NCBI GenBank assembly: GCA_016458225.1
Contig: JAEMGR010000001.1
Span: 124,001 to 188,000, forward strand
Origin: Myxococcaceae bacterium JPH2
GTDB taxonomy: Bacteria; Myxococcota; Myxococcia; Myxococcales; Myxococcaceae
Direction: 5' to 3'
Length of the DNA stretch: 64,000 nucleotides
In this document: positions 1 to 64,000 of the stretch, piece after piece
How the letters are laid out: each line of letters starts with the position of its first letter
Position numbering within the stretch: position 1 is the first letter of the stretch
Notes under the pieces: model-generated
Databases searched by the model: none
Told to the model about the DNA's origin: nothing
What the model saw: only the letters and a program-made list of their open reading frames with translations
Program-made: the position numbers and the translations under genes

Positions 1-1101
<1,101 letters not shown>

Positions 1102-1114
1102 TGAGGACCGAGGC

Positions 1115-1402
1115 ATGAGCACGCGGCGGCGCGCGACCCTGCGAATCCGGGGCAAGGTGCAGGGCGTCTCCTTTCGGGAGAGCGCCCGCGCCGAGGCCCA
1201 GCGTTTGGGTCTCACGGGCTGGGTGCGAAACCTGAGCGACGGCAGCGTCGAAGCCGTCGCCGAGGGTGAGCCCGCCGCGCTCGAACTCTTCATCCAGTGG
1301 AGCCATCGCGGCCCGCGCTCCGCGCACGTCACCGAGGTGGCGCGCACGGACAGCGAGGCCACGGGCGAGTACAGCCTCTTCTCCGTGGAGCGCACCTCAT
1401 GA
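1115..1402 (+). CDS. acyP: Acylphosphatase
   Basis: A 95-residue protein, the usual size for acylphosphatases, which hydrolyse acyl-phosphates such as carbamoyl and acetyl phosphate in the cytoplasm. The family signature [16 protein letters not shown] is present; its Arg binds the phosphate, and the Asn in GWVRN positions the nucleophilic water. I chose ATG 1115 because the alternative upstream start (1055) lies inside ligA and adds residues the family lacks. The stop overlaps the next start as ATGA. The role in a ligA operon is not obvious, and small acylphosphatases often sit in unrelated housekeeping operons. Confidence 0.93.
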
Positions 1403-1842
1403 CGCCGTACGCGCTGGCGTCCCTGCCGACCATGCTGGGCATCCGGGCAGGGTCCAAGGTCTCCGTCATCAACCCGCCTCGAGGCTTCGTCCAGCGGCTC
1501 AACCCGCTGCCGGACGGAGTGGAGTTCCTCATCACCGCGCAGACGGGCCTGGACGTCATCCTCTTCTTCACCCCCGACGCCCAGGAGCTGGTCCAGCGGC
1601 TGCCCGCGCTCGCGCGCGCCATGGCGCTCACGGGCGGCATCTGGGTCTGCTGGCCGGGTGGAGAGGGCGTGAAGTCGACGCTGTCCGAGGACTTCGTGCG
1701 CCACGCCGCGCTCGATATCGGCCTCGTGGACAACAAGATCTGCCTCATCGACTCGACCTGGACTGGCCTGCGCCTCGTGCGCCGCCCGCGCGGCCGACTC
1801 GACAAGCCCGAGGGCCGCAAGCAAGCCCCCGCGCAGGCCTGA
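1399..1842 (+). CDS. DUF3052 family protein
   Basis: 147 residues. The start ATG overlaps the acylphosphatase stop (ATGA), indicating translational coupling. The sequence has the small alpha/beta pattern of DUF3052: an N-terminal [15 protein letters not shown] segment, then GLDVILFF and [10 protein letters not shown] strands, and a central [21 protein letters not shown] region. No catalytic residues are recognisable and no signal peptide or membrane segment is present, so it is probably cytosolic. Function is unknown in the family as far as I know. The basic tail ([15 protein letters not shown]) could bind nucleic acid, but that is only inference. Confidence 0.75.
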
Positions 1843-2392
1843 CCGGGCAGCCGGACAGCCGCCGGACATCTGCATCCCAGTGGATGAACGACGCTTCTTG
1901 CCTTTACACACCTGGTGGGGCGTGGAAAACTCGTCGTGTTTCTGGACGGTTGTGTGACGCTCCGCGTTGTCGGACGTCAAGTCCAGGCAGGAATTTCGAC
2001 GGGTTGCGTTCCGGATCCCTCTGAACGCGTCAGCCGCACCGGGGCTCCCAAACACCCCCCCAAGATGCCCACGGATGGGCACCGACCGGGTGAGGAAGAG
2101 GGGGCGGGCGGCCCACGCGCGTGGTGGAGGGCCTCGAACGCTTGAAGAGAAGCAGGCCCCCCCGGCACGGTGCCGGTTGCAATGCGGGGCGACATGAACT
2201 CGGAGGAGCAGGCGGTGGTCCCCTTGGCCCTCACCCCAGCGATGCAGGTCCCCCCCGGAGACTCCGGGGTGTACGGCTTCTCTGGAGGGCCTGGAGCCGC
2301 CTCTCCCCTCGCAGCGTGCTCGGAGGCGTGGCCCCTCGCCGCCCCCCGTCCGGTGTGGTCCGCCCTACCGCGCGCGCGTCCAGGATTCATCC
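1843..2392 (+). other. 550-bp non-coding region, probable long leader of the RNase E/G gene
   Basis: No convincing gene lies here; open frames lack family features and show random codon use. The region carries two perfect short hairpins on the plus strand: CCGGCA-CGG-TGCCGG at 2162-2176 and CCCCGGA-GAC-TCCGGGG at 2253-2269. It ends directly at the RNase E/G start codon. In E. coli the rne leader is also several hundred nt long and mediates autoregulation by RNase E, so a structured regulatory leader is plausible here. I could not identify a clear promoter. Confidence 0.45.
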
Positions 2393-4990
2393 ATGAGCAG
2401 TGTCCTCGTCATCAACGCCGCGGGTCGCGAGACCCGAGTGGCGCTCGTCGAGAACGGACACATCGCGGAGTTCTATCTCGAGCGTAAGAAGGACAAGGGA
2501 GTCGTTGGGAACATCTACAAGGGTCGCGTCGTCCGGGTGCTCCCCGGCATGCAGGCGGCTTTCGTGGACATCGGTCTGGAGAAGGCCGCGTTCCTGTATG
2601 TCAGCGACGTCGTCTATGACCCTGACTTCGCCCGCGCTCAGTTCGAACTGACCGAGGGCGAGCACGAAGACGCCCCCGAGGTCCCCACCGAGATGGAGGC
2701 GGATGCCGCCGAGGCAGCCGCTGAAGCCGCCGTCCAAGAACCCGGGCCGCACGCCACCGAGGTCGAAGCCGAGGCCCAGGCGCTGGCCGCGGGCTCCGAG
2801 GTGAACGCCCCGCTGACCGAGGCGCTGCCTCACGACACCGCGGTGGAGCTGGCTGCTACGTCGCCCGCGCTCATCCCGGTTGAGGCTGCGGCCGTCGCGG
2901 TCATTCCCGCCGAGGGTGCCGCCGCCGTGGCGAGCCCCGAGGCCCCCGCCCCCACCGAGTCCGTGGCCGTCGCGGTGCTGGAGGCGGTGTCCACCGACGC
3001 GTCCGCCCTCCCGCCCGCGGAAGCCGCGCCGATGGCGACGGGCACGGATGACGGCGCCGGGGTGGCGCTGACCTCCGCGGAGGCCCCGCCGCCCGCCGCC
3101 ACCGCCCTGGGAGACATCATCCCCGCGCCTGAGGCAGAGGCCGTCGTGGCGCGTCCGGCGGACGTGTCCGGTGAGCGCCGCGCCCCCCGCGAGGCTCGCG
3201 AGCCCCGCGCCCGCGAGGCCCGTGAGAAGGACAAGGGCCGCCGCCCGGCCGAGGGCCAGCGCCGTGACAAGCGCGAGGACGAGAAGGAGAAGCCCAAGCA
3301 GCGCCGGACGGACAAGATCGAGGACCTGCTGAAGGTCGGCCAGGAGGTCGTGGTCCAGATCTCCAAGGACCCCATCGGCACGAAGGGCGCGCGCCTCACC
3401 TCGCACATCTCCATCCCGGGTCGCCACCTGGTGTTCATGCCCACGGTGGACCACGTGGGCATCAGCCGCCGCATCTCCAACGAGAAGGAGCGCCGGCGCC
3501 TGCGGGAGATCGTGGACCGGCTGCGCCCACCCGGGACGGGCTTCATCGTCCGCACGGTGGCGGAGAACGTTCCCCAGGAGAAGCTGGAGAGCGACATCCG
3601 GTTCCTCATCGAGGTGTGGAACCAGGTCGTGCGCCGCAACGAGAAGCGCGGGGGCCCGGGCCTGCTGCACCCGGACCTGGACCTCATCCTGCGCGCCACG
3701 CGCGACCTGTTCGCCCACGACGTGGAGAAGCTCGTCGTGGACGACCCGGAGGAGTACGAGCGCATCCAGGGCTTCGTCACCGCGCAGGACCCGGCGCTGA
3801 GAGACCGCGTCGTCCTGCACGACGGGGATGAGCCCGTCTTCGACGCGTACGGCATCGAGCAGGAGCTGCAGCGCGCCACCCAGCGCAAGGTGTGGCTGAA
3901 GAGCGGCGGCTACCTCATCATCGACCAGGCCGAGGCGCTCACCGCCATCGACGTCAACTCGGGCCGCTACGTCGGCAAGAAGAGCCTCGAGGAGACCATC
4001 ACCAAGATCAACGTCGAGGCGGCCAAGGAGATCGTCTACCAGCTCCGGCTGCGCAACATCGGCGGCATCATCATCTGCGACTTCATCGACATGGAGAAGG
4101 CGCAGAACCGCGACAAGGTCTTCAAGTCGCTGCAGGAAGCGCTGGGACGCGACAAGGCGAAGACGAACGTCCTGCGCATCTCCGAGCTGGGCCTCGTGGA
4201 GATGACGCGCAAGCGCGTGCGCGAGTCCATTGGCCGCGTGCTGCACGAGGACTGCCCGTACTGCGACGGCAAGGGCTTCGTGAAGACGGCCACCACGGTG
4301 GCGTACGAGATCTTCCGCGAGATTCGTCGCGAGGCGCCGGGCTACAAGGACTCGACGCTCGTCATCAACTGCAACGCCGAGGTGGCGCGGCTGCTCCAGG
4401 GTGAGGAGCGCAACGAGCTGCGCCACCTGATGGACCGCTACAACAAGTCCATCCAGGTCAAGGCGCAGCAGAACTACCACCGCGAGCAGTACGACATCTA
4501 CGGTCGCTCGGCCACGGGCCCGGAGCACAAGGTGGCCTCGTCTCCCGGCTCGGGAGATGGCGAGCTGGCCATGCAGCAGCGCCGGCCCGACAGCAACTAC
4601 GGCCGCCAGGACCAGAATCGTCGAGGCGGTCGTGACCGCGACCGGGAGCGCTCGGGTGGCGGGAGTGGCGGTGGCGGCGGCGGAGACCGGCGCGAGGGTC
4701 GGCGTCCTGAGCGCGGAGGCGGCTCGGGCGGTGGCGAGCGCAGCCGCGGTGGCGGCGAGCGCGGAGGTGACCGTGAGCGCGGTGGCGGCGATCGGGAGCG
4801 CGGCGGTGACCGCGAGCGGCGCGGCGGCGAGCACCGAGGTGAGCGCGGCGAACGAGGTGACCGCGGAGAGCGCGGCGGTGAGCAGGCCGCGCGACAGACA
4901 CCTCCGAGCGGCGGAGACAACTCCGGCGGCGCCCCGCCGTCCTCGACCGGGGGAGGCAGCTCGGAGCCCTCGGGAGGCGGCGCGGCCTGA
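2393..4990 (+). CDS. Ribonuclease E/G family endoribonuclease with large insertion and RGG-rich tail
   Basis: 865 residues. RNase E/G cuts single-stranded RNA in rRNA maturation and mRNA decay. The N-terminal start of the family (VLVINAAGRETRVAL) is present. The S1 domain (VGNIYKGRVVRVLPGMQAAFVDIG) is followed at about residues 85-305 by an Ala/Pro/Glu-rich then Lys/Arg-rich insertion, after which conserved sequence resumes (KIEDLLKVGQEVVVQ). The metal-binding aspartates are visible at D520 (AIDVNSGRY) and D563 (IICDFIDME), and the zinc-link CPYC at 621-624. Residues from about 741 on are a disordered Gly/Arg/Glu/Asp-rich tail. Compared with E. coli RNase G (about 490 residues) it is much longer, but it lacks the recognisable E. 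coli RNase E scaffold. The rne versus rng assignment is therefore left open. Confidence 0.95.
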   Translation: MSSVLVINAAGRETRVALVENGHIAEFYLERKKDKGVVGNIYKGRVVRVLPGMQAAFVDIGLEKAAFLYVSDVVYDPDFARAQFELTEGEHEDAPEVPTEMEADAAEAAAEAAVQEPGPHATEVEAEAQALAAGSEVNAPLTEALPHDTAVELAATSPALIPVEAAAVAVIPAEGAAAVASPEAPAPTESVAVAVLEAVSTDASALPPAEAAPMATGTDDGAGVALTSAEAPPPAATALGDIIPAPEAEAVVARPADVSGERRAPREAREPRAREAREKDKGRRPAEGQRRDKREDEKEKPKQRRTDKIEDLLKVGQEVVVQISKDPIGTKGARLTSHISIPGRHLVFMPTVDHVGISRRISNEKERRRLREIVDRLRPPGTGFIVRTVAENVPQEKLESDIRFLIEVWNQVVRRNEKRGGPGLLHPDLDLILRATRDLFAHDVEKLVVDDPEEYERIQGFVTAQDPALRDRVVLHDGDEPVFDAYGIEQELQRATQRKVWLKSGGYLIIDQAEALTAIDVNSGRYVGKKSLEETITKINVEAAKEIVYQLRLRNIGGIIICDFIDMEKAQNRDKVFKSLQEALGRDKAKTNVLRISELGLVEMTRKRVRESIGRVLHEDCPYCDGKGFVKTATTVAYEIFREIRREAPGYKDSTLVINCNAEVARLLQGEERNELRHLMDRYNKSIQVKAQQNYHREQYDIYGRSATGPEHKVASSPGSGDGELAMQQRRPDSNYGRQDQNRRGGRDRDRERSGGGSGGGGGGDRREGRRPERGGGSGGGERSRGGGERGGDRERGGGDRERGGDRERRGGEHRGERGERGDRGERGGEQAARQTPPSGGDNSGGAPPSSTGGGSSEPSGGGAA

Positions 4991-5005
4991 CACGCGCCAT
5001 GGGGT

Positions 5006-5025
5006 CGTGGGACGGAAGTCCCACG
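5006..5025 (+). terminator. Perfect hairpin with GGAA tetraloop after the RNase E/G gene
   Basis: CGTGGGAC-GGAA-GTCCCACG forms an 8-bp perfect stem closed by a GNRA-type loop, 15 nt after the stop codon. Wobble and Watson-Crick pairs extend the stem outward to about 5000-5031. There is no U-tract, so this is more likely a 3'-end stabiliser or a Rho-dependent end than a classic intrinsic terminator. A second hairpin follows at 5051. Confidence 0.5.
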
Positions 5026-5050
5026 GCTCCACGCCATGATGCAGCGGAGC

Positions 5051-5073
5051 CTTGGGACACCCATCGTCCCAAG
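5051..5073 (+). terminator. Second perfect hairpin after the RNase E/G gene
   Basis: CTTGGGAC (5051-5058), a 7-nt loop, and GTCCCAAG (5066-5073) form a perfect 8-bp stem. It shares the GGGAC/GTCCC core with the hairpin 25 nt upstream, suggesting duplication or a common structural role. No T-run follows. Confidence 0.45.
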
Positions 5074-5468
5074 AGCCCCGCCTCAGGGCGCGAAGCAATG
5101 ATGGGGCGTCGGTCGTGGTTGGCCCTGTGTCACCGACCGGCGTCGCGCTGACGAGCCCTGGGCTGGCCGCAGCGCCCCACCTGGAACCCTCGCGGTGGAG
5201 AGACTGCGGCCTGGGTTCCACCCCGCGGAGCGCGGAGAACGGCCCCGGCGACGCCGCCCAGCGCGGGCGCGCGGAGCCTCCGGGTCCGTGCAATGCGTGA
5301 CCTTGTGGCAGAACAGCACACCGAGTGGGCTGGCCCGGGCGCCCCCGGTTTGGCTAGCCTGGACCGCTCGACCCGCATGGCCTGGCCCTCCCCACCCCAC
5401 TCGCGGCGCCCCCTCGTCCCAGCGGGCCGCTTTTCCCCCCGGGCCCATGCCCGTGCGGGCTGGAGCGG
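5074..5468. other. Intergenic region with an 8-bp inverted repeat
   Basis: No supportable gene. TGGAACCC (5182-5189) and GGGTTCCA (5213-5220) form a perfect inverted repeat with a 23-nt loop. A looser repeat (GTCGGT ... ACCGAC) lies around 5110-5140. With the two hairpins just upstream this makes a structured stretch between the RNase gene and the YihY gene. I saw no tRNA, RNase P RNA or tmRNA landmarks. Confidence 0.35.
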
Positions 5469-6869
5469 GTGAGGCAGACCGTGGCTTCGGGCTCCCCATC
5501 TCACGCGGTGGCCGCACGCGACTGGTTGCTCACGCGGGCAGCACGCCTGTGGGCCCCTGTGGGTGCGACAACGCTCGGCCAGTTCGCGGCGGACACCTTC
5601 TTCGCGGCGAGAACGGTGGCCCGAGGCTTCATGGGGGAGAACCTCCGCCTCCGGGCCTCCGCCCTCACCTACGTCAGCATGTTCTCGCTGGTGCCGCTGC
5701 TGACGGTGGGCCTCGTGCTGCTCCGGGCCTTCCACCAGGAGAACTTCCAGAAGCGCTTGCGCTTCGTCATCTTCGAGCTGCTCGCGCCAGGGGTGCGCGA
5801 GGAGTCCGCGGCGTTCCTCGACCGCTTCCTGCACCCGAGCAGCACCATCGCGGTGGGCAGCATGGGCTTCCTGGCCGTGTTGCTCTCCGCGGGCTCCCTC
5901 CTCCGCCAACTCGATGGCGCCGTGAACGAGCTGTGGGGTATCCGCCGCCAGCGCCCGCTGATGGCGCGGCTGCTCATCTACGCGGGGCTGCTGCTGCTGG
6001 GCCCGTTCTTCCTCGCCGTGTCGATCTCCGGAACGGGCGCGGTGCGCTCCTTCCTGCAGACCAACATGCCGTATGCCTTCGTCTTCATCGGCATTGGCAC
6101 CACGCTGACCGCCATCGTCAGCCTCACCTTGCTCTACTACTGGACGCCGTATGCCCATGTCCGTGTGCGCTCAGCGCTGTCGGGGGGGCTGGTCGCGGGC
6201 CTGGGGTGGATGCTGGCCAAGCAGGTCTACGCCGAGTTCGCCGAGCGCAGCTTCCACTACAACCCCCTCTACGGCTCCCTGGGCGCCCTGCCGCTGTTCC
6301 TCGCGTGGGTCCATGTGAGCTGGCTGTTGCTGCTCTTCGGAGCCCGGCTGGCCTATGCCGTGGAGCACACGTCCTTTCGCGATTCCTTGTTCGCCTTCGG
6401 GAGTCACCCTCGCGCCAATGAGCTGGTGGCCGCCCGAGTCGCCCAGGAAGCCACGCTCTGCTGGGTGGAAGGCCGTACCCCACCCTCTCCTCGCGAACTC
6501 GCGACCCGCATCCGCGTCCCCGAGTCCCTCGTCCACGAGGTCGTCGACCGAATGGTCGAGGGCGGCCTGCTGGAGCACGCGCGCCGAGGGGGCCTGCTCC
6601 CCGCGAAGGACCCCGCCGAGCTGACCCTGGCGGACACGACCCTGGCGGTCCATGGCGTGATGATCACCGGGGGGCCTGATACCTGGACAGGACCGAAGGC
6701 CCCGGGCTTCGAGCAGCTCGAGCCGCTCTTTCAGTCTGCCGATTGCGCGGGCATCGACTTGTTGCGGCGCACCCGCTGGGTCGATCTGCTCGCCGGGCCC
6801 GGACCTGACGCGAGGGAGGAGGCCACCCCATCCAATCCTCGGGTCGTGGCCGGTGGTCGAAATCCGTAA
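5469..6869 (+). CDS. YihY/BrkB family inner-membrane protein with C-terminal winged-helix-like domain
   Basis: 466 residues starting at GTG. The first 300 residues are the YihY/BrkB (virulence factor BrkB) family: the RASALTYVSMFSLVPLLTVGL motif, the GSLLRQLDGAVNELWGIRR segment, and about six hydrophobic helices, ending in LPLFLAWVHVSWLLLLFGARLAYAVEH. The remaining 150 residues look soluble and contain a small helical domain (PPSPRELATRIRVPESLVHEVVDRMVEGGLLEHAR) that resembles a winged helix. Such tails occur in the longer members of the family. The transport or physiological role is not established; despite its old name it is not an RNase. The gene stands alone between two intergenic regions. 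Confidence 0.92.
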   Translation: MRQTVASGSPSHAVAARDWLLTRAARLWAPVGATTLGQFAADTFFAARTVARGFMGENLRLRASALTYVSMFSLVPLLTVGLVLLRAFHQENFQKRLRFVIFELLAPGVREESAAFLDRFLHPSSTIAVGSMGFLAVLLSAGSLLRQLDGAVNELWGIRRQRPLMARLLIYAGLLLLGPFFLAVSISGTGAVRSFLQTNMPYAFVFIGIGTTLTAIVSLTLLYYWTPYAHVRVRSALSGGLVAGLGWMLAKQVYAEFAERSFHYNPLYGSLGALPLFLAWVHVSWLLLLFGARLAYAVEHTSFRDSLFAFGSHPRANELVAARVAQEATLCWVEGRTPPSPRELATRIRVPESLVHEVVDRMVEGGLLEHARRGGLLPAKDPAELTLADTTLAVHGVMITGGPDTWTGPKAPGFEQLEPLFQSADCAGIDLLRRTRWVDLLAGPGPDAREEATPSNPRVVAGGRNP

Positions 6870-6899
6870 CGTTTCTGAGTGGTTGGAAGCCTCGTCGGC

Positions 6900-6927
6900 T
6901 TGCATGACGGAGGGGTTCTGTTATGTT
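6900..6927 (+). promoter_or_regulatory. Putative sigma-70-like promoter of the HU-like gene
   Basis: TTGCAT (6900-6905), a 16-bp spacer and TATGTT (6922-6927) resemble a vegetative promoter, with expected transcription start near 6934. If correct, translation cannot begin at ATG 6923, which lies inside the -10 element. That supports ATG 6995 as the start of the HU-like gene. Confidence 0.4.
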
Positions 6928-6994
6928 TTCTGGATTCGACCACGGGCCAGAGCGCCCTGTTGCGAAGGGGTCACCGGGTTTGCGGGAGCGTCCG

Positions 6995-7342
6995 ATGCTC
7001 AAGTCCGATCTGATCAACATCCTCGTTGGCAAGCGAGGCGTGACCCAGAAGCAGGCTGAGGCCACCATCGAGACGATCTTCGAGTCCATGAAGGACGCCC
7101 TCTGCCGTGGCGAGAACATCGAAATTCGCGGTCTCGGCGCTTTCCATGTGAAGAACTACCAGGGATACCAGGGCCGCAACCCGAAGACGGGTGTGGTCAT
7201 CCCGGTGAAGCCCAAGCGGGGCCTGCTCTTCCGCACCGGCAAGGAACTCCGCGACCGCGTCAACCGCCCCGCCCCCCAGCAGGCCCAGACGGACCTGCCG
7301 CCCTCGTCCGAGAGCAAGGGCAGCGGAACCGGCACCCTCTGA
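6995..7342 (+). CDS. HU/IHF family DNA-binding protein
   Basis: 115 residues from ATG 6995. Residues 1-90 are a complete HU/IHF fold: MLKSDLINILVGKRGVTQKQ, the helix-turn, GENIEIRGLGAFHVKNYQG, and the DNA-wrapping beta-arm signature GRNPKTGVVIPVKPKRGLLFRTGKEL. A 25-residue Pro/Ser-rich tail follows, longer than classic HU (about 90 residues). An in-frame ATG at 6923 has a good upstream GGAGGGG, but the 24 extra codons have low third-position GC and overlap a probable -10 box, so I prefer 6995 (GGGAG at 6984-6988). The protein bends DNA and organises the nucleoid. It converges on the type III secretion operon. Confidence 0.9.
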   Translation: MLKSDLINILVGKRGVTQKQAEATIETIFESMKDALCRGENIEIRGLGAFHVKNYQGYQGRNPKTGVVIPVKPKRGLLFRTGKELRDRVNRPAPQQAQTDLPPSSESKGSGTGTL

Positions 7343-7364
7343 GAGAAGCGCTTCCCGTCGGACT

Positions 7365-9440
7365 TCAGGCTCCCGCGGACACCGCGGTGAGCCGGCCAAC
7401 GGGTCGGATTTGCAGCCCCCCCTCCAGTTCGCCGTAGGTCAGCACCGCCACCTCGGGGAAGGCGCCCTCGCAGAGCTTTCGCAGGGAGCGTCGGACATCG
7501 GGCGCGGTCAGCAACACGGCGCGGCCTCCCGTGGAGATCCGTCGCACCCCTTCCAGGATTTCCGCCACCCGCTCCGGCGCGAGCGCGGGGCCGCGAGGAC
7601 CTCCCGTGCGGAGTGACTCCTCGACCTCGGGATCCACGAGGTAGGCATACAGCGGTCCGGATGGCGCGAACTTGTGACTCAGGTAGCGGTGCAGCGCCTG
7701 CCGGCACCGCTCCGCGAGCGCACCGGCATCTCCTTCCGTCGTCGGGGAGACCAGCGCCTCAAGGATGGTCCGCAGGTCCCGAATGCTCACCTGCTCCTGG
7801 ACGAGCCGCCGCAGCACATCCACCAGCAGCGGCAGCGGCACCTTCTGCACGGCCTCCTTCACCAGGACCGGGGCATGCGCCTCCAGCCCTTCGAGGAGCT
7901 GCTGCACCTCCTGGAGTCCCAGCAGCGCGGAGGCCCTCGCGCTCAGCACAGCGCGCAGATGGTCTGAGATGAGTTCATCGGCCCGTCGCACGGGCACCTG
8001 CGCCATCTCCAGGCGAGCGCGTGCCGCCTCCGTCACACGACAGATGGTGCGCCCAGTGGCGGGCTCCTGGGCTGGCTCCGCCTTCACCTCGAGGAAGGCC
8101 ACCTCACCGGGCTGGGCCAGGGCATACAGCGCCCCCACCATGACCTGGCCCGCGCCCGCCGGTACTTCGTCCAACAGCAAGCGGTACTCCCCGGGCCCCA
8201 GATAGGACGCCTGCGTCCGTACCCGGATACCGGGGACACGAACCCCCAGCTCAAAGAACAGAGCATCGCGCACGGCATTGAGCGTCCGATGCACGAAAGC
8301 GCCCCCTTCCGCCTCAGCCAAGGGCGTCAGGTCTGGAGCGAGGTCCAACGTGAGCGGCGCGACCCCCACGGGCGCACCGCCACGCTCAGACGCAGGAGCC
8401 TCTCCAACCGTCGGAGCCGCCGCCCCCGGTGCCTTGCCCATGGATGGGTCGCCCAGGCTCGACTTCGACACCTCGCGCTGTCGCAACACATGGCCCAGCG
8501 CGCCCAGGGCCCCACCCAGCACGAAGAACGTCCCATGGGGCATTCCAGGAATGCAGGCCAATGCACCACACAGACCCGCTACGACCCAGAGCGTCTTCGC
8601 CTGTCCGAAGAACTGCGAGCCAATCTCCGAGCCCAGTGAGTCCGATTCGTTCTCCGAGGCCACGCGCGTGACGACGAGACCCGCCGCCACCGCGATGCAC
8701 AACGAGGGAATCTGGGACACGAGCCCGTCGCCCATCGCGATGAGCGCGAACGTGGACGCTGCGTCCGCCAGCGACAGGCCGCCCTGGAACATGCCGATGA
8801 GCGTTCCGCCCAGGAGATTCACCGCGACGATGACCAGCCCCGCGATGACATCTCCCTTCACGAACTTCATGGCGCCGTCCATGGCCCCGAACATCTGCGA
8901 CTCGCGCTCCAGGTCGCGCCGTCGTCGCCGCGCCGCAGCCTGGTCGATGGCCCCCGCTCTCAGGTCCGCGTCGATGGACATCTGCTTGCCTGGCATCGCA
9001 TCCAGCGTGAACCGAGCCGAGACCTCCGCCACGCGCTCCGCGCCCTTGGTCACCACCAGCAACTGCACCAGGGTCAAGATGGCGAACACCACCCCGCCCA
9101 CGACGTAGTCGCCGCGCACCACGAACTCACCGAAGGCCTGGATGACGGCCCCCGCATGCCCCTCGGCGAGCGCCAATCGCGTGGACGACACGTTCAAGGA
9201 CAGGCGGAACAACGTGGTGAAGAGCAACAGCGTGGGAAAGGCAGTCACCTTCAACGCATCCCGCGCGTACAGCGCCGCGACCAGGAGCGCCACCGACACC
9301 GCGAGGTTGAGCGCGAGCCCCACATCCAAGAGCCACGCAGGTAAGGGAATGATGAGCGCGCCCAGGACCGCGGCCATGGCCAGCGCCAGCAGCACGTCCG
9401 ACGAAGTTCGCGCCCACACCTTCTCGAGGCGATGAATCAT
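7365..9440 (-). CDS. sctV: Type III secretion export gate protein SctV (FlhA family)
   Basis: 691 residues. SctV/FlhA forms the nonameric export gate in the inner membrane. About seven hydrophobic helices fill residues 20-310, including the family signature region LALNLAVSVALLVAALYARDALKVTAFP... and the FHIPEP-like loop with FRLSLNVSSTRLAL. A soluble C-terminal half of about 340 residues matches the FlhA/SctV cytoplasmic ring-forming domain. The start is ATG 9440, which overlaps the sctU stop as ATGA; a GTG at 9449 is less likely. It is the last gene of the operon, with a strong hairpin right beside its stop. Confidence 0.95.
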   Translation of the reverse strand: MIHRLEKVWARTSSDVLLALAMAAVLGALIIPLPAWLLDVGLALNLAVSVALLVAALYARDALKVTAFPTLLLFTTLFRLSLNVSSTRLALAEGHAGAVIQAFGEFVVRGDYVVGGVVFAILTLVQLLVVTKGAERVAEVSARFTLDAMPGKQMSIDADLRAGAIDQAAARRRRRDLERESQMFGAMDGAMKFVKGDVIAGLVIVAVNLLGGTLIGMFQGGLSLADAASTFALIAMGDGLVSQIPSLCIAVAAGLVVTRVASENESDSLGSEIGSQFFGQAKTLWVVAGLCGALACIPGMPHGTFFVLGGALGALGHVLRQREVSKSSLGDPSMGKAPGAAAPTVGEAPASERGGAPVGVAPLTLDLAPDLTPLAEAEGGAFVHRTLNAVRDALFFELGVRVPGIRVRTQASYLGPGEYRLLLDEVPAGAGQVMVGALYALAQPGEVAFLEVKAEPAQEPATGRTICRVTEAARARLEMAQVPVRRADELISDHLRAVLSARASALLGLQEVQQLLEGLEAHAPVLVKEAVQKVPLPLLVDVLRRLVQEQVSIRDLRTILEALVSPTTEGDAGALAERCRQALHRYLSHKFAPSGPLYAYLVDPEVEESLRTGGPRGPALAPERVAEILEGVRRISTGGRAVLLTAPDVRRSLRKLCEGAFPEVAVLTYGELEGGLQIRPVGRLTAVSAGA
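7368..7393. terminator. Strong hairpin between convergent HU-like gene and sctV
   Basis: GGCTC-CCGCGG, loop ACA, CCGCGG-(T)-GAGCC forms an 11-bp stem with one bulged base. It starts 26 nt after the HU-like stop and lies within the last codons of sctV. It could end transcripts from both directions, although no T-run follows on either strand. Confidence 0.45.
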
Positions 9441-10486
9441 GGCGTCCACCTCGCCGGATGCATGTCCGAGGACTTCGCCTCCAGCGCCGTCCGGAGCACC
9501 ACCGCGGCGGCTTGATACAGCTCCTCGGGAATCGGCTCGCCCACGTCGAAGTGAACCAGGCTGCGCGCCAACGGGACGTCACGGATGATGGGGATGCCCA
9601 GCTCCAGTGCCTCTGCACGCAGGGCCAGGGCCTCTGCTTCACGGCCCTTCGCGACGAGATACGGGGCGTCACACTCCGCGGAGTCGTAGCGCAATGCGAC
9701 CGCGATATGCGTGGGATTGATGACCATGGCGGTGGCCTTTTGCACCCCACGTGCCGCGCCTCCCTGCGAGAGCTGGCGATGGAGGGCCCTGCGCTGCCCC
9801 TTGTTGCGAGGATCTCCCTCGCTCTCCTTGTGCTCTCGGCGCACCTCCTCGCGAGACATCATGAGGTCACGGCGGTGTCGCCATCGCGCCAACAGGTAGT
9901 CGAGCACGCCCAGTACCAACAGCAGCCATGCCAGGCGGAGACACAGCCCCGACAGGCACTCGCCCAGGAACCGCGCGCCACCCACTCCGTCACTCCAGAT
10001 GGACCGCAGCGCATCGGCGCCGCTCGCGACGACTTCGCGCCAGACCACGAAGGCAACCAAGGCCGTCACAACCAAGGCCTTTCCCACCTCCAGCATCGCG
10101 CGCCCGCTGAACAATCGCTTGAATCCCGCGACGGGATTGACTCGCTCCAGACTGGGGAGCACATGCGCCGGATTCAGCTCGAAACCCACCGTCGCCACTG
10201 AAACTCCGAAGGCGGCCAACAGCGCTCCACCGAGCGCGGGACCACTGAGACTCACGACGAGCCTCGCGGCCTCCATCCCCACATCCGGGGCCCGCTGCTC
10301 CAACAGGAGCCGAGCAGTCCAGGCCATCAACTTCGCGCTCCCATCGCGAGCGTGTGACAGGAATCCCAGAAGTCCCCCCAGCGTCACCGCACTGGCGGAC
10401 AGCATACGACTGCGTGCGACCTGGCCCTTGCGCCGCGCCTCTCGCAAGCGCCGAGGTGTCGGCTGTTCTGTCTTCTCCCCGCTCAC
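9437..10486 (-). CDS. sctU: Type III secretion export apparatus switch protein SctU (FlhB family)
   Basis: 349 residues. SctU/FlhB sits beside the export pore and switches substrate class by autocleavage. The N-terminus EKTEQPTPRRLREARRKGQ is the family hallmark. Four hydrophobic segments lie between about residues 30 and 200, and the autocleavage motif NPTH is intact at 257-260, followed by the conserved IAVALRYD. The start GTG 10486 overlaps the sctT stop (GTGA). Upstream in-frame codons are Arg/Gly-rich and overlap sctT, so they were excluded. Confidence 0.95.
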   Translation of the reverse strand: MSGEKTEQPTPRRLREARRKGQVARSRMLSASAVTLGGLLGFLSHARDGSAKLMAWTARLLLEQRAPDVGMEAARLVVSLSGPALGGALLAAFGVSVATVGFELNPAHVLPSLERVNPVAGFKRLFSGRAMLEVGKALVVTALVAFVVWREVVASGADALRSIWSDGVGGARFLGECLSGLCLRLAWLLLVLGVLDYLLARWRHRRDLMMSREEVRREHKESEGDPRNKGQRRALHRQLSQGGAARGVQKATAMVINPTHIAVALRYDSAECDAPYLVAKGREAEALALRAEALELGIPIIRDVPLARSLVHFDVGEPIPEELYQAAAVVLRTALEAKSSDMHPARWTP

Positions 10487-11277
10487 TGAACCTTCTCCCC
10501 AAGCCAGGCCAGTGCCTCGCCGCTCGCCATGACGCCCGCGAGCAATCGCTCGCACATGACGCCCACACCGAGCCAGAGAACAGCTCCGCCTCCCAGGATT
10601 CGCAGCGGAGCGCCCAGCTCCTTCAAGTCGACCTGGGCCGCGACTCGCGAGGCCATCCCCAGGAAGCAATCCACCGCCAGCACCGCGGCGGCGACAGGCG
10701 CCCCCACCGCCAGCCCTGTCGTCATCGCGGCCCCCACCCAAGTCGCGACCCGCACGACGGCGACTTCCGTCGGCACAAAGACACCCAGCCGCACGACACC
10801 AAATCCTCGAATCAATCCGGAGAGAACGAGCGGGAAGGCACTCCCAGAAACCACGAGCGCAAGCAGCAGGTTGTAGAGCCCCTCCCCCGTAGCGGACTCG
10901 CGACTTCCCGCCACGGGCAGACTCGCTTCCGCGGACGTGCCTCGGACGAGATCGATCATGCGCCCCGCCATCCGCGCCGAGTCGAACGGCAAGGCAGCCA
11001 CCAGCCCCATCACCGAGCCCATGACGAACTCCCGCACCACGAGCGCCCCCAGTTCGAAAGGCGTCTCAACGAGTTGCGGCAAGCTCACGCCCGCTTCCAG
11101 GTGTAAGAACAACGAGAGCGCCAGCACCAGTGCCAGCTTCACGGAAGTGGGCGCGGCCTGCCCTCCGAGCAGTGGGCACAGAAAGGCGATCGGGATGAGA
11201 CGTGACGCGCACAGCGCCACCGCGACGAGGTGGGGTACCAGAGCGGTCAGTGACTCGTTCAGCATCGCGGGACTCAC
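10483..11277 (-). CDS. sctT: Type III secretion export apparatus protein SctT (FliR family)
   Basis: 264 residues with six or so hydrophobic segments. SctT/FliR forms the core pore with SctR and SctS. Matching features are ALCASRLIPIAFLCPLLGG near the N-terminus, REFVMGSVMGLVAALPFDSARMAGRMID (the conserved FliR central region) and a hydrophobic C-terminal half. The start GTG 11277 overlaps the sctS stop (GTGA); ATG 11265 is an alternative. The 4-bp overlaps throughout this stretch imply tight translational coupling. Confidence 0.93.
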   Translation of the reverse strand: MSPAMLNESLTALVPHLVAVALCASRLIPIAFLCPLLGGQAAPTSVKLALVLALSLFLHLEAGVSLPQLVETPFELGALVVREFVMGSVMGLVAALPFDSARMAGRMIDLVRGTSAEASLPVAGSRESATGEGLYNLLLALVVSGSAFPLVLSGLIRGFGVVRLGVFVPTEVAVVRVATWVGAAMTTGLAVGAPVAAAVLAVDCFLGMASRVAAQVDLKELGAPLRILGGGAVLWLGVGVMCERLLAGVMASGEALAWLGEKVQ

Positions 11278-11543
11278 AGCGAGACCTCCGCGATGAGCAT
11301 CAAGAGTTGCTGGGTGAAACGAACGAGCTGCGCCGCAATCCACGGTCCCGCGAGCACCAGCGCCGCCACGGCCGCGCACAGCTTGGGCACCACCGAGAGC
11401 GTGCTTTCCTGAATCTGCGTCGTGGCCTGAAAGAGGCTCGCCGCGAAGCCCACCACCAGACTCGCGCCAATCGGAGGCAACGAGGCCAGCACCATCAACA
11501 GCAGCGCCTCGCGCCCCAGGGTGAGCAGCATGTCTTGGGTCAT
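11274..11543 (-). CDS. sctS: Type III secretion export apparatus protein SctS (FliQ family)
   Basis: 89 residues, the standard FliQ/SctS size, with two transmembrane helices. The family pattern is clear: LTLGREALLLMVLASLPPIG, LVVGFAASLFQATTQIQE, then a second helix around AALVLAGPWIAAQ. It forms part of the export pore. The ATG at 11543 lies one base after the sctR stop. Longer in-frame extensions overlap sctR and were excluded. Confidence 0.95.
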   Translation of the reverse strand: MTQDMLLTLGREALLLMVLASLPPIGASLVVGFAASLFQATTQIQESTLSVVPKLCAAVAALVLAGPWIAAQLVRFTQQLLMLIAEVSL

Positions 11544-11544
11544 G

Positions 11545-12270
11545 TCACCGGTACCCCAAGATGAGCCCACGCGCGAGCAGCGCCCAGCCATCCACCGCGA
11601 CGAAGAGCAGGATCTTGAAGGGCAGACTCACCTGACTGGGCGACAAGGTCTGCATCCCCAGGGCGAGCAACACATTGGCGATGACCATGTCCAGGACAAG
11701 GAAGGGTAGGAAGACGATGAAGCCAATCTCAAAGGCCTCTTTCAGCTCCGTGATGACGAAGGCGGGGATGATGACGAACACGTCCTCCTCCTTGACCTGA
11801 GAGGCCTCTTCGGGAGGCCGCAGCTCGCGCGCGAGGTCCGCGAAGCGAGCACGCTCCTCCACGCTGCCGTGCTTCAACAGAAAGGCCCGCAGGGGCTCGG
11901 AGACCCGAGCCGCCGCGACCAGGACCTCAGTGCCAGAGTCCACGTCGCGATAGGCGACCCGCCCCGCGTCGTACATGTGCTCCGCCACGGGCGCCATGAT
12001 GTGCCCGGTCAGCACGGCCGCCAGCCCCGTGAGCACCAAGGTAGGCGGCGCCTGCTGTGTTCCCATCGCCGAGCGAGCCAGGGACAACACCACCGCGATC
12101 TTCGAGAAGCTCGTCAGCATCAAGACCGCGAAGGGCAGCAACGACATGAGCGCGAGCAGCCCCATCATCGCCACGGGGTTTCCCGCGTACGACATCTGCG
12201 ACAGCGACTCTCCCGCCGCGAACGAGGCCGTGGGCGCCAGCAGCGCCAGCCCGGTCAGCACCCGAGTCAT
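11545..12270 (-). CDS. sctR: Type III secretion export apparatus protein SctR (FliP family)
   Basis: 241 residues. SctR/FliP is the main export-pore subunit. It begins with a cleavable signal-like sequence (MTRVLTGLALLAPTASFAAG), typical of flagellar FliP rather than most injectisome SctR proteins. Conserved blocks follow: SLLPFAVLMLTSFSKIAVVLSLARSAMGTQQAPP, an FVIIPAFVITELKEAFEIGF segment, FLPFLVLDMVIANVLLALGM and SLPFKILLFVAVDGWALL. ATG 12270 overlaps the upstream stop by one base (TGATG). Confidence 0.96.
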   Translation of the reverse strand: MTRVLTGLALLAPTASFAAGESLSQMSYAGNPVAMMGLLALMSLLPFAVLMLTSFSKIAVVLSLARSAMGTQQAPPTLVLTGLAAVLTGHIMAPVAEHMYDAGRVAYRDVDSGTEVLVAAARVSEPLRAFLLKHGSVEERARFADLARELRPPEEASQVKEEDVFVIIPAFVITELKEAFEIGFIVFLPFLVLDMVIANVLLALGMQTLSPSQVSLPFKILLFVAVDGWALLARGLILGYR

Positions 12271-12695
12271 CACGCCACCACCTTGGGGAATCCGCGGCGG
12301 TATCGCGAACGCCACAAGAGAGGCAGCGACCGCGCGAAGGGACGCGGCTTTTTCGTCTCGCGGATCTCCGCGAAGGAGTCCCCGTGCACCACCAGATAGC
12401 CACGCCCATCCACCTCCACCAATGCCAATCCACAGCGCTGCGACAGACCCGCCCTCGACACCACCGTCATCCGTGAGGGGGGCACCACCCCAGGCCCCGC
12501 CATCGCGCGACGGCGCCACCACCAGCCCAGCGCGCCGACCACTGAGACACCGAGAATCCCTCGCGCCACCGTCGCCGCCGACACGCCTCCGCCCAAGGGG
12601 ACGGCGGCAAGCAATCCCAGCATCAGCGCGACCGCCCACATGAGCCGCGTCCGAATCGACAGCGATGCCATCCATGCGCGCACGTCGAACCTCAT
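12270..12695 (-). CDS. FliO-like membrane protein in the type III secretion operon
   Basis: 141 residues. Two hydrophobic segments (residues about 18-38 and 45-60) precede a small cytoplasmic domain with the sequence SQRCGLALVEVDGRGYLVVHGDS. This resembles the FliO core, where a GLALVEVDG-like beta-strand motif is typical. FliO is a flagellar chaperone for FliP assembly, and this gene sits exactly where fliO sits, between the FliM/N homologue and the FliP homologue. FliO is normally absent from injectisomes. The start ATG overlaps the sctQ stop. Similarity is short, so the call rests on motif plus position. Confidence 0.65.
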   Translation of the reverse strand: MRFDVRAWMASLSIRTRLMWAVALMLGLLAAVPLGGGVSAATVARGILGVSVVGALGWWWRRRAMAGPGVVPPSRMTVVSRAGLSQRCGLALVEVDGRGYLVVHGDSFAEIRETKKPRPFARSLPLLWRSRYRRGFPKVVA

Positions 12696-13855
12696 GGCAG
12701 CAGCGCGAGGATGCGGGCACCAACCTCGCCCTCAATATCGACCAACTCCGCTCGCGCGACTGCCCGTTCTCCCACGCGCAGCAGCACCGGATCACTCGCG
12801 TTGATGTGCAGCGGGACCAGCGCCCCCGGCCGCATCCCCATCAACTCCGTCAGCGGCAACATCACGCGGGCCAGCTCAATCTCCACGTCCACGGGAAGCG
12901 GGGGCATTCCCTCGCTCGACTCACTGCCTGCGACCATGACCAACTCCTGGGATGACGCGCCCGAGTGAGCGCGGTTCAACGAGAAACCATCCGACTGAAA
13001 CGACCCGCTCAGGGCGAACCCCGAGGTCACCAGTCGCCCTGGACCTCGGATGTGGCCCGCCTCGCGGTGCACACCCTCGAAAACGATGACGTCTCTGCCT
13101 CGCAGGGACTCCAGCGCGCCCGGCGAGAGCCGGCTCCGTCCAGCGCGACATCGCGCAGGAATCGCCACCGACAGCCATTGCGACGCGGGCTCCCGCACCG
13201 GTGCACGGGGCAGGGATTGAAGCGCGACCTGGAGCGAGTGCGCCGGCAACACGAGGCGCGCGCCTCCAACCACCTCCCCCAGACGCACGCGCAGCTCGAT
13301 GCCCACGTGACGCCGACGCGCCTCCATCCGTGCCACGACGTCCGCACCGCGCGCCGTCACCGCAAGCAGCCGCGGTCCCAGCAGGTCATGGGGCACGCCC
13401 TGCGCTCGCGTCGCCGAGAGCACCGCGAGGAGCAAGAACACCAGTGTGGACTCCTCCAGACGGGTGAGGGCCTCCAACGGAGCGGCGCGGCGACCTGCCC
13501 CCGCCAATTGCCCCAGCGCGGAGAAAACCAGGGAGGGCTCCAGCTCCAGGACCGCCACTCCACCCACCGCGGACAGCTCCAGCACCGCGAAGACATTTCC
13601 GGCTGCGAGCCCCGATGCCGGAACGAGCACCGACTCCAACACCCGCGCCTCCGCGGAAACGCTGACGTCCAGCTCGCGCGTCAGCGCTTCACACGCGACA
13701 CGCAGTGCCGCATCCCCTAGCGCAGCCGTATCCGGGCGCTGAGACAGGAGCAGATGCGCACGGGAGAGCTTGCGCATGGCCAACCAGGTCGGCCGTGCGC
13801 TGCGCTGGGATGAAGAAGAGGCACGAAACGGATTCGTCATGGACTTGGGCGCCAT
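12692..13855 (-). CDS. sctQ: Type III secretion C-ring protein SctQ (FliM/FliN family)
   Basis: 387 residues. The C-terminal 75 residues (LPVDVEIELARVMLPLTELMGMRPGALVPL ... GERAVARAELVDIEGEVGARI) form a SpoA/FliN domain. The preceding 300 residues resemble the variable N-terminal part of SctQ proteins. SctQ builds the cytoplasmic sorting platform that binds substrates. The start is uncertain: ATG 13855 or ATG 13840, neither with a good ribosome site. The frame is open upstream without any start codon back to the previous gene's stop, leaving an unexplained 108-bp gap in an otherwise overlapping operon. Confidence 0.85.
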   Translation of the reverse strand: MAPKSMTNPFRASSSSQRSARPTWLAMRKLSRAHLLLSQRPDTAALGDAALRVACEALTRELDVSVSAEARVLESVLVPASGLAAGNVFAVLELSAVGGVAVLELEPSLVFSALGQLAGAGRRAAPLEALTRLEESTLVFLLLAVLSATRAQGVPHDLLGPRLLAVTARGADVVARMEARRRHVGIELRVRLGEVVGGARLVLPAHSLQVALQSLPRAPVREPASQWLSVAIPARCRAGRSRLSPGALESLRGRDVIVFEGVHREAGHIRGPGRLVTSGFALSGSFQSDGFSLNRAHSGASSQELVMVAGSESSEGMPPLPVDVEIELARVMLPLTELMGMRPGALVPLHINASDPVLLRVGERAVARAELVDIEGEVGARILALLP

Positions 13856-13963
13856 GGCAATGCAGGTGCACGGCCAACATGAGCGCGAGTGGGAACAGGT
13901 GGTTGTGAGCGAGCGGCATCCGCGAGCCGGATGCCGAGTACACGGAGCTGGACACTCCGCAGG

Positions 13964-14443
13964 TCAGCGCGTCGCCTCGCGAATGAGTCGTGCGGCGAGC
14001 GCCTCCATTCCGGAGGCGCCTTCCTGGGCTGTGCCCTCGAGCACCTGCCCTGGAAAGAGGCTGCGGTGATACGGAGGCAGCGCGCGGTAGAGCGCCTTTC
14101 GCAATGGGCCGCTCGCGGAGGCCATCACCGCGCGCAGTCGCTCCGCCGCGTCTTCGCGTTCACCAAAGGCCATGGCGACCCTCGCTTGACGGCGCGCCGA
14201 CTGCAGCGTGGCGACCTCCGCCAACAGGCCTCGGGCTTGCTCGGCATCCGCAGCAACCAGTCCGTCCAACAACTCCAAGGCTCGGTCCCGGGCCAGGGCG
14301 TGAAGCACCAGGACGCAGCGCTCCAACGAGAGGGGTAGCGAAGGAGATGCCTTCGGCTCCGACTGGACGTGCGGCCCTGGATTCGGAGCAGCCACCGTCC
14401 TCCGCACAGGCCGCGAGGCCCGTCCCGCTCGCGTCACGTCCAT
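13964..14443 (-). CDS. Unrecognised protein in the type III secretion operon, between sctJ and sctQ
   Basis: 159 residues; not recognised. The first 35 residues are basic and Pro-rich. The rest is predicted all-helical (LERCVLVLHALARDRALELLDGL, AEQARGLLAEVATLQSARRQ, AERLRAVMASASGPLRKALYRAL). No membrane segment or signal peptide. ATG 14443 has GAGGG six bases upstream. It occupies the place of fliG (after fliF) in flagellar operons, or of sctK/sctL in injectisome operons. A FliG-like or SctK-like adaptor between the SctJ ring and the SctQ platform is my inference from position and helical character only. Confidence 0.6.
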   Translation of the reverse strand: MDVTRAGRASRPVRRTVAAPNPGPHVQSEPKASPSLPLSLERCVLVLHALARDRALELLDGLVAADAEQARGLLAEVATLQSARRQARVAMAFGEREDAAERLRAVMASASGPLRKALYRALPPYHRSLFPGQVLEGTAQEGASGMEALAARLIREATR

Positions 14444-14453
14444 GCGGAGGCCC

Positions 14454-15257
14454 TCATGTGACCTTGCGGGGCGCGGCCGGCGTCAGCACGGGGCGCGGTG
14501 GGGTGGTCGGCACCGAGGACGGCTCACTCCGCATCCGATAGTGTTTCAGCTTCAGCGTCACCAGCACCAGGGCCACCGCCAGCACGGTGAGAACCATCCC
14601 AAGTGCCGCGAGGAGGATTCGCAGGCGCGCCAGCGGAGACGCATTCGGCTGCGCCACGGGCATCACTCGGGTCGTCACCTCGTCCACGAGCAGGGACACG
14701 CCCTCCGGCGAAAGCCCCTCCACCCCACCCGCGAGGAGCGTCTTGAGTGACTCCGTGGACTGGCGCAGATGCGCGGCGCGACCGGGTTCGGCCCGCAGCA
14801 TGGCCGCGGCCTTCGATGCGGCCACGGGTTGTCCCGACCGAGGTAGAGAGGGCAGCACCAGATGCACTCGCGCCAGCAGGACACCGTCCACGGTTTGCAG
14901 CGTCTTCTCCAGCTCCCGCTCCAGCACCCGCGTTCGACAGACCTGCTCCTCCAGGGGGGTGCGCACCAGTCCGCTTCCGCCGAAGACTTCACATCCCGAC
15001 TCCTCGGGCGGACGCGGCAACCCCAGCTCCGCGAGAATGCGAACAGCGTCGGAGGCATGCTCTTCCTCGACCTCCACCGACCATGAGGGCTTCTTGCCCC
15101 CTTCCGCGACCTTGCGCGCATCGAGCCCCCGCTCGATGAGGACCGTCTGAAGGAGGTTGGCCTGCCGCTCATCCAACCCGTGTTGAATCTGCTCACGACA
15201 TGCCGTGACACCCTGAAGACAGAGCAGGAGCAGCACGGCTCGACACAAGAAACGCAT
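14454..15257 (-). CDS. sctJ: Type III secretion inner-membrane ring lipoprotein SctJ (YscJ/PrgK family)
   Basis: 267 residues. A signal peptide ends in a lipobox LQGVTAC, so C20 would be lipidated. The YscJ/FliF ring-building motifs follow: QIQHGLDERQANLLQTVLIERGLDARKV, VEVEEEHASDAVRILAELGLPRP, and RTRVLERELEKTLQTVDGVLLARVHLVLP. A transmembrane helix lies near residues 215-238 with a basic cytoplasmic tail, as in YscJ and PrgK. It forms the inner MS-like ring of the injectisome. A flagellar FliF would be twice as long, so this gene identifies the system as non-flagellar. Confidence 0.94.
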   Translation of the reverse strand: MRFLCRAVLLLLCLQGVTACREQIQHGLDERQANLLQTVLIERGLDARKVAEGGKKPSWSVEVEEEHASDAVRILAELGLPRPPEESGCEVFGGSGLVRTPLEEQVCRTRVLERELEKTLQTVDGVLLARVHLVLPSLPRSGQPVAASKAAAMLRAEPGRAAHLRQSTESLKTLLAGGVEGLSPEGVSLLVDEVTTRVMPVAQPNASPLARLRILLAALGMVLTVLAVALVLVTLKLKHYRMRSEPSSVPTTPPRPVLTPAAPRKVT

Positions 15258-15269
15258 GCGAGGAGTTCC

Positions 15270-15746
15270 TCAAATCTGGGTCTGCAGAACCTGCTTCACG
15301 CCGCTCGTGGCCTTCTCGACAACCTTGCCCGCGAGATCGAGTTCCTGACTCGCGCGGTAGACTCGCGCTTGAAGGCCCAGCAGCTCGGTGGCTGTGAAGG
15401 TGCGGCCGGACTCGGCCAGCCGCATGACGTGGTCCAATTGCTTGCGCGCCTGGTCGACGCCCTCCAACACCTGAGCCACATGCTGCGCTCGCGCGGATTG
15501 AACCGAGCCCACTCGCGTGTCGGGCTTCGCGCCCTCCACCGCAGCGCACGTCTTCCGCGTGTCGTCCACGCGCGATGGACTCCGCGCCACCTCCGAGGTA
15601 GCCGCGCCCTCTCGCGGACCCGATACTCGCGGGGGCCCCGAGCTCTTCGGCAGCTCCCGCGCACCGTCCAGGACGTCTCGAAACGACTCTCTCGGCGAGA
15701 CACCCGAGGCCACGCTTCCCGTGGGCCCCATCTTGTCGATGCCCAT
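15270..15746 (-). CDS. sctI: Probable inner-rod protein SctI (YscI/PrgJ-like)
   Basis: 158 residues, longer than typical SctI (80-140). The C-terminal 60 residues carry the expected pattern: TFTATELLGLQARVYRASQE, then LAGKVVEKATSGVKQVLQTQI, which corresponds to the helical C-terminus that polymerises in the rod. The N-terminal 90 residues are low-complexity Ser/Pro/Arg-rich, without secondary structure. It lies between sctJ and the sctF-like gene, as in SPI-1 (prgI-prgJ-prgK). Spacing to its neighbours is 7 and 12 nt. The identity is inferred from the tail motif plus synteny. Confidence 0.75.
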   Translation of the reverse strand: MGIDKMGPTGSVASGVSPRESFRDVLDGARELPKSSGPPRVSGPREGAATSEVARSPSRVDDTRKTCAAVEGAKPDTRVGSVQSARAQHVAQVLEGVDQARKQLDHVMRLAESGRTFTATELLGLQARVYRASQELDLAGKVVEKATSGVKQVLQTQI

Positions 15747-15753
15747 GGGCGCC

Positions 15754-16203
15754 TCAGCGGATGTTGTTGATGGCCGCCTTCGCGGAGTCGTGGCGGACCT
15801 TCATGATGTTGGAGATGGCGTTGTGCTCGCGGCTCTCCTGCTGCATCTCGTTCTGGAGCTGGAGGTAGGCCATGTTGAACTTCTGGCCCTCCGCGTTCAT
15901 GAGCTTCTGGGCCTCCATCAAGTCCCACGCATCGCCCTGCCCCGCGCTGCTGCCCCCCACGCTCGTGCCCCCCTTCAGCGGCACCGTCGTCGACCCCACG
16001 GAGGAGGCCACCACCGAACTCACGCTGGAGATGGCCGCGCTCGTGATGGGCCCCCCCGGAATCATCCCGCCCACGAGCCCCGCGCCCGTGCGCACGACTT
16101 CGCGCGCCGCTCGCGCGAGGCTGGGGCCGAACTCACTTCGCGGCGTCTGCCGAGCAACAGTCTGGGTAATGGTCAGCGAGGGAAGTGCGTGGGATGAGTC
16201 CAA
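15754..16203 (-). CDS. Candidate needle protein (SctF-like), first gene of the type III secretion operon
   Basis: 149 residues from a TTG start at 16203. No ATG or GTG lies suitably, while GGAGG (minus strand, 16210-16214) sits six bases upstream of the TTG. The central part is Gly/Ser/Val-rich (GLVGGMIPGG ... SSVSSVVASSVGS). The last 60 residues form a probable helical hairpin ending ISNIMKVRHDSAKAAINNIR. That end resembles the PrgI needle C-terminus, and the gene position before sctI and sctJ equals that of prgI. Needle proteins are about 80 residues, so the 80-residue N-terminal extension would be unusual. The call is an inference. Confidence 0.5.
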   Translation of the reverse strand: MDSSHALPSLTITQTVARQTPRSEFGPSLARAAREVVRTGAGLVGGMIPGGPITSAAISSVSSVVASSVGSTTVPLKGGTSVGGSSAGQGDAWDLMEAQKLMNAEGQKFNMAYLQLQNEMQQESREHNAISNIMKVRHDSAKAAINNIR

Positions 16204-16209
16204 GGGATG

Positions 16210-16214
16210 CCTCC
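16210..16214 (-). promoter_or_regulatory. Ribosome binding site deciding a TTG start
   Basis: GGAGG on the minus strand, six bases before TTG 16203. The other in-frame starts lie far upstream in sequence with no protein-like composition, so this site fixes the start of the sctF-like gene. Confidence 0.55.
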
Positions 16215-16238
16215 GGCGATGGGTCGCCGTGGGCTCAT

Positions 16239-16254
16239 TCCAATGGGCATGCCA
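16239..16254 (-). promoter_or_regulatory. Weak sigma-54-like element upstream of the type III secretion operon
   Basis: On the minus strand TGGCATG, four bases, TTGGA resembles the -24/-12 consensus TGGCACG-N4-TTGCA. It stands about 25 nt before the TTG start, with the expected geometry. The nearly invariant GC at -12 is GG here, so the match is doubtful. Confidence 0.2.
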
Positions 16255-16430
16255 GCCGCCAAGCCGTGGGAATGACAGGCGGAACAACCTGCGGCGCCCC
16301 CACGCGCCGCTCCCATCCCGGAGAAGGCGTCCACCGACGTGGACGGAGCACGGACCGCTCGAAAACTTGCCTCTCGGCCGGGCTGCTCCAGAGTTGTCGC
16401 ACCCTGTCGCTCGCGAAGGAGAGAGACCCG

Positions 16431-16757
16431 GTGATGACCTCCCCTGGTGCACCCAGCACGGCCGAACGCTTTCACCCTCGCGTCGAGGCCAATCTCCCCG
16501 TCAAGGTGCTCCTGTCCGGGCGCACCGTGTCGGCTCAGGCGCGCGACGTGTCCATGGCCGGGCTGTTCCTTCTCGCGCACGCGGCGGAGACCCAGCAGAC
16601 CCTCACCATCGCCTTGCCGCTACCGGGTGACCGAGAGCTCGTCACCACGTGCGAGATTCGGCGGCGCGAGGTGGATGGCGTGGCGCTGGAGTTTGGTCCC
16701 CTGGACTGGGACGACCTCATCGCCCTGGCGCGCTTCCTCCATCCGCGCCTGCCCTGA
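16431..16757 (+). CDS. PilZ domain protein (single domain)
   Basis: 108 residues. Both cyclic-di-GMP contact motifs of PilZ domains are present: RFHPR (RxxxR) near the N-terminus and DVSMAG (DxSxxG) about 30 residues later. Cyclic-di-GMP binding is therefore plausible. GTG 16431 lies nine bases after AAGGAG; ATG 16434 is the alternative start. It is transcribed divergently from the type III secretion operon, across a 227-bp shared upstream region, and converges on the response regulator gene. The partner protein is unknown; myxobacterial PilZ proteins act in motility, exopolysaccharide and development. Confidence 0.9.
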   Translation: MMTSPGAPSTAERFHPRVEANLPVKVLLSGRTVSAQARDVSMAGLFLLAHAAETQQTLTIALPLPGDRELVTTCEIRRREVDGVALEFGPLDWDDLIALARFLHPRLP

Positions 16758-16772
16758 GCGAAACGCCGACGG

Positions 16773-17174
16773 TCAGCTCGACGCGGCCATCCGCGTGCGC
16801 AGCCGCTCCACCAGCGCCATCAACTCCGCGCCTCGGAATGGCTTGTGGATGTAGCCATCCGCGCCCGCGGCCGTCGCGCTCTCCACATCCGACTTCTTCG
16901 CCTTCCCGGTCAGCATGTAGAGCGGCACGCCCGCCGTGGACGGATCGCTCTTGAGGATGCGGCAGACCGAAACGCCATCGAGTTGCGGTAGCACCACGTC
17001 CATCAAGATGAGGTGGAAGGGCTGACTCTTCGCGAGCTTCAGGCCCTCCAACCCATTCGCAGCGCACACCACATCCACAGCGCCATCGCTCAACATGGAG
17101 CGGACGAGTTCGCGAATGACGGGTTCGTCCTCGACGAGCAGGATGTGGAAAGGTGCCTGGGCGTTGACGGCCAT
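16773..17174 (-). CDS. Receiver-only response regulator (CheY-like)
   Basis: 133 residues from ATG 17174 (AGGA four bases upstream). One receiver domain with acidic pocket E15-D16, phospho-acceptor D59 (LILMDVVLPQLDG), T89 (LTGK) and K111 (HKPF). There is no output domain, so it must signal through a partner. No histidine kinase is adjacent. In-frame extension upstream to 17417 is Arg/Cys-rich and rejected. Confidence 0.93.
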   Translation of the reverse strand: MAVNAQAPFHILLVEDEPVIRELVRSMLSDGAVDVVCAANGLEGLKLAKSQPFHLILMDVVLPQLDGVSVCRILKSDPSTAGVPLYMLTGKAKKSDVESATAAGADGYIHKPFRGAELMALVERLRTRMAASS

Positions 17175-17253
17175 CGTTCCTCGGAATCGACCCTCGGGCC
17201 TCACTCGAATGCGGGAGCCTCGCCAGGCTCTGCTGCGCCAACGTGCGCGCGGG

Positions 17254-17272
17254 GGCGGGGTATAGCCCCGCC
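17254..17272 (-). terminator. GC hairpin between batE and the response regulator gene
   Basis: GGCGGGG, loop TATAG, CCCCGCC gives a perfect 7-bp stem 167 nt after the batE stop and 80 nt before the response regulator start. It may end the Bat operon transcript. No T-run follows, and the rest of the 264-bp gap shows nothing clear. Confidence 0.3.
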
Positions 17273-17438
17273 GGCACCGCTCGCACCAGCAACCCCCGCC
17301 CGTTCTGTAGCGAAGTACCCACGACACCCCGCGGAGATTCCGCGCGCAGCGGTGTCTCACGCTGGGGTGTCGCCAGACACCCTCCCATTTCTCACACACG
17401 CCCGTACGTCGCGGCATGCGGAGACGCTCGGGAGCAGG

Positions 17439-18164
17439 TCAGATGTCCGCCACACCCTCGCGCTCGGCCCAGCCCTCCAGGCCGTTGGGCAGGCGGATGC
17501 GCACGAAGCGTCCCGACTCATCCAGCATCTGCACCTTGAGGCCCGCGTGAACCTCGAAGAGCGAGCGAGCGCCGTCACGTGGCAGCTCTCGCGCCGCCAC
17601 CGTGGGCGCCACAATCACCGCCTCGTGAACGTTCTGGTGGACCCAGACATGCGCGACGAGCAGCGCACCCGCTGGCACCGACGCGGTGAGGCACAGGCCC
17701 ATCAGCACCGCGGTGACAGTGCCGCGCGCCCAGGGCCACGCGCGCCGCGCGAGGATGAGCGCGAAGCCCAGCAGCCACGCGCCCAGGAAGATCCACGACA
17801 CCATCGCTCCGTCCGTCACGGCCGTCACGCGGGAGAGGAATGGCTCATCCGCCGTGGCGCCCACCACCTTGTCCACCTGGCGCGCCCGGGCCAAAGTGAG
17901 GTTCGACTCGAGGTCCGGCGCTTTTCCGCCCTGCTTCCGCGCGCGCTCCAGCGACAGCACCGCGCGGCCCAGGTCGCCGCGCGCCAGATGCGTGGTGCCC
18001 AGGTTGTAGAGGACGTCCGGGCCACCGAAGCCGTGCGACAGCAGCTTGTCGTAGCCCTCCTGCGCGGCCGCGTAGTCCTCGCGGGCATAGGCCTCGTTGG
18101 CCTGCTGGAAGAGCGCCTGTGCCTCGTCGGGCGAGTAGTAGCCCTGGGTCGTCTCGGTGCTCAT
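17439..18164 (-). CDS. batE: BatE-like TPR protein with SH3-like domain
   Basis: 241 residues. Residues about 10-95 contain TPR repeats (EAQALFQQANEAYAREDYAAAQEGYDKLL ... VLYNLGTTHLARGDLGRAVLSLERA). Two transmembrane helices follow (about 125-185), then an SH3-like C-terminus (LKVQMLDESGRFVRIRLPNGLEGWAEREGV). This is the usual layout of BatE, the last member of Bat operons. ATG 18164 overlaps the batD stop (ATGA). Biochemical function is not established; Bat proteins affect stress tolerance and envelope integrity in other bacteria. Confidence 0.85.
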   Translation of the reverse strand: MSTETTQGYYSPDEAQALFQQANEAYAREDYAAAQEGYDKLLSHGFGGPDVLYNLGTTHLARGDLGRAVLSLERARKQGGKAPDLESNLTLARARQVDKVVGATADEPFLSRVTAVTDGAMVSWIFLGAWLLGFALILARRAWPWARGTVTAVLMGLCLTASVPAGALLVAHVWVHQNVHEAVIVAPTVAARELPRDGARSLFEVHAGLKVQMLDESGRFVRIRLPNGLEGWAEREGVADI

Positions 18165-20026
18165 CGCCCCCAGCCCTCCATGACCGCGGCGGCGGCCTCC
18201 AAGACCTTCCGGCGCTCGGCCGGCTCCACGCCGCCGCCGTAGCGCCCCATGTCGCACGCCTCCAACACGAACTGCACCCGCGCGCGTCGCTCGGCATCCA
18301 CGCCCGCCGCGGCCAGACGCTCACTGAGCGCCTCACGTGTCAGCCCTCCCAGCGGCGCGCCCACTTGCGCGTCCAGGAAGCCCAGCAGTCCCTTCTCCAC
18401 CTCCGCGTAGAAGGCACCCGCGTCCTTGCCCGCCAGCAGCTTCTCCGCTGCGGCCAATCGCTTGCGCGCGGCACGCGCCTGCTGCTTGCCCTTCCCTGCC
18501 TCGGTGCGCGTGGCCATCCGTCCTCGCACTCCGCCCATGAGCGCCACGCCCGCGAGCAACCCCAGCGGCGCGAGCACCGCGGTCGCGAAGAAGGGGCGCT
18601 GCCACACGGGTGTCGCTGGTGCCTCGAAGCGCGCTTGGTAGCGCACGGGCCGGATGCCGCCCGCCGTGAGGACGTTCTTCTGCTCGCTGGCCGAGTCATT
18701 CAGCCGCGGTGTCTGCGTGCCCAGCGAGGTGGTGCCACCGGCCCCCGCCTCCACGTTGAGGGTCACGGGGTCGGTGCGCGCGACCTCGTAGCGGCGTGTG
18801 CTCGGGTCGAAGTAGGGGAACTCGAGCGCGGGCAAGGTGAAGGCGCCCGTGCGCTGCGGCATCACCAGGTACTCGACGACGCGGCGGCCCTGGATGCGGT
18901 TGCGGTTGGGCGTGAGCTTGTCCGTCGTCGTCGGGTCGTAGACCTTGAGCGAGGCCGGTCCCGTGAGCTTGGGCGGCGTGATGTTCTTGACGTTGCCCGT
19001 CCCCTCCAGGACCACCTTCACGGTGACGGGCTGGCCCAGCTCCACGCGCGTGTTGGACACGTCCAGCGACAGCCGCCAGTTGCCCACGTTCGCGTTGGAC
19101 ATCCCCGGAGGAGCGCCCGCGGGAAGCGGCCGCACCTTCACCTTCAACGCGTTGGCGATGCGGTGCACGCGGTGGCCCGCGAAGAGGAAGCCCGTGGTGA
19201 TGTCCGCCTCCGCCGCCGAGATGGTCAGCGCGCCCGGCTTCACGGGGAACAGCGCGGAGCGGCGCAGGAGATAGGTGCGGTAGGGAATGCCGTCGACAAT
19301 CTTCTGGTCGCTCGACAACTGCGTGGGGTTCTCCACGGCCTCGGACCAGAAGCCCTCCAACTTGGGCATGGTGACGGAGTCCACCGAGGACAGGTCCACG
19401 CGGGAGTAGACATAGAGCGACAGCGTCACCTGCTCGCCCACGTACACATCGTCCCTGTCCAACGTCGAACGCAGGAACAGATCCGAGTCGCCCCGTGGGA
19501 TGACGGGCTCGTCGGCCTCCTCGTCCTCACCGAAGGGGTCATTCGCGGTGCTCGGCAGGTTCCGGAAGGGGTCCGGCAACGCGGGGCGGGCGTTCGCCTG
19601 CGCGGAGCCCTGCGAGGCGTGGCCCTCCTTCACGGTGACGCGCAACGGATCCGTCTTCATCTGTCGCCCGCCCACGTTCAGCACCGCGGGCGGGATGGTG
19701 AGCGTGCCCGCGCGGTTCGCGCGCAGGACGAGCATGTGGCGCGTCACGTCCTGGATGACGGCGGGGCCACCACCCGACAGCGAGATGGAGCGCTGGCTGC
19801 TGCGTGAGTTGGACAACACCTCGAAGTCTTCCGACTGAGGCAGCCGCACCTGCGCGTTGGCGGGAGCGTTCACCACCACCACCGTGAGGTGGAAGGCGTC
19901 CTCGGTGCCGACCTCGGTGCGGTCCACCGTCTGGTAGAACTCGATGTCATCCGCCCATGCTGGCGCCGTGGCGAGCAGGGCAAGCACGGCGAACCACGCC
20001 GCGCGGCCGCTACCAGTCCTTCTCAT
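18161..20026 (-). CDS. batD: BatD family protein
   Basis: 621 residues. A signal peptide (LALLATAPAWA) precedes an extracytoplasmic portion of about 470 residues built from beta-sandwich repeats. Typical BatD phrases are DRTEVGTEDAFHLTVVV, DRDDVYVGEQVTLSLYVYSRVDLSS and VSNTRVELGQPVTVKVVLEGTGNVKNI, the last a classic BatD signature. A transmembrane helix near 500-520 and a cytoplasmic helical tail follow. BatD probably forms a membrane complex with the von Willebrand proteins BatA and BatB. It overlaps batC by 17 nt at its start and batE by 4 nt at its end. Confidence 0.93.
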   Translation of the reverse strand: MRRTGSGRAAWFAVLALLATAPAWADDIEFYQTVDRTEVGTEDAFHLTVVVVNAPANAQVRLPQSEDFEVLSNSRSSQRSISLSGGGPAVIQDVTRHMLVLRANRAGTLTIPPAVLNVGGRQMKTDPLRVTVKEGHASQGSAQANARPALPDPFRNLPSTANDPFGEDEEADEPVIPRGDSDLFLRSTLDRDDVYVGEQVTLSLYVYSRVDLSSVDSVTMPKLEGFWSEAVENPTQLSSDQKIVDGIPYRTYLLRRSALFPVKPGALTISAAEADITTGFLFAGHRVHRIANALKVKVRPLPAGAPPGMSNANVGNWRLSLDVSNTRVELGQPVTVKVVLEGTGNVKNITPPKLTGPASLKVYDPTTTDKLTPNRNRIQGRRVVEYLVMPQRTGAFTLPALEFPYFDPSTRRYEVARTDPVTLNVEAGAGGTTSLGTQTPRLNDSASEQKNVLTAGGIRPVRYQARFEAPATPVWQRPFFATAVLAPLGLLAGVALMGGVRGRMATRTEAGKGKQQARAARKRLAAAEKLLAGKDAGAFYAEVEKGLLGFLDAQVGAPLGGLTREALSERLAAAGVDAERRARVQFVLEACDMGRYGGGVEPAERRKVLEAAAAVMEGWGR

Positions 20027-20975
20027 TGGCCTTCCTCGGCTTCTTCTTCTGCTGGAAACGCCAGAGCTGGAGATTCTTCTCGTTCTGCTTCATCGCATCC
20101 AGCAGGCGCTCGGCCTCCTGCCGGTCGACGTCCGAGGCGGGTGTCCCGCCATCCCGGTGCGAGTCCTCCGCCTCATCCTGCTCCTGAGGCTTGCCACCAT
20201 CCGCGCCGCCATCGCGCGAGTCGCCCTCACCGTCTCCCTGGCCTCCGTCGGATCCACCATCCGAGCCGCCATCGCCATTCCCCGGGCCTTGCTGCCCCCC
20301 ATCCGCGCCGCCGTCGCCCTGGCCACCGTCGCTGCCGCCATCGCCTCCGTCCGCGCCCCCATCCGGTCCGCCGTCGGTACCACCATCCACCGGCGCACCA
20401 CCATCGCCCTTCACGCCCCCATCCTCGCCCGCATCCGGACGGCCGCCGTCCTGCCCGCCATCCTGTCCACCATCAACTCCGCCATCCGGCTGAGGCGACT
20501 GCGGCGGCGGCAGGTTGCGCAGCACCACCTCGTAGTTGTGCCGGGCCTGCTGGTCCTGCGGATCCAGGGTGAGCGCGCGGCGATACGCACGCAGCGCTTC
20601 CTTCCGGTCGCCCGTCGAGGCCGCGAGGTTGCCCAGGTTGTACCAACTCTGCTCCGCCAGGTCGGGGCGCTTGGCCGACTGCGCCACCTGCGTGAAGGCC
20701 TCCTTCGCCTCGGCCACGCGGCCCAGCTTGGCCAGCGCGTCCGCGCGATTGAACTCCACCGCGGGGTCGTTGGGTCGCTCCTGCCGCGCGGACTCGAAGT
20801 CGCGCAGGGCGTCTTCGTAACGCCCCGCCTCGTAGGCCTCGCGCCCGCGCTGCACCAGCGGGTGGTCCTTCTCCAGCGGCCCCGCGGCCCAGGCTCGCGC
20901 CGGCAGACACAGGAGTCCCGCCACGGTCCAAGCCCAGGCTCGCGCGGGCCCCTTCCGCATCCCCTGGCCGCTCAC
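20010..20975 (-). CDS. batC: BatC-like TPR protein with Asp-Gly-Gly repeat linker
   Basis: 321 residues. A signal peptide (about 1-30) is followed by TPR repeats at residues 40-150 (VQRGREAYEAGRYEDALRDFESA, SWYNLGNLAASTGDRKEALRAYRRAL). Residues 164-261 are a low-complexity linker with about nineteen DGG triplets. The C-terminus returns to a helical segment (VDRQEAERLLDAMKQNEKNLQLWRFQQ) found at the end of BatC proteins. The long acidic Gly-rich linker is not typical of BatC. ATG 20975 overlaps the batB stop (ATGA). Confidence 0.88.
   Translation of the reverse strand: MSGQGMRKGPARAWAWTVAGLLCLPARAWAAGPLEKDHPLVQRGREAYEAGRYEDALRDFESARQERPNDPAVEFNRADALAKLGRVAEAKEAFTQVAQSAKRPDLAEQSWYNLGNLAASTGDRKEALRAYRRALTLDPQDQQARHNYEVVLRNLPPPQSPQPDGGVDGGQDGGQDGGRPDAGEDGGVKGDGGAPVDGGTDGGPDGGADGGDGGSDGGQGDGGADGGQQGPGNGDGGSDGGSDGGQGDGEGDSRDGGADGGKPQEQDEAEDSHRDGGTPASDVDRQEAERLLDAMKQNEKNLQLWRFQQKKKPRKANEKDW
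20193..20486 (-). repeat. DGG-encoding simple repeat inside batC
   Basis: About nineteen Asp-Gly-Gly triplets with one-residue spacers (DGGxDGG). In DNA this is a run of GAC/GAT-GG(C/A)-GG units. It is a likely site of slippage and length variation between strains. Confidence 0.9.
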
Positions 20976-22027
20976 GAGGCCCTCCGGCGCGACGGAATGA
21001 GCAGCATGCCCATCACCAGCAGCACGAGCCCCGGGATGGCGAAGGTCTGAAAGCGCTCGTCGTAACGAACGGTCACCCGGCTCTCCAGCTCGCTCTTCTG
21101 CATCTGGTCGATGCGCTCCACCACCTGCCCCATCGCCACGCCGCGCGGCTGATAGAAGAAGGCGCCACCGGACGCCTCGGCGATGGCCGTCAGCCCCGCG
21201 CGATCCAACCGGGTAATCACCGTCTCGCCGTTGGAGTCCTTCTTGTAGTCGACGAACTCGCCCCGGCGGTCATAGACGGGGATGGGCTCTCCGGACTCCG
21301 AGCCCACGCCCACCGCCAGCACCTGCACGTTGGATTCCTTCAGGGCCTCAGTGGCCTCGGCGACCTCGCCCATCAGGTCCTCGCCGTCCGACAGCAGCAC
21401 CACGACGCGCTCCTTGGCGCCGCGGTCCGCGTTGTCGAGCACCTGCTTGCACAGCTTCAGCGCCGCGCCCACGTTGGTGCCGCCCTGGGGCATCATCTCG
21501 GGGTCCACCGCGCGCAGGAACAGCTTCACCGCCGAGTAGTCCGACGTGAGCGGCGACTGGATGAACGCATCGCCGGCGAACACCACCAGCCCCACGCGAT
21601 CGCCCTTCAGCTCGTCCAACAGCGTGCTCAGCTCCAGCCGCGCACGGTCCAGGCGGCTCGGCTGCACGTCGCGCGCGAGCATGGACTTGGAGGCATCCAG
21701 CGCCACCACCACGTCGATGCCGCGCCGCTTGGTCAGCTCACTCTTCGAGCCGCACTGCGGCTGCGCGAGCGCGATGCCGAACAGCATCAGCCCCAGTCCA
21801 TACAACCCGCCCTGCGCCGCGGGGCGCCACACCGAGACGCCCGGCGCGAGTCGCTCCGCGTGCCGCTCGTTGATGAGGATGCCCAAGCGCGAGCGCCGCC
21901 GCAGCGCCGCCACGAGCGCGAGCGCGCCCAACAGCAGGCCCACCAGACACAGGCCCAGGAAGAGCGGCTGCGCCAGTCCCGCCTGATAGCCAAGCAGCGT
22001 GAAGTGCCAGGGTCCAACGGGGGTCAC
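20972..22027 (-). CDS. batB: BatB family von Willebrand factor A protein
   Basis: 351 residues from GTG 22027, which overlaps the batA stop (GTGA). Two N-terminal membrane helices precede a vWA domain with an intact MIDAS motif (DASKS in VVALDASKSMLARDVQ) and a TLSD-like LLSDGEDL segment. A final transmembrane helix (FAIPGLVLLVMGMLLI) follows. The RLELSTLLDELKGDRVGLVVFAGDAFIQSPLTSDY block is characteristic of BatA/BatB. It likely interacts with BatA and BatD at the membrane. Confidence 0.93.
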   Translation of the reverse strand: MTPVGPWHFTLLGYQAGLAQPLFLGLCLVGLLLGALALVAALRRRSRLGILINERHAERLAPGVSVWRPAAQGGLYGLGLMLFGIALAQPQCGSKSELTKRRGIDVVVALDASKSMLARDVQPSRLDRARLELSTLLDELKGDRVGLVVFAGDAFIQSPLTSDYSAVKLFLRAVDPEMMPQGGTNVGAALKLCKQVLDNADRGAKERVVVLLSDGEDLMGEVAEATEALKESNVQVLAVGVGSESGEPIPVYDRRGEFVDYKKDSNGETVITRLDRAGLTAIAEASGGAFFYQPRGVAMGQVVERIDQMQKSELESRVTVRYDERFQTFAIPGLVLLVMGMLLIPSRRRAS

Positions 22028-23034
22028 GGGAACACCCTCAGGAAGGTGGAGCGCAAGAGCAGCTCCAGCGCGGCGAGCCCGAACGCGAGCAGCAGGAACG
22101 GATGGAAGTCCTCGCGGTACGTCGCGCTCGCGCCGCCCTCCATCAGCTTCGAGCGCTCGAGCGAATCGAGCACCTGCTGGAGTCCGCGCTTGAGGCCCTC
22201 GGGGTCCGTGGCGCGGTAGTACTCGCCGCCCGTGCGGTCCGAGATGTCCTGGAGCAGCTCGGGGTTGATGGGGATCTCGGTCTCGCGCCACACCGTGTTG
22301 CCGAAGAGGTCCGTGCCCCCAGGGAAGGGCACCTTGCCGCCCTTGCCCACGAGGATGGTGTAGATGGGCACGTGGAGCGACTTGGCCATGGCCGCCGCGT
22401 CCAGGGGCGAAATCTTCCCCGCGTTGTTGTCGCCGTCCGTGATGAGCACCACCACGCGGCTCTTCGCCTCCGAGTCCCGCAGGCGGTTGAGCGAGGTCGC
22501 GATGGCGTCACCAATCGCGGTGCCGTCCTCCAGCACGCGCGTGCGCAGCTGCTTGAGGACTTCCTTCAACACGCCGTAGTCGAGCGTGAGCGGCGCCTGC
22601 GTGTAGGCCGCGCCCGCGAACACCACCAGGCCCATGCGGTCATTCACGCGGCTGGAGATGAACTCGCCGAGGACTTCCTTCGCGACGTGCAGGCGATTCT
22701 GCGGACGGAAGTCACCGGCCTCCATGGACGTGGACAAGTCCAACGCCACCACGATGTCGATGCCCTCCACGCTCAGGTCCCGCACGCGCGAGTCGCGCGA
22801 CTGAGGCCGGGCGATGGCGAGCACGGCCGCGGCCACCGCCGCCGCGCGAAGCACGGGCAGCAGCGGCAGCAGGTACGTGCGCAGGCCCTTGCCCCCGCGC
22901 GCGAAGACGTGCGCGGCGGAGAAGCGCAGCGTGGCGCGGCGGCGACGCTCCCAGAGCGCCGCGAGCAGCAGCAGCGGCACCAGCAGCAGGGCCGGGAGTA
23001 CCTCCGGGTTATTGAACGCGAGGTCCGGCAGCAT
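22024..23034 (-). CDS. batA: BatA family von Willebrand factor A protein
   Basis: 336 residues from ATG 23034, overlapping the upstream gene's end by 26 nt. N-terminal helix pair with PEVLPALLLVPLLLLAALWERRRRATLRFS, then the vWA domain with MIDAS DLSTS (VVALDLSTSMEAGDFRPQNRL), VLITDGDNNAG, and a C-terminal transmembrane helix (FLLLAFGLAALELLL). The layout matches BatA. Together with BatB it is presumed to bind divalent metal and partner proteins of the MoxR chaperone complex. Confidence 0.93.
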   Translation of the reverse strand: MLPDLAFNNPEVLPALLLVPLLLLAALWERRRRATLRFSAAHVFARGGKGLRTYLLPLLPVLRAAAVAAAVLAIARPQSRDSRVRDLSVEGIDIVVALDLSTSMEAGDFRPQNRLHVAKEVLGEFISSRVNDRMGLVVFAGAAYTQAPLTLDYGVLKEVLKQLRTRVLEDGTAIGDAIATSLNRLRDSEAKSRVVVLITDGDNNAGKISPLDAAAMAKSLHVPIYTILVGKGGKVPFPGGTDLFGNTVWRETEIPINPELLQDISDRTGGEYYRATDPEGLKRGLQQVLDSLERSKLMEGGASATYREDFHPFLLLAFGLAALELLLRSTFLRVFP

Positions 23035-23992
23035 CGGCAGTCTGGGAGGGGGGCGGGGGTGGGACGTACGTCTTGTCCAGCAGCTCGTAGCCGAACGCGA
23101 GCGCGCCACGGCAGGTGTCCGGCGTGGCCTCCGCTCGCGCGTACTTCACCAGGTCGGACTCGGAGATGAAGCGCATCAGCGCGTCCTCCGGCAGACCCGG
23201 GGTGGACTTGCGGCGCAGCGAGGCCATCAGCTCCGAGGACGTGCACTCCAGCGCCTCGAACCCGTAGCGCTCACCCAGGTAGCCGCGGAGGATCTCCGAC
23301 AAGCGGAAGTAGAACTCCTTCACCTGGCCGCGCCCCGGCAGGTCCTCCCCGCGCAGCATGTCCAGGGAGCGGCGCACGCGCACATCCAGCGGCTGCGGAG
23401 GCGCCTGCGTCACGCGCTTCGGGCGGTTGCGCCACCAGCGCACCAGCGCCCACGCCAGGAGCCCCGCGGCCACGAGTCCCGCCAGCACGAACAGGAGCGT
23501 CCACGAGCGGATGGGTACTTCGGTGGGCGGCTTGAAGTCGAACAGGTTGGAGCCCTGCTTGTCCGCGTCCGGCGGCAGCGTGGCGGCCACCTGGAGCATC
23601 TTGCCCGGCGCCGTGAAGGTGCGCGGCCCTTCGGGAGTCGCCACCTCGAAGGCGAGGTCCGGCAGCTTCTGCGAGCCCAGCTCGAAGGCGGACATCTTCA
23701 GGCTGAACGTGGTGGTCGCCGAGGCCGAGCCGTCCTGGCGCTCGCGCATCTGACCGAGCAACTCGAAGGGGCTGTCTGCCTGCGGCGCCACCAGCTCGTA
23801 GCGGTGGTCGCGAGGGTGCGTGAGCGTCACGGTGTACGTGAACGGCTCGCCGATGCGCACCTCCTCGGGCTCCAGCTTCAACGACATGCCCGAGGGTTCG
23901 ACGGCCTCCAACGTGGGCGCACCCGCGGGCGCGGCGCGGGCCGTGGGCGAGGTGACGAGCAGCAGCGCGAGGACGAGGAAGAGCCGGGTCAT
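23009..23992 (-). CDS. BatD-like/DUF4381-type membrane protein
   Basis: 327 residues. A signal peptide (MTRLFLVLALLLVTSPTARA) leads into one beta-sandwich domain (VRIGEPFTYTVTLTHPRDHRYELV). A transmembrane helix lies at about 165-187 (TLLFVLAGLVAAGLLAWALV), and a helical cytoplasmic domain follows (VKEFYFRLSEILRGYLGERYGFEALECTSSELMASL), which is the DUF4381 style. Located between the DUF58 gene and batA, as in many MoxR-Bat operons. Overlaps both neighbours (4 and 26 nt). Function unknown. Confidence 0.8.
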   Translation of the reverse strand: MTRLFLVLALLLVTSPTARAAPAGAPTLEAVEPSGMSLKLEPEEVRIGEPFTYTVTLTHPRDHRYELVAPQADSPFELLGQMRERQDGSASATTTFSLKMSAFELGSQKLPDLAFEVATPEGPRTFTAPGKMLQVAATLPPDADKQGSNLFDFKPPTEVPIRSWTLLFVLAGLVAAGLLAWALVRWWRNRPKRVTQAPPQPLDVRVRRSLDMLRGEDLPGRGQVKEFYFRLSEILRGYLGERYGFEALECTSSELMASLRRKSTPGLPEDALMRFISESDLVKYARAEATPDTCRGALAFGYELLDKTYVPPPPPSQTADAAGPRVQ

Positions 23993-24870
23993 GCCGCCAT
24001 CCTTCGAGCACGGGCGCGGAAGAACTGCACGAGCGCCTTGCCGTGGTCGTCTCCCGCCTTCAGCTCCACGTGGTCCAGCTCCAGCTTCTTGAAGAGCTGA
24101 CGGCGCTCGTCGCGAGCGGCCTGCATGGCGCGCGCGAAGCGACCGCGCACGCCCGGGTCGGAGGTGTCCACGATGAAGCGCTCGCCCGATTCGGGGTCCT
24201 CCATCTCCACGAGGCCCCGGCGCGGGAAGGCCTGTTCCAAGGGGTCCTCGATGACGACGGGGACGAGGTCGTGCTTGCGGCCCACGAGACGCAGCGGCTT
24301 CTCGTAGCCCTTCGCCAGGAAGTCGGACACGAGGAACGTGACGGCCTTTCGCTTCGCCACGCGCCGCAGGTACGAGAGCCCCGCTGACAGGTCCGTGCCC
24401 TTGCCCTCGGGACGGAACGTGAGGATGTCGCTCACGAGCCGCAGCACGTGCGTGCGACCCTTGCGCGGCGGCACGACCTTCTCCACGCGGTCCGAGAAGA
24501 GGATGAGCCCCACCCGGTCGTTGTTGGCGATGGCGCTGAAGGCGATCTGCGCGGCCACCTCCGCGGTGACCTCCGCCTTGGTGCGGTCCTTCGAGCCGAA
24601 CTCATTCGAGGCCGACACGTCCACGAGGAGCATCACCGTCAGCTCGCGCTCCTCGGTGAAGACCTTGACGTAGGCCTCGTTCATCCTCGCGGTGACGTTC
24701 CAGTCGATGACGCGGATCTCATCGCCCGGCTGGTACTGCCGCACCTCGGAGAAGGCCATGCCTCGGCCCTTGAAGACCGAGTGGTACTGACCCGCGAGCA
24801 TGTCCGACACCACCTTGCGGGTGCGAAGCTCCAGCTTGCGGATGCGGCGGATGAGGTCCTTGGGAAGCAC
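23989..24870 (-). CDS. DUF58 domain protein of the MoxR-Bat operon
   Basis: 293 residues, with no membrane helix. Key DUF58 phrases: RTRKVVSDMLAGQYHSVFKGRGMAFSEVRQYQPGDEIRVIDWNVTARM, then a vWA-like fold beginning at TVMLLVDVSASNEFGS, which keeps a MIDAS-like DVSAS. DUF58 proteins are almost always partnered with MoxR ATPases, as here (38 nt downstream of moxR). Probable role: adaptor in a MoxR chaperone complex; no enzymatic activity is known. Confidence 0.92.
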   Translation of the reverse strand: MLPKDLIRRIRKLELRTRKVVSDMLAGQYHSVFKGRGMAFSEVRQYQPGDEIRVIDWNVTARMNEAYVKVFTEERELTVMLLVDVSASNEFGSKDRTKAEVTAEVAAQIAFSAIANNDRVGLILFSDRVEKVVPPRKGRTHVLRLVSDILTFRPEGKGTDLSAGLSYLRRVAKRKAVTFLVSDFLAKGYEKPLRLVGRKHDLVPVVIEDPLEQAFPRRGLVEMEDPESGERFIVDTSDPGVRGRFARAMQAARDERRQLFKKLELDHVELKAGDDHGKALVQFFRARARRMAA

Positions 24871-24908
24871 GGGGCGCTCGGGGAAGGTGCGGCCGGCGAG
24901 TCAGCGCG

Positions 24909-25898
24909 TCACGGAACTTCGACGCGATCGAACACGCGCTGGATGATCTTCTCGGCAGTGAGCTCCTCGGCCTCGGCCTCGTACGTGAGCGCGACGCGGT
25001 GGCGGAGCACGTCGAACGCGATGGCCTTCACGTCCTCGGGCGTGACGAAGCCGCGGTGGCGCAGGAACGCGTGCGCGCGCGCGGCCTGGGCCAGCGCGAT
25101 GGTGGCGCGAGGCGACGCGCCGAACTGGATGTAGTCCGCCAGGTCCTTGAGGCCGTAGCGGTTGGGCTCGCGCGTGGCGAACACCACGTTGAGGATGTAG
25201 TCCTTGACCTTCTCGTCCATGTAGATGGCGTGGACGAGCTCGCGCGCACGGACCAGGTGCTCCAGGGAGATGACCCGCTGCGCCCGAGGCATCGCGCCCC
25301 CGGACATGCGGTCCATGATGACCTTCTCCTCGTCGCGCGTGGGGTAGCCGACCTTCACCTTCAGCATGAAGCGGTCGACCTGCGCCTCGGGCAGAGGATA
25401 GGTGCCCTCCTGCTCGATGGGGTTCTGGGTGGCCAGCACGAGGAAGGGCGAGGGCAGCCCGAAGGTCTGGTCGCCGATGGTGACCTGGCGCTCGGCCATG
25501 GCCTCCAGCAGCGCGGACTGCACCTTGGCGGGCGCGCGGTTGATTTCGTCCGCGAGGACGATGTTCGCGAAGATGGGGCCCTTGCGGACGGTGAACGCGG
25601 CCGTCTGCTGGTTGTAGATCATCGTGCCCACCAGGTCGGCGGGCAGCAGATCCGGGGTGAACTGGACGCGCATGAAGGTCGCGCTGAGCGAGTCAGCCAC
25701 CGTGCGAACGGTGAGCGTCTTCGCGAGACCCGGCACGCCCTCCAGCAACACATGGCCGTTGCACAGCAGGCCGATGAGGATGCGCTCGAGCATGTACCGC
25801 TGCCCGACGATGACCTTGCCGGTCTCCTGGTTGAGGACTTCGACGAAGCTGCTTTCCTGCTGCACGCGTTCCGTGAGCGCGCGGATGTCGGTGTTCAT
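24909..25898 (-). CDS. MoxR family AAA+ ATPase
   Basis: 329 residues from ATG 25898 (GAGGGG just upstream). Walker A GVPGLAKT at 54-61, Walker B VLADEINR at 114-121, and sensor sequences LATQNPIEQEGTYPLPEAQ(V)DRF complete a standard MoxR ATPase. MoxR proteins act as chaperones that assemble or metallate vWA proteins, and the following DUF58, BatA and BatB proteins are the expected partners. It is the first gene of the operon, with a TTGAGC/TAGGCT promoter directly upstream. In-frame sequence upstream to 26099 is rejected because it overlaps that promoter. Confidence 0.95.
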   Translation of the reverse strand: MNTDIRALTERVQQESSFVEVLNQETGKVIVGQRYMLERILIGLLCNGHVLLEGVPGLAKTLTVRTVADSLSATFMRVQFTPDLLPADLVGTMIYNQQTAAFTVRKGPIFANIVLADEINRAPAKVQSALLEAMAERQVTIGDQTFGLPSPFLVLATQNPIEQEGTYPLPEAQVDRFMLKVKVGYPTRDEEKVIMDRMSGGAMPRAQRVISLEHLVRARELVHAIYMDEKVKDYILNVVFATREPNRYGLKDLADYIQFGASPRATIALAQAARAHAFLRHRGFVTPEDVKAIAFDVLRHRVALTYEAEAEELTAEKIIQRVFDRVEVP

Positions 25899-25927
25899 GT
25901 CCCCTCTGGTAAGGCTGGGCGGCGGGC

Positions 25928-25957
25928 AGCCTAGGGTGTCCCGGGCGTCGGGCTCAA
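25928..25957 (-). promoter_or_regulatory. Putative promoter of the moxR-bat operon (TTGAGC-N18-TAGGCT)
   Basis: On the minus strand, TTGAGC (25957-25952), an 18-bp spacer and TAGGCT (25933-25928), with 29 bases between TAGGCT and ATG 25898. The same arrangement precedes the Ser/Thr kinase gene at 48859. Confidence 0.45.
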
Positions 25958-26014
25958 CACCGCTGAGGGCCTGACATTCCAGTAAGGTGCGAGGCGGTCC
26001 CCCTGGAACGCGCC

Positions 26015-26986
26015 ATGTCCCGTCCTCCCTCCCCCCGCTCGACGTCGCTTCCGCCTCGCTGGGAGCCCGCCTGGAAGCAAGGCGCCGAGGGCCGGACACC
26101 GCCCGTGGGGCCCATCGAGGCCGGCCTCCTGGCCCAGCTCGCGCCCGCGCTCACCCCGCGCGTCCACTGGCTGCCCGGAGGGGGCGCCCTGCGCGTCCTG
26201 GAGGGTGGAGAGGGACCGCCGGTGGTGTTCCTGCACGGACGCGGGCACTCGGCCACGATGTGGTTCACCTTCCTGACGGCCCTGGCTCGGGGGCACCGGG
26301 TCCTTGCCGTGGACCTGCCCGGCTTTGGCCAGTCCACGCCCCCGGAGGCCACGCCCCGCACCGCCGAGGACGGCCTGCGCTTCTTCACCGAGCCGGTGGA
26401 GGAGGGCCTCGGGACGCTCGTCGAGGGCCCCCTGGCGCTGGTGGGCCACTCGCTGGGGGGGCTGGTGGCGCTGGAGCTTGCCCTGCGAGGAAAGCTGCCC
26501 GTGTCCCGGCTGGTGCTCGTGGACGCCATGGGGCTGGGTCCCGAGATGGGCCGCGCCTCGCGCTGGTTCTTCCGGGCGGGGCCAGAACGACTCGCGCGCA
26601 ACCTGGGCCCGTGGGCCATGGACCGGATGCTGCCGCCCCCGCCCACGCCGCTGGGCCAGCGACTGGGGGCGCTCGGCTATGAGCTGCTCGCCCCGCGTGG
26701 AGGCAGACCCGAGGCCGCGAGGGCCTTCGGGACGCTGGTGCCGCTGACGGGCCCTGTCTTCCATCGACGCGAGCGGCTCGCCGAGGTAGCCGCGCCCGTG
26801 CTTCTGGTCTGGGGGGAGCGGGACGAGACACTGCCAGCGACCCTCGCCGAGGAGGCGGCGCGGCGCCTGCCCCAGGCGCGGCTGCTCCGAGTGGACGCAG
26901 GACACAGTCCGCATCTGGAGCGGCCCGAGGTACTGCTCCCCGAGCTGAAGTCCTTCCTCTCGGGCACGGCCTCGCCCGAGCCCTGA
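26015..26986 (+). CDS. Alpha/beta hydrolase
   Basis: 323 residues; single gene, divergent from moxR. The fold is clear: oxyanion-hole region VVFLHGRGHS, nucleophile elbow GHSLGG with S146, acid D270 (WGERDE) and His H297 (GHSPHLE). No signal peptide, so it is cytoplasmic or loosely associated. Closest in style to haloperoxidase/ester-hydrolase-like proteins; the substrate cannot be read from sequence. Confidence 0.9.
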   Translation: MSRPPSPRSTSLPPRWEPAWKQGAEGRTPPVGPIEAGLLAQLAPALTPRVHWLPGGGALRVLEGGEGPPVVFLHGRGHSATMWFTFLTALARGHRVLAVDLPGFGQSTPPEATPRTAEDGLRFFTEPVEEGLGTLVEGPLALVGHSLGGLVALELALRGKLPVSRLVLVDAMGLGPEMGRASRWFFRAGPERLARNLGPWAMDRMLPPPPTPLGQRLGALGYELLAPRGGRPEAARAFGTLVPLTGPVFHRRERLAEVAAPVLLVWGERDETLPATLAEEAARRLPQARLLRVDAGHSPHLERPEVLLPELKSFLSGTASPEP

Positions 26987-27077
26987 ACCCGCACGCGGAG
27001 GGCGTTGCAGACAATGTCAGCAGTCAGGCGAGCCGGACGCGTGAGGCGCGCGCACGGCTTCCGGTACATTGCCGTCC

Positions 27078-28091
27078 GTGCCCAACGACCTGCTTGAGCT
27101 GCAAGCCACTCCCGAGCGACTGCGCGCCCTGGCTGACGCGGGAGTGCTCTCCGCGTCGGCGCGTGAGCGCGCGCTGGACCTGACCCTGTCGTCTCCGCCG
27201 CGCGATGCGTGGCAGACGTTCCTCGCGCGCACGCTGCTGTCGCTGGGCGCGCTGCTCGTGCTCTCGGGGGTCATCTACTTCTTCGCGTACAACTGGGCGG
27301 CCCTGCACCGCTTCGCGAAGCTCGGCCTGGTGAGCGCGGCCATCGCGGGCATGGCCCTCGCGGCCTGGAAGCTGGGGACGCGGCTGCCCGGGCAGATGGC
27401 GCTGCTCGCTTCGGCGGTGCTGGTGGGTCCGCTGCTCGCCGTCTACGGACAGATTTATCAGACGGGCGCGGACCCCTATGAGCTGTTCATCGGCTGGAGC
27501 GTGCTCATCATTCCGTGGGTCGCGCTCTCGCGCTTCGCGCCGCTGTGGCTGCTGATGCTCGGGCTGGTGAACACGGGCTCGGTGCTCTTCTGGGAGCAGC
27601 GGATGGACACGTACGAGCACACCTTCGGCTGGCTGGCGCTGGGGCTCGGGCTGCTCAACGGCCTGGCCTGCGCCACGCATGAGCACTTCGCCCACGCGGG
27701 CGTGACGTGGCTTCAGGGACGCTGGATGCCGCGGCTGCTCGCGGTGATGACCGTGACCGCGCCCCTGGGGGCCGCGGTGGAATTCATCGTCGATAGCTCG
27801 CATCGCGGGTGGAACAACGGCCTGCCGCTGCTGTTCGTGCTCGCGTGCATGGCGGCGGCCTACGCGCTGCACCGCAAGCTGCGCGGGGAGCTGTTCATGC
27901 TCACGGTGGCCGCGGTGTGCGCCATGACCTTGGTGACGACCGCGGTGGGCTACGTGCTCAGCAAGAGCTGGAGTTCATCGGAAGAGGTGGTCCTGTTCAT
28001 CATGCCCCTGCTGATCATCCTCGAGCTGGGACTGACGGTCGTGTGGTTGCGTCACGAGGCCAGCGCCACGGGCGCCACGGAGGAAGTCTGA
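27078..28091 (+). CDS. DUF2157 family membrane protein
   Basis: 337 residues. The N-terminal soluble part contains LRALADAGVLSASARERALDLT, and the membrane part begins with TLLSLGALLVLSGVIYFFAYNW, a hallmark of DUF2157. About nine transmembrane helices follow. GTG 27078 is preferred; TTG 27069 is possible and neither has a good ribosome site. It starts a three-gene unit with a DUF4401 and a GDYXXLXY protein. This combination recurs in many bacteria; its function is unknown. Confidence 0.85.
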   Translation: MPNDLLELQATPERLRALADAGVLSASARERALDLTLSSPPRDAWQTFLARTLLSLGALLVLSGVIYFFAYNWAALHRFAKLGLVSAAIAGMALAAWKLGTRLPGQMALLASAVLVGPLLAVYGQIYQTGADPYELFIGWSVLIIPWVALSRFAPLWLLMLGLVNTGSVLFWEQRMDTYEHTFGWLALGLGLLNGLACATHEHFAHAGVTWLQGRWMPRLLAVMTVTAPLGAAVEFIVDSSHRGWNNGLPLLFVLACMAAAYALHRKLRGELFMLTVAAVCAMTLVTTAVGYVLSKSWSSSEEVVLFIMPLLIILELGLTVVWLRHEASATGATEEV

Positions 28092-28092
28092 C

Positions 28093-29211
28093 ATGGCGCT
28101 GCGAATGTCTTTGAACGATGTCCTCACGCGGTTGCGCGCGGAGGGGCTGGTGGATGACGACCTCGCGACGCGGTCGCGCGAGGTCATGGCCACGCATCGA
28201 AAGGCGGAGGTCGGGACGCCCTGGTTCGTCAAGGTCCTGATAGGCGCGGGCGCGTGGATCGCCGCGCTGTTCATGGTCAGCTTCTTCGTATGCGTGGGCC
28301 TCGCCAAGAACGAGGAGGCCCTCTGCGGCGTCGGGTTCCTGCTCGTCGTGAGCACCCTCTTCCTGCGACGCACGGGCTCCGGTCCGTTCCTGGAGCAGCT
28401 CGCGGTGGCGCTGTGCCTGACGGGCGCGATCAGCATGGAGGTGGGCTGCGCGCAGTTGTTCGAACATGACGCCACGAAGGTCCAGGTCGTCGTCGCGACG
28501 GTGCAGATCATCATCTGCGCGGGACTGCTCGCGCTCTATCCCGACATGCTCATGCGCTTCATGTCCACGCTGGGCATCACGAGCGCCGCGGCCGTGCTCG
28601 CCTACGAGGCCGCTGGCGCGGTGGGCCTGGCGATGATGGCGCTCGTCAGCGCGGCGCTGATGTTCGTGCTGTTCCTCTCCGAGCCGAAGCTCGCGCGCGG
28701 AAGGTGGGCGCCGTGGCTCCGTCCCGTGTCCCTCGGACTCGTGTGCACCGTGGCGGGGTACCTGCTCTTCGGCTGGGGCATGGGGCGCGTGCCCCTGGGG
28801 CTCGACGAAACGCTGTGGGGCCCCTCGGAGGCGGTGCTCGTCACGGTGGGCATGACCGCGATGGTGTGCGCGACGAGCTGGGTCATCCTGGTGGAACAGG
28901 ACGTGAATCCCATGGGACTCGTGGCCTGGAGCTTCATCGGGACGTTCGTGCTGCTCGCCGTGATGACTCTCCATACGCCCGGCATCATCACCGCCGTGGG
29001 CATCCTGCTGCTGGGCTTCCACCGGCGCGACGCCGTGACGCTCGGGCTGGCGGTGGTGTTCCTGCTCTGCTTCGGCTCGGCGTACTACTACGACCTTCAG
29101 TTGAGCCTGCTCGCCAAGTCGCTCGCGCTCTTGGGCAGCGGCTTCGTGTTGCTCGGCGCTCGGCAGTTGCTGCTTCGGCGCGCCCCCTCCCTGACGACCG
29201 AGGTGCCGTGA
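28093..29211 (+). CDS. DUF4401 family membrane protein
   Basis: 372 residues, one base after the DUF2157 stop. N-terminal soluble helix (LNDVLTRLRAEGLVDDDLATRSREVMA), then about ten transmembrane helices including WFVKVLIGAGAWIAALFMVSFF, the DUF4401 start. It probably forms a membrane complex with its neighbours. It overlaps the next start by one base (TGATG). Confidence 0.82.
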   Translation: MALRMSLNDVLTRLRAEGLVDDDLATRSREVMATHRKAEVGTPWFVKVLIGAGAWIAALFMVSFFVCVGLAKNEEALCGVGFLLVVSTLFLRRTGSGPFLEQLAVALCLTGAISMEVGCAQLFEHDATKVQVVVATVQIIICAGLLALYPDMLMRFMSTLGITSAAAVLAYEAAGAVGLAMMALVSAALMFVLFLSEPKLARGRWAPWLRPVSLGLVCTVAGYLLFGWGMGRVPLGLDETLWGPSEAVLVTVGMTAMVCATSWVILVEQDVNPMGLVAWSFIGTFVLLAVMTLHTPGIITAVGILLLGFHRRDAVTLGLAVVFLLCFGSAYYYDLQLSLLAKSLALLGSGFVLLGARQLLLRRAPSLTTEVP

Positions 29212-29705
29212 TGCGTGGACCGTTCATCCTCGGTGGGTTGGCGCTGGTGCTCGTCTCCGCGCTCGTCATCGTGATGCAGAAGGAGGCCGTGCTCGCGCGA
29301 GGCCAGCCCGTGCTGCTGCGGCTCGCGCCCGTGGATCCGCGCTCGCTGATGCAAGGCGACTACATGCGGCTCAACTACGCCATCAGCACGGACCAGGGCT
29401 GGGACAACGATGGCCGCCCGCGTGACGGCAACCTCGTCTTGCGCCTGGACTCGGATGGCGTGGGCCAGTTCGTCCGCTTCGATTCGGCGGAGGTGCCCCT
29501 GGCGCCCGGAGAGTTCCGCCTGCGCTACCGCATCCGAGACCACCGCGTGCGGCTGGGCGCCGAAGCCTTCTTCTTCCAGGAGGGCCATGCCGACCGCTAC
29601 GAGCACGCGAAGTACGGCGAGCTGCGCGTAGCGGACAGCGGCACCAGCGTCCTGGTGGGCCTGCGGGATGAGAACCGCAAGCCCCTGGGAGACGCGGTGC
29701 ACTGA
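29211..29705 (+). CDS. GDYXXLXY domain protein
   Basis: 164 residues. One N-terminal membrane anchor (residues 6-22), followed by an extracytoplasmic domain carrying the defining motif GDYMRLNY at 49-56. Always found with DUF2157/DUF4401 membrane proteins, as here. Function unknown. Its stop codon lies in a small hairpin shared with the convergent regulator gene. Confidence 0.9.
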   Translation: MRGPFILGGLALVLVSALVIVMQKEAVLARGQPVLLRLAPVDPRSLMQGDYMRLNYAISTDQGWDNDGRPRDGNLVLRLDSDGVGQFVRFDSAEVPLAPGEFRLRYRIRDHRVRLGAEAFFFQEGHADRYEHAKYGELRVADSGTSVLVGLRDENRKPLGDAVH

Positions 29706-29721
29706 CGCGCCGAAGGCGTCA
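29703..29721. terminator. Small hairpin spanning both convergent stop codons
   Basis: TGACGC (29703-29708), 7-nt loop, GCGTCA (29716-29721). The left arm contains the GDYXXLXY protein's stop TGA and the right arm contains the regulator's stop on the opposite strand. A compact possible bidirectional end. Confidence 0.35.
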
Positions 29722-31446
29722 GGCGGCTTCCTCGCCCTCCGAGTTGAGCAAGTCCAGGAAGGGCGAGGAGTCCTCACCGAGCGCCTTGTAGAGCGCGTCC
29801 ACCTTCTCCAGCTCGCGCTTGAGCGCCTTGTGGTGGTTGCGGTTCTTCACCAGGCTCTCGCGCCCCAACAGGCGGAAGGCCTCGTCGCGCCCCACCTGTC
29901 GGATGGCCATGGCCAGCACGAGTCCTCGGAAGGCGTCCGCGAGGTCCAGGTCGAGCGGCGCGTTGCGGCGCCGAGCCTCGGAGACAAAGGCCTGCGCGGC
30001 GGCGCGAAGGGCCTCGGGAATCGGCCGGCCCGCGGGCGCCTGCTCATAGTCGAGCGCCCGCGCCACGTGCCGCTCCTCCAGCACCAGCTCACCCGACGCG
30101 CCCGCGTGCTCCACCATCGCGAGCGTGTAGGCGCGCCGAACGATGTTGTCGAGCTGCCGCAGGTTGCCGGGCCACGAGCTCGCCACGAGGAGCCGCTCGG
30201 TCTCCGGCGTCAGCCGCGCGTGTCCTTCCGGCTGTCGCTCCCGATGGCGCCGACTGACCATGTAGCGCGCCCACATCGGAATCTCGTCCTGGCGCTCCTG
30301 GAGCGCGGGCATGCGCACCGGCAACACGTTGACCCGGTAGTAGAGGTCCTCGCGGAAGCGACCCGCGCGCACCTCGGCGTGCAGGTCCGCGTTCGTGCCG
30401 ATGATGAAGCGCACGTCCGCCAGCCGCTCTCCGGTGCCCTCTCCCAGCGGCCGGTAGCTGCGCGACTCCAAGAGGTGCAGCAGGCCCGCCTGCGCCTTGA
30501 GCGACAGCTTGTCGATTTCATCGATGAACAGCGTGCCGCCCTCCGAGCGCGCCACGCTGCCCGGGGCATCGCGCACCGCGCCCGTGAAGGCCCCCTTCTT
30601 CCAGCCGAACAGCTCGGCCATCTGAAGGTCTTCCGGCACCGTCACCAGGTCCAACGTCTCGAAGGGCTTGCCCCGACGACTGGAGCGCTCGTGGCACCAG
30701 CGCGCCAGCCGCGACTTGCCCGCGCCCGTGGCGCCGCTGATGAGGATGGTCTCGTCCTGCAGCGCGAACACGCGAAGGATGGGCAAGAGCTCCGCCATGG
30801 AGCGGCCCACCACGGGCAGGAACTCGTCCACCTGGGGCGTGGCCACCGGGCGCTGCGGCAGGCCCGTGAGGTACGGCGCCGCCACATCTCCGAGCAATTG
30901 CAGGCGCTCGCCCACGCCGCGCCAGACGAACTCCTGTCCCATCGCGGCCAGGCAATCCGCCTCCAGGGAGATCATCCCCGCCATGCCGCCCGGGGTGCGC
31001 AGCGGCAGCACGCACACGTGCGACGCGTGCCGCCCGAGGAAGCGCTGCCGGCTCTCCGTGCTGTGGAAGCCCACCAGCCCCGGGTCTCCTGTCACCGGCG
31101 CGTCCGGCGCATGGGGTTGAACCGTCCCCACGTTGACGTCAATGGACACCGCGCTGCGGTGCTCCATGACCGCACGCCACGCCGTCGCCGAGGTGAAGAA
31201 CGGCGTGCCCACTCCCGCGTCCGCAATCTCCGACGCGCCCACATCCAGCGCCGCGAGGCGCCGATACACTTCGCCTTGCCGCAGGTGGACAATGCCTCGC
31301 AGCACGCGCGCGCGCCCCGCGTAACGGCTGGCGGCGACGGCGTCCTCGGCCACCTCCAGCATGCGACGCAGCGTGGCGGTCGCAGCCGTCTCGAAGTCCC
31401 TGGCATCCCTGAGCGCGGCCATCAACTGGGCCATCTCGTCTCGCAT
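29719..31446 (-). CDS. Sigma-54-dependent transcriptional activator with GAF-like sensor and atypical C-terminus
   Basis: 575 residues. Residues 1-195 look GAF-like (FVWRGVGERLQLL, HVCVLPLRTPGGMAGMISLE). The AAA+ domain has Walker A GATGAGKS (238-245), the sigma-54 contact loop GAFTGA (285-290) and Walker B GGTLFIDE (303-310). The C-terminus lacks a classic Fis-type helix-turn-helix; a divergent form may be hidden in DEAFRLLGRESLVKNRNHHKALKREL. I chose ATG 31446 because GGAGG (31456-31460) stands nine bases upstream, whereas the GTG at 31455 overlaps that site. It is a lone gene. The target promoters and signal are unknown. Confidence 0.93.
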   Translation of the reverse strand: MRDEMAQLMAALRDARDFETAATATLRRMLEVAEDAVAASRYAGRARVLRGIVHLRQGEVYRRLAALDVGASEIADAGVGTPFFTSATAWRAVMEHRSAVSIDVNVGTVQPHAPDAPVTGDPGLVGFHSTESRQRFLGRHASHVCVLPLRTPGGMAGMISLEADCLAAMGQEFVWRGVGERLQLLGDVAAPYLTGLPQRPVATPQVDEFLPVVGRSMAELLPILRVFALQDETILISGATGAGKSRLARWCHERSSRRGKPFETLDLVTVPEDLQMAELFGWKKGAFTGAVRDAPGSVARSEGGTLFIDEIDKLSLKAQAGLLHLLESRSYRPLGEGTGERLADVRFIIGTNADLHAEVRAGRFREDLYYRVNVLPVRMPALQERQDEIPMWARYMVSRRHRERQPEGHARLTPETERLLVASSWPGNLRQLDNIVRRAYTLAMVEHAGASGELVLEERHVARALDYEQAPAGRPIPEALRAAAQAFVSEARRRNAPLDLDLADAFRGLVLAMAIRQVGRDEAFRLLGRESLVKNRNHHKALKRELEKVDALYKALGEDSSPFLDLLNSEGEEAA

Positions 31447-31827
31447 CCCACTCACCTCCGTCCGGACGCCGTGCCACGCCTCTTCAGGGGGCAGGTCCGA
31501 TCCGGCCGGGCAGTGTAGCGGAGATGAAGAGCGCGGAAGGAGCGGCCCCTCCTTCCGCGCTCAGGCTTCTGCAGGACTGCGTTCACGCCCAACCACGGCG
31601 TGCACAGCCCCACCATGCGGCCTTTGTGCCAGCGTGCATTCACGCGAGATTCCAGGCGCCAGGATGGAACAGACGGGCGACTTGCGTTCCATCCGAACGC
31701 CGCCGCGTCCATGCCGCACGCATCCGGGCCGCTTCTCGCCGCCCTGGGTCCCCGGACACGCCCCCCGCTCGCGCGGACCGAGCAAAACCGGAACCAACAG
31801 TGAAACAGGACCCGCGAGGAATGCGGG
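31447..31827 (-). other. Intergenic region with a 14-bp perfect hairpin
   Basis: 381 bp with no supportable gene. The main feature is the hairpin at 31529-31562. The rest is GC-rich sequence without recognisable promoter or RNA. Open frames crossing it are in non-coding composition. Confidence 0.5.
31529..31562 (-). terminator. 14-bp perfect stem-loop, probable transcription terminator
   Basis: GAGCGCGGAAGGAG (31529-31542), loop CGGCCC, CTCCTTCCGCGCTC (31549-31562): a 14-bp uninterrupted stem, the strongest in the window. On the minus strand it is followed by TCTTCATC, only moderately T-rich. It lies 266 nt after the methyltransferase stop and 82 nt before the regulator's start, so it could end readthrough or act as a leader element. 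Confidence 0.55.
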
Positions 31828-32655
31828 TCAGGGCTTCGCGCGGCGCGCCGGGCGACGAGGAAGCGCCGCGTCAGGCGCCGGCTGGAGGACGAACACGCGG
31901 TCGAGGCGGGGGCTGCCTCGGCCCAGGGGCTCGTCGATGCGGTAGTCGAAGTCGTAGGTGGCCAGCACACGCATCCCCGAGGCGCGGAAGAGGCGCTGGG
32001 CCTGGGCGCCGTCGTAGGTGCGGAAGAACCACGTCGTCTCGATGAGCCAGTCCTTGCCCGGCCCCGTGACGCGCAGGCGGTTGCGCATGGGCGAGCGGCG
32101 CAGGCGCCGGTCCGGGAGTCCCTCGTGCGTGTTGCAGACCACCGAGTCGCGGCCGACACGCCCCACCCAGCGCTCATGCTCCGGCGTGGTGCGCTCGTAC
32201 TCGGACAGGTGGAAGCCCAGCACGTAGATGCCCTCGGGCCGCAAGAGCTTGCGCGTGCCGGACAGGTGCTCCACGGCGGCGGCCTCGCTGTCGAGGTAGC
32301 GGAAGGTGGAGACGAGGTTGTGGGCCAGGTCCACGCGCCCGTCCAGCGAGGGCTCGGCGAAGGACTCCATGCGCGAGGCGCGCAGCTTCACGCGACGGCG
32401 CTGCGCGGGCGTGAGCCGCTTGCGCGCGTGGGCGAGCATCGTCTCCGAGATGTCGTAGCCCGCGACCTTGAGTCCTCGCGCCGCGGCGGCGGCCACGAGG
32501 CGGCCCGCGCCGCACGCGGGCTCCAGCCACTGCTTGCCGCCCGTGCCGTGCTTGGCGCTGAGCGCGAGGAGGAAGTCCACTTCGCGCTCGGTGTCCGTGC
32601 CGAAGATGGCTTCGTAATATTCCGGATGCTCGTACCAGTCGTTGCGTCGTTCCAT
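31828..32655 (-). CDS. Class I SAM-dependent methyltransferase
   Basis: 275 residues. Motif I is EPACGAGR (45-52), with the acidic ribose-binding residue in GYDIS (66-70), followed by VDLAHNLVSTFRYLDSEAAAVEHLSGTRKLLRPEGIYVLGFHL, the post-motif region of small-molecule methyltransferases. No substrate can be inferred. The C-terminal 20 residues are basic. It lies alone; the CBS-pair gene upstream is separated by 93 bp. Confidence 0.87.
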   Translation of the reverse strand: MERRNDWYEHPEYYEAIFGTDTEREVDFLLALSAKHGTGGKQWLEPACGAGRLVAAAAARGLKVAGYDISETMLAHARKRLTPAQRRRVKLRASRMESFAEPSLDGRVDLAHNLVSTFRYLDSEAAAVEHLSGTRKLLRPEGIYVLGFHLSEYERTTPEHERWVGRVGRDSVVCNTHEGLPDRRLRRSPMRNRLRVTGPGKDWLIETTWFFRTYDGAQAQRLFRASGMRVLATYDFDYRIDEPLGRGSPRLDRVFVLQPAPDAALPRRPARRAKP

Positions 32656-32748
32656 GGGCGGGCGCGCGCATCCTCCGGCACCCGCTGCGAATCCCCAAGG
32701 ACTTTGCCGCCGCGCGCTGCCGCTTCGACCACGCGAGAGGCCTCTGCC

Positions 32749-33186
32749 TCAGTGCATCGGCGGCGAAGCTCCCGCGCCCGCATGCGCCTCGCGGTCGAGC
32801 AACCGCGCCGCGAGCCGCATGAAGTCGGACTCGGTGACGATGCCCACCAGCTGCCCTGGCTCATCCACCACCAGCAGACAGCCGAAGCGTTGATCCAACA
32901 GGTGATGGATGGCATCGCGCACCGGGAGGTCCTCGCGCACGGTGTCCAGCTCTCGCGTCATGATGTCCGCGACGCCAAGAATGGGCCCCGTGGGATTCGC
33001 CGCTCGTCGCGCGAGCGCGCGGATGAGGTCGCGATGGCTGACGAGCCCCACGAGCTTCCCATCCTTCACCACGGGCAGGTGCCGGATGTGGTTGAGCTTG
33101 AGCAGGTCATCCCCGCGCAGCAGGCCATCCGACTCGTCCAGCGTGACGACGTCACGGGACATCAAGTCCCCCACGGTGAGCAGCAT
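32749..33186 (-). CDS. CBS domain pair protein
   Basis: 145 residues from ATG 33186 (GGGAGG upstream). Two CBS motifs: TVGDLMSRDVVTLDESDGLLRGDDLLKLNHIRHLPVVKDGKLVGLVSHRDLI and VADIMTRELDTVREDLPVRDAIHHLLDQRFGCLLVVDEPGQLVGIVTESDFMRL. Such stand-alone pairs bind adenosine nucleotides and regulate other proteins. The extra in-frame N-terminus to 33306 is rejected as non-conserved. Confidence 0.92.
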   Translation of the reverse strand: MLLTVGDLMSRDVVTLDESDGLLRGDDLLKLNHIRHLPVVKDGKLVGLVSHRDLIRALARRAANPTGPILGVADIMTRELDTVREDLPVRDAIHHLLDQRFGCLLVVDEPGQLVGIVTESDFMRLAARLLDREAHAGAGASPPMH

Positions 33187-33320
33187 GGTGCGGCCTCCCA
33201 GTTCGGGCCGGGCGCAAGGCACGGCCCCGCATGCGGGAGAGTGCGTCGTGGGACACGCAGACGCAGCCCGGAGCCAGCCGGGCGGACGGGCGCTCCATGG
33301 GCCCACCGCCCCGCCCCACG

Positions 33321-34079
33321 TCAGTGCTCGATGCCGCCCGTCACCTGAGCGAGGGCGAGCATCACCAGCAACCCCGCTGCCAATGCAACCAGGTTGCGTC
33401 CAGGCTTGTCACGGCCGTGGCGGTTGACGTGCGGCAGCAGGTCCGACACCGCGATGTAGAGGAACGTGCCCGCGGAGAACGCGAGCGCGCGAGGCGCGAG
33501 CGACTGGAACTTCAAGACCGCGTCGAAGCCGAAGTACACGGCCGCGCCCACCGGCACCATGAGCCCGTACATCACCGCGTACAGGAGGATGGCGCCGCGC
33601 TTCTTGCCCTCTGACTGGAGGATGGAAGCGAGCGACAGCGACGAGGGAATCTTGTGCGCGGTGATGGCGATGAGCGCCATCATCCCCACGCCCTCCTTCA
33701 CCGCCGAACCCAACGCGATGCCGTCAAAGAGCGTGTGCGTGGACAGCCCGAGGAAGGCCGTGAGGCCCAGGGCGTGGCCGTGCACGTGCTCGGTGCAGTC
33801 CGGGGGCTCCTCGCAGGCGTGCGCCACGAGGTAGCGCTCCAACACGAGCACGAAGACGAACCCCGCCGGCACCATGGCGAAGGCCCACCAACCGCCCCCA
33901 TGGTACGCCTCCGGGAGCATGTGGAAGAAGGCGGCCCCGAACATGACGCCCGCCGCGAAGGCCAGGAACGTCACCAGCCGGGTGGGCCGCTCGTTGAAGA
34001 TGACCACCGTCGCGCCGGCCAGCGAGCCGCACACGATGATGCAGGAATAGAGGACCACCACGGCAACGACCGACGACAT
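33321..34079 (-). CDS. ZIP family divalent metal transporter
   Basis: 252 residues, about eight membrane helices. The metal-site motifs of helices 4 and 5 are recognisable: HTLFDGIALGSA and ITAHKIPSSLSLASIL, which correspond to the HNxxDG and HEIP-like motifs. A His-rich loop (HVHGHALG) lies between helices 3 and 4. It probably imports zinc or iron. Starts at ATG 34079, 30 bp after the convergent-free end of the next gene. Confidence 0.9.
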   Translation of the reverse strand: MSSVVAVVVLYSCIIVCGSLAGATVVIFNERPTRLVTFLAFAAGVMFGAAFFHMLPEAYHGGGWWAFAMVPAGFVFVLVLERYLVAHACEEPPDCTEHVHGHALGLTAFLGLSTHTLFDGIALGSAVKEGVGMMALIAITAHKIPSSLSLASILQSEGKKRGAILLYAVMYGLMVPVGAAVYFGFDAVLKFQSLAPRALAFSAGTFLYIAVSDLLPHVNRHGRDKPGRNLVALAAGLLVMLALAQVTGGIEH

Positions 34080-34109
34080 GGGGCGCGCACCCTACTCCAA
34101 AATCGCAAC

Positions 34110-35363
34110 TCAGTAGCGCCGCACGACCACCAGCCCCACGCGGCCCGGGCTGACCTCCACCTCATGGGTGGTCACCCGCCCTCCGGAGGACACCTCGACC
34201 GTGTGCTTGCCGGCGGGGACTCGGAAGCGCGCCACCTGGAACTCGGCCGGCAGGGACAGCCAGGAGCGCAGGTCCGGCGCATTGCCCGCGTTGAGCAGGA
34301 GGAACGCCAGAATCCCCACTTCCTTGCTCTTGGTCAGCGCCCCGACACCCGCCGCCAGCCCCGCCTTCACCAGGGCCCCGGCCAGCTGCTTCGCCAGCAT
34401 CCGGCCAATGCGGTCGTTGAGGTGCACCTTGGCCACATCCGCCAGGGACGTCACCGTCACGGCCTTCGCGGACTGCTCCGCCAGCTTCACCTGGATGCGC
34501 GGCGGCCGTCCGCGGTCCCGGTACACGGGCACCTCGATGAGGTCGCCCGAGTCGCCGTAGTCGCGCGAGGTGGAGGTCTTCTCTGGAGACAGGCCCGCTT
34601 CCACCACCACCACGACCTGGGCCTCGTCCGGGGCCATGGGGGGATGGACGACGTTGGGGTGCTTCGCGGTCAGCTCCGCGTAGACGTCGTCGCGCCCGGT
34701 CTTCTTCGCCAGCCGCAGCAGCGGCTCCACGAGCGTGTCCAGCCGGGGCTCCAATTCGAGCGCCTTGGCGTAGTCGATGTAAGCCGCGTCCCAGTCGTGC
34801 TGGTCCTCCCAGAGCACGCCGCCCAAGTAGCGCGCGATGGCGAGCTGCTCATAGGGCTTCTTCTCATCGACAATCATCTTCTCCAGGCGCTCGTTGACCC
34901 GCCGCACCTCCACGAGCGCGTCCTCATCCCGGCCCAGCTCCGCGTAGTTCAGGGCCTGGAGGACGGAGATCATCAGCTTCTCGAAGTCCTCCCCCGAGTA
35001 GGCGCGCTGACGCTCGTTGCTCACGAGCGTCAGGGTCTCCTCGCGCACGGACACCGCATCCAGCTCACCGCTCAGCCGGTCCGCCTCCGTGAGCGCGGCG
35101 ATGCTGTCCGCCCAACGCCCGGAGGCGTGCAGCACCATGCCCTTGTCGAGGAGGAGCAGCAGCCGGTCCTGCGGCGGAGCGTGCTGCGCCTCGGTCTCCA
35201 GTGCGGTGAGCGCCCGGGCATAGTCCTCGGACTGGTACGCCACGCGAGAGACCTGCGTGCGCGCGACGTAGTCCGTGGCACAACCGCTCAGGAGCAGGAG
35301 GCTCGCGAACACGAGCGCCCCCCGCCCCAGCGGGCGCTGGCGAGTCCAGGGCAGTGAGTCCAT
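34110..35363 (-). CDS. COG3014-like TPR lipoprotein of the LpoB cluster
   Basis: 417 residues. A lipobox LLLSGC places the lipidated Cys at 28. Helical repeats follow (YQSEDYARALTALETEAQ, GRWADSIAALTEADRL, DEDALVEVRRVNERLEKM, DWDAAYIDYAKALELEPR). The C-terminal 200 residues include GDLIEVPVYRDRGRPPRIQVKL and end in beta strands. Uncharacterised lipoproteins of this type (COG3014) commonly sit next to LpoB-like genes, as here. Likely outer-membrane, facing the periplasm; function unknown. Confidence 0.8.
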   Translation of the reverse strand: MDSLPWTRQRPLGRGALVFASLLLLSGCATDYVARTQVSRVAYQSEDYARALTALETEAQHAPPQDRLLLLLDKGMVLHASGRWADSIAALTEADRLSGELDAVSVREETLTLVSNERQRAYSGEDFEKLMISVLQALNYAELGRDEDALVEVRRVNERLEKMIVDEKKPYEQLAIARYLGGVLWEDQHDWDAAYIDYAKALELEPRLDTLVEPLLRLAKKTGRDDVYAELTAKHPNVVHPPMAPDEAQVVVVVEAGLSPEKTSTSRDYGDSGDLIEVPVYRDRGRPPRIQVKLAEQSAKAVTVTSLADVAKVHLNDRIGRMLAKQLAGALVKAGLAAGVGALTKSKEVGILAFLLLNAGNAPDLRSWLSLPAEFQVARFRVPAGKHTVEVSSGGRVTTHEVEVSPGRVGLVVVRRY

Positions 35364-35380
35364 CGACGTGGTGGCTGGGG

Positions 35381-35992
35381 CTACCAGCTCACCCCCCGCT
35401 TCTCGAACTTCTTGCGGATCTGCTTCTCATCCGTCCAGGCGAGGGTGCCGGTGTGCACGTCGTTCAGCTTCGCCGTCATCTTGTAATAGACGAGCTTGTC
35501 GCGGCCGACCTCCTGGACGATGGAGGCCAGGTCGCCCGTCATCAGGAAGTCCACGGACGCCTGATGGCCCGGGCCCTTCGCCGCGTTCGGATCGACATAG
35601 CCGGACTGCTGATACTCGTACTCCTCGGCGATGTCCTGGCGGGCCTGCTGATCCACGATGGCGAAGCGCCCGGTCTGGGCCAGCGCCGTCTGGATCTTGT
35701 CCCCCAGCGACCGCATGTCGATGTGCTCGCTGGTGCTGTTCTTCAGCTTGCCCACCAGCACGATGGGCAGCGCCTGGCCCGGGGCGGGCGGCTGCACGAA
35801 GCGCGGCGAGTTGGCCAGGGACTCGGCCATCTTCTTCGCGATGAGCTGCAGGTCGTTCTCGTTGAAGCGATCCGACAGCATCTCGATGGTGTTGGGGTCC
35901 TCGTAGGTTCCACGCGTGAAGGCGCGCGGGCCGGCATAGCAGCCAGTCAGCGAGGCGGCGACGAGGGCGGACAACAGCAGACGGGTGTTCAT
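35381..35992 (-). CDS. LpoB-like penicillin-binding protein activator lipoprotein
   Basis: 203 residues from ATG 35992 with lipobox LTGC (C18). GTG 35998 is an alternative with a closer AGGAG. The LpoB/CsgG-like fold is visible: LPIVLVGKLKNSTSEHIDMRSLGDKIQTALAQTGRFAIVDQQARQDIAEEYEYQ and KLVYYKMTAKLNDVHTGTLAWTDEKQIRK. LpoB in E. coli is an outer-membrane lipoprotein that stimulates the peptidoglycan synthase PBP1b. Myxobacterial homologues lie in the same position before COG3014-like genes; the partner here is not shown. Clear lipoprotein and domain, function inferred. Confidence 0.88.
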   Translation of the reverse strand: MNTRLLLSALVAASLTGCYAGPRAFTRGTYEDPNTIEMLSDRFNENDLQLIAKKMAESLANSPRFVQPPAPGQALPIVLVGKLKNSTSEHIDMRSLGDKIQTALAQTGRFAIVDQQARQDIAEEYEYQQSGYVDPNAAKGPGHQASVDFLMTGDLASIVQEVGRDKLVYYKMTAKLNDVHTGTLAWTDEKQIRKKFEKRGVSW

Positions 35993-36005
35993 GGGCACGT
36001 GACTC

Positions 36006-36836
36006 CTAGTTCCATTCGCATTCGAAACGGCTGCCCTCGAAGTTCCACTTGTACGAGAGCACCGCGTCGCGGCGGTAGCCGGCCGTCAGCCGGCAGAGGC
36101 TCTGCAACGAACCTCGCGGATAGTCGAAGGTGTACGTCTGCGACTTCGCGCGCTCGGCAGGGGTGAGCTGGGACGGATGGGTGAGCGTGGGATTGGCGCT
36201 GGCGGCCACCATCACCCGGTGCGGGCCATACGTCTTGAGCGGCACGTTGCCCGCGAGCTGGATGCGGCGCACGGTGTGCGCGATGAGAATGTCGCTGCGG
36301 TCCACCATCGTCTCGTGCGAGTTCTGCCGCTGGAGCAGCTCGGGGAGGTTGGCGGTGAACACGCGGGTGAGGTCCCCGTCATCCACGAAGAAGTAGAGGA
36401 ACGCCTCGCGCGCGGTGCGGCCCTCGCCCGTGAAGTCGAGGGTGACCAGCAGGTTGAGCGCCCGATTGGGCGGCAGCGCGTGGAGCGACACCGCGGCCAG
36501 GACGTTCTTGTCCACGCCCGCCTTCTTCATGCGGATGAGGCCGTCCGCGCTCGCGTCGCAGGCGCAGCGGCGCTCTTCAATCATCTTCACGAGCTGGGCG
36601 GGCTCGAAGCCCGCCTGGGACAGCTTCGTCAGCTCCTCGTCCGAGAGGGGCAGTTGCTCCGAGCGCTCGTAGATGCGCGGCAGCTGGTTCGGGTCCCACT
36701 GGATGATGTTGTAGGTCTGCACGTCCCCGGTGGGGAACGGCAGGGCCGGCTGCGGTCCTCCCCGCGCGGCGGGAGTGGCACGGGGAGCCTGGCCGGCGGC
36801 CAGCGCGAGGGTGGCGGCGAGGAGGTGGGCGATCAT
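36006..36836 (-). CDS. Secreted protein of unknown function in the LpoB cluster
   Basis: 276 residues, signal peptide about 1-15 (HLLAATLALAAG). Not recognised. Residues 60-120 contain two helical units, SDEELTKLSQAGFEPAQLVKMIEERRC and ADGLIRMKKAGVDKNVLAAV, which resemble the short helix pair seen in several periplasmic proteins. The rest is beta-rich. Its end lies 13 nt before the LpoB-like gene and its start 4 nt after the next gene, so it belongs to the envelope operon. Confidence 0.7.
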   Translation of the reverse strand: MIAHLLAATLALAAGQAPRATPAARGGPQPALPFPTGDVQTYNIIQWDPNQLPRIYERSEQLPLSDEELTKLSQAGFEPAQLVKMIEERRCACDASADGLIRMKKAGVDKNVLAAVSLHALPPNRALNLLVTLDFTGEGRTAREAFLYFFVDDGDLTRVFTANLPELLQRQNSHETMVDRSDILIAHTVRRIQLAGNVPLKTYGPHRVMVAASANPTLTHPSQLTPAERAKSQTYTFDYPRGSLQSLCRLTAGYRRDAVLSYKWNFEGSRFECEWN

Positions 36837-36840
36837 GGCG

Positions 36841-37404
36841 TTAGAACCGGTATCCGACGTTCATGTACAGCCGGTGGGTGACGCCGTCGCCGCCGATGGG
36901 GATGTCCGGGGAGTAGTGCAGCCCGAGCACGATGCGGTCCGCGTCTCCGAGGAGGAACTCGGCGCCGACCTGGGGCGAGATGCCGAAGCGCAGGCCGTCT
37001 CCCTTGGGGCTCACGATGGCGCCCGCCTTGAGGCCCGCCGTGAAGGTCAGGGGCCAGCCCCAGGTGCGGAACGTGGGGCCAATCATCCCGATGAAGCGCC
37101 CGCCGTCGAAGACGTAGGCCGCGCTCGCATCGAGCTGGTACCAGTCATCGCCCCAGAGCGACAGCGTGGCGCCGATGAAGAGCGGCGGACCCTCGGGAGC
37201 GCCCCGAGGGGGCTCCACCGAGTTGATGGCCGCGCCCCAGTCCAGCTGGAGGGAAAGACCGCGGCGGTTGTCACCGTACCCGCCCTTGCCGTACTCGGAC
37301 TCCTCGGGCCCGTCGGTCCGGCCGCGGGACTGGGCCCCGGCGGTCAGTGGCACGGCGGCGGCCAGCAGCGCGAGGGCTCCGCACAACCTGGCATGACGCT
37401 TCAT
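36841..37404 (-). CDS. Predicted outer-membrane beta-barrel protein
   Basis: 187 residues from ATG 37404. Signal peptide (LCGALALLAAAVPLTAGAQS), then alternating beta segments (LSLQLDWGAAINSV, LFIGATLSLWGDDWYQLDASAAYVFDG, RFGISPQVGAEFLLGD, RIVLGLHYSPDIPIG). It ends in a C-terminal aromatic YMNVGYRF, the usual outer-membrane insertion signal. First gene of the envelope operon. Family not identified. Confidence 0.75.
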   Translation of the reverse strand: MKRHARLCGALALLAAAVPLTAGAQSRGRTDGPEESEYGKGGYGDNRRGLSLQLDWGAAINSVEPPRGAPEGPPLFIGATLSLWGDDWYQLDASAAYVFDGGRFIGMIGPTFRTWGWPLTFTAGLKAGAIVSPKGDGLRFGISPQVGAEFLLGDADRIVLGLHYSPDIPIGGDGVTHRLYMNVGYRF

Positions 37405-37526
37405 CTCTTGGACTCCCGAAGCAGTGGGTGCGACTTCACGGCGCGCATGGACGGCGCGGCACGGCGGGATATTCAACGCGCCGCGAACAAGGGCGCAAGC
37501 GGCTCGTGCACGCCCTGCCCCTCCCG

Positions 37527-39155
37527 TCAGTCCCGAGGCCCCGCCGAGGGAGGCACCGGCGCCGGCTCAGGGAGCGGCTGGGCGGGCCGCGTCTCGGTGC
37601 GCGTGGTGGGCAGCCACTGTGGCCGGGAGCGCAGGTAGACGACCATCCGCTCTCGGACCAGGAAGCGCAGCTCGCTCACCCGGTCCGGATTGGCCGCGCT
37701 GACGAGCGCGCGGATGGTCAGCGTCTTGTCCTGCACCTCCAGCACCACCAGCGTCTGCACGCGGCCGTCCCACACGTGCCGCGCCTCGTTCTCCAGGATG
37801 CGCCGCAACTCCACCCGCAGCGCATCAATGTCCGCGTAATAATCCACCTGGAGCGTGACGACGCCCAGCATCTCGGGGGACGCCTTGCTCCAGTTCTGGA
37901 AGGGCTTGTCGAGGAACTGGGTGATGGGGATGACCATGCGCCGTTGGTCCCAGATGCGGAGGACGACGTAGGTCAGGGTGATTTCCTCCACGGTGCCGAA
38001 CTCACCCTCGATGACGACCTGGTCCCCGATACGGATGGGCTGGGTGATGGAGAGCTGGATGCCGGCCAGCAGCGTGGAGATGGACTTCTGCGCCGCCAGA
38101 CCGATGACGAGGCCGGCGATTCCGGCGGAGGCCAGCAGCGAGACGCCGACGTTGCGCACCACCTCGAACTGCATGAGCAGCAGCGCTGCTCCCACCACGT
38201 AGGTGGCGACCTCGAAGACACGGCGCAGCACGGCCAGTTGCGTGCGCAGCGAGCGGGCCCGCCCCACGTCGCCGGTCTCCGACGTCACGCGCCCCTGCAC
38301 GAAGTCCTCCGACACGCGCAGGAAGCGAAGGATGAACCACGCGACGGCGATGATGACGAGCGAGTAGCTCACCCGGTCGCACAGCAACTGGACCGGGCGC
38401 GGCAACAAGAGGAAGGACGTGCCCACCGCCAGCAGGCCCGCGAAGAACGGCAGCCGCAGCGGACCTGCGCCCGCGGCCACCAGCTCGTCATCCCACTCGA
38501 TGCGCGTCCAGCGAGCCACCCGCAGCCCCAGCGCGAGCACCAATCGCTCCAGCACCAACGACAGCGCCAGGCCGCCCAGCACCGTCACCAACAACCCCAA
38601 CCACTGCCATGGCTCGAGCCCCAGCCAGGTGCCCTCGAAGAACAGCGGCGGCAAGGTCTCGGCGAACAGCGGGCCGTATTCATCGAACAGCGCGTCCACT
38701 GTCTTCACGGTGGATTCACTGAACACCCAGACGGGCCCGACATCCGACGCCACGCGCTGGAGGCGAATGGGAACCGTGGCGCCCTTCAGCGGCAGCGCGC
38801 CCAGCGAGTCGAAGCGTGGGTCCGCGGGGTCCCCTTCCGGAGCCTTGGACAGGCTGGACAGGTCCACCGGCAGCTTGCGGTCCAGCACGAACTTCAGCCG
38901 GCGGGCGAGCTGGAAGCCGCGCGTGGACTGCTCGGTCCGGGGCAGGAAGTCGAGGTCCAGGTAGAAGGCGGCCCGGGTGTAGTCGCCCCGGTGCGCGGCC
39001 TCCAGGAAGCCCTGCACGGCGTCATGGGGGTTCTGCCGCTCGACTCCGGTGGGCACAGCCCCCAGGCCGGCATCGAGCGCCCCGGCGCGGAAAGCCCACG
39101 CCAAGGTCCACGCGACGAGGAGGGCCGCCAAGCCCGTGCGGGAACGGTGCGTCAT
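37527..39155 (-). CDS. MscS family mechanosensitive channel
   Basis: 542 residues. A signal peptide and an extracytoplasmic N-terminal domain (residues 30-170) are followed by several helices. The pore helix is in SAGIAGLVIGLAAQKSISTLLAGIQLSITQ, and the beta domain in RIGDQVVIEGEFGTVEEITLTYVVLRIWDQRRMVIP, the MscS signature. A C-terminal alpha/beta part and a Pro-rich tail finish it. Probably releases osmolytes on hypo-osmotic stress. Confidence 0.95.
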   Translation of the reverse strand: MTHRSRTGLAALLVAWTLAWAFRAGALDAGLGAVPTGVERQNPHDAVQGFLEAAHRGDYTRAAFYLDLDFLPRTEQSTRGFQLARRLKFVLDRKLPVDLSSLSKAPEGDPADPRFDSLGALPLKGATVPIRLQRVASDVGPVWVFSESTVKTVDALFDEYGPLFAETLPPLFFEGTWLGLEPWQWLGLLVTVLGGLALSLVLERLVLALGLRVARWTRIEWDDELVAAGAGPLRLPFFAGLLAVGTSFLLLPRPVQLLCDRVSYSLVIIAVAWFILRFLRVSEDFVQGRVTSETGDVGRARSLRTQLAVLRRVFEVATYVVGAALLLMQFEVVRNVGVSLLASAGIAGLVIGLAAQKSISTLLAGIQLSITQPIRIGDQVVIEGEFGTVEEITLTYVVLRIWDQRRMVIPITQFLDKPFQNWSKASPEMLGVVTLQVDYYADIDALRVELRRILENEARHVWDGRVQTLVVLEVQDKTLTIRALVSAANPDRVSELRFLVRERMVVYLRSRPQWLPTTRTETRPAQPLPEPAPVPPSAGPRD

Positions 39156-39237
39156 GACGAACTTCCTTACTCCTTTTCACCTGTCTTGCCTGTCAAAGAT
39201 GGCGCTGCTCCCACCAGGGGCGGCCAGGCGGACGGGA

Positions 39238-39268
39238 AAGACATTGGTGCACCGGGTTTCGGTAGGCT
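39238..39268 (+). promoter_or_regulatory. Putative promoter of the receiver gene (AAGACA-N19-TAGGCT)
   Basis: AAGACA (39238-39243), 19 bp, TAGGCT (39263-39268), with 26 bases before GTG 39295. It is the third instance of the TAGGCT arrangement. An overlapping alternative (TTGGTG-N18-TAGAAC) exists, so the exact start is uncertain. Confidence 0.35.
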
Positions 39269-39294
39269 AGAACCCGAGGGCAAGGAAGGGTGCC

Positions 39295-39678
39295 GTGTCC
39301 GAGAAGCGAAGAATCCTCCTGATTGACGACAGCGAGATAACCCTCGCGATGGAGAAGGCCGTCCTCGAGGCGCGGGGCTACGAGGTCGTCGCCACGTCGA
39401 CCCTGATGGAGTTCGAGAAGACGCTGCAGAGCTGGCGCCCGGACCTCATCCTCACGGACATCCACATGCCCGAGGCCAAGGGCACGGACATCTGCCGCAC
39501 CCTCAAGAACGAATACGGCACGCAGGACATCCCCATCGTCCTGTTCTCCAGCCTCCCCGATGACGAGCTGTCCAAGCTGGCCGAGCAGGTCGGCGCGGAT
39601 GGCTCGCTGTCCAAGGTGAATGGCCTGGAGGCGATGGGCGAGAAGATTGACGAACTGGTGCAGAGCATCCTCTGGTGA
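39295..39678 (+). CDS. Receiver-only response regulator
   Basis: 127 residues from GTG with GGAAGGG just upstream. A single receiver domain: D11-D12 acidic pair, phosphorylation site D55 (LILTDIHMPEAKGTDICRTL), S85-S86, K107. No output domain. Its stop overlaps the cytochrome gene's start (TGATG), so they are probably co-expressed, an unusual pairing. Confidence 0.92.
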   Translation: MSEKRRILLIDDSEITLAMEKAVLEARGYEVVATSTLMEFEKTLQSWRPDLILTDIHMPEAKGTDICRTLKNEYGTQDIPIVLFSSLPDDELSKLAEQVGADGSLSKVNGLEAMGEKIDELVQSILW

Positions 39679-41237
39679 TGCGCGCCTCGGTCCTCGCGGC
39701 GCTGCTGCTCGCGGTGCTTCCGGCCTGCACGCGCAAGGAACCGAAGCCCACCGAGTCCGAACCCAAGAGCACCGCGCCCGCCCGCGACGCGACCGGGGCC
39801 ATCCTCTTCCTGTCCGCGGACATGCGGGGCTATCTGGGGCCCTGCGGGTGCAGTGAGAACATGCGCGGCGGTATCGGTCGCGCGGCCCAGCAGATCCTGG
39901 ACGCGCGCGCGGGCTCCCTCCCGGTCCTCTACGTGGACGGAGGCGACAGCCTCTTCGGCGAGCCCTCGTTCCCTCCGGGACAGGTGCCCCAGGAAGAGCG
40001 CAAGGCGCGCGCGCTGGCGGAGGCCATGAAGCTGATGGGCCTGTCCGTGCGCGCGGTGGGCGAACTCGATGACGCGCGCGGCGCGGCCTTCCGTCAATCG
40101 CTGCACCTGCCCGAGCTGCCGGCCGGACAGGTGAAGCTGCTCGACGCTGGGGCTCGGAAGGTGGGCGTGGTGTCCGCGACCTCCGCGGAGCAGTTGGTGG
40201 CGTTGAGTGCCCGCGCTCGCGGCGAGGGAGCGGACTTCGTGGTGGGCCTGCTGCACACCACCCTGGAGGTCGCCCAGGCCGCGGCGGAGCAGCCCGGGCT
40301 CGTGGCGAACGTTGTCGTGGCCACGCACACGGCTTCGGAGTTCAGCGGCGAGGAGAACAAGCGCGTGCGCGCCGCCGTGCCCGTGGTGGCGCTCCAGAGC
40401 AAGGGCCGCTCACTGCTGCGCATCGACCTCACGTATGCGCCCACGCGCGGGCCCTTCACTCCGCTGCACTCGCAGGACGACACGGACCGCGAGGTATCCG
40501 CGCTGGAGCAGCGGATGGCGCTGTTGGACAAGGACATCAACCTGCCCGGCGTGGATCCACGATTGAAGGCGCTCAAGCAGGCCAAGCGCGATGAGCTGGC
40601 GCAGCGCAAGCAGGCCCTGCTCACTGCGCCGCCCATCCCCAGCGCCGAGGGCAACGGCTTCACGCTGCGCTTCCTGCCGCTGGACCCGAGCCTCCCCACC
40701 GCGCCCACCGCGCAGGCCCTGGTGACGACCTACGACTCGGACGTGGGGAAGATGAACCTCGCCTGGGCGAAGGAGCACGGCGAGGAGTGCCCCGCGCCGC
40801 AGCAAGGCCAGGCCGCGTTCGTCGGCACCCAGACGTGCCGCGAGTGCCACGTGGAGGCCTACGCCGTCTGGGAGAAGACCCTGCACAGCCACGCGTGGGG
40901 GACGCTGGAGCAGGCGGGCAAGCAGTACCACCTGAACTGCGTGGGCTGTCATGTCACGGGCTGGCAGCGCCCTGGCGGCGTGTGCCGACTCGACAAGGTG
41001 ATGGGCCGCGAGAACGTGGGCTGCGAGAGCTGCCACGGTCCTGGCTCGCTGCACGTGGAGAATCCGGGGCCCACCACCATCGTGGCCACGCCGGGACGCG
41101 AGACGTGCCTCACCTGCCACAACCCGGAGAACTCGCCGCACTTCGACTTCGCCACGTACCTGCCGCGCATCCTGGGCCCGGGACACGGAAAGCCCCTGGA
41201 CGTCGGCCAGCCAGCGAAGCGCCCGTCCACGCCCTGA
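39678..41237 (+). CDS. Lipoprotein with UshA/metallophosphatase-like domain fused to tetraheme cytochrome c
   Basis: 519 residues. Lipobox LLAVLPAC (C17). Residues 40-350 match the fold of 5'-nucleotidase-like metallophosphatases but lack most metal ligands; a CGC motif (56-58) in YLGPCGCSENMRGG is conserved in related cytochrome fusions. Residues 380-519 hold four CxxCH heme sites: CRECH 387-391, CVGCH 421-425, CESCH 449-453, CLTCH 477-481, as in cytochrome c554-type proteins. Likely a periplasmic or outer-membrane electron carrier. The physiological donor is not visible here. ATG 39678 overlaps the receiver stop; GTG 39675 is an alternative. Confidence 0.88.
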   Translation: MRASVLAALLLAVLPACTRKEPKPTESEPKSTAPARDATGAILFLSADMRGYLGPCGCSENMRGGIGRAAQQILDARAGSLPVLYVDGGDSLFGEPSFPPGQVPQEERKARALAEAMKLMGLSVRAVGELDDARGAAFRQSLHLPELPAGQVKLLDAGARKVGVVSATSAEQLVALSARARGEGADFVVGLLHTTLEVAQAAAEQPGLVANVVVATHTASEFSGEENKRVRAAVPVVALQSKGRSLLRIDLTYAPTRGPFTPLHSQDDTDREVSALEQRMALLDKDINLPGVDPRLKALKQAKRDELAQRKQALLTAPPIPSAEGNGFTLRFLPLDPSLPTAPTAQALVTTYDSDVGKMNLAWAKEHGEECPAPQQGQAAFVGTQTCRECHVEAYAVWEKTLHSHAWGTLEQAGKQYHLNCVGCHVTGWQRPGGVCRLDKVMGRENVGCESCHGPGSLHVENPGPTTIVATPGRETCLTCHNPENSPHFDFATYLPRILGPGHGKPLDVGQPAKRPSTP

Positions 41238-41289
41238 CGCCTGCGCACACGGAGCGTCCGCACCCCAGGCATACCCGGCGACTCGTAGT

Positions 41290-41317
41290 TTGACTGTCAA
41301 GAAAAAGCGCGAATACT
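41290..41317 (+). promoter_or_regulatory. Sigma-70-like promoter of the transglycosylase gene
   Basis: TTGACT (41290-41295), 16-bp spacer, AATACT (41312-41317) in an unusually A-rich stretch, 42 bases before ATG 41360. The -35 matches consensus in five of six bases, the -10 in four of six. Confidence 0.5.
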
Positions 41318-41359
41318 GCGGCCTTCGCCTGCTTCTAGGCCCTTATTCTCAGCGCTCTC

Positions 41360-43288
41360 ATGTCGCCTCTCTGCCTGCTCATGCTCGCCCTGGCCTCGGT
41401 TCCTCCCTTGGAGGCCGGAGCGCCGTTACCGCCTCCGGGCCCGCACGCGGTGGAGGCGCCCGCCGTGGCCGCACCGCAGGCGGAGGAGCTGGACCCCGAA
41501 TCCGCGAGCGAGAGCGAAGAGGTCGAGTCCGAGTCCGCGGAGATGGAAGAGCTGCGCGCGTTGGAAGGCGCCTCGCTGGATCCAGGCGCGCGTCCGAGCG
41601 CCGAGGTGATGCAGTCCCTGCGCCGGCTGGGCCTGGCCAACCCGCTGCGCATGCGGATGCTGGACGCGTTGGAGGAGGCCACCTTCCGCGAGGACGACAC
41701 GCCTCCGGACCTGCCGCTCATCACCGACCTCTCGCGCTTCGACGTCGGGCAGGTGAAGGACCGCTACGACATCCCGGTGGAGATGCAGCCGCTGGTGGCG
41801 CAGTACATCGAGTTCTTCCAGGGCCCGGGCCGGCGTTGGTTCTGCAAGTGGATGTCTCGCTCCACGCGTTACCTGCCGGTGATGCAGCCCATCCTGGAGA
41901 AGGAGGGCCTGCCGCGGGACCTCGTGTACCTGTCGATGATCGAGAGCGGCTTCTCGACCAATGCCTACTCGTGGGCGCACGCGGCGGGGCCGTGGCAGTT
42001 CATCTCCAGCACGGGCAAGCAGTACGGCCTGCGCCAGGACTTCTGGGTGGATGAGCGCCGGGACCCCGTCAAGGCCACGCGCGCGGCGGCGCAGTACCTG
42101 AAGGACCTCTACGGCGAGCTGGGCCACTGGTACCTGGCGTGGGCCGGCTACAACACGGGCTCCGGGCGCGTGCGCCGGATGATGGAGCGCCTGGGCACGA
42201 ACGACTTCTGGGCCATCTCCGAGGAGAAGGGCCTGGCGAAGGAGACGAAGCACTACGTGCCCAAGCTCATCGCCGCGGCGCTCGTCGCGAAGAACCCCAC
42301 CGCGTTCGGCTTCTCTGAGGAGGAGTTCGAGTACGAGTCCGCGCTGGAGTACGACGAGGTGAAGCTGCCGGACGCCACGGACCTGGACGTGGTGGCGCGC
42401 GCCGCGGGCGTGAGCGTGAAGGACGTGCAGGACCTCAACCCTGAGCTGCGCCGCTGGTGCACGCCGCCCACGAGCACGAAGCAGCCCTACATGCTCCGGC
42501 TCCCCAAGGGCACCGGGCCTCGCTTCGCGGAGAACATCCAGCGGCTGTCGCCCATCGAGCGCCTGACGTATCGCGTGCACAAGGTGAAGCGCGGCGACAC
42601 GCTGTCTCAAATCGCCTTGAAGTACGGCAGCGCGCCCGAGGCCATCCTGCAGATGAATCGGCTGAAGGGCATGCGCACCCTGAAGCTCAACACGGAGCTG
42701 GTGATTCCCGTCCCCACGGGCCGAGGCGGAAGTGGCGACGCGGGCGGCGCGCTGGCCAACAAGGTGGCTCAAGCGCGGCGCAGCGGCGTGGTGGCGACGC
42801 GGCCCGAGGACGAGGTGCCCGCCGGTACGCCCAAGGGTCCCGTCGCCGTGGGCCCCATGAAGACCGAGACCATCAACGGCAAGTCCCGCGTGACGTACGG
42901 CGTGGCGGACGGCGACAGCCTCTGGCTCATCGCCAACCGCTTCCAGGTGTCGGTGGACGACCTGAAGAAGTGGAACAACCTGCCGCGTCGCAACCGGACG
43001 CTGTCCGTGGGCACCCAGCTCTACATCTGGTCCCCGCAGGCCCAGCCCCAGGGCACGACCGTGGCGAAGGCCGCCACGAGCACGGGCACCGTCGTGGTGG
43101 CGTCCAACGTGGCCAGCCAGGCGCCTCAGAACGGCAACAAGAAGGTGCACACGCTCGCCGAGGGCGAGACGCTCTGGTCCGTGTCGCAGCGGTACGGCGT
43201 GACGGTGGAGGACATCATGCGGTGGAACCACATCAAGGACCACCGCACGGTGCCCACCGGGAAGCTGCTGCACTTGAGCGCGGAGTAG
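41360..43288 (+). CDS. MltD-like lytic transglycosylase with three LysM domains
   Basis: 642 residues. N-terminal hydrophobic leader (about 1-20), a Glu-rich linker, then a family 1 lytic transglycosylase domain: catalytic E195 in YLSMIESGFSTNAYSWAHAAGPWQFI and AWAGYNTGSGRV (YNxGxG). Three LysM peptidoglycan-binding motifs follow near 403-450, 511-557 and 595-640. Cleaves glycan strands by forming 1,6-anhydromuramic ends. Length and layout match MltD, with one extra LysM. A promoter lies 42 nt upstream; the downstream L,D-transpeptidase may be co-regulated. Confidence 0.94.
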   Translation: MSPLCLLMLALASVPPLEAGAPLPPPGPHAVEAPAVAAPQAEELDPESASESEEVESESAEMEELRALEGASLDPGARPSAEVMQSLRRLGLANPLRMRMLDALEEATFREDDTPPDLPLITDLSRFDVGQVKDRYDIPVEMQPLVAQYIEFFQGPGRRWFCKWMSRSTRYLPVMQPILEKEGLPRDLVYLSMIESGFSTNAYSWAHAAGPWQFISSTGKQYGLRQDFWVDERRDPVKATRAAAQYLKDLYGELGHWYLAWAGYNTGSGRVRRMMERLGTNDFWAISEEKGLAKETKHYVPKLIAAALVAKNPTAFGFSEEEFEYESALEYDEVKLPDATDLDVVARAAGVSVKDVQDLNPELRRWCTPPTSTKQPYMLRLPKGTGPRFAENIQRLSPIERLTYRVHKVKRGDTLSQIALKYGSAPEAILQMNRLKGMRTLKLNTELVIPVPTGRGGSGDAGGALANKVAQARRSGVVATRPEDEVPAGTPKGPVAVGPMKTETINGKSRVTYGVADGDSLWLIANRFQVSVDDLKKWNNLPRRNRTLSVGTQLYIWSPQAQPQGTTVAKAATSTGTVVVASNVASQAPQNGNKKVHTLAEGETLWSVSQRYGVTVEDIMRWNHIKDHRTVPTGKLLHLSAE

Positions 43289-43304
43289 GCAGCGCGGCGA
43301 GACA

Positions 43305-43338
43305 GGACGTGGTTCAGCGCCGAGGCTGGGTCACGTCC
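43305..43338 (+). promoter_or_regulatory. Inverted repeat before the L,D-transpeptidase gene
   Basis: GGACGTG (43305-43311) and CACGTCC (43332-43338) form a perfect 7-bp inverted repeat with 20 bp between arms. It could be an operator or a weak terminator between the transglycosylase and the transpeptidase. Confidence 0.3.
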
Positions 43339-43355
43339 TTGCAGTGGGCGGGGGC

Positions 43356-44486
43356 ATGCTCACCTCGCTCTCGCGCATCACCGCTCCGTCTCCGACGGGC
43401 TTCACAGACGCACCGGCGTCGACCGAGCCTGCTCCGGGCGCCATCCCCTCTCGAAGCGACTCCAGTTCACGGGATGCCCGTCCCGACAAGAAGACGTCGG
43501 AGGCCACTCCGTCTCGCGCAGCGGAAGTCAGCGCGCCCCGAGGACGGACACCTCGCCTCTCCGTCATCGCGCCGCACGAAGCACCGCGAATTCCGCAGCA
43601 GCCTCCGCTCAGCACCGCGCCTCTCGATGCATCGCGCAGCTCGACACAGGCGCGGTCCCTCCTCGAGCTTCTCGACGCGCCGCGCGCGGCGGGGCTCCCC
43701 TCCCCTATCGCCGCGCCGCTCGCACACGCTCGCTTCACGGGACTGCCGCAGCTCGCGGACGTGGCAGCGGGAGGACGGGTGCTAGGGCCGGGTTCTCGCG
43801 GCGAGGGATTGCGCGCCGTGCAGGCAGCGCTGCTGGACATGGGCTTCGCGCTGCTGAGTGGTGCGGACGGCATCCATGGCCCGGATACGACTCGCGCACT
43901 GCGCAACTTCCAGGTCCACGCGCGCTCGAAGTTCCCCGACGTGCGCTCCACGGGCGTGCTGGATACCGCCACGTTGCGCGCGCTCGACGCGCTCGCTCCG
44001 GCCCGAGGTACGCGTGGGCAATCCCGCCACGTGCCGATCCCCCTCTACGAAGGCCAGCCCGTGCGCATCGTGGTGGCCTTGCGCGAACACCGCACGTTCC
44101 TGTTCGACCCCGAGGGGAGGCTGCTGGACATCTTCCCCAACGCAGCGGGGACCGTGGCCACGCCCACGCACCGCGGACTCAAGGTCGTGCGCGCGAAGTT
44201 GGATCAAGTGGCGGCTGAAGCCGCGGGCGCGCGCCTGTGGAACGACCGCCACGTGTTCGGCGTGCGCATCCTCGACCTGTCGTGGGCCAACGGTGGCCAC
44301 TCGGGGGAGGAGCTGCATGGAACGAGCGCCCCCGCCCTGCTCGGCGGGGACGTGTCACACGGGTGCGTTCGCCACGACAACGAGCACATCGTCGCGATGT
44401 ACGACGCGCTCTCGGTCGGTGACCGCGTGGCTGTCGTGGAGACGGTGGACGACCCGAACCTCGGCGTCCCCGTGTCCGTGTCGTGA
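43356..44486 (+). CDS. L,D-transpeptidase (YkuD) with peptidoglycan-binding domain
   Basis: 376 residues from ATG 43356. Residues 1-125 are disordered Ser/Pro/Arg-rich; no classical signal peptide is apparent. A PG_binding_1-like domain spans about 140-213 (GSRGEGLRAVQAALLDMGF ... GPDTTRALRNFQ). The YkuD domain ends in HGT (321-323) and SHGCVR with catalytic C337. The enzyme makes 3-3 peptide crosslinks or attaches proteins to peptidoglycan. It converges on the AAA+ gene with only five bases between stops. GTG 43344 is an alternative start. Confidence 0.9.
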   Translation: MLTSLSRITAPSPTGFTDAPASTEPAPGAIPSRSDSSSRDARPDKKTSEATPSRAAEVSAPRGRTPRLSVIAPHEAPRIPQQPPLSTAPLDASRSSTQARSLLELLDAPRAAGLPSPIAAPLAHARFTGLPQLADVAAGGRVLGPGSRGEGLRAVQAALLDMGFALLSGADGIHGPDTTRALRNFQVHARSKFPDVRSTGVLDTATLRALDALAPARGTRGQSRHVPIPLYEGQPVRIVVALREHRTFLFDPEGRLLDIFPNAAGTVATPTHRGLKVVRAKLDQVAAEAAGARLWNDRHVFGVRILDLSWANGGHSGEELHGTSAPALLGGDVSHGCVRHDNEHIVAMYDALSVGDRVAVVETVDDPNLGVPVSVS

Positions 44487-44491
44487 GGCGC

Positions 44492-46249
44492 CTACTGCTC
44501 TTCCAGGAGCATCTTCAACTCACGGACGCGACGGCTGATGAAGTCTCGGTCCAAGGAGCGGAAGTTCTCCGGGAGCAGCTCGCGGCTGGTGCACTCCTGC
44601 ACGGCCACCAGGTTCTGGAGTTCGATCTCCAGCGGATAGCTGGGCGGCACGAAGTCCGCGAGCACGGCCTTGAGGTCGTCCTGCGTCACCTGCTCGCGGC
44701 CATCCGCGAGTGCATGGAACTTCGAGCGGACCATCACCGCTTCGATGTCCGCGCCGCTGAAGGCACGCACCTCTTTCGGGATGAAGGACGAGAACGACTC
44801 GATGCCCTCCACCGACACGCCCGTCTTCTTGCTCATCACCTTGAAGAGGTCGTCTCGCTCCGCATCGGTCTGCGGATAGAAGAGCGCGATGTGCTCCTCG
44901 GCGCGGCCCTGGCGCTTGAGGTCGATGGGCAGCAGGTCGGGTCGCGCCGTCATGAGGAACCAGACGATCTTGCCGCGGTACTGGGTGTTGCCCATGAAGG
45001 ACGCGATGGAGCCGAAGATGCGGCTGCTCGTGCCCGAGTCCCCACCCGAGTCGCGGTTGCCGAGGAACGTGTCCGCCTCGTCGATCATCACCGCCACGGG
45101 CCACAGGGCCTTGAGCAGGTTGAAGATCTTCTCCAGGTTGGCCTCGGTGACGCCCTGCCACTGGCTTCGGAAGTTCAGGAACTTCACCACCGGGATGCCA
45201 ATCTCCCCGGCGAAGCAGCTCACCATGAACGTCTTGCCCGTCCCCACGGGGCCGCTCAGCAGGTAGCCCATGGGCATCACCTCCAGGCGTCCCTTCTTCA
45301 GGGCCTGGGCGGCCTGCCGCAGCATCTGCTTGGCGCGGCCATGGCCCGCCACCGCGTCGAGCGTGTGCGCCGGCTCGATGAATTCCAGGAGGCCATGGCA
45401 CTCCGCCTGGATCATCTCCTTCTTCTTCTCCTTCAACAGCTCCGGCGTGATGCGCACCTCGCGCTCGAGCGCCTCGGTGAGGATGCGGTCGAGGTTGATG
45501 CGGGACAGACCCGCCGTCATCTTCGCCAGTCCGGCCAGCGGCACATCCGAGAGCGACTGGAGGCGCTTGCCCTCCAGCTTGGAGCGCACGTAGTCCAGGC
45601 GCTCTTCCTCGGTGGGCAGCGGCAGTTCGATGGGCGCCACGTACGGGTTGCGGCTGATACGCGGCGACATGTCCGCCAGGTTCTCGGCCAGCAGCACCAC
45701 GGACACGTCTCCCGCCAGGAGCTGCGGGTCATGCGCCCACTTGTCGAGCGTGGCCACGACGAAGCGGTCCTCGGCGGACAAGTGGCTCATCTCGCCACCG
45801 GGCACCAGCGTCTCCGCGAAGTCGATGATGAGCGCCATCGACCGGCCCTCGCTCAACCGCATGCGCAGGTAGTTCTCCAGAATCTGCAGCGCGCGGCCTG
45901 GATCGCGCGGCAGCACCTTGGAGAAGTCCGTGCCGTACATCGCGTCGTAACCGGCCATGGCCCGCTGCAGGTCCTTCTGCGTCTCGGGCGAGGCGGAGCG
46001 GATGCCGGACGAGCGGTCGTAGAAGAGGACGTGGTCGCGCCCACCAAAGAGTTCCTCGGAGAGGAACGTCTTGAGCGTGCCGAAGCCACGGCCACCGTCC
46101 TCCAGCATCAGCGGCTGGAGGTCTCGCACCGCGCCGTAGAGCAGGAAGGTGCTGACCGTCTTCGTGTAGTACTTGCGAGCGAGTTGCTGCGCCCACCTGG
46201 GCAGATCCGCCAGCGGATCCGCCTTGTTCACCTTGCGCACCTTCGTCAC
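44492..46249 (-). CDS. AAA+ ATPase with degenerate N-terminal and active C-terminal module
   Basis: 585 residues from GTG 46249 (AAGGGG seven bases upstream). The C-terminal module is active: Walker A GPVGTGKT (333-340), Walker B VAVMIDEAD (385-393), sensor WFLMTARPD, and an arginine-finger-like KRQGRAEEH. The first 290 residues look like a second AAA+ module with a Walker B-like MALIIDFAE, sensor-like SVVLLAEN and SPRISRNPY, but no Walker A. This suggests an unfoldase-type two-module protein. No protease or transmembrane domain is visible. Lies downstream of the membrane kinase; partner unknown. Confidence 0.88.
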   Translation of the reverse strand: MTKVRKVNKADPLADLPRWAQQLARKYYTKTVSTFLLYGAVRDLQPLMLEDGGRGFGTLKTFLSEELFGGRDHVLFYDRSSGIRSASPETQKDLQRAMAGYDAMYGTDFSKVLPRDPGRALQILENYLRMRLSEGRSMALIIDFAETLVPGGEMSHLSAEDRFVVATLDKWAHDPQLLAGDVSVVLLAENLADMSPRISRNPYVAPIELPLPTEEERLDYVRSKLEGKRLQSLSDVPLAGLAKMTAGLSRINLDRILTEALEREVRITPELLKEKKKEMIQAECHGLLEFIEPAHTLDAVAGHGRAKQMLRQAAQALKKGRLEVMPMGYLLSGPVGTGKTFMVSCFAGEIGIPVVKFLNFRSQWQGVTEANLEKIFNLLKALWPVAVMIDEADTFLGNRDSGGDSGTSSRIFGSIASFMGNTQYRGKIVWFLMTARPDLLPIDLKRQGRAEEHIALFYPQTDAERDDLFKVMSKKTGVSVEGIESFSSFIPKEVRAFSGADIEAVMVRSKFHALADGREQVTQDDLKAVLADFVPPSYPLEIELQNLVAVQECTSRELLPENFRSLDRDFISRRVRELKMLLEEQ

Positions 46250-46268
46250 GGGCACACCCCTTCCATGA

Positions 46269-46285
46269 ACTCCCCCCAGGGGAGT
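46269..46285 (-). terminator. Perfect hairpin just before the AAA+ gene
   Basis: ACTCCCC, loop CCA, GGGGAGT: 7-bp stem ending 20 nt upstream of the GTG start, near the ribosome site. Could terminate kinase transcripts or modulate AAA+ translation. Confidence 0.4.
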
Positions 46286-46291
46286 CTGCGC

Positions 46292-46313
46292 GCCCACCCC
46301 GCTCGGGGCGGGC
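46292..46313 (-). terminator. Hairpin after the Ser/Thr kinase gene
   Basis: GCCCACCCC, loop GCTC, GGGGCGGGC: nine positions with one A-C mismatch. It lies 24 nt after the kinase stop and is followed 7 nt later by a second hairpin. Confidence 0.4.
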
Positions 46314-46336
46314 CTCGACGTCCTACACCAACAACC

Positions 46337-48859
46337 CTAGTGGCAGCGCCCCGCCAGTCGCTTGAGCGAGCCCGACGCCGTCGCCTGATTCTCTCCAGCG
46401 GCAGGCGGAATCAGGTCCACGTCGAGGTCGGCGAAGCACTTGAGCCGGAGCGTCAGCTGACGCATTCCAGGCGGGACCTGGACGATGGCCGGCGTGATGG
46501 TCGTCAGCTCCTTGCCCCCGATGACGATGGTGGCGCCCGAGGGCTTGGAGTCCACGCGAACCTTGTAGCCATCCGTCTCCAGCTTGGCGGACACCTCCAA
46601 GGGGCTGACACCGGTGACGGGGATGCGCCGGATGAACGGCTTGTGGTTCGGCGCGGACACCTGCACGAGCAGCGTCTCACCCTGGACCTGGACGTCCTTG
46701 ATGAGCATGTCGCGGGCGCCCTGGGCCCGGACCACCTTGTCGTCGATCTTCACCTCCGCGTCGGCCGGATCCGTGGAGACGACGAGCGACATCGAGCGCG
46801 ACTGGCGCGTGAGGGCCACCTTCACCTGCGTGGGGCTGGCCCCTTCCGCCACCTGCACGGTCTGCGTGACGGTGTCGTAGCCTTCCGCGCTGACCACGAT
46901 GAGGGCCTGGCCCGCGGCCACCTGCTTGAGGACGAAGCCGTTGGAGGGGAACTTCTCGCCGGGCTGCGCATTGATGGAGACCTGCGCCTTGTCCTTCGCG
47001 TCGGTCGTCTTCAGCTCGACCATCACGTAGCCCTGCACAGGGGCACCCGGCCGGATCGCGAAGCCCACCGCGACCAGCAGGAGCAGGACACCCAACGCCG
47101 CGCCGCCGAAGACGATCCGCTTGTCGAGCGACTTCCGCGGCGCGCCGGGGATCGCATCCACCTGGGCGGTCGTGCGCTCAGAAGGGTCGTCCTCCTCAAC
47201 CCGCGGCGGCTGCGGGAATCGCGGCGGGGACGCGGCCTGGCGGGCAATGTGGGGCGGAATCCGAATCGCCTCGGAGGGCGACTCGGGACGAACGATGCGG
47301 GGCAGCTCGTTGTCACCCCGGCCCGGTCGGGGCGGCGCATCCACCGGGGACAAGGTGGGCACGTTGGTCAGCGAGGAGCGGGGCGGGGCCTGGGTCAGCC
47401 GCGGCGGCGAGGGCGGCAGCGGGGCCGGCGGAGGGATGACGGAGGTCTTGCCCGTCCTGTCCTCGTTCTCCTCGCCGTCACCGCCCGCGAGCGTGGCCTC
47501 GGACTCCAGCGGCGTGATGGCCCGGCCCACGGCGGCGCCCGGCTGCGTGGTGGGCTCCGGGGTGTCGCTGAAGACCTGATCCCGGTCCACCATCTGGGTG
47601 GCCAGATCCTCGTCCCCCTTGGGCGGCGGCGCGGCGGTGGCGGCCGTCAGCTTCGGCAGGGCCGTGAGCGTGGGCGCGCGACGCACAGCCTGCGGCGCGG
47701 AGGGCGCCGACGAGGCGGGGTTGGACGACCGAGGTGGCGGCGAGGCCACGGGGTCCACCACCGGCACCGGGTTGGCCGGCGCGGCGGGCACCGCCGGCAT
47801 GCTCTGCGTCATGGCCGGGGGCGGAGGTCCACTGAAGCCCGCCTCGATGGCGGCCAGCATGCCATCCGGCGGCCGGATGTCCGCGTACTCGGCGAGGCGC
47901 TGCTTCTCGCGCTCCACCTCTTCGGCGAACGTGGACTTCATGTACTGCATGAGGTCCTTGCGGCTGAAGATGGAGTCGCTGGTGATGAGGAAGCGCTGGA
48001 GGTCGTCGCCCAGCTCGCTGGCGTACTGGTAACGCTCGTCCACGTCCTTGGCGAGCGCCTTGAGGACGATGCGCTCCAGCGCCTCGGGGATGCGGCGGTT
48101 GTACGTGGAGGGCGGGGCCACCTCGGCCTTGCGCACCTTCTCCAGGACGCTGAAGTCGCTCTCGCCCACGAAGAGACGCTCGCCGGTGAGCATCTCGTAG
48201 AGACACACGCCGATGGCGAAGACGTCCGAGCGGCGATCCAACGGCAAGCCGCGGATCTGCTCCGGGCTCATGTAGCCGAACTTGCCCTTGAGGATGCCGG
48301 CCTGCGTCTTGGTCGCCTTGCCGGCCGCCTTGGCGATGCCGAAGTCGATGACCTTGACCTCGCCCTCGAAGGAGATGAGGACGTTCTGCGGCGAGATGTC
48401 GCGGTGGACGATGTTGAGGTCGCGCCCCATCCCGTCCTTCTTGCGGTGGGCGTAGTCGAGGCCCTCGCACATCTTGGCCACGCAGAAGGCCACCAGCGGG
48501 ACGGGCGCGGGCTCGCCCTTCTTGCGACAGCGGTCGAAGATCGCCCGCATGTCCTTGCCGGGGATGTACTCCATCGAGATGAAGTAGCTGGTCGCGATCT
48601 GCCCGAGTTCGTAGATCTGCGCGATGTTGGCGTGGGTCAGCTGGACGCTGATCTTCGCCTCATCGATGAACATCGAGATGAACTCTTCGTCCTCGGCGAT
48701 GTTCGGGAGGATGCGCTTGATGGCGACAAGTCGCTCGAAGCCACTCGCGCCGAATTGCTTGCCACGCCACACCTCCGCCATGCCGCCGATGTTGACTCGG
48801 TCCAGGAGGAGATACTTCCCGAACGGGATGGGCTGACGCTTCGGTTGGGAGGTCGTCAC
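46337..48859 (-). CDS. Membrane Ser/Thr protein kinase with PEGA-like extracytoplasmic region
   Basis: 840 residues. The kinase domain (residues 10-295) has the Gly-rich loop NIGGMAEVW, K48, HRD (152-154) in IVHRDISPQNVLI, DFG (172-174) and SPE (198-200). A Pro/Ser-rich linker (340-575) leads to one transmembrane helix at about 582-602. The exterior part (605-840) has beta repeats such as VVSTDPADAEVKIDDKVV and VRVDSKPSGATIVIGGKEL, typical of PEGA domains. Myxobacteria carry many such kinases, which act in development and stress. Substrate unknown. The start GTG 48859 lacks a strong ribosome site; a TTGACC/TAGGCT promoter is upstream. Confidence 0.95.
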   Translation of the reverse strand: MTTSQPKRQPIPFGKYLLLDRVNIGGMAEVWRGKQFGASGFERLVAIKRILPNIAEDEEFISMFIDEAKISVQLTHANIAQIYELGQIATSYFISMEYIPGKDMRAIFDRCRKKGEPAPVPLVAFCVAKMCEGLDYAHRKKDGMGRDLNIVHRDISPQNVLISFEGEVKVIDFGIAKAAGKATKTQAGILKGKFGYMSPEQIRGLPLDRRSDVFAIGVCLYEMLTGERLFVGESDFSVLEKVRKAEVAPPSTYNRRIPEALERIVLKALAKDVDERYQYASELGDDLQRFLITSDSIFSRKDLMQYMKSTFAEEVEREKQRLAEYADIRPPDGMLAAIEAGFSGPPPPAMTQSMPAVPAAPANPVPVVDPVASPPPRSSNPASSAPSAPQAVRRAPTLTALPKLTAATAAPPPKGDEDLATQMVDRDQVFSDTPEPTTQPGAAVGRAITPLESEATLAGGDGEENEDRTGKTSVIPPPAPLPPSPPRLTQAPPRSSLTNVPTLSPVDAPPRPGRGDNELPRIVRPESPSEAIRIPPHIARQAASPPRFPQPPRVEEDDPSERTTAQVDAIPGAPRKSLDKRIVFGGAALGVLLLLVAVGFAIRPGAPVQGYVMVELKTTDAKDKAQVSINAQPGEKFPSNGFVLKQVAAGQALIVVSAEGYDTVTQTVQVAEGASPTQVKVALTRQSRSMSLVVSTDPADAEVKIDDKVVRAQGARDMLIKDVQVQGETLLVQVSAPNHKPFIRRIPVTGVSPLEVSAKLETDGYKVRVDSKPSGATIVIGGKELTTITPAIVQVPPGMRQLTLRLKCFADLDVDLIPPAAGENQATASGSLKRLAGRCH

Positions 48860-48886
48860 GTGAGGGAGCGGTGTGGGTTCCGGGGG

Positions 48887-48916
48887 AGCCTAGCGATCGC
48901 ACATCCAGAGGGTCAA
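48887..48916 (-). promoter_or_regulatory. Putative promoter of the Ser/Thr kinase gene (TTGACC-N18-TAGGCT)
   Basis: On the minus strand TTGACC (48916-48911), an 18-bp spacer and TAGGCT (48892-48887), with 27 bases before GTG 48859. The layout matches the moxR promoter in sequence and spacing. Confidence 0.5.
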
Positions 48917-48969
48917 CCGTACGGGCAGTCTCATCGCATCACGAAGCCCGGGGAGGCTGTGACCCGCCG

Positions 48970-49761
48970 TCAAGGCTGGACAGAGGCCGCGCCGCGGTCC
49001 CCGCCATCCGGGACGCCTGTCAGCCCCAAACCAGCGCCGTCGCGAAAGGCGTCCCCCTCCCCGTCCTGGGCATCATCCCCGGCCTCATGCGGCCGGACTA
49101 GCACGAAGCGCGGCTCGCCTCCCGCGGAGAGCACCTCGGGCGCGCCGAAGCGCTTCTCGACGGGCAGGCCCACCAGGGTCACCCACGCGCCCTTCCGCTC
49201 GGGGGCCACGCAGTACAGGAGCGTGCCGGGGCGCACTCCCGGGGCCTCGCGAACAGGGCCCTGGCAGTCCTCGCGCACCTGGAGGGTGTACTCGGCCACG
49301 GGGTGGCCGTGCACCAGGTACGGCGGGCGCCCCAGCTCGGCCAGAATGGGCTGGAGGACGCGAGGGTCGGCCGGGACAGACAGGGGTGTGGCGAGCTGTT
49401 GCGCGGACTCCTGGAAGCGCTGGAGCGACATGGAGGCCATTTCCGCGGATGCGATGGGCACGCGGCTCTCGGCGAAGACGAGGTCCACGAAGAGCGCTCC
49501 CACCAGGAGGATGGGCGGCAGCCGGTACCCCTTGAAGCCCTCGGGCTTGCGGCGCAGAAGCCCCCAGAGGGTGACGGCCACCGTGCCCGCGGCGAGCACG
49601 AGCACCTCGGCGGGGCGGGACGCGGAGGGCAGCTCGCCGAACGCGGCCACCTCGGCGCCGCGCGCGCGCAGGGCATCCATGAGGTCCCCGCCATAAATCC
49701 AGCCGATGGCGGCCAGGCTCACCGCGTTGCCAACCAGCGTCTTTCGAGAGGGAAACGTCAT
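48970..49761 (-). CDS. Membrane protein of unknown function, last gene of the ABC operon
   Basis: 263 residues from ATG 49761, overlapping the permease stop (ATGA). Several hydrophobic segments lie in the first 110 residues (LVGNAVSLAAIGWIYGG, VLVLAAGTVAVTLWGLL, PPILLVGALFVDLVF), followed by a soluble extracytoplasmic domain. Not recognised. The C-terminal 40 residues are Gly/Asp-rich and probably disordered. Its position suggests a role with the ABC system. Confidence 0.72.
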   Translation of the reverse strand: MTFPSRKTLVGNAVSLAAIGWIYGGDLMDALRARGAEVAAFGELPSASRPAEVLVLAAGTVAVTLWGLLRRKPEGFKGYRLPPILLVGALFVDLVFAESRVPIASAEMASMSLQRFQESAQQLATPLSVPADPRVLQPILAELGRPPYLVHGHPVAEYTLQVREDCQGPVREAPGVRPGTLLYCVAPERKGAWVTLVGLPVEKRFGAPEVLSAGGEPRFVLVRPHEAGDDAQDGEGDAFRDGAGLGLTGVPDGGDRGAASVQP

Positions 49762-51038
49762 CCGGCGAGTGTCCTGGCGGGGTCGGTGGCCGCCGCGCGA
49801 CGGCTGGGGAAGTAAGCGCCGCAGAGCGCGGCGACAAGGCCGAGTACCACACCGCCCACCACCACCGGCCACGGGAAGGAGAAGAAGCTCTCGGGCTTGA
49901 ACGGAAAGCTGGGCAGGTAGCCAGACGCGAACCGGTCCACCACCAGCGCCAGCAGCAGCGCCACGGCGGTGCCCACCGCGCCGCCGAGCGCGCCCACCAC
50001 GCCAGCCTCCGCCAGCACGATGTTGCGCACATCCGAGCGCGAGGCGCCCACGGCCTGCATCACGCCAATCTCCCGAGCCCGAGCGCGCACGGACGCGGAC
50101 ATGGCATGGGCGATGTTCACCGCGGCCAGCAGGCAGATGAGGATGGACAGCAGCGCCAGGGCCGACGTGGTGAGCGCCACGGCCGCGCCTGCGTTCTCCG
50201 CGAGGCGACGCTCCTGGTCGTCGATTTCAAAGCCCATGGCCTTCACCGCCTCGACGAGCGCGGGCACTTGCGCCGGATCGCTCGCCACCAGGGTGACGCC
50301 CGTGAAGGTGTCCGCGTCCACGCCGGAGGCCCGGTTGAGCCGCACCGCGGTTTCGAGCGGGATGGTGATGCCCGCGAACATCGCGCGGTCCGAGGCGCCC
50401 ACCACCTGCGCCTGCGCGGCGGTGACGGGGCCGGGCGCGGTGGCCGCCACGTACGAGCGGTTGAACTCCACCGGGAAGCCGAACCCGACCAGCATGTTCG
50501 CCGACAGCTGGGGCAGCTTGCGCGCGGGGGCGAACGTCTTGTTGTACAGCTCCAGCAAGCGCGTGGACACGAGCGCGGGGATGGGCTGTCCCTCGCCCGC
50601 GTCCTTGAACTCGCCCATCGCCACGTCCGAGCGCACGAGCCCGGGGTCCACGCCCACCGCGAGGACCTCCATGCCCATGCGCAGCCGCGCGCCGAAGAAG
50701 CTGCCGTCGTAGCGCGTCACGGCCGGCACGCGGATGCCCATCTTCCGGTACGTGGCCTCCACGCCGGGCAGGGCCGCCAGCCGCTCGACAGCGGCCGCGT
50801 CCAGCTTGCCGCCGCCCAAGAGCGAGCCGAGCGACACCGCGGGCGGCACCACGTCCACCAGTCGCGAGTCCGTGGGGAAGATCTTCTCGCGAATCACCCG
50901 GCCTACGCCCAGCCCCAGTCCCACGAAGAAGACCAGCGCGCCCACGCCCATGGCGACACCGAACGCGGAGAAGAAGGCGCCCTTGCGCTCACGCGCGAGG
51001 CTCAGCCGCACCAACCGGGACAGCGCCTCCAACCTCAT
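49758..51038 (-). CDS. MacB/FtsX-type ABC transporter permease
   Basis: 426 residues from ATG 51038. FtsX-like domain order: N-terminal membrane helix (FFSAFGVAMGVGALVFFVGLGLGVG), a periplasmic domain of about 220 residues, then three helices (ALLSILICLLAAVNIAHAMSASVRARAREIGVMQAVGASRSDVRNIVLAEAGVVGALGG). The EIGVMQAVGAS motif is the hallmark of MacB/LolC permeases. With the ATPase upstream it probably exports or extracts a lipoprotein or envelope substrate. It overlaps both neighbours by 4 nt. Confidence 0.94.
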   Translation of the reverse strand: MRLEALSRLVRLSLARERKGAFFSAFGVAMGVGALVFFVGLGLGVGRVIREKIFPTDSRLVDVVPPAVSLGSLLGGGKLDAAAVERLAALPGVEATYRKMGIRVPAVTRYDGSFFGARLRMGMEVLAVGVDPGLVRSDVAMGEFKDAGEGQPIPALVSTRLLELYNKTFAPARKLPQLSANMLVGFGFPVEFNRSYVAATAPGPVTAAQAQVVGASDRAMFAGITIPLETAVRLNRASGVDADTFTGVTLVASDPAQVPALVEAVKAMGFEIDDQERRLAENAGAAVALTTSALALLSILICLLAAVNIAHAMSASVRARAREIGVMQAVGASRSDVRNIVLAEAGVVGALGGAVGTAVALLLALVVDRFASGYLPSFPFKPESFFSFPWPVVVGGVVLGLVAALCGAYFPSRRAAATDPARTLAG

Positions 51039-51745
51039 GGCGCCCCCCGCGAAGCGACCGGAGCGCTGGCGCTGGGCGCGGACTCCTCCACGAGTCGGCC
51101 CTCCTTGAGGCGCAGCACCCGGCGCGCCGCCGCGGACATCCGGTCCTCGTGCGTGACGGCCAGCACGGTCAGCCCCTCCTGGTGCAGCTCCTGGAACAGG
51201 CGGATGACGCCCGCGCCCGTGGCGGCGTCCAGGTTGCCGGTGGGCTCGTCGCACAGCAACAGGCGCGGGCCTCCGAAGAGCGCTCGGGCGATGGCCACCC
51301 GCTGCCGCTCGCCGCCGGACAACCGCACCGGCGCGCGGTCCTTCTTCTCCTTCAACCCCACGCGCTCCAACAAGGCCTCGGCGCGCTTGCGCGCATCCCC
51401 CGTGCCCGCGCCGAAGTGCGAGGGCAACAGCACGTTCTCCAGCGCGGACAGGTTGGGGATGAGGTGGAACGACTGGAAGACGAAGCCCACGTGGGTGTTG
51501 CGAAAACGCGCCAGGGCCTGGTCTCCCAGCCCGGACAGCCTCACGCCGCCGACCTCCACGTCGCCCCGGTAGTGGATGTCCAATCCACCGAGCAGGTGCA
51601 GCAGCGTGGACTTGCCGCTGCCAGACGGGCCTACCACCGCGACGAAGTCGCCGTCCTCCACATCCAGAGACATGCCATCGAGGACGCGCACGCGAGCGCC
51701 GTCCCCATCCTCGTATTCCTTCACGACATCACGAGCGCGAATCAC
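51035..51745 (-). CDS. ABC transporter ATP-binding protein (MacB/LolD type)
   Basis: 236 residues. Walker A GPSGSGKST (39-47), Q-loop in FVFQSFHLIPNLSALENVLLP, signature LSGGE (142-146), Walker B/D-loop LLCDEPTGNLD (164-173), and H-loop VTHED. Length and motifs match the LolD/MacB exporters that pair with FtsX-type permeases. GTG 51745 overlaps the lipoprotein stop. Part of a four-gene unit with the permease and two neighbours. Confidence 0.96.
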   Translation of the reverse strand: MIRARDVVKEYEDGDGARVRVLDGMSLDVEDGDFVAVVGPSGSGKSTLLHLLGGLDIHYRGDVEVGGVRLSGLGDQALARFRNTHVGFVFQSFHLIPNLSALENVLLPSHFGAGTGDARKRAEALLERVGLKEKKDRAPVRLSGGERQRVAIARALFGGPRLLLCDEPTGNLDAATGAGVIRLFQELHQEGLTVLAVTHEDRMSAAARRVLRLKEGRLVEESAPSASAPVASRGAP

Positions 51746-53391
51746 GGAGTGGCCGGAGAGGTGGTGGTGGACGCCGTCGGCGCGGGCGTCAGTCGCAGGG
51801 ACACCTCGGCCTGGAGGGCCTTCTCCTTGCGGGACAGCGCCAGCGTCACCGCGCGCAGATCATCCGTCGCGTCCAGCCAGCGCACGGTGGTGGCCTTGAT
51901 GGCGAAGCCGCCGATGCCCCAGGCCTCGGAGGGCAGCGCCTTCACCGCCTCGGACAGCCGACGCAGGTCCAACACCACGGTCAGCGCCGCGTTGGCGCCC
52001 GCGTCGCGCAGGTCCGCCGCCACGGGCCCTTCGCCTCCTGCGCGGCCCAGCGCGGCCAGCGTCCCCTCCAGGCGCGCGCGCGGCGCCGCCAGCACCAGCT
52101 TCCCCGCGGGGCCCAGCGCGAAGTGCGCACCCTCGCCCGCGCGGTAGGACGTGAGGTACAGCCGCTGCCCCTGCACGTCCGTGGGCTCCACCTTGGCGCC
52201 GAAGCCGCCCGCGATGCCAGGCACCTTGTCGAGCGTAGCCTTCGCGCGCTCCGCGTCCTTCGCCTCACTGAGCGCCACCAGGTGCACGAAGCGGAACGGG
52301 TTCGTGCGGCGCAGGTCCAGGTCCGGCATGCCCGCGCCCAGATTCACATTGGGAGCCAGTGACAGGCCGAGCACCATGCCCGGCTTCAGGTTGTCGAGCA
52401 GCTCGGTCTTCATGTCGAAGCCGGCTTGCTGCACGGCGCGCGTCACCTGCGGGCCCACCAGATACGGCCACACGCCATCGAGCCGAGCCGGGTCCCCCCG
52501 GAAGCGCGCCACCAGGAAGCTGTCCGCGGGCAGGAAGCCCACGAGGCCCGGCGTGTCCTTCGGATCCAACGCGGTCAGCGCCGCCTCCGAGTCCGGCCAC
52601 GGCGCGTCCGCGCGCACCGTCACCGCGCGCTCGTCAACGCGGCCCGTGAGCGTCACGCCTTGCACGGTGCCCGCCGGCACGAGTCCTCCGCCGCCCGGCA
52701 ACCACACATGGAAGTCGCGCTCAGCGGGCAGTCGCGCGAGGGACGCGGCCAGCACTGGCTCGTGCGCGAGCGAACGGTCCTCCGCCATCGCCGCCAGCTC
52801 CGGCAGGCGCTTGATGGAGGGCCCAGCGCCCAGCAGCGCCAGCGACTCGCGCTCCAGGAACAGGATGCCCAACAGCGGCTGCGCCCCCGCCCGTCCGAAG
52901 GTGACGAGCGTACCGCCCTCCACCTTCGACTCCTTGTCCTCGGTGGCCCCCAGGCGCGAGCGAGCGAAACCTCCGAAGGTGCGCTGCAGCACCTCGCGCT
53001 CCTTGACGCCCAGCACGGAGACGACGCTGTTCTCACCCAGGAACGCCGCGCCCGCCCCTCGCTTCGGATCGATGCCGGCGGCCTCCATCGCCTGCCGACT
53101 GCGCAGGTCCACGCCCACCTGCCGCATCACGGCGGAGACATAGCCCTCCGCCGAGGATGCGTTCTGCAGCTGGGCGAGGAAGGAGGCGACCTTCAGGTTC
53201 TGGAAGCGCGCGAGCTTCTCACCCAGCGAGCCCAGGTCATTGATGACGACAGCGGCCTGCGCGTCGCGGGGAAGTCGTCGGGCCACGCCCGTGGTGGCCC
53301 CCCCTGGGCTCGCGGCGTCCTTGCCGCAGCGAGCACAGCCAGCCATCACGACCAACACGAACAGGAACGGTGCCCAGGCGCGACGGTGCAT
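51742..53391 (-). CDS. Lipoprotein (DUF3352-like) of the ABC operon
   Basis: 549 residues from ATG 53391, lipobox VVMAGC (C19). The long soluble part has repeated Gly/Leu-rich strands (GTLVTFGRAGAQPLLGILFLERES, FVHLVALSEAKDAERAKATLDKVPG, LTVVLDLRRLSEAVKALPS) typical of DUF3352 proteins, which have no assigned function. It precedes the ABC ATPase and could be its substrate-binding or accessory partner. TTG 53427 is rejected as a start. The first two Cys after the lipidated residue (CARC) could form a pair. Confidence 0.78.
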   Translation of the reverse strand: MHRRAWAPFLFVLVVMAGCARCGKDAASPGGATTGVARRLPRDAQAAVVINDLGSLGEKLARFQNLKVASFLAQLQNASSAEGYVSAVMRQVGVDLRSRQAMEAAGIDPKRGAGAAFLGENSVVSVLGVKEREVLQRTFGGFARSRLGATEDKESKVEGGTLVTFGRAGAQPLLGILFLERESLALLGAGPSIKRLPELAAMAEDRSLAHEPVLAASLARLPAERDFHVWLPGGGGLVPAGTVQGVTLTGRVDERAVTVRADAPWPDSEAALTALDPKDTPGLVGFLPADSFLVARFRGDPARLDGVWPYLVGPQVTRAVQQAGFDMKTELLDNLKPGMVLGLSLAPNVNLGAGMPDLDLRRTNPFRFVHLVALSEAKDAERAKATLDKVPGIAGGFGAKVEPTDVQGQRLYLTSYRAGEGAHFALGPAGKLVLAAPRARLEGTLAALGRAGGEGPVAADLRDAGANAALTVVLDLRRLSEAVKALPSEAWGIGGFAIKATTVRWLDATDDLRAVTLALSRKEKALQAEVSLRLTPAPTASTTTSPATP

Positions 53392-53498
53392 GGGCGGGAG
53401 GACAGGACGGCTGAAGCAGAGAGTCAATCTATTCGTGCGAGGGGCGCATGTCCGGCCCCTGGCTGGGGAACCGGGTTGAACGGCAGGTGACGCTCGCG

Positions 53499-53524
53499 CC
53501 CACCCACGCGCCAGGTGGGGTGGG
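53499..53524 (-). terminator. Hairpin between two minus-strand genes
   Basis: CCCACCC (53499-53505) and GGGTGGG (53518-53524), 12-nt loop. It lies 41 nt after the stop of the coiled-coil gene and may end the PspA operon transcript. Confidence 0.35.
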
Positions 53525-53565
53525 TCCGCGTTCGCTCGGAGACGAACCCGGAGCGGGCCCGTGGC

Positions 53566-54372
53566 TCAGCGCACCCGCGCGCCCCCGTGCGGCAGCGGCC
53601 CCCGCGTCTCCTCGGTGAACTCGAGGAACTGCTCCATCTGGCGCACCGTCTCGTCCGTCGCCTCGGCCTCGGCGCTCAGCACGTCGAGCTGCCGGTTCAC
53701 GCTCTCCGGGTCCCGGATGGCAATGGACTGCTCATGCGTCAGGCGCATCAGGTCCTCGATGCCCGCGAGCTGGTGGCTCACCACCTCGCGGCTCTCGCCC
53801 GCCTGCTCGAAGCGCGCCAGGCGCTTGCGCAGAATCTCCACCCGCTTGCCCTTCACGTCCTTGAGGCGCGGGTTCGTCTCCTGGGCCAGCTCGCCTTCCA
53901 GGGCCTGCACCTCCGCGGACAGGGGCTCCCGGTCCGAGCTGTTCAGGTAGGTGCGGTACTGGTTGAGTGTGGAGATGAGCCGGAGGAAGGACGTGAGCAG
54001 CGCGTCCAGGCGGGGCTCACTGTCCGCCACCAGCACCTTGCCCCCGGGCAGCTTGCGGTAGTTGGCGAGGATGCGCTCCTTGAGGCCCACGAGCTGCTGG
54101 TAGTGCTCGCGCTGCGAAGGAGCCAGGTCCGCCTGGAGCGCGTCCACGGCCTGCCGCGCGGCCTCCGGGTCATTGGGCGTGTTGGCGCGCACGGCCCGCT
54201 GGAAGCGCTTCATGGACGACACGACGCCCAGGTAGAGCCCCTCCAACCCCAGCGCCACCAGCGCGGGGAGCGGCTCGTGCGTGAGCGCCGCGGACATCGC
54301 CGCCGTGCCCAGTCCCACGAGGTTGGCGGGCATCAGGAAGGCCGCCTTGATGTAGTTGGGGTTGCTCGCCAC
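53566..54372 (-). CDS. Predicted membrane coiled-coil protein in the PspA operon
   Basis: 268 residues, start GTG. Two hydrophobic stretches near the N-terminus ([38 protein letters not shown]) followed by about 200 residues of charged coiled-coil helix ([66 protein letters not shown]). Not recognised. It follows the periplasmic-binding-like gene and PspA, so it may help organise membrane stress complexes. Confidence 0.68.
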
Positions 54373-54404
54373 GTTCCACTCCCCTTGCCTGCCCGCGCCC
54401 GGCC

Positions 54405-55592
54405 TCAGGGGCCGCGCGCCTCCGACACGTACTTCAGCGCGCCCAGGTCCCGCGTGTCCTCCGCGGGAGGCGCCACCGGCCCGCGCTTGAGCTTCTGGAA
54501 GAGCGACGCGGCGCTCTGGAACAGCTCGTCATAGGTAACGGGCGCCTCGCCGGAAAGGCCGAAGAAGGCCCGATTGTCCGCCAACGTCGCGGGCGGGGCG
54601 CTCCGGATGGCCTCGATGGGGTCTCCCAGATAGGGCGCCACCTCGCCCAGCATGCGCGCGCCCGCCGTGGGGTCCTTCAGGACGCCCTGGCCCGCGTCCA
54701 GCAGGCCCCGCAGCACCCGTCGCACGGCATCCGGGTAACGGGCCGCGAAGTCCCCGCGAGTCACCAGGACGGTGGCCACCAGATGCGGTGCGTCCGCGGT
54801 CGTCGCCAGCACCGCGCCGCCTCGGTCCCGAGCCGCCAGCTCCACATCGCCCCACAGCCCCACCACCGCATCCGCGCGGCCCTCGCGCAGCGCGCGCCCT
54901 GCATCCAGCGTGGAGGGCAGGTCCACCCAGCGAACGTCCGCGGTGCGCAGGCCGGCGCGGGACAGCACCCACAGCGCGAAGTAGTGCGAGGAGCTGAACG
55001 GGTAGACGCCCACGCGCTTGCCCCGGAGACTGGCCAGGTCCGGCACGCCCACCGCCGCCATCGCCTCCTGGCCTCGGCTGCGTCCCACCAGCAGCACCGT
55101 GCGCGGCGCGGCGTCACGGAGCAGCGGCGCCCACGACGCCAGCCGGTCCACGGACAGGGTGGCCATGTCCACGCCACCGTTCTCCGCGCCAATGGCGAAG
55201 GCCTGCCGCAGCTCCTCCTCACGCGCGAACAGGACGGCGCGCGAGTCCAGCGCATAGGCCGTCTTCAAGAGGCCCTGCGCGGCACCGGCCGGAGGCGCGG
55301 GGGAGTCCAGCGTGGTAGCGCCTCCGGTGGCGACGAGCAGCGCCGCCGCCGAGCCGCGTGGCGTGAAGCCCACCAGCACCGGGCGCAGCGGCACCGAGGC
55401 CACGTCCGCCACCGGAGCGGCCACGCCCGCCGGGAAGTCTCCGGGGGACAGCCGCACCGTCTCGCGGACCGAGGGGAAGAACCGCGCCTGGAGCCGGTCG
55501 AGGTACCCCGCGCGCGAGGCGAACGAGTACGCGCCGCCCAGCACGCAGAGCGAGAGGAACAAGAAGAGGCCTGGTCCGCGGTGCAGCTTCAT
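54405..55592 (-). CDS. Membrane-anchored periplasmic binding protein (NMT1/SsuA-like)
   Basis: 395 residues. An N-terminal hydrophobic helix ([20 protein letters not shown]) may remain as an anchor, because no cleavage site is obvious. The rest has a type II periplasmic-binding fold: [81 protein letters not shown]. There is no ABC permease or ATPase beside it. That suggests a sensory or scaffold role, as seen in other PspA-linked genes. Lies between PspA and the coiled-coil protein. Confidence 0.75.
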
Positions 55593-55631
55593 CCGAGTCG
55601 GTGCAGGCCTCTTTCCAGGGAAGAACGAGAA

Positions 55632-56369
55632 CTACTTGATCTCCACCTTCTTGCCGATGGTCTTCTCCGTGCCGGAGCCGACGTCGGACACCGGAGCGGG
55701 GCTGTCCATCAAGCCCATCTCCATCTTCATCTGCTTCACGAGCTCGTTGGCCTGAATCTTCTCGGCCTCCTCCTCGATGGCAGCGGCCTGGTGGTCCACC
55801 GACTCGAGCGCCATCTGCATGCGCGCCTCGTTGATGGCGGACTTCTCCTGGACCTTGCGCAGCATCTCGTCGTGCGTCGAGTCGATGCCCGCGACGGTGA
55901 AGGACTCCATGGTGTCGGCGACCTTGGCCTGCCACTTGGCGCGGCGCGCCTCGCGGATGGCGGTCATCGCCTCCTGGGTCTTCTTCTCCTTCTCGCGCAT
56001 GAACGCCTTCTTGACGTTCAGCGACTTCTCGTACGCCTGGCGGGCCGTCTGCAGCTGGGCGTCGTTGCGCGCCAGCGCGTCCTTCTCGATCTGCAGCCGC
56101 GAGGCGTACTGCGCCGCGAGGTCGTCGCGCCCCGCCTGGATGGCCGCCTTCACCTTGGCCGTCAGCTCGCGGACGTCCTGCTGGTACTTGGCGTTCTCCT
56201 TCTCCAGCAGCGTCACGTTCGCCCGAACCATGGCGATGGACTCGTTCATCTTCGGAACCTGGTCGTTCAGGTCCCGCACGTTCTGCTCGAGGATAAGCTC
56301 AGGATCCTCGATGGAGGAGACGAAGAAGCCCGCGAAGCTCCGCATCGCTCTTTTGAATCGTTCCCACAT
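55632..56369 (-). CDS. pspA: PspA/IM30 family membrane stress protein
   Basis: 245 residues from ATG 56369. The PspA pattern begins with [27 protein letters not shown], including the amphipathic N-terminal helix, and continues as almost uninterrupted coiled coil ([36 protein letters not shown]). PspA/IM30 proteins bind and reshape the inner membrane during stress. GTG 56387 is in frame but sits in the ribosome site (GGAGG), so ATG is preferred. No pspB/C/F homologue is present; the downstream genes replace them. Confidence 0.93.
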
Positions 56370-56620
56370 GTCGCCGGCTACCTCCACCTGTGCGAATTCA
56401 GGGGCACATTACACGATCCCCATGGACCGCAAGCACCGCCCGAATCGCCTCCTGTCCGTTGCTGTTGCTACGCGCACCTCGACCCGATGATTGCCGGCGC
56501 CCTGCAACTCACCGCCAGGACGCCGGTGCGCAAGGCCAGCAACCCGCCCGGCGGCCTCTCCCTTCCTGACCGGGAACTTGAAGTGGGCGGGAGAAGCGGG
56601 GAAAACCGGCACCCTCCGCG

Positions 56621-58018
56621 ATGACGCCCGCTCCCCTCACTCCCTTCGACGACGACCTGGCCCGGGCGGTCAGCAGCCAGCGGCAGCGGGTGCTGGCGGT
56701 GGGCGCGGCGGTGCGCGTGGTGGCCGCGGCCCTGTTCCTGGGTGTGTGCACGGTGCTGTGGTCGGGCGGTGGGACGGACTGGGCGCCCTATCCGCCGCTG
56801 CTGCTGGGCTACCTGGGCGTGGCCGTGACGATGTTCCTGCTGCGCCGGCACTCCGTGGCGCGGTGGCTGGGGTTGACCCAGCCGACGGTGGACGTGGCGC
56901 TCGTCTTCGCGCTGCAGTCGCTGGCGCTGCCCATCTCGCCCTTCCCCGCGGGAGTGGCTGGATTCAGCCTGGGCCTGTTCGGGCTCGTGGTGGCCTTGAG
57001 CGGGCTGTCCCTCATGCCCGCCGTCGTCTACGGCACGGCCGGGCTGGCGTCCGTCGCCCAGGGCGCGCTCATGCGAGAGGCAGGCGTGGGCTGGGGCGCG
57101 GTGGCGCTCGCGACCGTGACGCTGGTGCTGACCGCGGCCGTCAGCCACTACGGCACGGGGCGGCTGCGCACGTTGGCCATGGCCCTCACCCGCGCGGAGG
57201 TGGATCGGCACCTGGAGGCGCGCCGTCACCGCGAGGTGGAGGAGGCCCGCAGCACCATCGAGCACATGCTCGGCGAGGCCCAGGCCAGCAACGAGAAGCT
57301 GGTGACCCTCCAGGCGCACCAGGAGCAGCTCATGCAGTTCCTCGTGCACGACCTGCGCTCGCCCTTGTCCGCCGTCACCCTGTCCCTGTCGTGGATGGAG
57401 CAGGAGCTGCCGCCCGGAGGGCCGCTGGTGGACTCCGTGCGCACTGGCCTGGCCGTCACCGCGCGGTTGGACCGGATGATCTCCGACCTCCTCGACGTGC
57501 CGCGCCTGGAAGCGGGGCGCCTGGAGCCGCGCAAGGCGCCCTTCCCCGCCGAGCCCCTGCTCGACGAGGTGCGCCGCTCGCTCGAAGGGGCCGCGCGGTT
57601 GAGGAAGCTGGAGCTGGAGGTGCGCGCGCCCGCGGGGCTGGAGCTTGTGGGCGACGCGGGGCTCCTCGTGCGCGTGGTGGAGAACCTGGCCACCAATGCG
57701 CTGCGCTATGCGCCGTCCGGAGGCCGCGTGCGGATGGAGGCCGGCGTGGAGGCGGACTGCCTGTGGCTCGCCGTGCGCAACGACGGCCCGCCCATCCCCA
57801 ACGAGGTGCGCGAGCACATCTTCGACAAGTATGTGCAGGGCACTCGCGAGTTGGAGGGCCGCAGGGGCTACGGCCTGGGGCTCTACTTCTCGCGGCTGGC
57901 CGCCGAGGCCCACGGGGGGCGGCTGGCGGTGGAGGACACGACCGGGTGGGCCACGTCCTTCGTCCTCCGCCTGCCCCGCGAGGCCGAGGGCGTCAGCGCT
58001 TCCGCAGTCGCGCGGTGA
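56621..58018 (+). CDS. Membrane sensor histidine kinase
   Basis: 465 residues. Five or six N-terminal membrane helices (30-175) form an integral sensor without a large periplasmic loop. The HisKA box is [11 protein letters not shown] with H243; N box [14 protein letters not shown] with N355/N359; the ATP-lid ends in [20 protein letters not shown]. The first Gly box is NDGPPIP rather than DxGxG. No adjacent response regulator; the gene converges on the deaminase, overlapping by 26 nt at the 3' ends. Signal unknown. Confidence 0.94.
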
Positions 58019-59324
58019 GCAGGGCCGACTGCGTCCGCGCGTTGGCAATCACCGCGGGCGCATCCAGCGTGGTGAGCACGCCGTCCTTGAGCACCAGCTT
58101 CCCGTCGATGACGACGTGCGCGACGTCGCTGGCGCGCGAGGCGTAGACGATGGAGGACAGGACGCTCTCGGGCTCGGGCGCCGTGTGCAGGCCGCTCAGG
58201 TCCACGACGGTGATGTCCGCGCGCTTGCCCGGCTCGAGCGAGCCCACCTCATCCTCCAGGCCCAGCGCTCGCGCACCGTGCAGCGTGGCCATCTCCATCA
58301 CGCGCATGGCCGTCATGGCACGCGGACCCACGCGCGGGTTGTGCAGCACCGACGCGAGCCGCATCTCGTGGAAGATGTCGAGCGTGTTGTCGCACGCCGC
58401 GCCATCCGAGCCGAGCGACACGGGGATGCCGTCCTCCAGCAGCTCCGGCACGCGCGCGATGCCCGACGCCAGCTTGAGGTTGGAGCCCGGGCAGTGGCAC
58501 ACCACCGTGCGAGTCTCGCGCAGCACCGCCTGCTCCTCGGCGGACAGCCACACGCAGTGGGCCAGCGTGGACTGCGGCCCGGTGATGCCGAGCGACTGGA
58601 AGTAGGCCACGTTCTCCTGGCCCGTCACCTGCCGCACCGCCTCGACCTCCTTGGCGTTCTCGCTGGCGTGCGTGTGGATGCGCACCTTGCGCTCGCGCGA
58701 GAGCCGAGCCACTTCCCGCAGCAGCTCCGGCGAGCACGACAGCACGAAGCGCGGCGCGAACGCGTAGCGAAGCCGGTCGCCCTCCGCCCCGTGCCAGCGC
58801 TCCAGCAGCGCCAGGCTGTGCGCCAGGGACTCGGCGGTGGACTCGCGAAGGCCCGCGGGGACCTCTTCGCCCGCGTCCATCATCGCCTTGCCGCCCACCA
58901 ACCGGAAGCCGCTGTCCCGGGCGGACTCGAAGACGGCGTCGTAGTGATGCACGCTGCCCATGTCGAGCGCCGCGGTGGCGCCCGAGCGGATGAGCTCCGC
59001 GAACGTCAGGTCCGCGCTGGCGCGCATCGAGTCCGCGTCGTGCGCGGCCTCCGACGGCCAGATGCACTGCTTCAACCAGTCCAGCAGCTCGAGCCCGTCC
59101 GCGCGGCCCCGGAACAGCGTCTGGCAGGCGTGCAGGTGGCCGTGGATGAGGCCCGGCAGCACCGCCTTGCCCGTCACGTCGAGCACGCGCCGCGCGCCCT
59201 TGGGCTTCAGGTTCTTGCCAATCTTCGCGATGCGACCGTCCTGCACGAGCACGTCGGCGTGAGCGAGCACCGCACGCTCACGGTTCATCGTCACCACGGT
59301 GCCGCCGGTGAGAAGCAGATCCAC
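57993..59324 (-). CDS. MtaD/TrzA-type amidohydrolase (probable adenosine-type deaminase)
   Basis: 443 residues from GTG 59324 (AGGA eight bases before). Metal ligands of the amidohydrolase fold: HGHLH (H63, H65), HTHASEN (H217/H219), HC at 256, and D307 (GSDGAACDN). CQTLFRGRADGLELLDWLKQCIWPSE is typical of S-adenosylhomocysteine/5-methylthioadenosine deaminases (MtaD) and TrzA/AtzB hydrolases. Deamination of a purine nucleoside or related compound is likely, but the substrate is not fixed. Next to cytidine deaminase, consistent with nucleoside salvage. Confidence 0.9.
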   Translation of the reverse strand: MDLLLTGGTVVTMNRERAVLAHADVLVQDGRIAKIGKNLKPKGARRVLDVTGKAVLPGLIHGHLHACQTLFRGRADGLELLDWLKQCIWPSEAAHDADSMRASADLTFAELIRSGATAALDMGSVHHYDAVFESARDSGFRLVGGKAMMDAGEEVPAGLRESTAESLAHSLALLERWHGAEGDRLRYAFAPRFVLSCSPELLREVARLSRERKVRIHTHASENAKEVEAVRQVTGQENVAYFQSLGITGPQSTLAHCVWLSAEEQAVLRETRTVVCHCPGSNLKLASGIARVPELLEDGIPVSLGSDGAACDNTLDIFHEMRLASVLHNPRVGPRAMTAMRVMEMATLHGARALGLEDEVGSLEPGKRADITVVDLSGLHTAPEPESVLSSIVYASRASDVAHVVIDGKLVLKDGVLTTLDAPAVIANARTQSALLTARLRKR

Positions 59325-59349
59325 TGGGTATGTCCTAGAGATGAATGAG

Positions 59350-59754
59350 CTACAGAAAGTCGCGGGTGAAGGCGTGCGGTAGCAGCTCCGCGAGCGTGTA
59401 CCGGGCCTCGTCACCCTTCAGGTTGCGGCTGCGCACGGGCAGGCCGGGCTTGGCGAACTCGGCCATCACCTGGCGGCACATGCCGCAGGGAGGACAGGGC
59501 TCGGGCGTGTCCACCACGATGGCCACGGCCACCGGTGAGGCACGCCCCTGAGCCACGCCCGCGGCGAAGGCGCCCCGCTCGGCGCACACGGTGAGGCCGT
59601 AGGTGGCGTTCTCCACGTTGCATCCCGCGACCACCGAGCCGTCCGCGTACAGCACCGCGGCGCCCACCGGGAAGCGCGAGTACGGCACATGCGCGCGCTG
59701 ACGCACGCGCGTGGCCTCCTCGAACAAGCGCTCCCAGGGAATGTCCTCCGCCAT
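59350..59754 (-). CDS. cdd: Cytidine deaminase
   Basis: 134 residues from ATG 59754 (GGAGGG five bases upstream). Tetrameric-type cytidine deaminase: VPYSRFPVGAAVLYADG, GCNVENATYGLTVCAERGAF with zinc ligand C57 and catalytic E59, and CPPCGMCRQ with C90 and C93. Converts cytidine and deoxycytidine to (deoxy)uridine. Lies 25 bp upstream of the MtaD-like gene, in the same direction, probably one operon, with a pyrimidine nucleoside phosphorylase 3 kb further on. Confidence 0.96.
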   Translation of the reverse strand: MAEDIPWERLFEEATRVRQRAHVPYSRFPVGAAVLYADGSVVAGCNVENATYGLTVCAERGAFAAGVAQGRASPVAVAIVVDTPEPCPPCGMCRQVMAEFAKPGLPVRSRNLKGDEARYTLAELLPHAFTRDFL

Positions 59755-59773
59755 TCCGCCCTCCTTCGAGTCC

Positions 59774-60139
59774 CTACCGCGAGCCGCCCGCCAGTCGCAC
59801 GTCGTCCAAGTGGCGCGCGATGGCCAGCTCCACGTCCATGGGCAGGTCCACGAAGCGCACGCGCGAGACCGGCCCATGAGGCCCTTGTCGCGCGTCGAGC
59901 ACCTCGCCCCGCACCTCGAGTTCGTTCGGCGCACCGGGGAGGCTGAAGCGGATCTCCACCACGCCCTCCGTCGCGATCCCCTCGCCCGTCCAGCCCACTC
60001 CGCCCAGGGACAGGTCACCGTCCCGCTCCATGAAGGCCTCCGCGCTGTTGGCGCGACGCACCTTCAGACGGATGGGAACCCGGGGCGAGTCGCGCCGGTC
60101 CTCCGCCTTGCTGCCCTGTGTCTCGTTCTGCTCGGCCAT
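59774..60139 (-). CDS. PilZ domain protein
   Basis: 121 residues from ATG 60139, chosen because GGAGG lies eight bases upstream; ATG 60163 is in frame. PilZ motifs RDSPR (RxxxR) and DLSLGG (DxSxxG) are intact, so cyclic-di-GMP binding is plausible. It precedes cytidine deaminase by 19 bp and may be its operon leader. Second single-domain PilZ protein in the window. Confidence 0.9.
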   Translation of the reverse strand: MAEQNETQGSKAEDRRDSPRVPIRLKVRRANSAEAFMERDGDLSLGGVGWTGEGIATEGVVEIRFSLPGAPNELEVRGEVLDARQGPHGPVSRVRFVDLPMDVELAIARHLDDVRLAGGSR

Positions 60140-60644
60140 CGCCGTTGCCTCCGTACCGCTCATGCCCGCGCCGTCACCGGAATGAGGTGCGTCAGGAATC
60201 GGGCCCCCTCGGCCACATCCCGACCTGCCTTCCCAGCCACCTCCTCACGAGTGGGCGGATGTTCTCCAATACCGTCATGCGGATGGGTGCTGTAGCGGAC
60301 ACCCGGCCGGGTCCGCCCATCCGTTGAATCGAAGGCACCTCTCAGCACAGGACCGCCGCCCGCCTTTCCTGTCTCCCAGCGCCCCGGCCCGCCTCCCCAG
60401 GCCGCGTGCAGCAGCGACCGGGAAGGCACGACACGGGTGTCCTGGAGACCGGAGCGCGCGACGCCCCGCCCACCCGGCGCGAAAGCGCGGTGGCGGTGGA
60501 CGCGGTCACCTGTTCGAAATGCCCCATTGCTTGCCCATCATATCCGGCAGCTCTCGCCACCCGGCCCCGAAATTTCGACCCGAAAGGGCTTCCCACCCCG
60601 CCCCTGGGTCGCTGGCAGGCGCGTTGCATCGACACTCGCCCACC
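60140..60644. other. Divergent intergenic region with a GNRA hairpin
   Basis: About 500 bp between the PilZ gene and the VanW-like gene. Open frames exist but have atypical codon use. The clearest element is a hairpin at 60470-60493. A smaller GACAC-GG-GTGTC stem lies just before it. I could not place promoters with confidence. Confidence 0.4.
60470..60493. other. GNRA-capped hairpin in intergenic region
   Basis: CCACC-(CG)-GCGC, loop GAAA, GCGC-GGTGG: nine base pairs with a two-base bulge. Could belong to an untranslated leader or a small RNA. Confidence 0.3.
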
Positions 60645-61574
60645 ATGGCCCCCACCCCGCTCGCGCCCCGGCTCGTCGACAAGTCCCTCGCCGCCCTCGG
60701 GTGGTACCGGAGCAAGCGGGTGGTGCACCAAGCCCGGCGGCTGGCCGCGTGGGTGGCGAGCCCTGAAAGGTGGCCGGAGCCCCAACTCGCCGCGCTCGGG
60801 GGCACTGAGCTGTGTCTGGGCACCCTGTCCGTGGCGGTGGGTCGGGCGGACCCGGACGCGGACCCGGTGCTGGAGGCGGGAAAGCTGCACAACGTGAGGC
60901 TGGCGGCCCCGGCCTTTGACGGTCTGCTCGTGACACCCGAGCGCCCCCTGTCCTTCTGGCGCACCGTGGGCCGCCTTTCCCCGAGCGCCGGCTATCGGCA
61001 CGGCCTGGCGCTGAGTGGCGGCTGCCTGACGCCCTCGGTGGGCGGCGGAATCTGCCTGCTGGCCAATGCCCTGTTCGCCCTGGCCGCGCGTCAGGGCTGG
61101 CACATCCTGGAGCGCCACGGGCACACGCTGGAGGCCGTCCCGCCCGAGCCTGACACCCTCTGGGGCATGGACGCGACCGTGGCCTGGCCGGACGTGGATC
61201 TGGTGGTCGCCCCTCGGGAGGGGCCGGTGCGGCTGGGAGCCCGCGTGGCGGGGGACATGCTGCGGCTCTCCGTCCACGCCGCCCGGCCCGCCCGGACTCG
61301 CGCGGAGCTGCGCGCGGAGGACGACCGCGTCGAGGAGACTTCCGAGGGGCGCTTCCGCGTGAACCGGGTCGTCCGGCGCGTGGTGGACCTGCGCGACGGC
61401 TCGGAGTTGGACGAGCGAACCATCGCCACGAACCGCCGACGCCTGATGCACGCCCATGAGCGGCGGCGCACCTGCCTGTCGTGCGGTGAGACCGCGTGCC
61501 ATGCCCGCGTGGAGGTCCCTCGCGCAGAGCGGGAAACGACCTGGGGAAGCCACGCCGCAGGAGGAGGCCGATGA
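60645..61574 (+). CDS. VanW family protein
   Basis: 309 residues. The VanW core is present: HNVRLAAPAFDGLLVTPERPLSFWRTVGRLSPSAGYRHG, then GGGICLLANALFALAARQGWHILERHGHTLE. VanW is associated with vanB glycopeptide resistance operons but its biochemical role is unclear; related proteins bind peptidoglycan fragments. A C-terminal C277-x2-C280-x4-C285 cluster (TCLSCGETAC) is an unusual addition that could bind metal. No signal peptide. ATG 60645 begins the first conserved sequence. Overlaps the next start as ATGA. Confidence 0.85.
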   Translation: MAPTPLAPRLVDKSLAALGWYRSKRVVHQARRLAAWVASPERWPEPQLAALGGTELCLGTLSVAVGRADPDADPVLEAGKLHNVRLAAPAFDGLLVTPERPLSFWRTVGRLSPSAGYRHGLALSGGCLTPSVGGGICLLANALFALAARQGWHILERHGHTLEAVPPEPDTLWGMDATVAWPDVDLVVAPREGPVRLGARVAGDMLRLSVHAARPARTRAELRAEDDRVEETSEGRFRVNRVVRRVVDLRDGSELDERTIATNRRRLMHAHERRRTCLSCGETACHARVEVPRAERETTWGSHAAGGGR

Positions 61575-62680
61575 AGTGGGTCATCGTGCCGGAGCCGAGC
61601 GAGTGGGTGGCGCACCTCCCGGAGCTTCTCGGCAGAGGGACAGGCGCGCGCGTGTTGGCACCGTGGGCACTTCCGGACCTGCCGGCCCCGCTCGTTCCCT
61701 CCGCCCTGCGCGCGGCCCTCCGCCGTCGTCGCCTGGAGGCCCCCGAAAGCAGCCAGGTGGTCTCCGTGCCAGGGTGGATGGCGCTCGAAGCCGGGCTGCG
61801 CGCATGGGGGACCACCACCCAGTCCCGGCTCCGCGCTCGCTTCGCGCTGCGCCAGGGCATCTCGCGACTGGCCGCGCTCCGAACCCCGGCCGCGCTGTCC
61901 CGCGTGGTCGCTCCGTCCCTGGCGGCGCGCGAGGTGTTCGTGGCGGCGCGAGCGCGGGGCGCCCGATGCGTCCTGGTGGAGGACCTGCCCAACCTGCGCG
62001 CCCTCCACGCGGACCTGGACGAGGCCTTCGCGCGCCACCCCGAGGAGCACTTCCTGCGCAACCATCGCGCCAGCGCCCGCGACGTGGCACGGCAGGAAGC
62101 GGAGCGACTCCTCGCGGACGAAATCTGGGTGCGGGGTGACTTCGCTCGCGAGCAACTCCTGCGCGCCGGCGTCCCGGCGGAGCGGATTCGAGAGCTGCAC
62201 CCTCGCCCCGAGACCGTCGACGCTTCGAGAGAGCGCACGTCCACGGGTCACCGCGTGACGCACCTGCACCGCGTGGCGCTGCTGGCGGGTCCGGCGCTCG
62301 CGCGAATGGGCGCGCCCGAGGCCCTGGCCGCCCTGGAAGCCCGCCCTGAATGGACCCTCTGGGTGCGCCCCGCCGAGGACTCGGACCTGATGCGCCTGGA
62401 GCATCCCCGGGTCCGCGTGGTGACGGCCCAGCAGCAGCAGGCCCTGGACGGTGTGGCTGCGGTGCTCGCCCCCGCCTGGTGCGAGAGCCAGCCGCCCGAA
62501 CTGGCCCGAGCCATCGCCCGAGGCATCCCGGTCATCGCCACGGACCGGGCGGCGGGCTTCCTGCCCTGCCGCACCATCCCCCGAGGCAACGTCCCGGCCC
62601 TGGTGGCGGAGCTGGATGCGCTCACGCCCCCACGCCGAAGCGCGCTCGCGCAGGGCAGCCCGCACCGGAACCCGCGGTAG
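61571..62680 (+). CDS. Glycosyltransferase family 4-like protein
   Basis: 369 residues. The C-terminal half resembles GT4 donor-binding domains: GVAAVLAPAWCESQPPELARAIARGIPVIATDRAAG, with the ExxxxxxxE-like spacing. The N-terminal domain has RDVARQEAERLLADEIWVRGDFAREQLLRAGVPAERIRELHP, like nucleotide-sugar enzymes. Exact substrate unknown. ATGA overlap with VanW indicates linked expression and perhaps a shared role in cell-wall glycan modification. Confidence 0.72.
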   Translation: MKWVIVPEPSEWVAHLPELLGRGTGARVLAPWALPDLPAPLVPSALRAALRRRRLEAPESSQVVSVPGWMALEAGLRAWGTTTQSRLRARFALRQGISRLAALRTPAALSRVVAPSLAAREVFVAARARGARCVLVEDLPNLRALHADLDEAFARHPEEHFLRNHRASARDVARQEAERLLADEIWVRGDFAREQLLRAGVPAERIRELHPRPETVDASRERTSTGHRVTHLHRVALLAGPALARMGAPEALAALEARPEWTLWVRPAEDSDLMRLEHPRVRVVTAQQQQALDGVAAVLAPAWCESQPPELARAIARGIPVIATDRAAGFLPCRTIPRGNVPALVAELDALTPPRRSALAQGSPHRNPR

Positions 62681-62704
62681 ACGCGGGTCCCGGCTTGGCG
62701 CTCG

Positions 62705-64000
62705 CTACTCCACCCGCTCGATGACGAGCGGACGCGGCGCGGGCGCCTGGGCTCCCACGCGGTAGGCGGCCAGCAGGCGCGCCTTCACGTCCTCCACGGG
62801 GGCCGCGTCGTTGTAGTGCACGCGCACCATCGGCTCGCCGCGCGTCACCGCGTCCCCCACCTTCTTCAGCAGGGTGAAGCCCACCGCCGGGTCGATGCGG
62901 CTGTCCACGCGCTGGCGGCCCGCGCCGAGCGCCACCGCGGCCAGGCCCACGCCCTCGGTGTGGATGCTCGTCACGAAGCCATCCGCGGGCGCCACCACGT
63001 CCACGGTGGACCGCGCCGTGGGCAGGAGCGAGTAGTCGTCGATGGCGTGCGGGTCGCCGCCCTGCGACTGGACGATCTCCTTGAGCTTGCGCACCGCGCT
63101 GCCGTCCTCCACCGACTTGCGCAGCTTCTCGCGGGCCTCGGCCACCGAGCCGGCCTTCTTGCCCAGCACCAGCATCTCCGCCGTGAGCGCGTAGGTGATT
63201 TCGGTGTAGTCCTCGGGCGCGTCGCCGCGGAGCATGTCCACCGCCTCGCGGACCTCCAGCGCGTTGCCAATCTGCCGGCCCAGCGGCTGGTCCATGTCCG
63301 TCAGCAGCGCCACGACCTTGCGGTTCATCTCCGCGCCCAGGCCAATCATGGTGCGCGCCAGCGTGCGGGCGTCATCCACGGTCTTCATGAACGCGCCGCT
63401 GCCCACCTTCACGTCCAGCACGAGGGCGTCGATGCCCTCCGCCAGCTTCTTGCTCATGATGGACGAGGCAATCAGCGGGATGCAGTCCACCGTCGCCGTC
63501 ACGTCGCGCAGGGCGTAGAGCTTCTTGTCGGCGGGCGCCACCTGCGCCGTCTGGCCGATGAGGCAGCAGCCCACCTCGCGCACCAGCCGACGGTACTCGC
63601 TGGTGGGCAGGTCCACCCGGAAGCCGGGGATGGACTCCAGCTTGTCCAGCGTCCCGCCCGTGTGGCCCAGGCCTCGGCCTGAAATCATGGGCACCGGCAC
63701 GCCACAGGCCGCCGCCAGGGGCGCCAGGCTCAGGGAGACCTTGTCCCCCACGCCTCCCGTGGAGTGCTTGTCCACCTTCACCGCCGGCGTGTCCGAGAGG
63801 TCCAGCACCTCGCCGGACTCCAGCATCGCCCGGGCCCACGCGCCCAGCTCCCGCGCGTCCAGCCCCTTGAAGAAGATGGCCATGCACATGGCGGCCATCT
63901 GGTAGTCCGCTACCGTGCCCGCGGTGTATGCCTCGATGAATGCCCGGATGTCCGACGGGTCCAGCTTCTGGCCGTCGCGCTTGGCCTTGATGAGCTCGTA
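62705..64000 (-). CDS. Pyrimidine-nucleoside/thymidine phosphorylase (5' end just outside window)
   Basis: 431 codons up to the right edge of the window; only a few N-terminal codons seem to be missing, since YELIKAKRDGQKL is normally near the start. The family signature VKVDKHSTGGVGDKVSL and the phosphate-binding region are intact, as is GRGLGHTGGTLDKLESIPGF. It catalyses phosphorolysis of thymidine (DeoA) or of both uridine and thymidine (Pdp); sequence alone does not separate the two. Length suits both (433-440). With cytidine deaminase nearby it completes a pyrimidine salvage path. Confidence 0.95.
   Translation of the reverse strand, partial: YELIKAKRDGQKLDPSDIRAFIEAYTAGTVADYQMAAMCMAIFFKGLDARELGAWARAMLESGEVLDLSDTPAVKVDKHSTGGVGDKVSLSLAPLAAACGVPVPMISGRGLGHTGGTLDKLESIPGFRVDLPTSEYRRLVREVGCCLIGQTAQVAPADKKLYALRDVTATVDCIPLIASSIMSKKLAEGIDALVLDVKVGSGAFMKTVDDARTLARTMIGLGAEMNRKVVALLTDMDQPLGRQIGNALEVREAVDMLRGDAPEDYTEITYALTAEMLVLGKKAGSVAEAREKLRKSVEDGSAVRKLKEIVQSQGGDPHAIDDYSLLPTARSTVDVVAPADGFVTSIHTEGVGLAAVALGAGRQRVDSRIDPAVGFTLLKKVGDAVTRGEPMVRVHYNDAAPVEDVKARLLAAYRVGAQAPAPRPLVIERVE

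What the first reader, a model, noticed from the sequence alone, without database searches (positions are those of the whole stretch)
7365..16203. Type III secretion operon with injectisome rings but flagellar gene order and a FliO-like gene
The export genes appear as sctQ-fliO-like-sctR-S-T-U-V, which is the flagellar order fliM/N-O-P-Q-R-flhB-flhA, but sctJ is a short lipidated YscJ/PrgK type and sctI lies before it, as in injectisomes. FliO is not a usual part of injectisomes. No secretin, ATPase, SctD or flagellar filament/hook genes are in the window. Published phylogenies (from memory) place a secretin-lacking myxobacterial system at the base of the non-flagellar T3SS; this operon looks like that type.
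Basis: partly seen in the sequence, partly recalled or inferred. Interest (0 to 1): 0.9.

Follow-up and report, generated by a model that had tools for sequence, protein, structure and literature searches.

The report
Reduced myxobacterial type III export gate
This is an old, well-conserved protein-export machine of myxobacteria that branches near the split between flagella and bacterial injection needles; its type is already known, but it has no motor enzyme of its own and probably borrows the one encoded in a sister system elsewhere in the genome.

Summary
The genome also holds a larger T3SS*-type locus with its only SctN ATPase, three secretins (PilQ, GspD, one unassigned; none SctC) and no flagellin. 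In an SctRSTUV tree the operon groups with T3SS* (80.8/88), outside the injectisome clade; the AU test does not reject alternatives.

New here: (1) related loci never carry sctL/N/O inside the operon, and genomes that appear to have lost T3SS* kept sctL-sctN-(sctO) at its site, so the ATPase is probably supplied in trans. (2) Both loci keep a FliG-like gene in flagellar order (clear in T3SS*, weak here). (3) X and small tandem T3SS* proteins resemble the needle subunit SctF, which questions 'needleless'. (4) PilZ and CheY-like genes flank the operon across the family. Mechanism beyond sequence is inferred.

The parts
15754..16203 (-). Gene X, 149 aa, first gene of the operon; C-terminal helix resembles needle subunit SctF
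   Evidence: TTG start with GGAGG; invariant C-terminus in 17 orthologues; weak PF09392/HrpF matches; homologous to small T3SS* proteins
15270..15746 (-). sctI, inner rod
   Evidence: PF17001 1.4e-4, below cut-off; position before sctJ conserved
14454..15257 (-). sctJ, short inner-ring lipoprotein
   Evidence: PF01514 1.1e-18; TIGR02544 4.2e-39, below cut-off; lipobox found in 20 of 26 orthologues scanned
13964..14443 (-). FliG_N-like gene in the fliG position
   Evidence: PF14842 in 4 of 18 orthologues, best 7.8e-4; model pLDDT 78.6; top VIA-align rows are FliG_N chains, Z 5.9 and 5.0, Foldseek E not significant
12692..13855 (-). sctQ, C-ring
   Evidence: PF01052 1.2e-15; TIGR02551 1.4e-26
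12270..12695 (-). FliO-like gene
   Evidence: PF04347 in 19 of 19 orthologues, best 2.6e-7; own 18.6 bits; aligns with E. coli FliO
11545..12270 (-). sctR
   Evidence: PF00813 1.1e-64; above SctR cut-off TIGR01102
11274..11543 (-). sctS
   Evidence: PF01313 1.5e-25
10483..11265 (-). sctT
   Evidence: PF01311 5.7e-33; start inferred from the ORF translation
9437..10486 (-). sctU with intact NPTH autocleavage motif
   Evidence: PF01312 5.2e-91; NPTH in 39 of 43 orthologues
7365..9449 (-). sctV, last gene of the operon
   Evidence: PF00771 1.1e-207; SctV-like over FlhA-like, 672.7 against 594.6 bits, both below their cut-offs
16431..16757 (+). Divergent PilZ gene, probable regulator
   Evidence: PF07238 4.1e-11; same place in family loci, RxxxR..DxSxxG motif in 19 of 25
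16773..17174 (-). CheY-like response regulator, possible regulator
   Evidence: PF00072 2.3e-26; conserved neighbour
16239..16254 (-). Promoter-like element TGGCATGCCCATTGGA before X
   Evidence: Element of this kind about 50 nt upstream of X in most family loci; own copy alone not significant

Best explanation
This is the counterpart of M. xanthus T3SS(2), a secretin-less non-flagellar type III export machine of the inner membrane. SctJ and SctI form the ring and rod base, SctR/S/T the pore (FliO probably helping SctR assemble), SctU the switch and SctV the substrate-docking gate. The FliG_N-like protein probably links SctJ to the SctQ ring, as FliG links FliF to FliM. The SctL-SctN-SctO motor complex is supplied from another locus: here the T3SS*-type cluster on contig C12, which holds the genome's only SctN. 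The likely early substrate is X, an SctF-like axial protein, exported across the inner membrane. A neighbouring PilZ and CheY-like protein suggest control by c-di-GMP and phosphorylation. Shown: gene content, order, conservation, purifying selection, SctN and secretin inventory. Inferred: ATPase sharing, X as substrate, the FliG-like role, the regulation, and whatever crosses the outer membrane.
For: Identity: the order X-I-J-G-Q-O-R-S-T-U-V is conserved in the family and, with the G slot unassigned, in another family of the order; M. xanthus has a second cluster of this kind, T3SS(2), MXAN_5643-5654 (PMC10196010). Motor in trans: one SctN in the genome. By hand count 63 of 66 family genomes with this gate plus one other gate have exactly one SctN and none has two. 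Genomes with only this gate (G001, G081, G082; G051 on a short contig) keep sctL-sctN, in G001 and G051 with sctO, at the T3SS* site beside the same neighbours, the rest of T3SS* absent. Genomes of family f3 with this gate but neither a T3SS* gate nor a flagellar FlhA keep a lone sctL-sctN behind rpoB-rpoC; P-loops are intact and these SctN group with T3SS* SctN, not FliI. Function: dN/dS 0.03-0.31 for all 11 genes against a congeneric genome.
Against: No physical or genetic evidence that SctN serves this gate. Two draft genomes (G025, G048) have the gate but no detected SctN. X as SctF-like rests on one C-terminal helix: own Pfam score below cut-off, no needle found by its PDB profile, low-confidence model (pLDDT 61). 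The FliG_N assignment in the window is weak by sequence and fold. T3SS(2) has no known phenotype; its genes were reported down-regulated during predation.
Confidence: 0.7

Rival explanations
1. The operon is a decaying relic of a T3SS, as the M. xanthus loci were once annotated.
For: No ATPase, secretin, SctD, SctL or SctP in the operon; T3SS(2) not needed for prey killing.
Against: All 11 genes intact and under purifying selection; the same gene set is kept across a family and, largely, across an order; NPTH kept in 39 of 43 sctU.
Confidence: 0.06
2. It is an exporter that needs no ATPase and runs on the proton motive force alone; the sctL-sctN remnants serve something else.
For: No motor genes in any locus of this type; flagellar export can run without FliI under some conditions (own knowledge).
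Against: sctL-sctN were kept where the rest of T3SS* is absent and no other gate exists; well-assembled genomes of the order without any gate have no SctN, e.g. G045, G098, G100.
Confidence: 0.13
3. It is a reduced member of the injectisome lineage that lost its secretin and motor, sister to injectisomes rather than part of a basal Myxo clade.
For: AU test does not reject this type as sister to injectisomes (p 0.25); a FastTree run placed it there.
Against: Best IQ-TREE tree groups it with T3SS* (80.8/88); it shares FliO, a FliG-like slot, X and flagellar gene order with T3SS*.
Confidence: 0.2
4. X is not needle-like but a translocator-like or regulatory substrate with a hydrophobic segment and an amphipathic C-terminal helix.
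For: X has a hydrophobic, glycine-rich middle and one long C-terminal helix, not a hairpin, in the model.
Against: C-terminus homologous to the small T3SS* proteins; needle family is the commonest match among X and T3SS* relatives.
Confidence: 0.35

Closest known systems
M. xanthus T3SS(2), MXAN_5643-5654; 'Myxo' NF-T3SS loci of Abby & Rocha 2012
   Same: Secretin-less, myxobacterial, smaller of two loci in the genome, FliO present, conserved order, not implicated in prey killing
   Different: Matched by gene content and literature, not by alignment to a named M. xanthus record. The texts I could read do not describe a FliG-like gene, an SctF-like X or ATPase sharing; figures and supplements were not readable
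M. xanthus 'needleless' T3SS* (MXAN_2434-2464), represented here by contig C12
   Same: X, I, J, G, Q, FliO, R, S, T, U, V in the same order; sister in the best tree
   Different: T3SS* also has sctL, N, O, P, a FHA/YscD-like protein, TPR proteins, a stand-alone SctU C-domain and tandem SctF-like genes
Bacterial flagellum (fliE-F-G-H-I-J-K-M-N-O-P-Q-R, flhB, flhA)
   Same: Gene order, FliO, a FliG-like gene
   Different: Short lipoprotein SctJ instead of long FliF; no rod, hook, filament or motor genes and no FliI in the operon
Canonical injectisomes
   Same: SctJ type, SctI, SctV scoring closer to the injectisome model than to FlhA
   Different: No secretin; no SctN, SctL or SctD in the locus; FliO present; flagellar gene order

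Membership tests
Myxo non-flagellar T3SS (short/long loci) | SctRSTUV export gate with SctJ and SctI in one conserved locus | tested here: met
Myxo non-flagellar T3SS (short/long loci) | No T3SS secretin | tested here: met
   Three secretins in the genome: PilQ and GspD above their cut-offs, one short and unassigned; none reaches the SctC cut-off
Myxo non-flagellar T3SS (short/long loci) | Branches next to the other Myxo locus, outside injectisomes | tested here: inconclusive
   With T3SS* 80.8/88; injectisome clade without it 99.9/100; alternatives not rejected by AU
Myxo non-flagellar T3SS (short/long loci) | ATPase among the core genes | tested here: inconclusive
   None in the operon; a single SctN elsewhere in the genome
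M. xanthus T3SS(2) | Orthology with MXAN_5643-5654 | not tested
Canonical injectisome | SctC secretin | tested here: not met
Canonical injectisome | SctN, SctL and SctD in the locus | tested here: not met
Flagellum | Flagellin and long FliF | tested here: not met
   No PF00669 match in the genome; SctJ has 267 aa
FliO (PF04347) | Profile match of the gene between sctQ and sctR | tested here: met
   19 of 19 orthologues match, window copy itself below cut-off
FliG N domain (gene 13964-14443) | Profile and fold match | tested here: inconclusive
   4 of 18 orthologues, best 7.8e-4; top but weak fold matches
SctF needle subunit (gene X) | PF09392 match | tested here: inconclusive
   C-terminal match only, below cut-off; homologous to small T3SS* proteins; proteins at that T3SS* position in relatives pass the cut-off
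SctF needle subunit (gene X) | Polymerises into a needle | not testable with these tools
   Needs purified protein or microscopy

The most novel reading that the evidence does not exclude
Myxobacteria run two type III gates from one shared SctL-SctN-SctO motor. Both gates descend from an intermediate between flagellum and injectisome that still has FliG- and FliO-like parts and exports SctF-like subunits, so the 'needleless' systems are not needleless.
Probability: 0.4. Interest if true: 0.82.

Novelty: new member of a known kind. Interest (0 to 1): 0.62.

Why it matters
The Myxo systems are the main living evidence for how an injection needle arose from a flagellum. A conserved gate with flagellar gene order, FliO and a FliG-like slot but no motor makes steps of that change testable. 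Genomes that kept only the motor genes of T3SS* are a natural experiment on ATPase sharing between two secretion systems. SctF-like proteins in a system described as needleless bear on how myxobacteria lyse their prey.

Tried and rejected
A first alignment of the small T3SS* proteins was out of frame and was redone. hhalign of X or the small proteins against a single rhizobial SctF gave nothing. The X profile found no needle among PDB sequences; the small-protein profile had a chain of a T3SS needle/co-chaperone entry as top hit, E 0.0023. The model of X was too poor to search with (pLDDT 61). A 57-taxon IQ-TREE run timed out, so 30 taxa were used. My own FliG profile has only three sequences. 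The promoter-like element is not significant in the window alone: 5 of 300 shuffles reach its score; its support is conserved position, and its -12 half lacks the usual GC of sigma-54 sites. Considered and rejected: a flagellum (no flagellin, short SctJ) and a standard injectisome completed elsewhere (no SctC).

Full report
1. Observation. The operon is real and intact on the minus strand from 16203 to 7365. SctV, U, T, S, R, Q and J are clear Pfam matches; SctI is weaker (1.4e-4). The gene between sctQ and sctR is FliO-like (19 of 19 orthologues match PF04347). The order X-I-J-G-Q-O-R-S-T-U-V is found in 23 of 29 family loci; the rest are cut by contig ends or have unassigned ORFs at some positions. 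Most of the operon, with a small unassigned ORF in the G position, also occurs in another family of the order, f3, whose best SctV matches of this type are 43-53% identical.

2. The rest of the genome. A second locus on contig C12 (170749-192633) has the same genes plus sctL, sctN, sctO, a FliK-like sctP, a stand-alone SctU C-domain, TPR proteins, four tandem 69-73-aa proteins and a FHA/YscD-like protein beside it. It fits M. xanthus T3SS* (MXAN_2434-2464; PMC12075869, PMC10433427). There is one SctN and no flagellin. Of three secretins, PilQ and GspD are identified; the third is short and unassigned, perhaps Tad-type; none reaches the SctC cut-off.

3. Phylogeny. On concatenated SctRSTUV (30 taxa, LG+F+G4), flagella, injectisomes, this type and T3SS* are each well supported; this type plus T3SS* has 80.8/88. 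AU p-values are 0.83 for that grouping, 0.25 for this type with injectisomes and 0.13 for T3SS* with injectisomes, so the deep order is open. A FastTree of 72 taxa placed this type with injectisomes. Nesting inside the injectisome clade is not supported. This agrees with, but does not by itself prove, the basal position published in PMC3459982.

4. The missing motor. No locus of this type has sctL, N, O or P inside. By hand count family genomes have this gate plus one other; 63 have exactly one SctN and none has two. Of the other three drafts, one has an SctN fragment at a contig end and two have none detected. In G001, G081 and G082, which have only this gate, sctL-sctN (with sctO in G001) lie at the T3SS* site beside the same neighbours, the rest of T3SS* missing; G051 shows the same on a short contig. 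G001 and G081 are not sisters in the tree, so T3SS* was lost more than once, or G081 never had the rest. In f3 genomes that have this gate but neither a T3SS* gate nor a flagellar FlhA, sctL-sctN sit behind rpoB-rpoC. These SctN keep the P-loop and group with T3SS* SctN at 0.995, apart from FliI. The simplest reading is that this gate uses the motor in trans. That is inference; no interaction was tested.

5. X and SctF. X ends in a nearly invariant helix. Among 17 orthologues the commonest Pfam matches are HrpF (9) and T3SS_needle_F (8), all weak. The small T3SS* proteins share that C-terminus (probability 95.9, E 6e-9), and in a relative (G044) the proteins at that T3SS* position pass the needle cut-off (33 bits against 29.4). 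Over 21 X and SctF-like proteins the needle family is the commonest match, in 7, best 3.6e-7. So 'needleless' deserves a second look; whether any of these polymerise is untested.

6. FliG. The T3SS* gene after sctJ matches FliG_C in 6 of 7 members, best 1.1e-9. The window gene in the same place matches FliG_N only weakly by sequence and fold. Abby & Rocha list FliG as absent from Myxo systems (PMC3459982).

7. Regulation. A divergent PilZ gene (c-di-GMP motif in 19 of 25 loci; a shorter ORF in the other six) and a CheY-like gene lie beside X in nearly all family loci, and a TGGCAYGN4CTGAA element lies about 50 nt before X in most. PilZ was not seen beside the operon in f3, judged from gene sizes only. 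Control by these is a guess from position.

8. Known and new. Published: Myxo NF-T3SS, their basal position and lack of secretin (PMC3459982); FliO in both M. xanthus systems (PMC12403147); T3SS(2) genes down-regulated during predation and T3SS(2) not needed for killing (PMC10196010). I found no mention of motor sharing, FliG-like or SctF-like genes in the text I could search, but figures, supplements and subscription papers, including the 2022 Cell Reports paper on T3SS*, were not readable. The operon itself is therefore filed as a new member of a known kind.

Noticed in passing
contig C12 187621-189189 (L004 15406-16974): Four tandem near-identical 69-73-aa SctF-like genes inside the T3SS* locus; in G077 and G042 such genes lie on the opposite strand to the operon.
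   Followed up: partly
contig C12 174562-176754 (L004 2347-4539): The T3SS* gene after sctJ is a FliG homologue with a long proline-rich tail; FliG_C in 6 of 7 members, best 1.1e-9.
   Followed up: yes
L004 13292-13573: Stand-alone SctU/FlhB C-terminal domain gene (FlhX-like) after sctU in T3SS*.
   Followed up: no
L004 54-887: Sigma-70-family factor gene near the start of the T3SS* operon.
   Followed up: no
L094 11945-13156; also L128, L130, L132: A patatin-like gene (by eye, GGGARG and GTSVG motifs) between the PilZ gene and X in deeper family lineages.
   Followed up: no
window 16239-16254: Sigma-54-like element before X, conserved in position across family loci, with an unusual -12 half.
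   Followed up: partly
L160, L161, L164, L169 (f3 genomes): Lone sctL-sctN-(sctO-like) cluster directly behind rpoB, rpoC and a sigma factor gene.
   Followed up: partly

Follow-up and report, generated by a model that had tools for sequence, protein, structure and literature searches.

Although the type III secretion systems (T3SSs) of myxobacteria have been described as needleless, they contain relatives of the needle subunit SctF. One such sctF-like gene lies in a window of 64,000 nucleotides from Myxococcaceae bacterium JPH2 (the window is the whole stretch of DNA that was analyzed) and probably encodes an axial subunit, of rod or needle type, of the short myxobacterial T3SS. Support for this reading comes from the homology of its C-terminal part to SctF, from a conserved N-terminal block with a short motif, from its place ahead of sctI and sctJ, and from its co-inheritance with the system. 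A preliminary description of this DNA had proposed a candidate needle subunit; kinship to SctF, the prgI position and the TTG start hold up, but the protein is too long, and scores too far below curated cut-offs, to be filed as a needle protein proper.

The gene occupies positions 15754..16203 of the minus strand, with 149 codons, a TTG start and a TGA stop, and has relatives in 122 of the 145 genomes of the class; translation of the frame from 16203 to 15754 confirms the length given earlier, 149 residues against the usual 80 or so. But where does the protein begin? A ribosome-binding-site-like GGAGG (16210..16214, minus strand) lies six bases 5′ of the TTG, as noted in the preliminary description, which took it to fix the start. 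The DNA alone is insufficient, however, because the frame stays open upstream to a GTG at 16452 (a 232-aa version), and relatives have to decide. In all 74 relatives, with starts chosen as the start codon nearest the homology boundary, the homologous site is a start codon (53 ATG, 13 GTG and 8 TTG), and a piece of AGGAGGA precedes it by 3–10 nt in 72 of the 74; in 32 of 71, no alternative start codon exists between this site and the upstream stop. Given these start sites and ribosome-site-like motifs, the GTG at 16452 is not favored, and homologs starting elsewhere, which would have counted against the earlier proposal, were not found. Conservation of TTG itself, suggested as a check, is rejected: the start site is conserved, the codon is not. 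We thus regard the gene as real, with its start at TTG backed by relatives. Two possible regulators lie next to it: a divergent PilZ-domain gene (16185–16757, plus strand), followed by a response-regulator receiver gene (16773–17174, minus strand).

The likeness of the last residues to the PrgI C-terminus, seen in the preliminary description, is borne out by profiles. When the C-terminal profile of the family (39 sequences) is aligned by hhalign with a small profile of canonical SctF, built from stretches of MxiH, EscF, BsaL and YscF helix 2, the probability is 90.2% and the E-value, which refers to a single comparison, is 1.6e-6, over 37 gap-free columns that run to the C-terminus. None of 100 column shuffles scores as high, and seven control alignments, which cover both SctI proteins and five further families of these loci, reach at most 0.7% (long-locus SctI); SctI, the chaperone, SctL, SctO and SctJ are rejected as relatives by profile comparison. 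On this evidence from aligned profiles, homology to SctF covers the last 37 residues, and the protein has the C-terminal (polymerizing) helix expected of that family.

Single-sequence scans are less telling. Taken alone, the window protein scores 12.7 bits (E 0.15) for PF09392, whose cut-off is 29.4, is not listed for TIGR02105 in an NCBIfam scan, where the curated SctF cut-off is not reached, and at 149 residues lies outside the SctF range of about 70–90. Scanned member by member, the family gives PF09392 in 19 of 53 (best E 3.3e-5) and TIGR02105 in 4 of 53, and relatives in two of the 145 genomes (G031 and G072) pass the curated PF09392 cut-off. Other profiles respond too: PF06266 (HrpF) in 22 of 53 members (best E 0.0036; window protein 0.065) and NF053530 (HrpA pilin) in 24 of 53 (best E 2e-5; window protein 0.19, with 12.1 bits against a cut-off of 34), and for the window protein HrpF, HrpA and IATP score as well as PF09392. 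Profiles of the sctF-like family alone found no needle in the PDB. The protein is SctF-related yet fails on length and on cut-offs, and it is not classed as SctF proper.

All genes of the short locus lie on the minus strand. Downstream of the sctF-like gene by 7 nt is sctI (inner rod; 15270..15746), with a sub-threshold PF17001 match (E 1.4e-4, 22.7 against 32.4 bits), followed by sctJ (inner ring lipoprotein; 14454..15257; PF01514, E 1.1e-18), so that the gene does stand in the prgI position, as had been claimed, and the order sctF–sctI–sctJ is present in the window. A conserved 159-aa gene without a credible Pfam match (13964..14443) separates sctJ from sctQ (C-ring, FliM/FliN-like; 12692..13855; PF01052, E 1.2e-15). 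The export genes follow: sctR (11545..12795; PF00813, E 5.4e-64), the start of which was set mechanically and overlaps sctQ, sctS (11274..11591; PF01313, E 1.5e-25), sctT (10483..11379; PF01311, E 8.6e-33), sctU (9437..10741; PF01312, E 1.1e-90), and sctV (7365..9449; PF00771, E 1.1e-207). Neither the ATPase SctN nor SctD turned up in the ORFs scanned, which cover part of the window's first 32.7 kb, and the ORFs scanned in the short locus hold no other needle candidate. The remark that the system lacks a secretin also proves right for the neighborhood of both T3SS loci; the genome has three secretin genes, and the one on the same contig is ~123 kb away.

This arrangement is widely kept. Across 80 loci of relatives, of which Citreicoccus inhibens M34 is the nearest with a name, sctI lies within 500 nt downstream in 62 and at 1.6–4 kb in 10; seven have no sctI match, and one has no room for it. 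In the gene lists of three of these seven (L146, L159 and L160), no T3SS gene was recognized. The sctF-like gene also travels with sctJ: of the 145 class genomes, 121 have both and 20 neither, one (G023) has the sctF-like gene alone, at a contig end, and three (G012, G047 and G096) have sctJ alone, the identity of a few unlisted negative genomes being worked out by elimination. Because the genomes are related, the Fisher p of 2e-20 for this co-occurrence is not a probability of chance.

The family alignment divides the protein into parts of very different constancy. Residues 6–60 (16024..16188, minus strand) form a conserved block (R18-Q-T-P...F-G-x-x-L...P49...SAAVS) common to the short- and long-locus paralogs; the Gly/Ser-rich linker of residues 61–88 (15940..16023) is the sole variable part, with a mean entropy of 2.44 bits and an occupancy of 0.82; residues 104–149 are near-invariant (1.10 bits on average) and include the SctF-type helix of residues 113–149 (15757..15867). 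Within the N-terminal block, residues 25–29 (16117..16131) make up an F-x-x-x-hydrophobic motif, a candidate export-gate docking signal: 74 of 75 sequences have F25, each of the 74 with a hydrophobic residue at +4. SctI carries a like motif (F in 104 of 110, with a hydrophobic residue at +4 in 103 of the 104), as does SctO (15 of 16, and 15 of 15), to our knowledge not a known substrate; as SctO has it too, the motif alone proves little. F-x-x-x-phi is also the formula of the flagellar gate recognition motif. In flagella, a gate recognition motif docks early subunits at FlhB, with FlgD residues 36–40 as the case in point (PMC8983047). The conserved block together with a motif shared with SctI suggests that the N-terminal region may be an export or assembly signal rather than an envelope-crossing extension. 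No evidence was found for the envelope-crossing role proposed earlier for the additional Gly/Ser/Val-rich segment, and residues 6–60 turn out to be a conserved, motif-bearing block.

Structure prediction adds little beyond the C-terminal helix. The AlphaFold model of the window protein (75 sequences; pLDDT 62, pTM 0.25) has a confident helix at 90–148, weak helices at 25–42 and 55–66, and no confident hairpin partner for the long helix. The preliminary description would have given up the needle idea if no helical hairpin were predicted; none is, but a pTM of 0.25 is too low to refute it. The long-locus paralog (24 sequences; pTM 0.19) has the same layout, with helices at 29–51, 61–70 and 138–186. 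A Foldseek search with the window-protein model, at its pTM of 0.25, returned no PDB match.

Where does this paralog belong? It lies in the second T3SS of the genome, the long one, along with a 73-residue needle-like gene in four tandem copies, 96–100% identical (L163:9610-11187, at G000:C12:187609-189186 of the same genome), between chaperone-like genes and sctV. In related genomes, one cluster can contain as many as seven (G121; six in G129, five in G043). When the PDB is searched with a profile of 19 such small proteins, the EscF needle chain ranks first (E 3.9e-5), and a match spanning all of MxiH has an E-value of only 0.59. Ten of the 19 match PF09392 at E<=1, with 4.9e-5 as the best value; the JPH2 copy is not one of them. 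The C-terminal helix of the small proteins matches that of the window family at 97.7% (E 1.4e-12) in a profile–profile comparison, in which the reversed profile gives 0.9%, 100 shuffles at most 29.3% and other families at most 2.7%. Run against 23,684 ORFs, the small-protein profile also picks up the window protein (E 6.3e-5), and all 247 matches at E<=1 in that set belong to the small needle-like or window-type families; with window-family members counted, 121 of the 145 genomes have a match. At the corresponding position, G031 has two tandem larger proteins; the genome search puts both above the PF09392 cut-off, and one of them, scanned alone, reaches 30.4 bits (cut-off 29.4). Myxococcus xanthus AM003 carries both larger paralogs, one small needle-like gene, and a further copy truncated by a contig end. 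Orphan small needle-like copies lie far from the long T3SS in G043 (L221, L222 and L223) and G129 (L227). In the long locus, sctU has as its neighbor a second, short gene that looks like the C-terminal portion of SctU (L065:12970-13260, L163:7508-7789 and L220:1599-1883).

Needle-like C-termini are also found on much larger proteins. A 575-aa protein (L225:327-2054) is of the NolX type (translocon; PF05819, 35.3 bits against a cut-off of 26.1), and a 514-aa protein of M. xanthus AM003 (L230:2884-4428) scores 24.2 bits, below that cut-off; proteins of 434 and 343 aa (L226:2433-3737 and L228:2374-3405), encoded by genomes within the same order, have no Pfam domain. A search of the JPH2 genome for NolX had no match, nor did its controls, so it is uninformative. 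In G011:C1, a 390-aa DUF1521 protein (L220:4740-5912; 51 against 23.6 bits) lies between two needle-like genes; DUF1521 has been mentioned together with type III-secreted NopE-like proteins (PMC6506597), and this protein may be an effector of the long system.

These larger proteins bear on the most serious competitor of the axial reading, in which the sctF-like protein would be a secreted, non-repeating tip, cap or translocator-like protein with a borrowed needle-type C-terminal helix. The 575-aa NolX-type and 514-aa AM003 proteins, which carry a like C-terminus after other domains, and an N-terminal block that is not needle-like speak for it; the constant placing beside sctI, the want of any other recognizable domain, and a short locus whose scanned ORFs offer no other needle candidate make it unlikely. 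A second inner-rod protein of SctI type, unrelated to SctF, would also adjoin sctI and carry the same N-terminal motif, but the profile scores 2.7% and 1.9% against SctI of the two loci, compared with 90% against SctF and 97.7% against the small needle-like family; we consider this explanation quite improbable and, at the level of sequence, largely refuted.

Could the protein stay in the cytoplasm? Small helical proteins are found among the chaperones of T3SS needles, and export of the sctF-like protein is itself only presumed, so a chaperone or regulator with a helix that merely mimics the needle has something in its favor; homology to an exported subunit, a near-invariant C-terminus that ends as SctF does, and an N-terminal region laid out as in early substrates leave it hardly probable. 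That the frame is a chance ORF or remnant, as its low-complexity, GC-rich sequence and upstream continuation might hint, has virtually no chance of being right: presence in 122 of 145 genomes with a conserved C-terminus, start site and ribosome site already refutes it.

If the protein is an axial subunit, it would be an early substrate that docks at SctU via its F-x-x-x-hydrophobic motif, passes the SctRST gate unfolded, and polymerizes atop SctI by its C-terminal helix to form a short hollow rod or needle; by analogy with flagellar rod proteins, the N-terminal block would function in export and assembly. Lacking a linked secretin, the rod or needle may be periplasmic or may exit via the channel of another system. 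In the long system, the paralog might act as an adaptor that joins SctI to a needle of tandem small subunits. A wider picture is plausible, though somewhat less likely than not: the “needleless” myxobacterial T3SSs might not be needleless at all, but might have a rod or adaptor (the sctF-like protein and its long paralog), a needle from small tandem genes, and larger proteins resembling tips or translocators, in part of NolX type, as a flagellum-like family sharing one C-terminal helix; in that case the predation T3SS* would assemble a true needle that exits via another system's channel, e.g., the Kil/Tad secretin.

The name “needleless T3SS*” reportedly originated in a 2022 study. Abby and Rocha (2012; PMC3459982) give both Myxo loci as lacking SctF and a secretin, place these systems at the root of the non-flagellar T3SSs and infer a loss of SctF; the M. 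xanthus T3SS* is termed needleless by Herrou (2025; PMC12075869) and in a 2023 review (PMC10433427), a view adopted in a 2024 study (PMC11509652). Later work on Myxococcus predation likewise has a needleless T3SS*, with Kil pilus tips possibly taking over the needle's job. No report of a myxobacterial needle gene was found in the open-licence literature. With needle-related genes in both systems, the chief ground for inferring that SctF was lost falls away, and a conserved one in the “needleless” machine of a predatory soil bacterium means that the absence of a needle deserves re-testing; both systems now offer specific genes to delete, to tag, and to seek by cryo-tomography at prey contact sites.

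How does the protein compare with known axial subunits? Flagellar rod and hook (early axial) proteins share its plan of conserved N-terminal block, variable middle and conserved C-terminal helix, and its F-x-x-x-hydrophobic motif resembles their gate recognition motif, with docking putative; no flagellar axial family in Pfam matches it. HrpA pilins (NF053530) and HrpF (PF06266) have the same Gly/Ser-rich stretch before the C-terminal helix, but these matches are weak (E only 0.19 and 0.065 for the window protein), and composition may drive part of the score. The small needle-like proteins of the long myxobacterial T3SS, whose C-terminal helix is homologous, differ in being 71–77 residues long, multicopy, often equipped with an AP-type loop, and devoid of the N-terminal block. 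From SctF itself (MxiH, PrgI, EscF and YscF; PF09392, TIGR02105), the window protein differs in length (149 against about 80 residues), in a first helix and PxxP-type loop that are not recognizable, in its extra conserved N-terminal block, and in scores below the curated cut-offs; it shares with SctF the 37-residue helix that ends at the C-terminus and the gene order ahead of sctI and sctJ.
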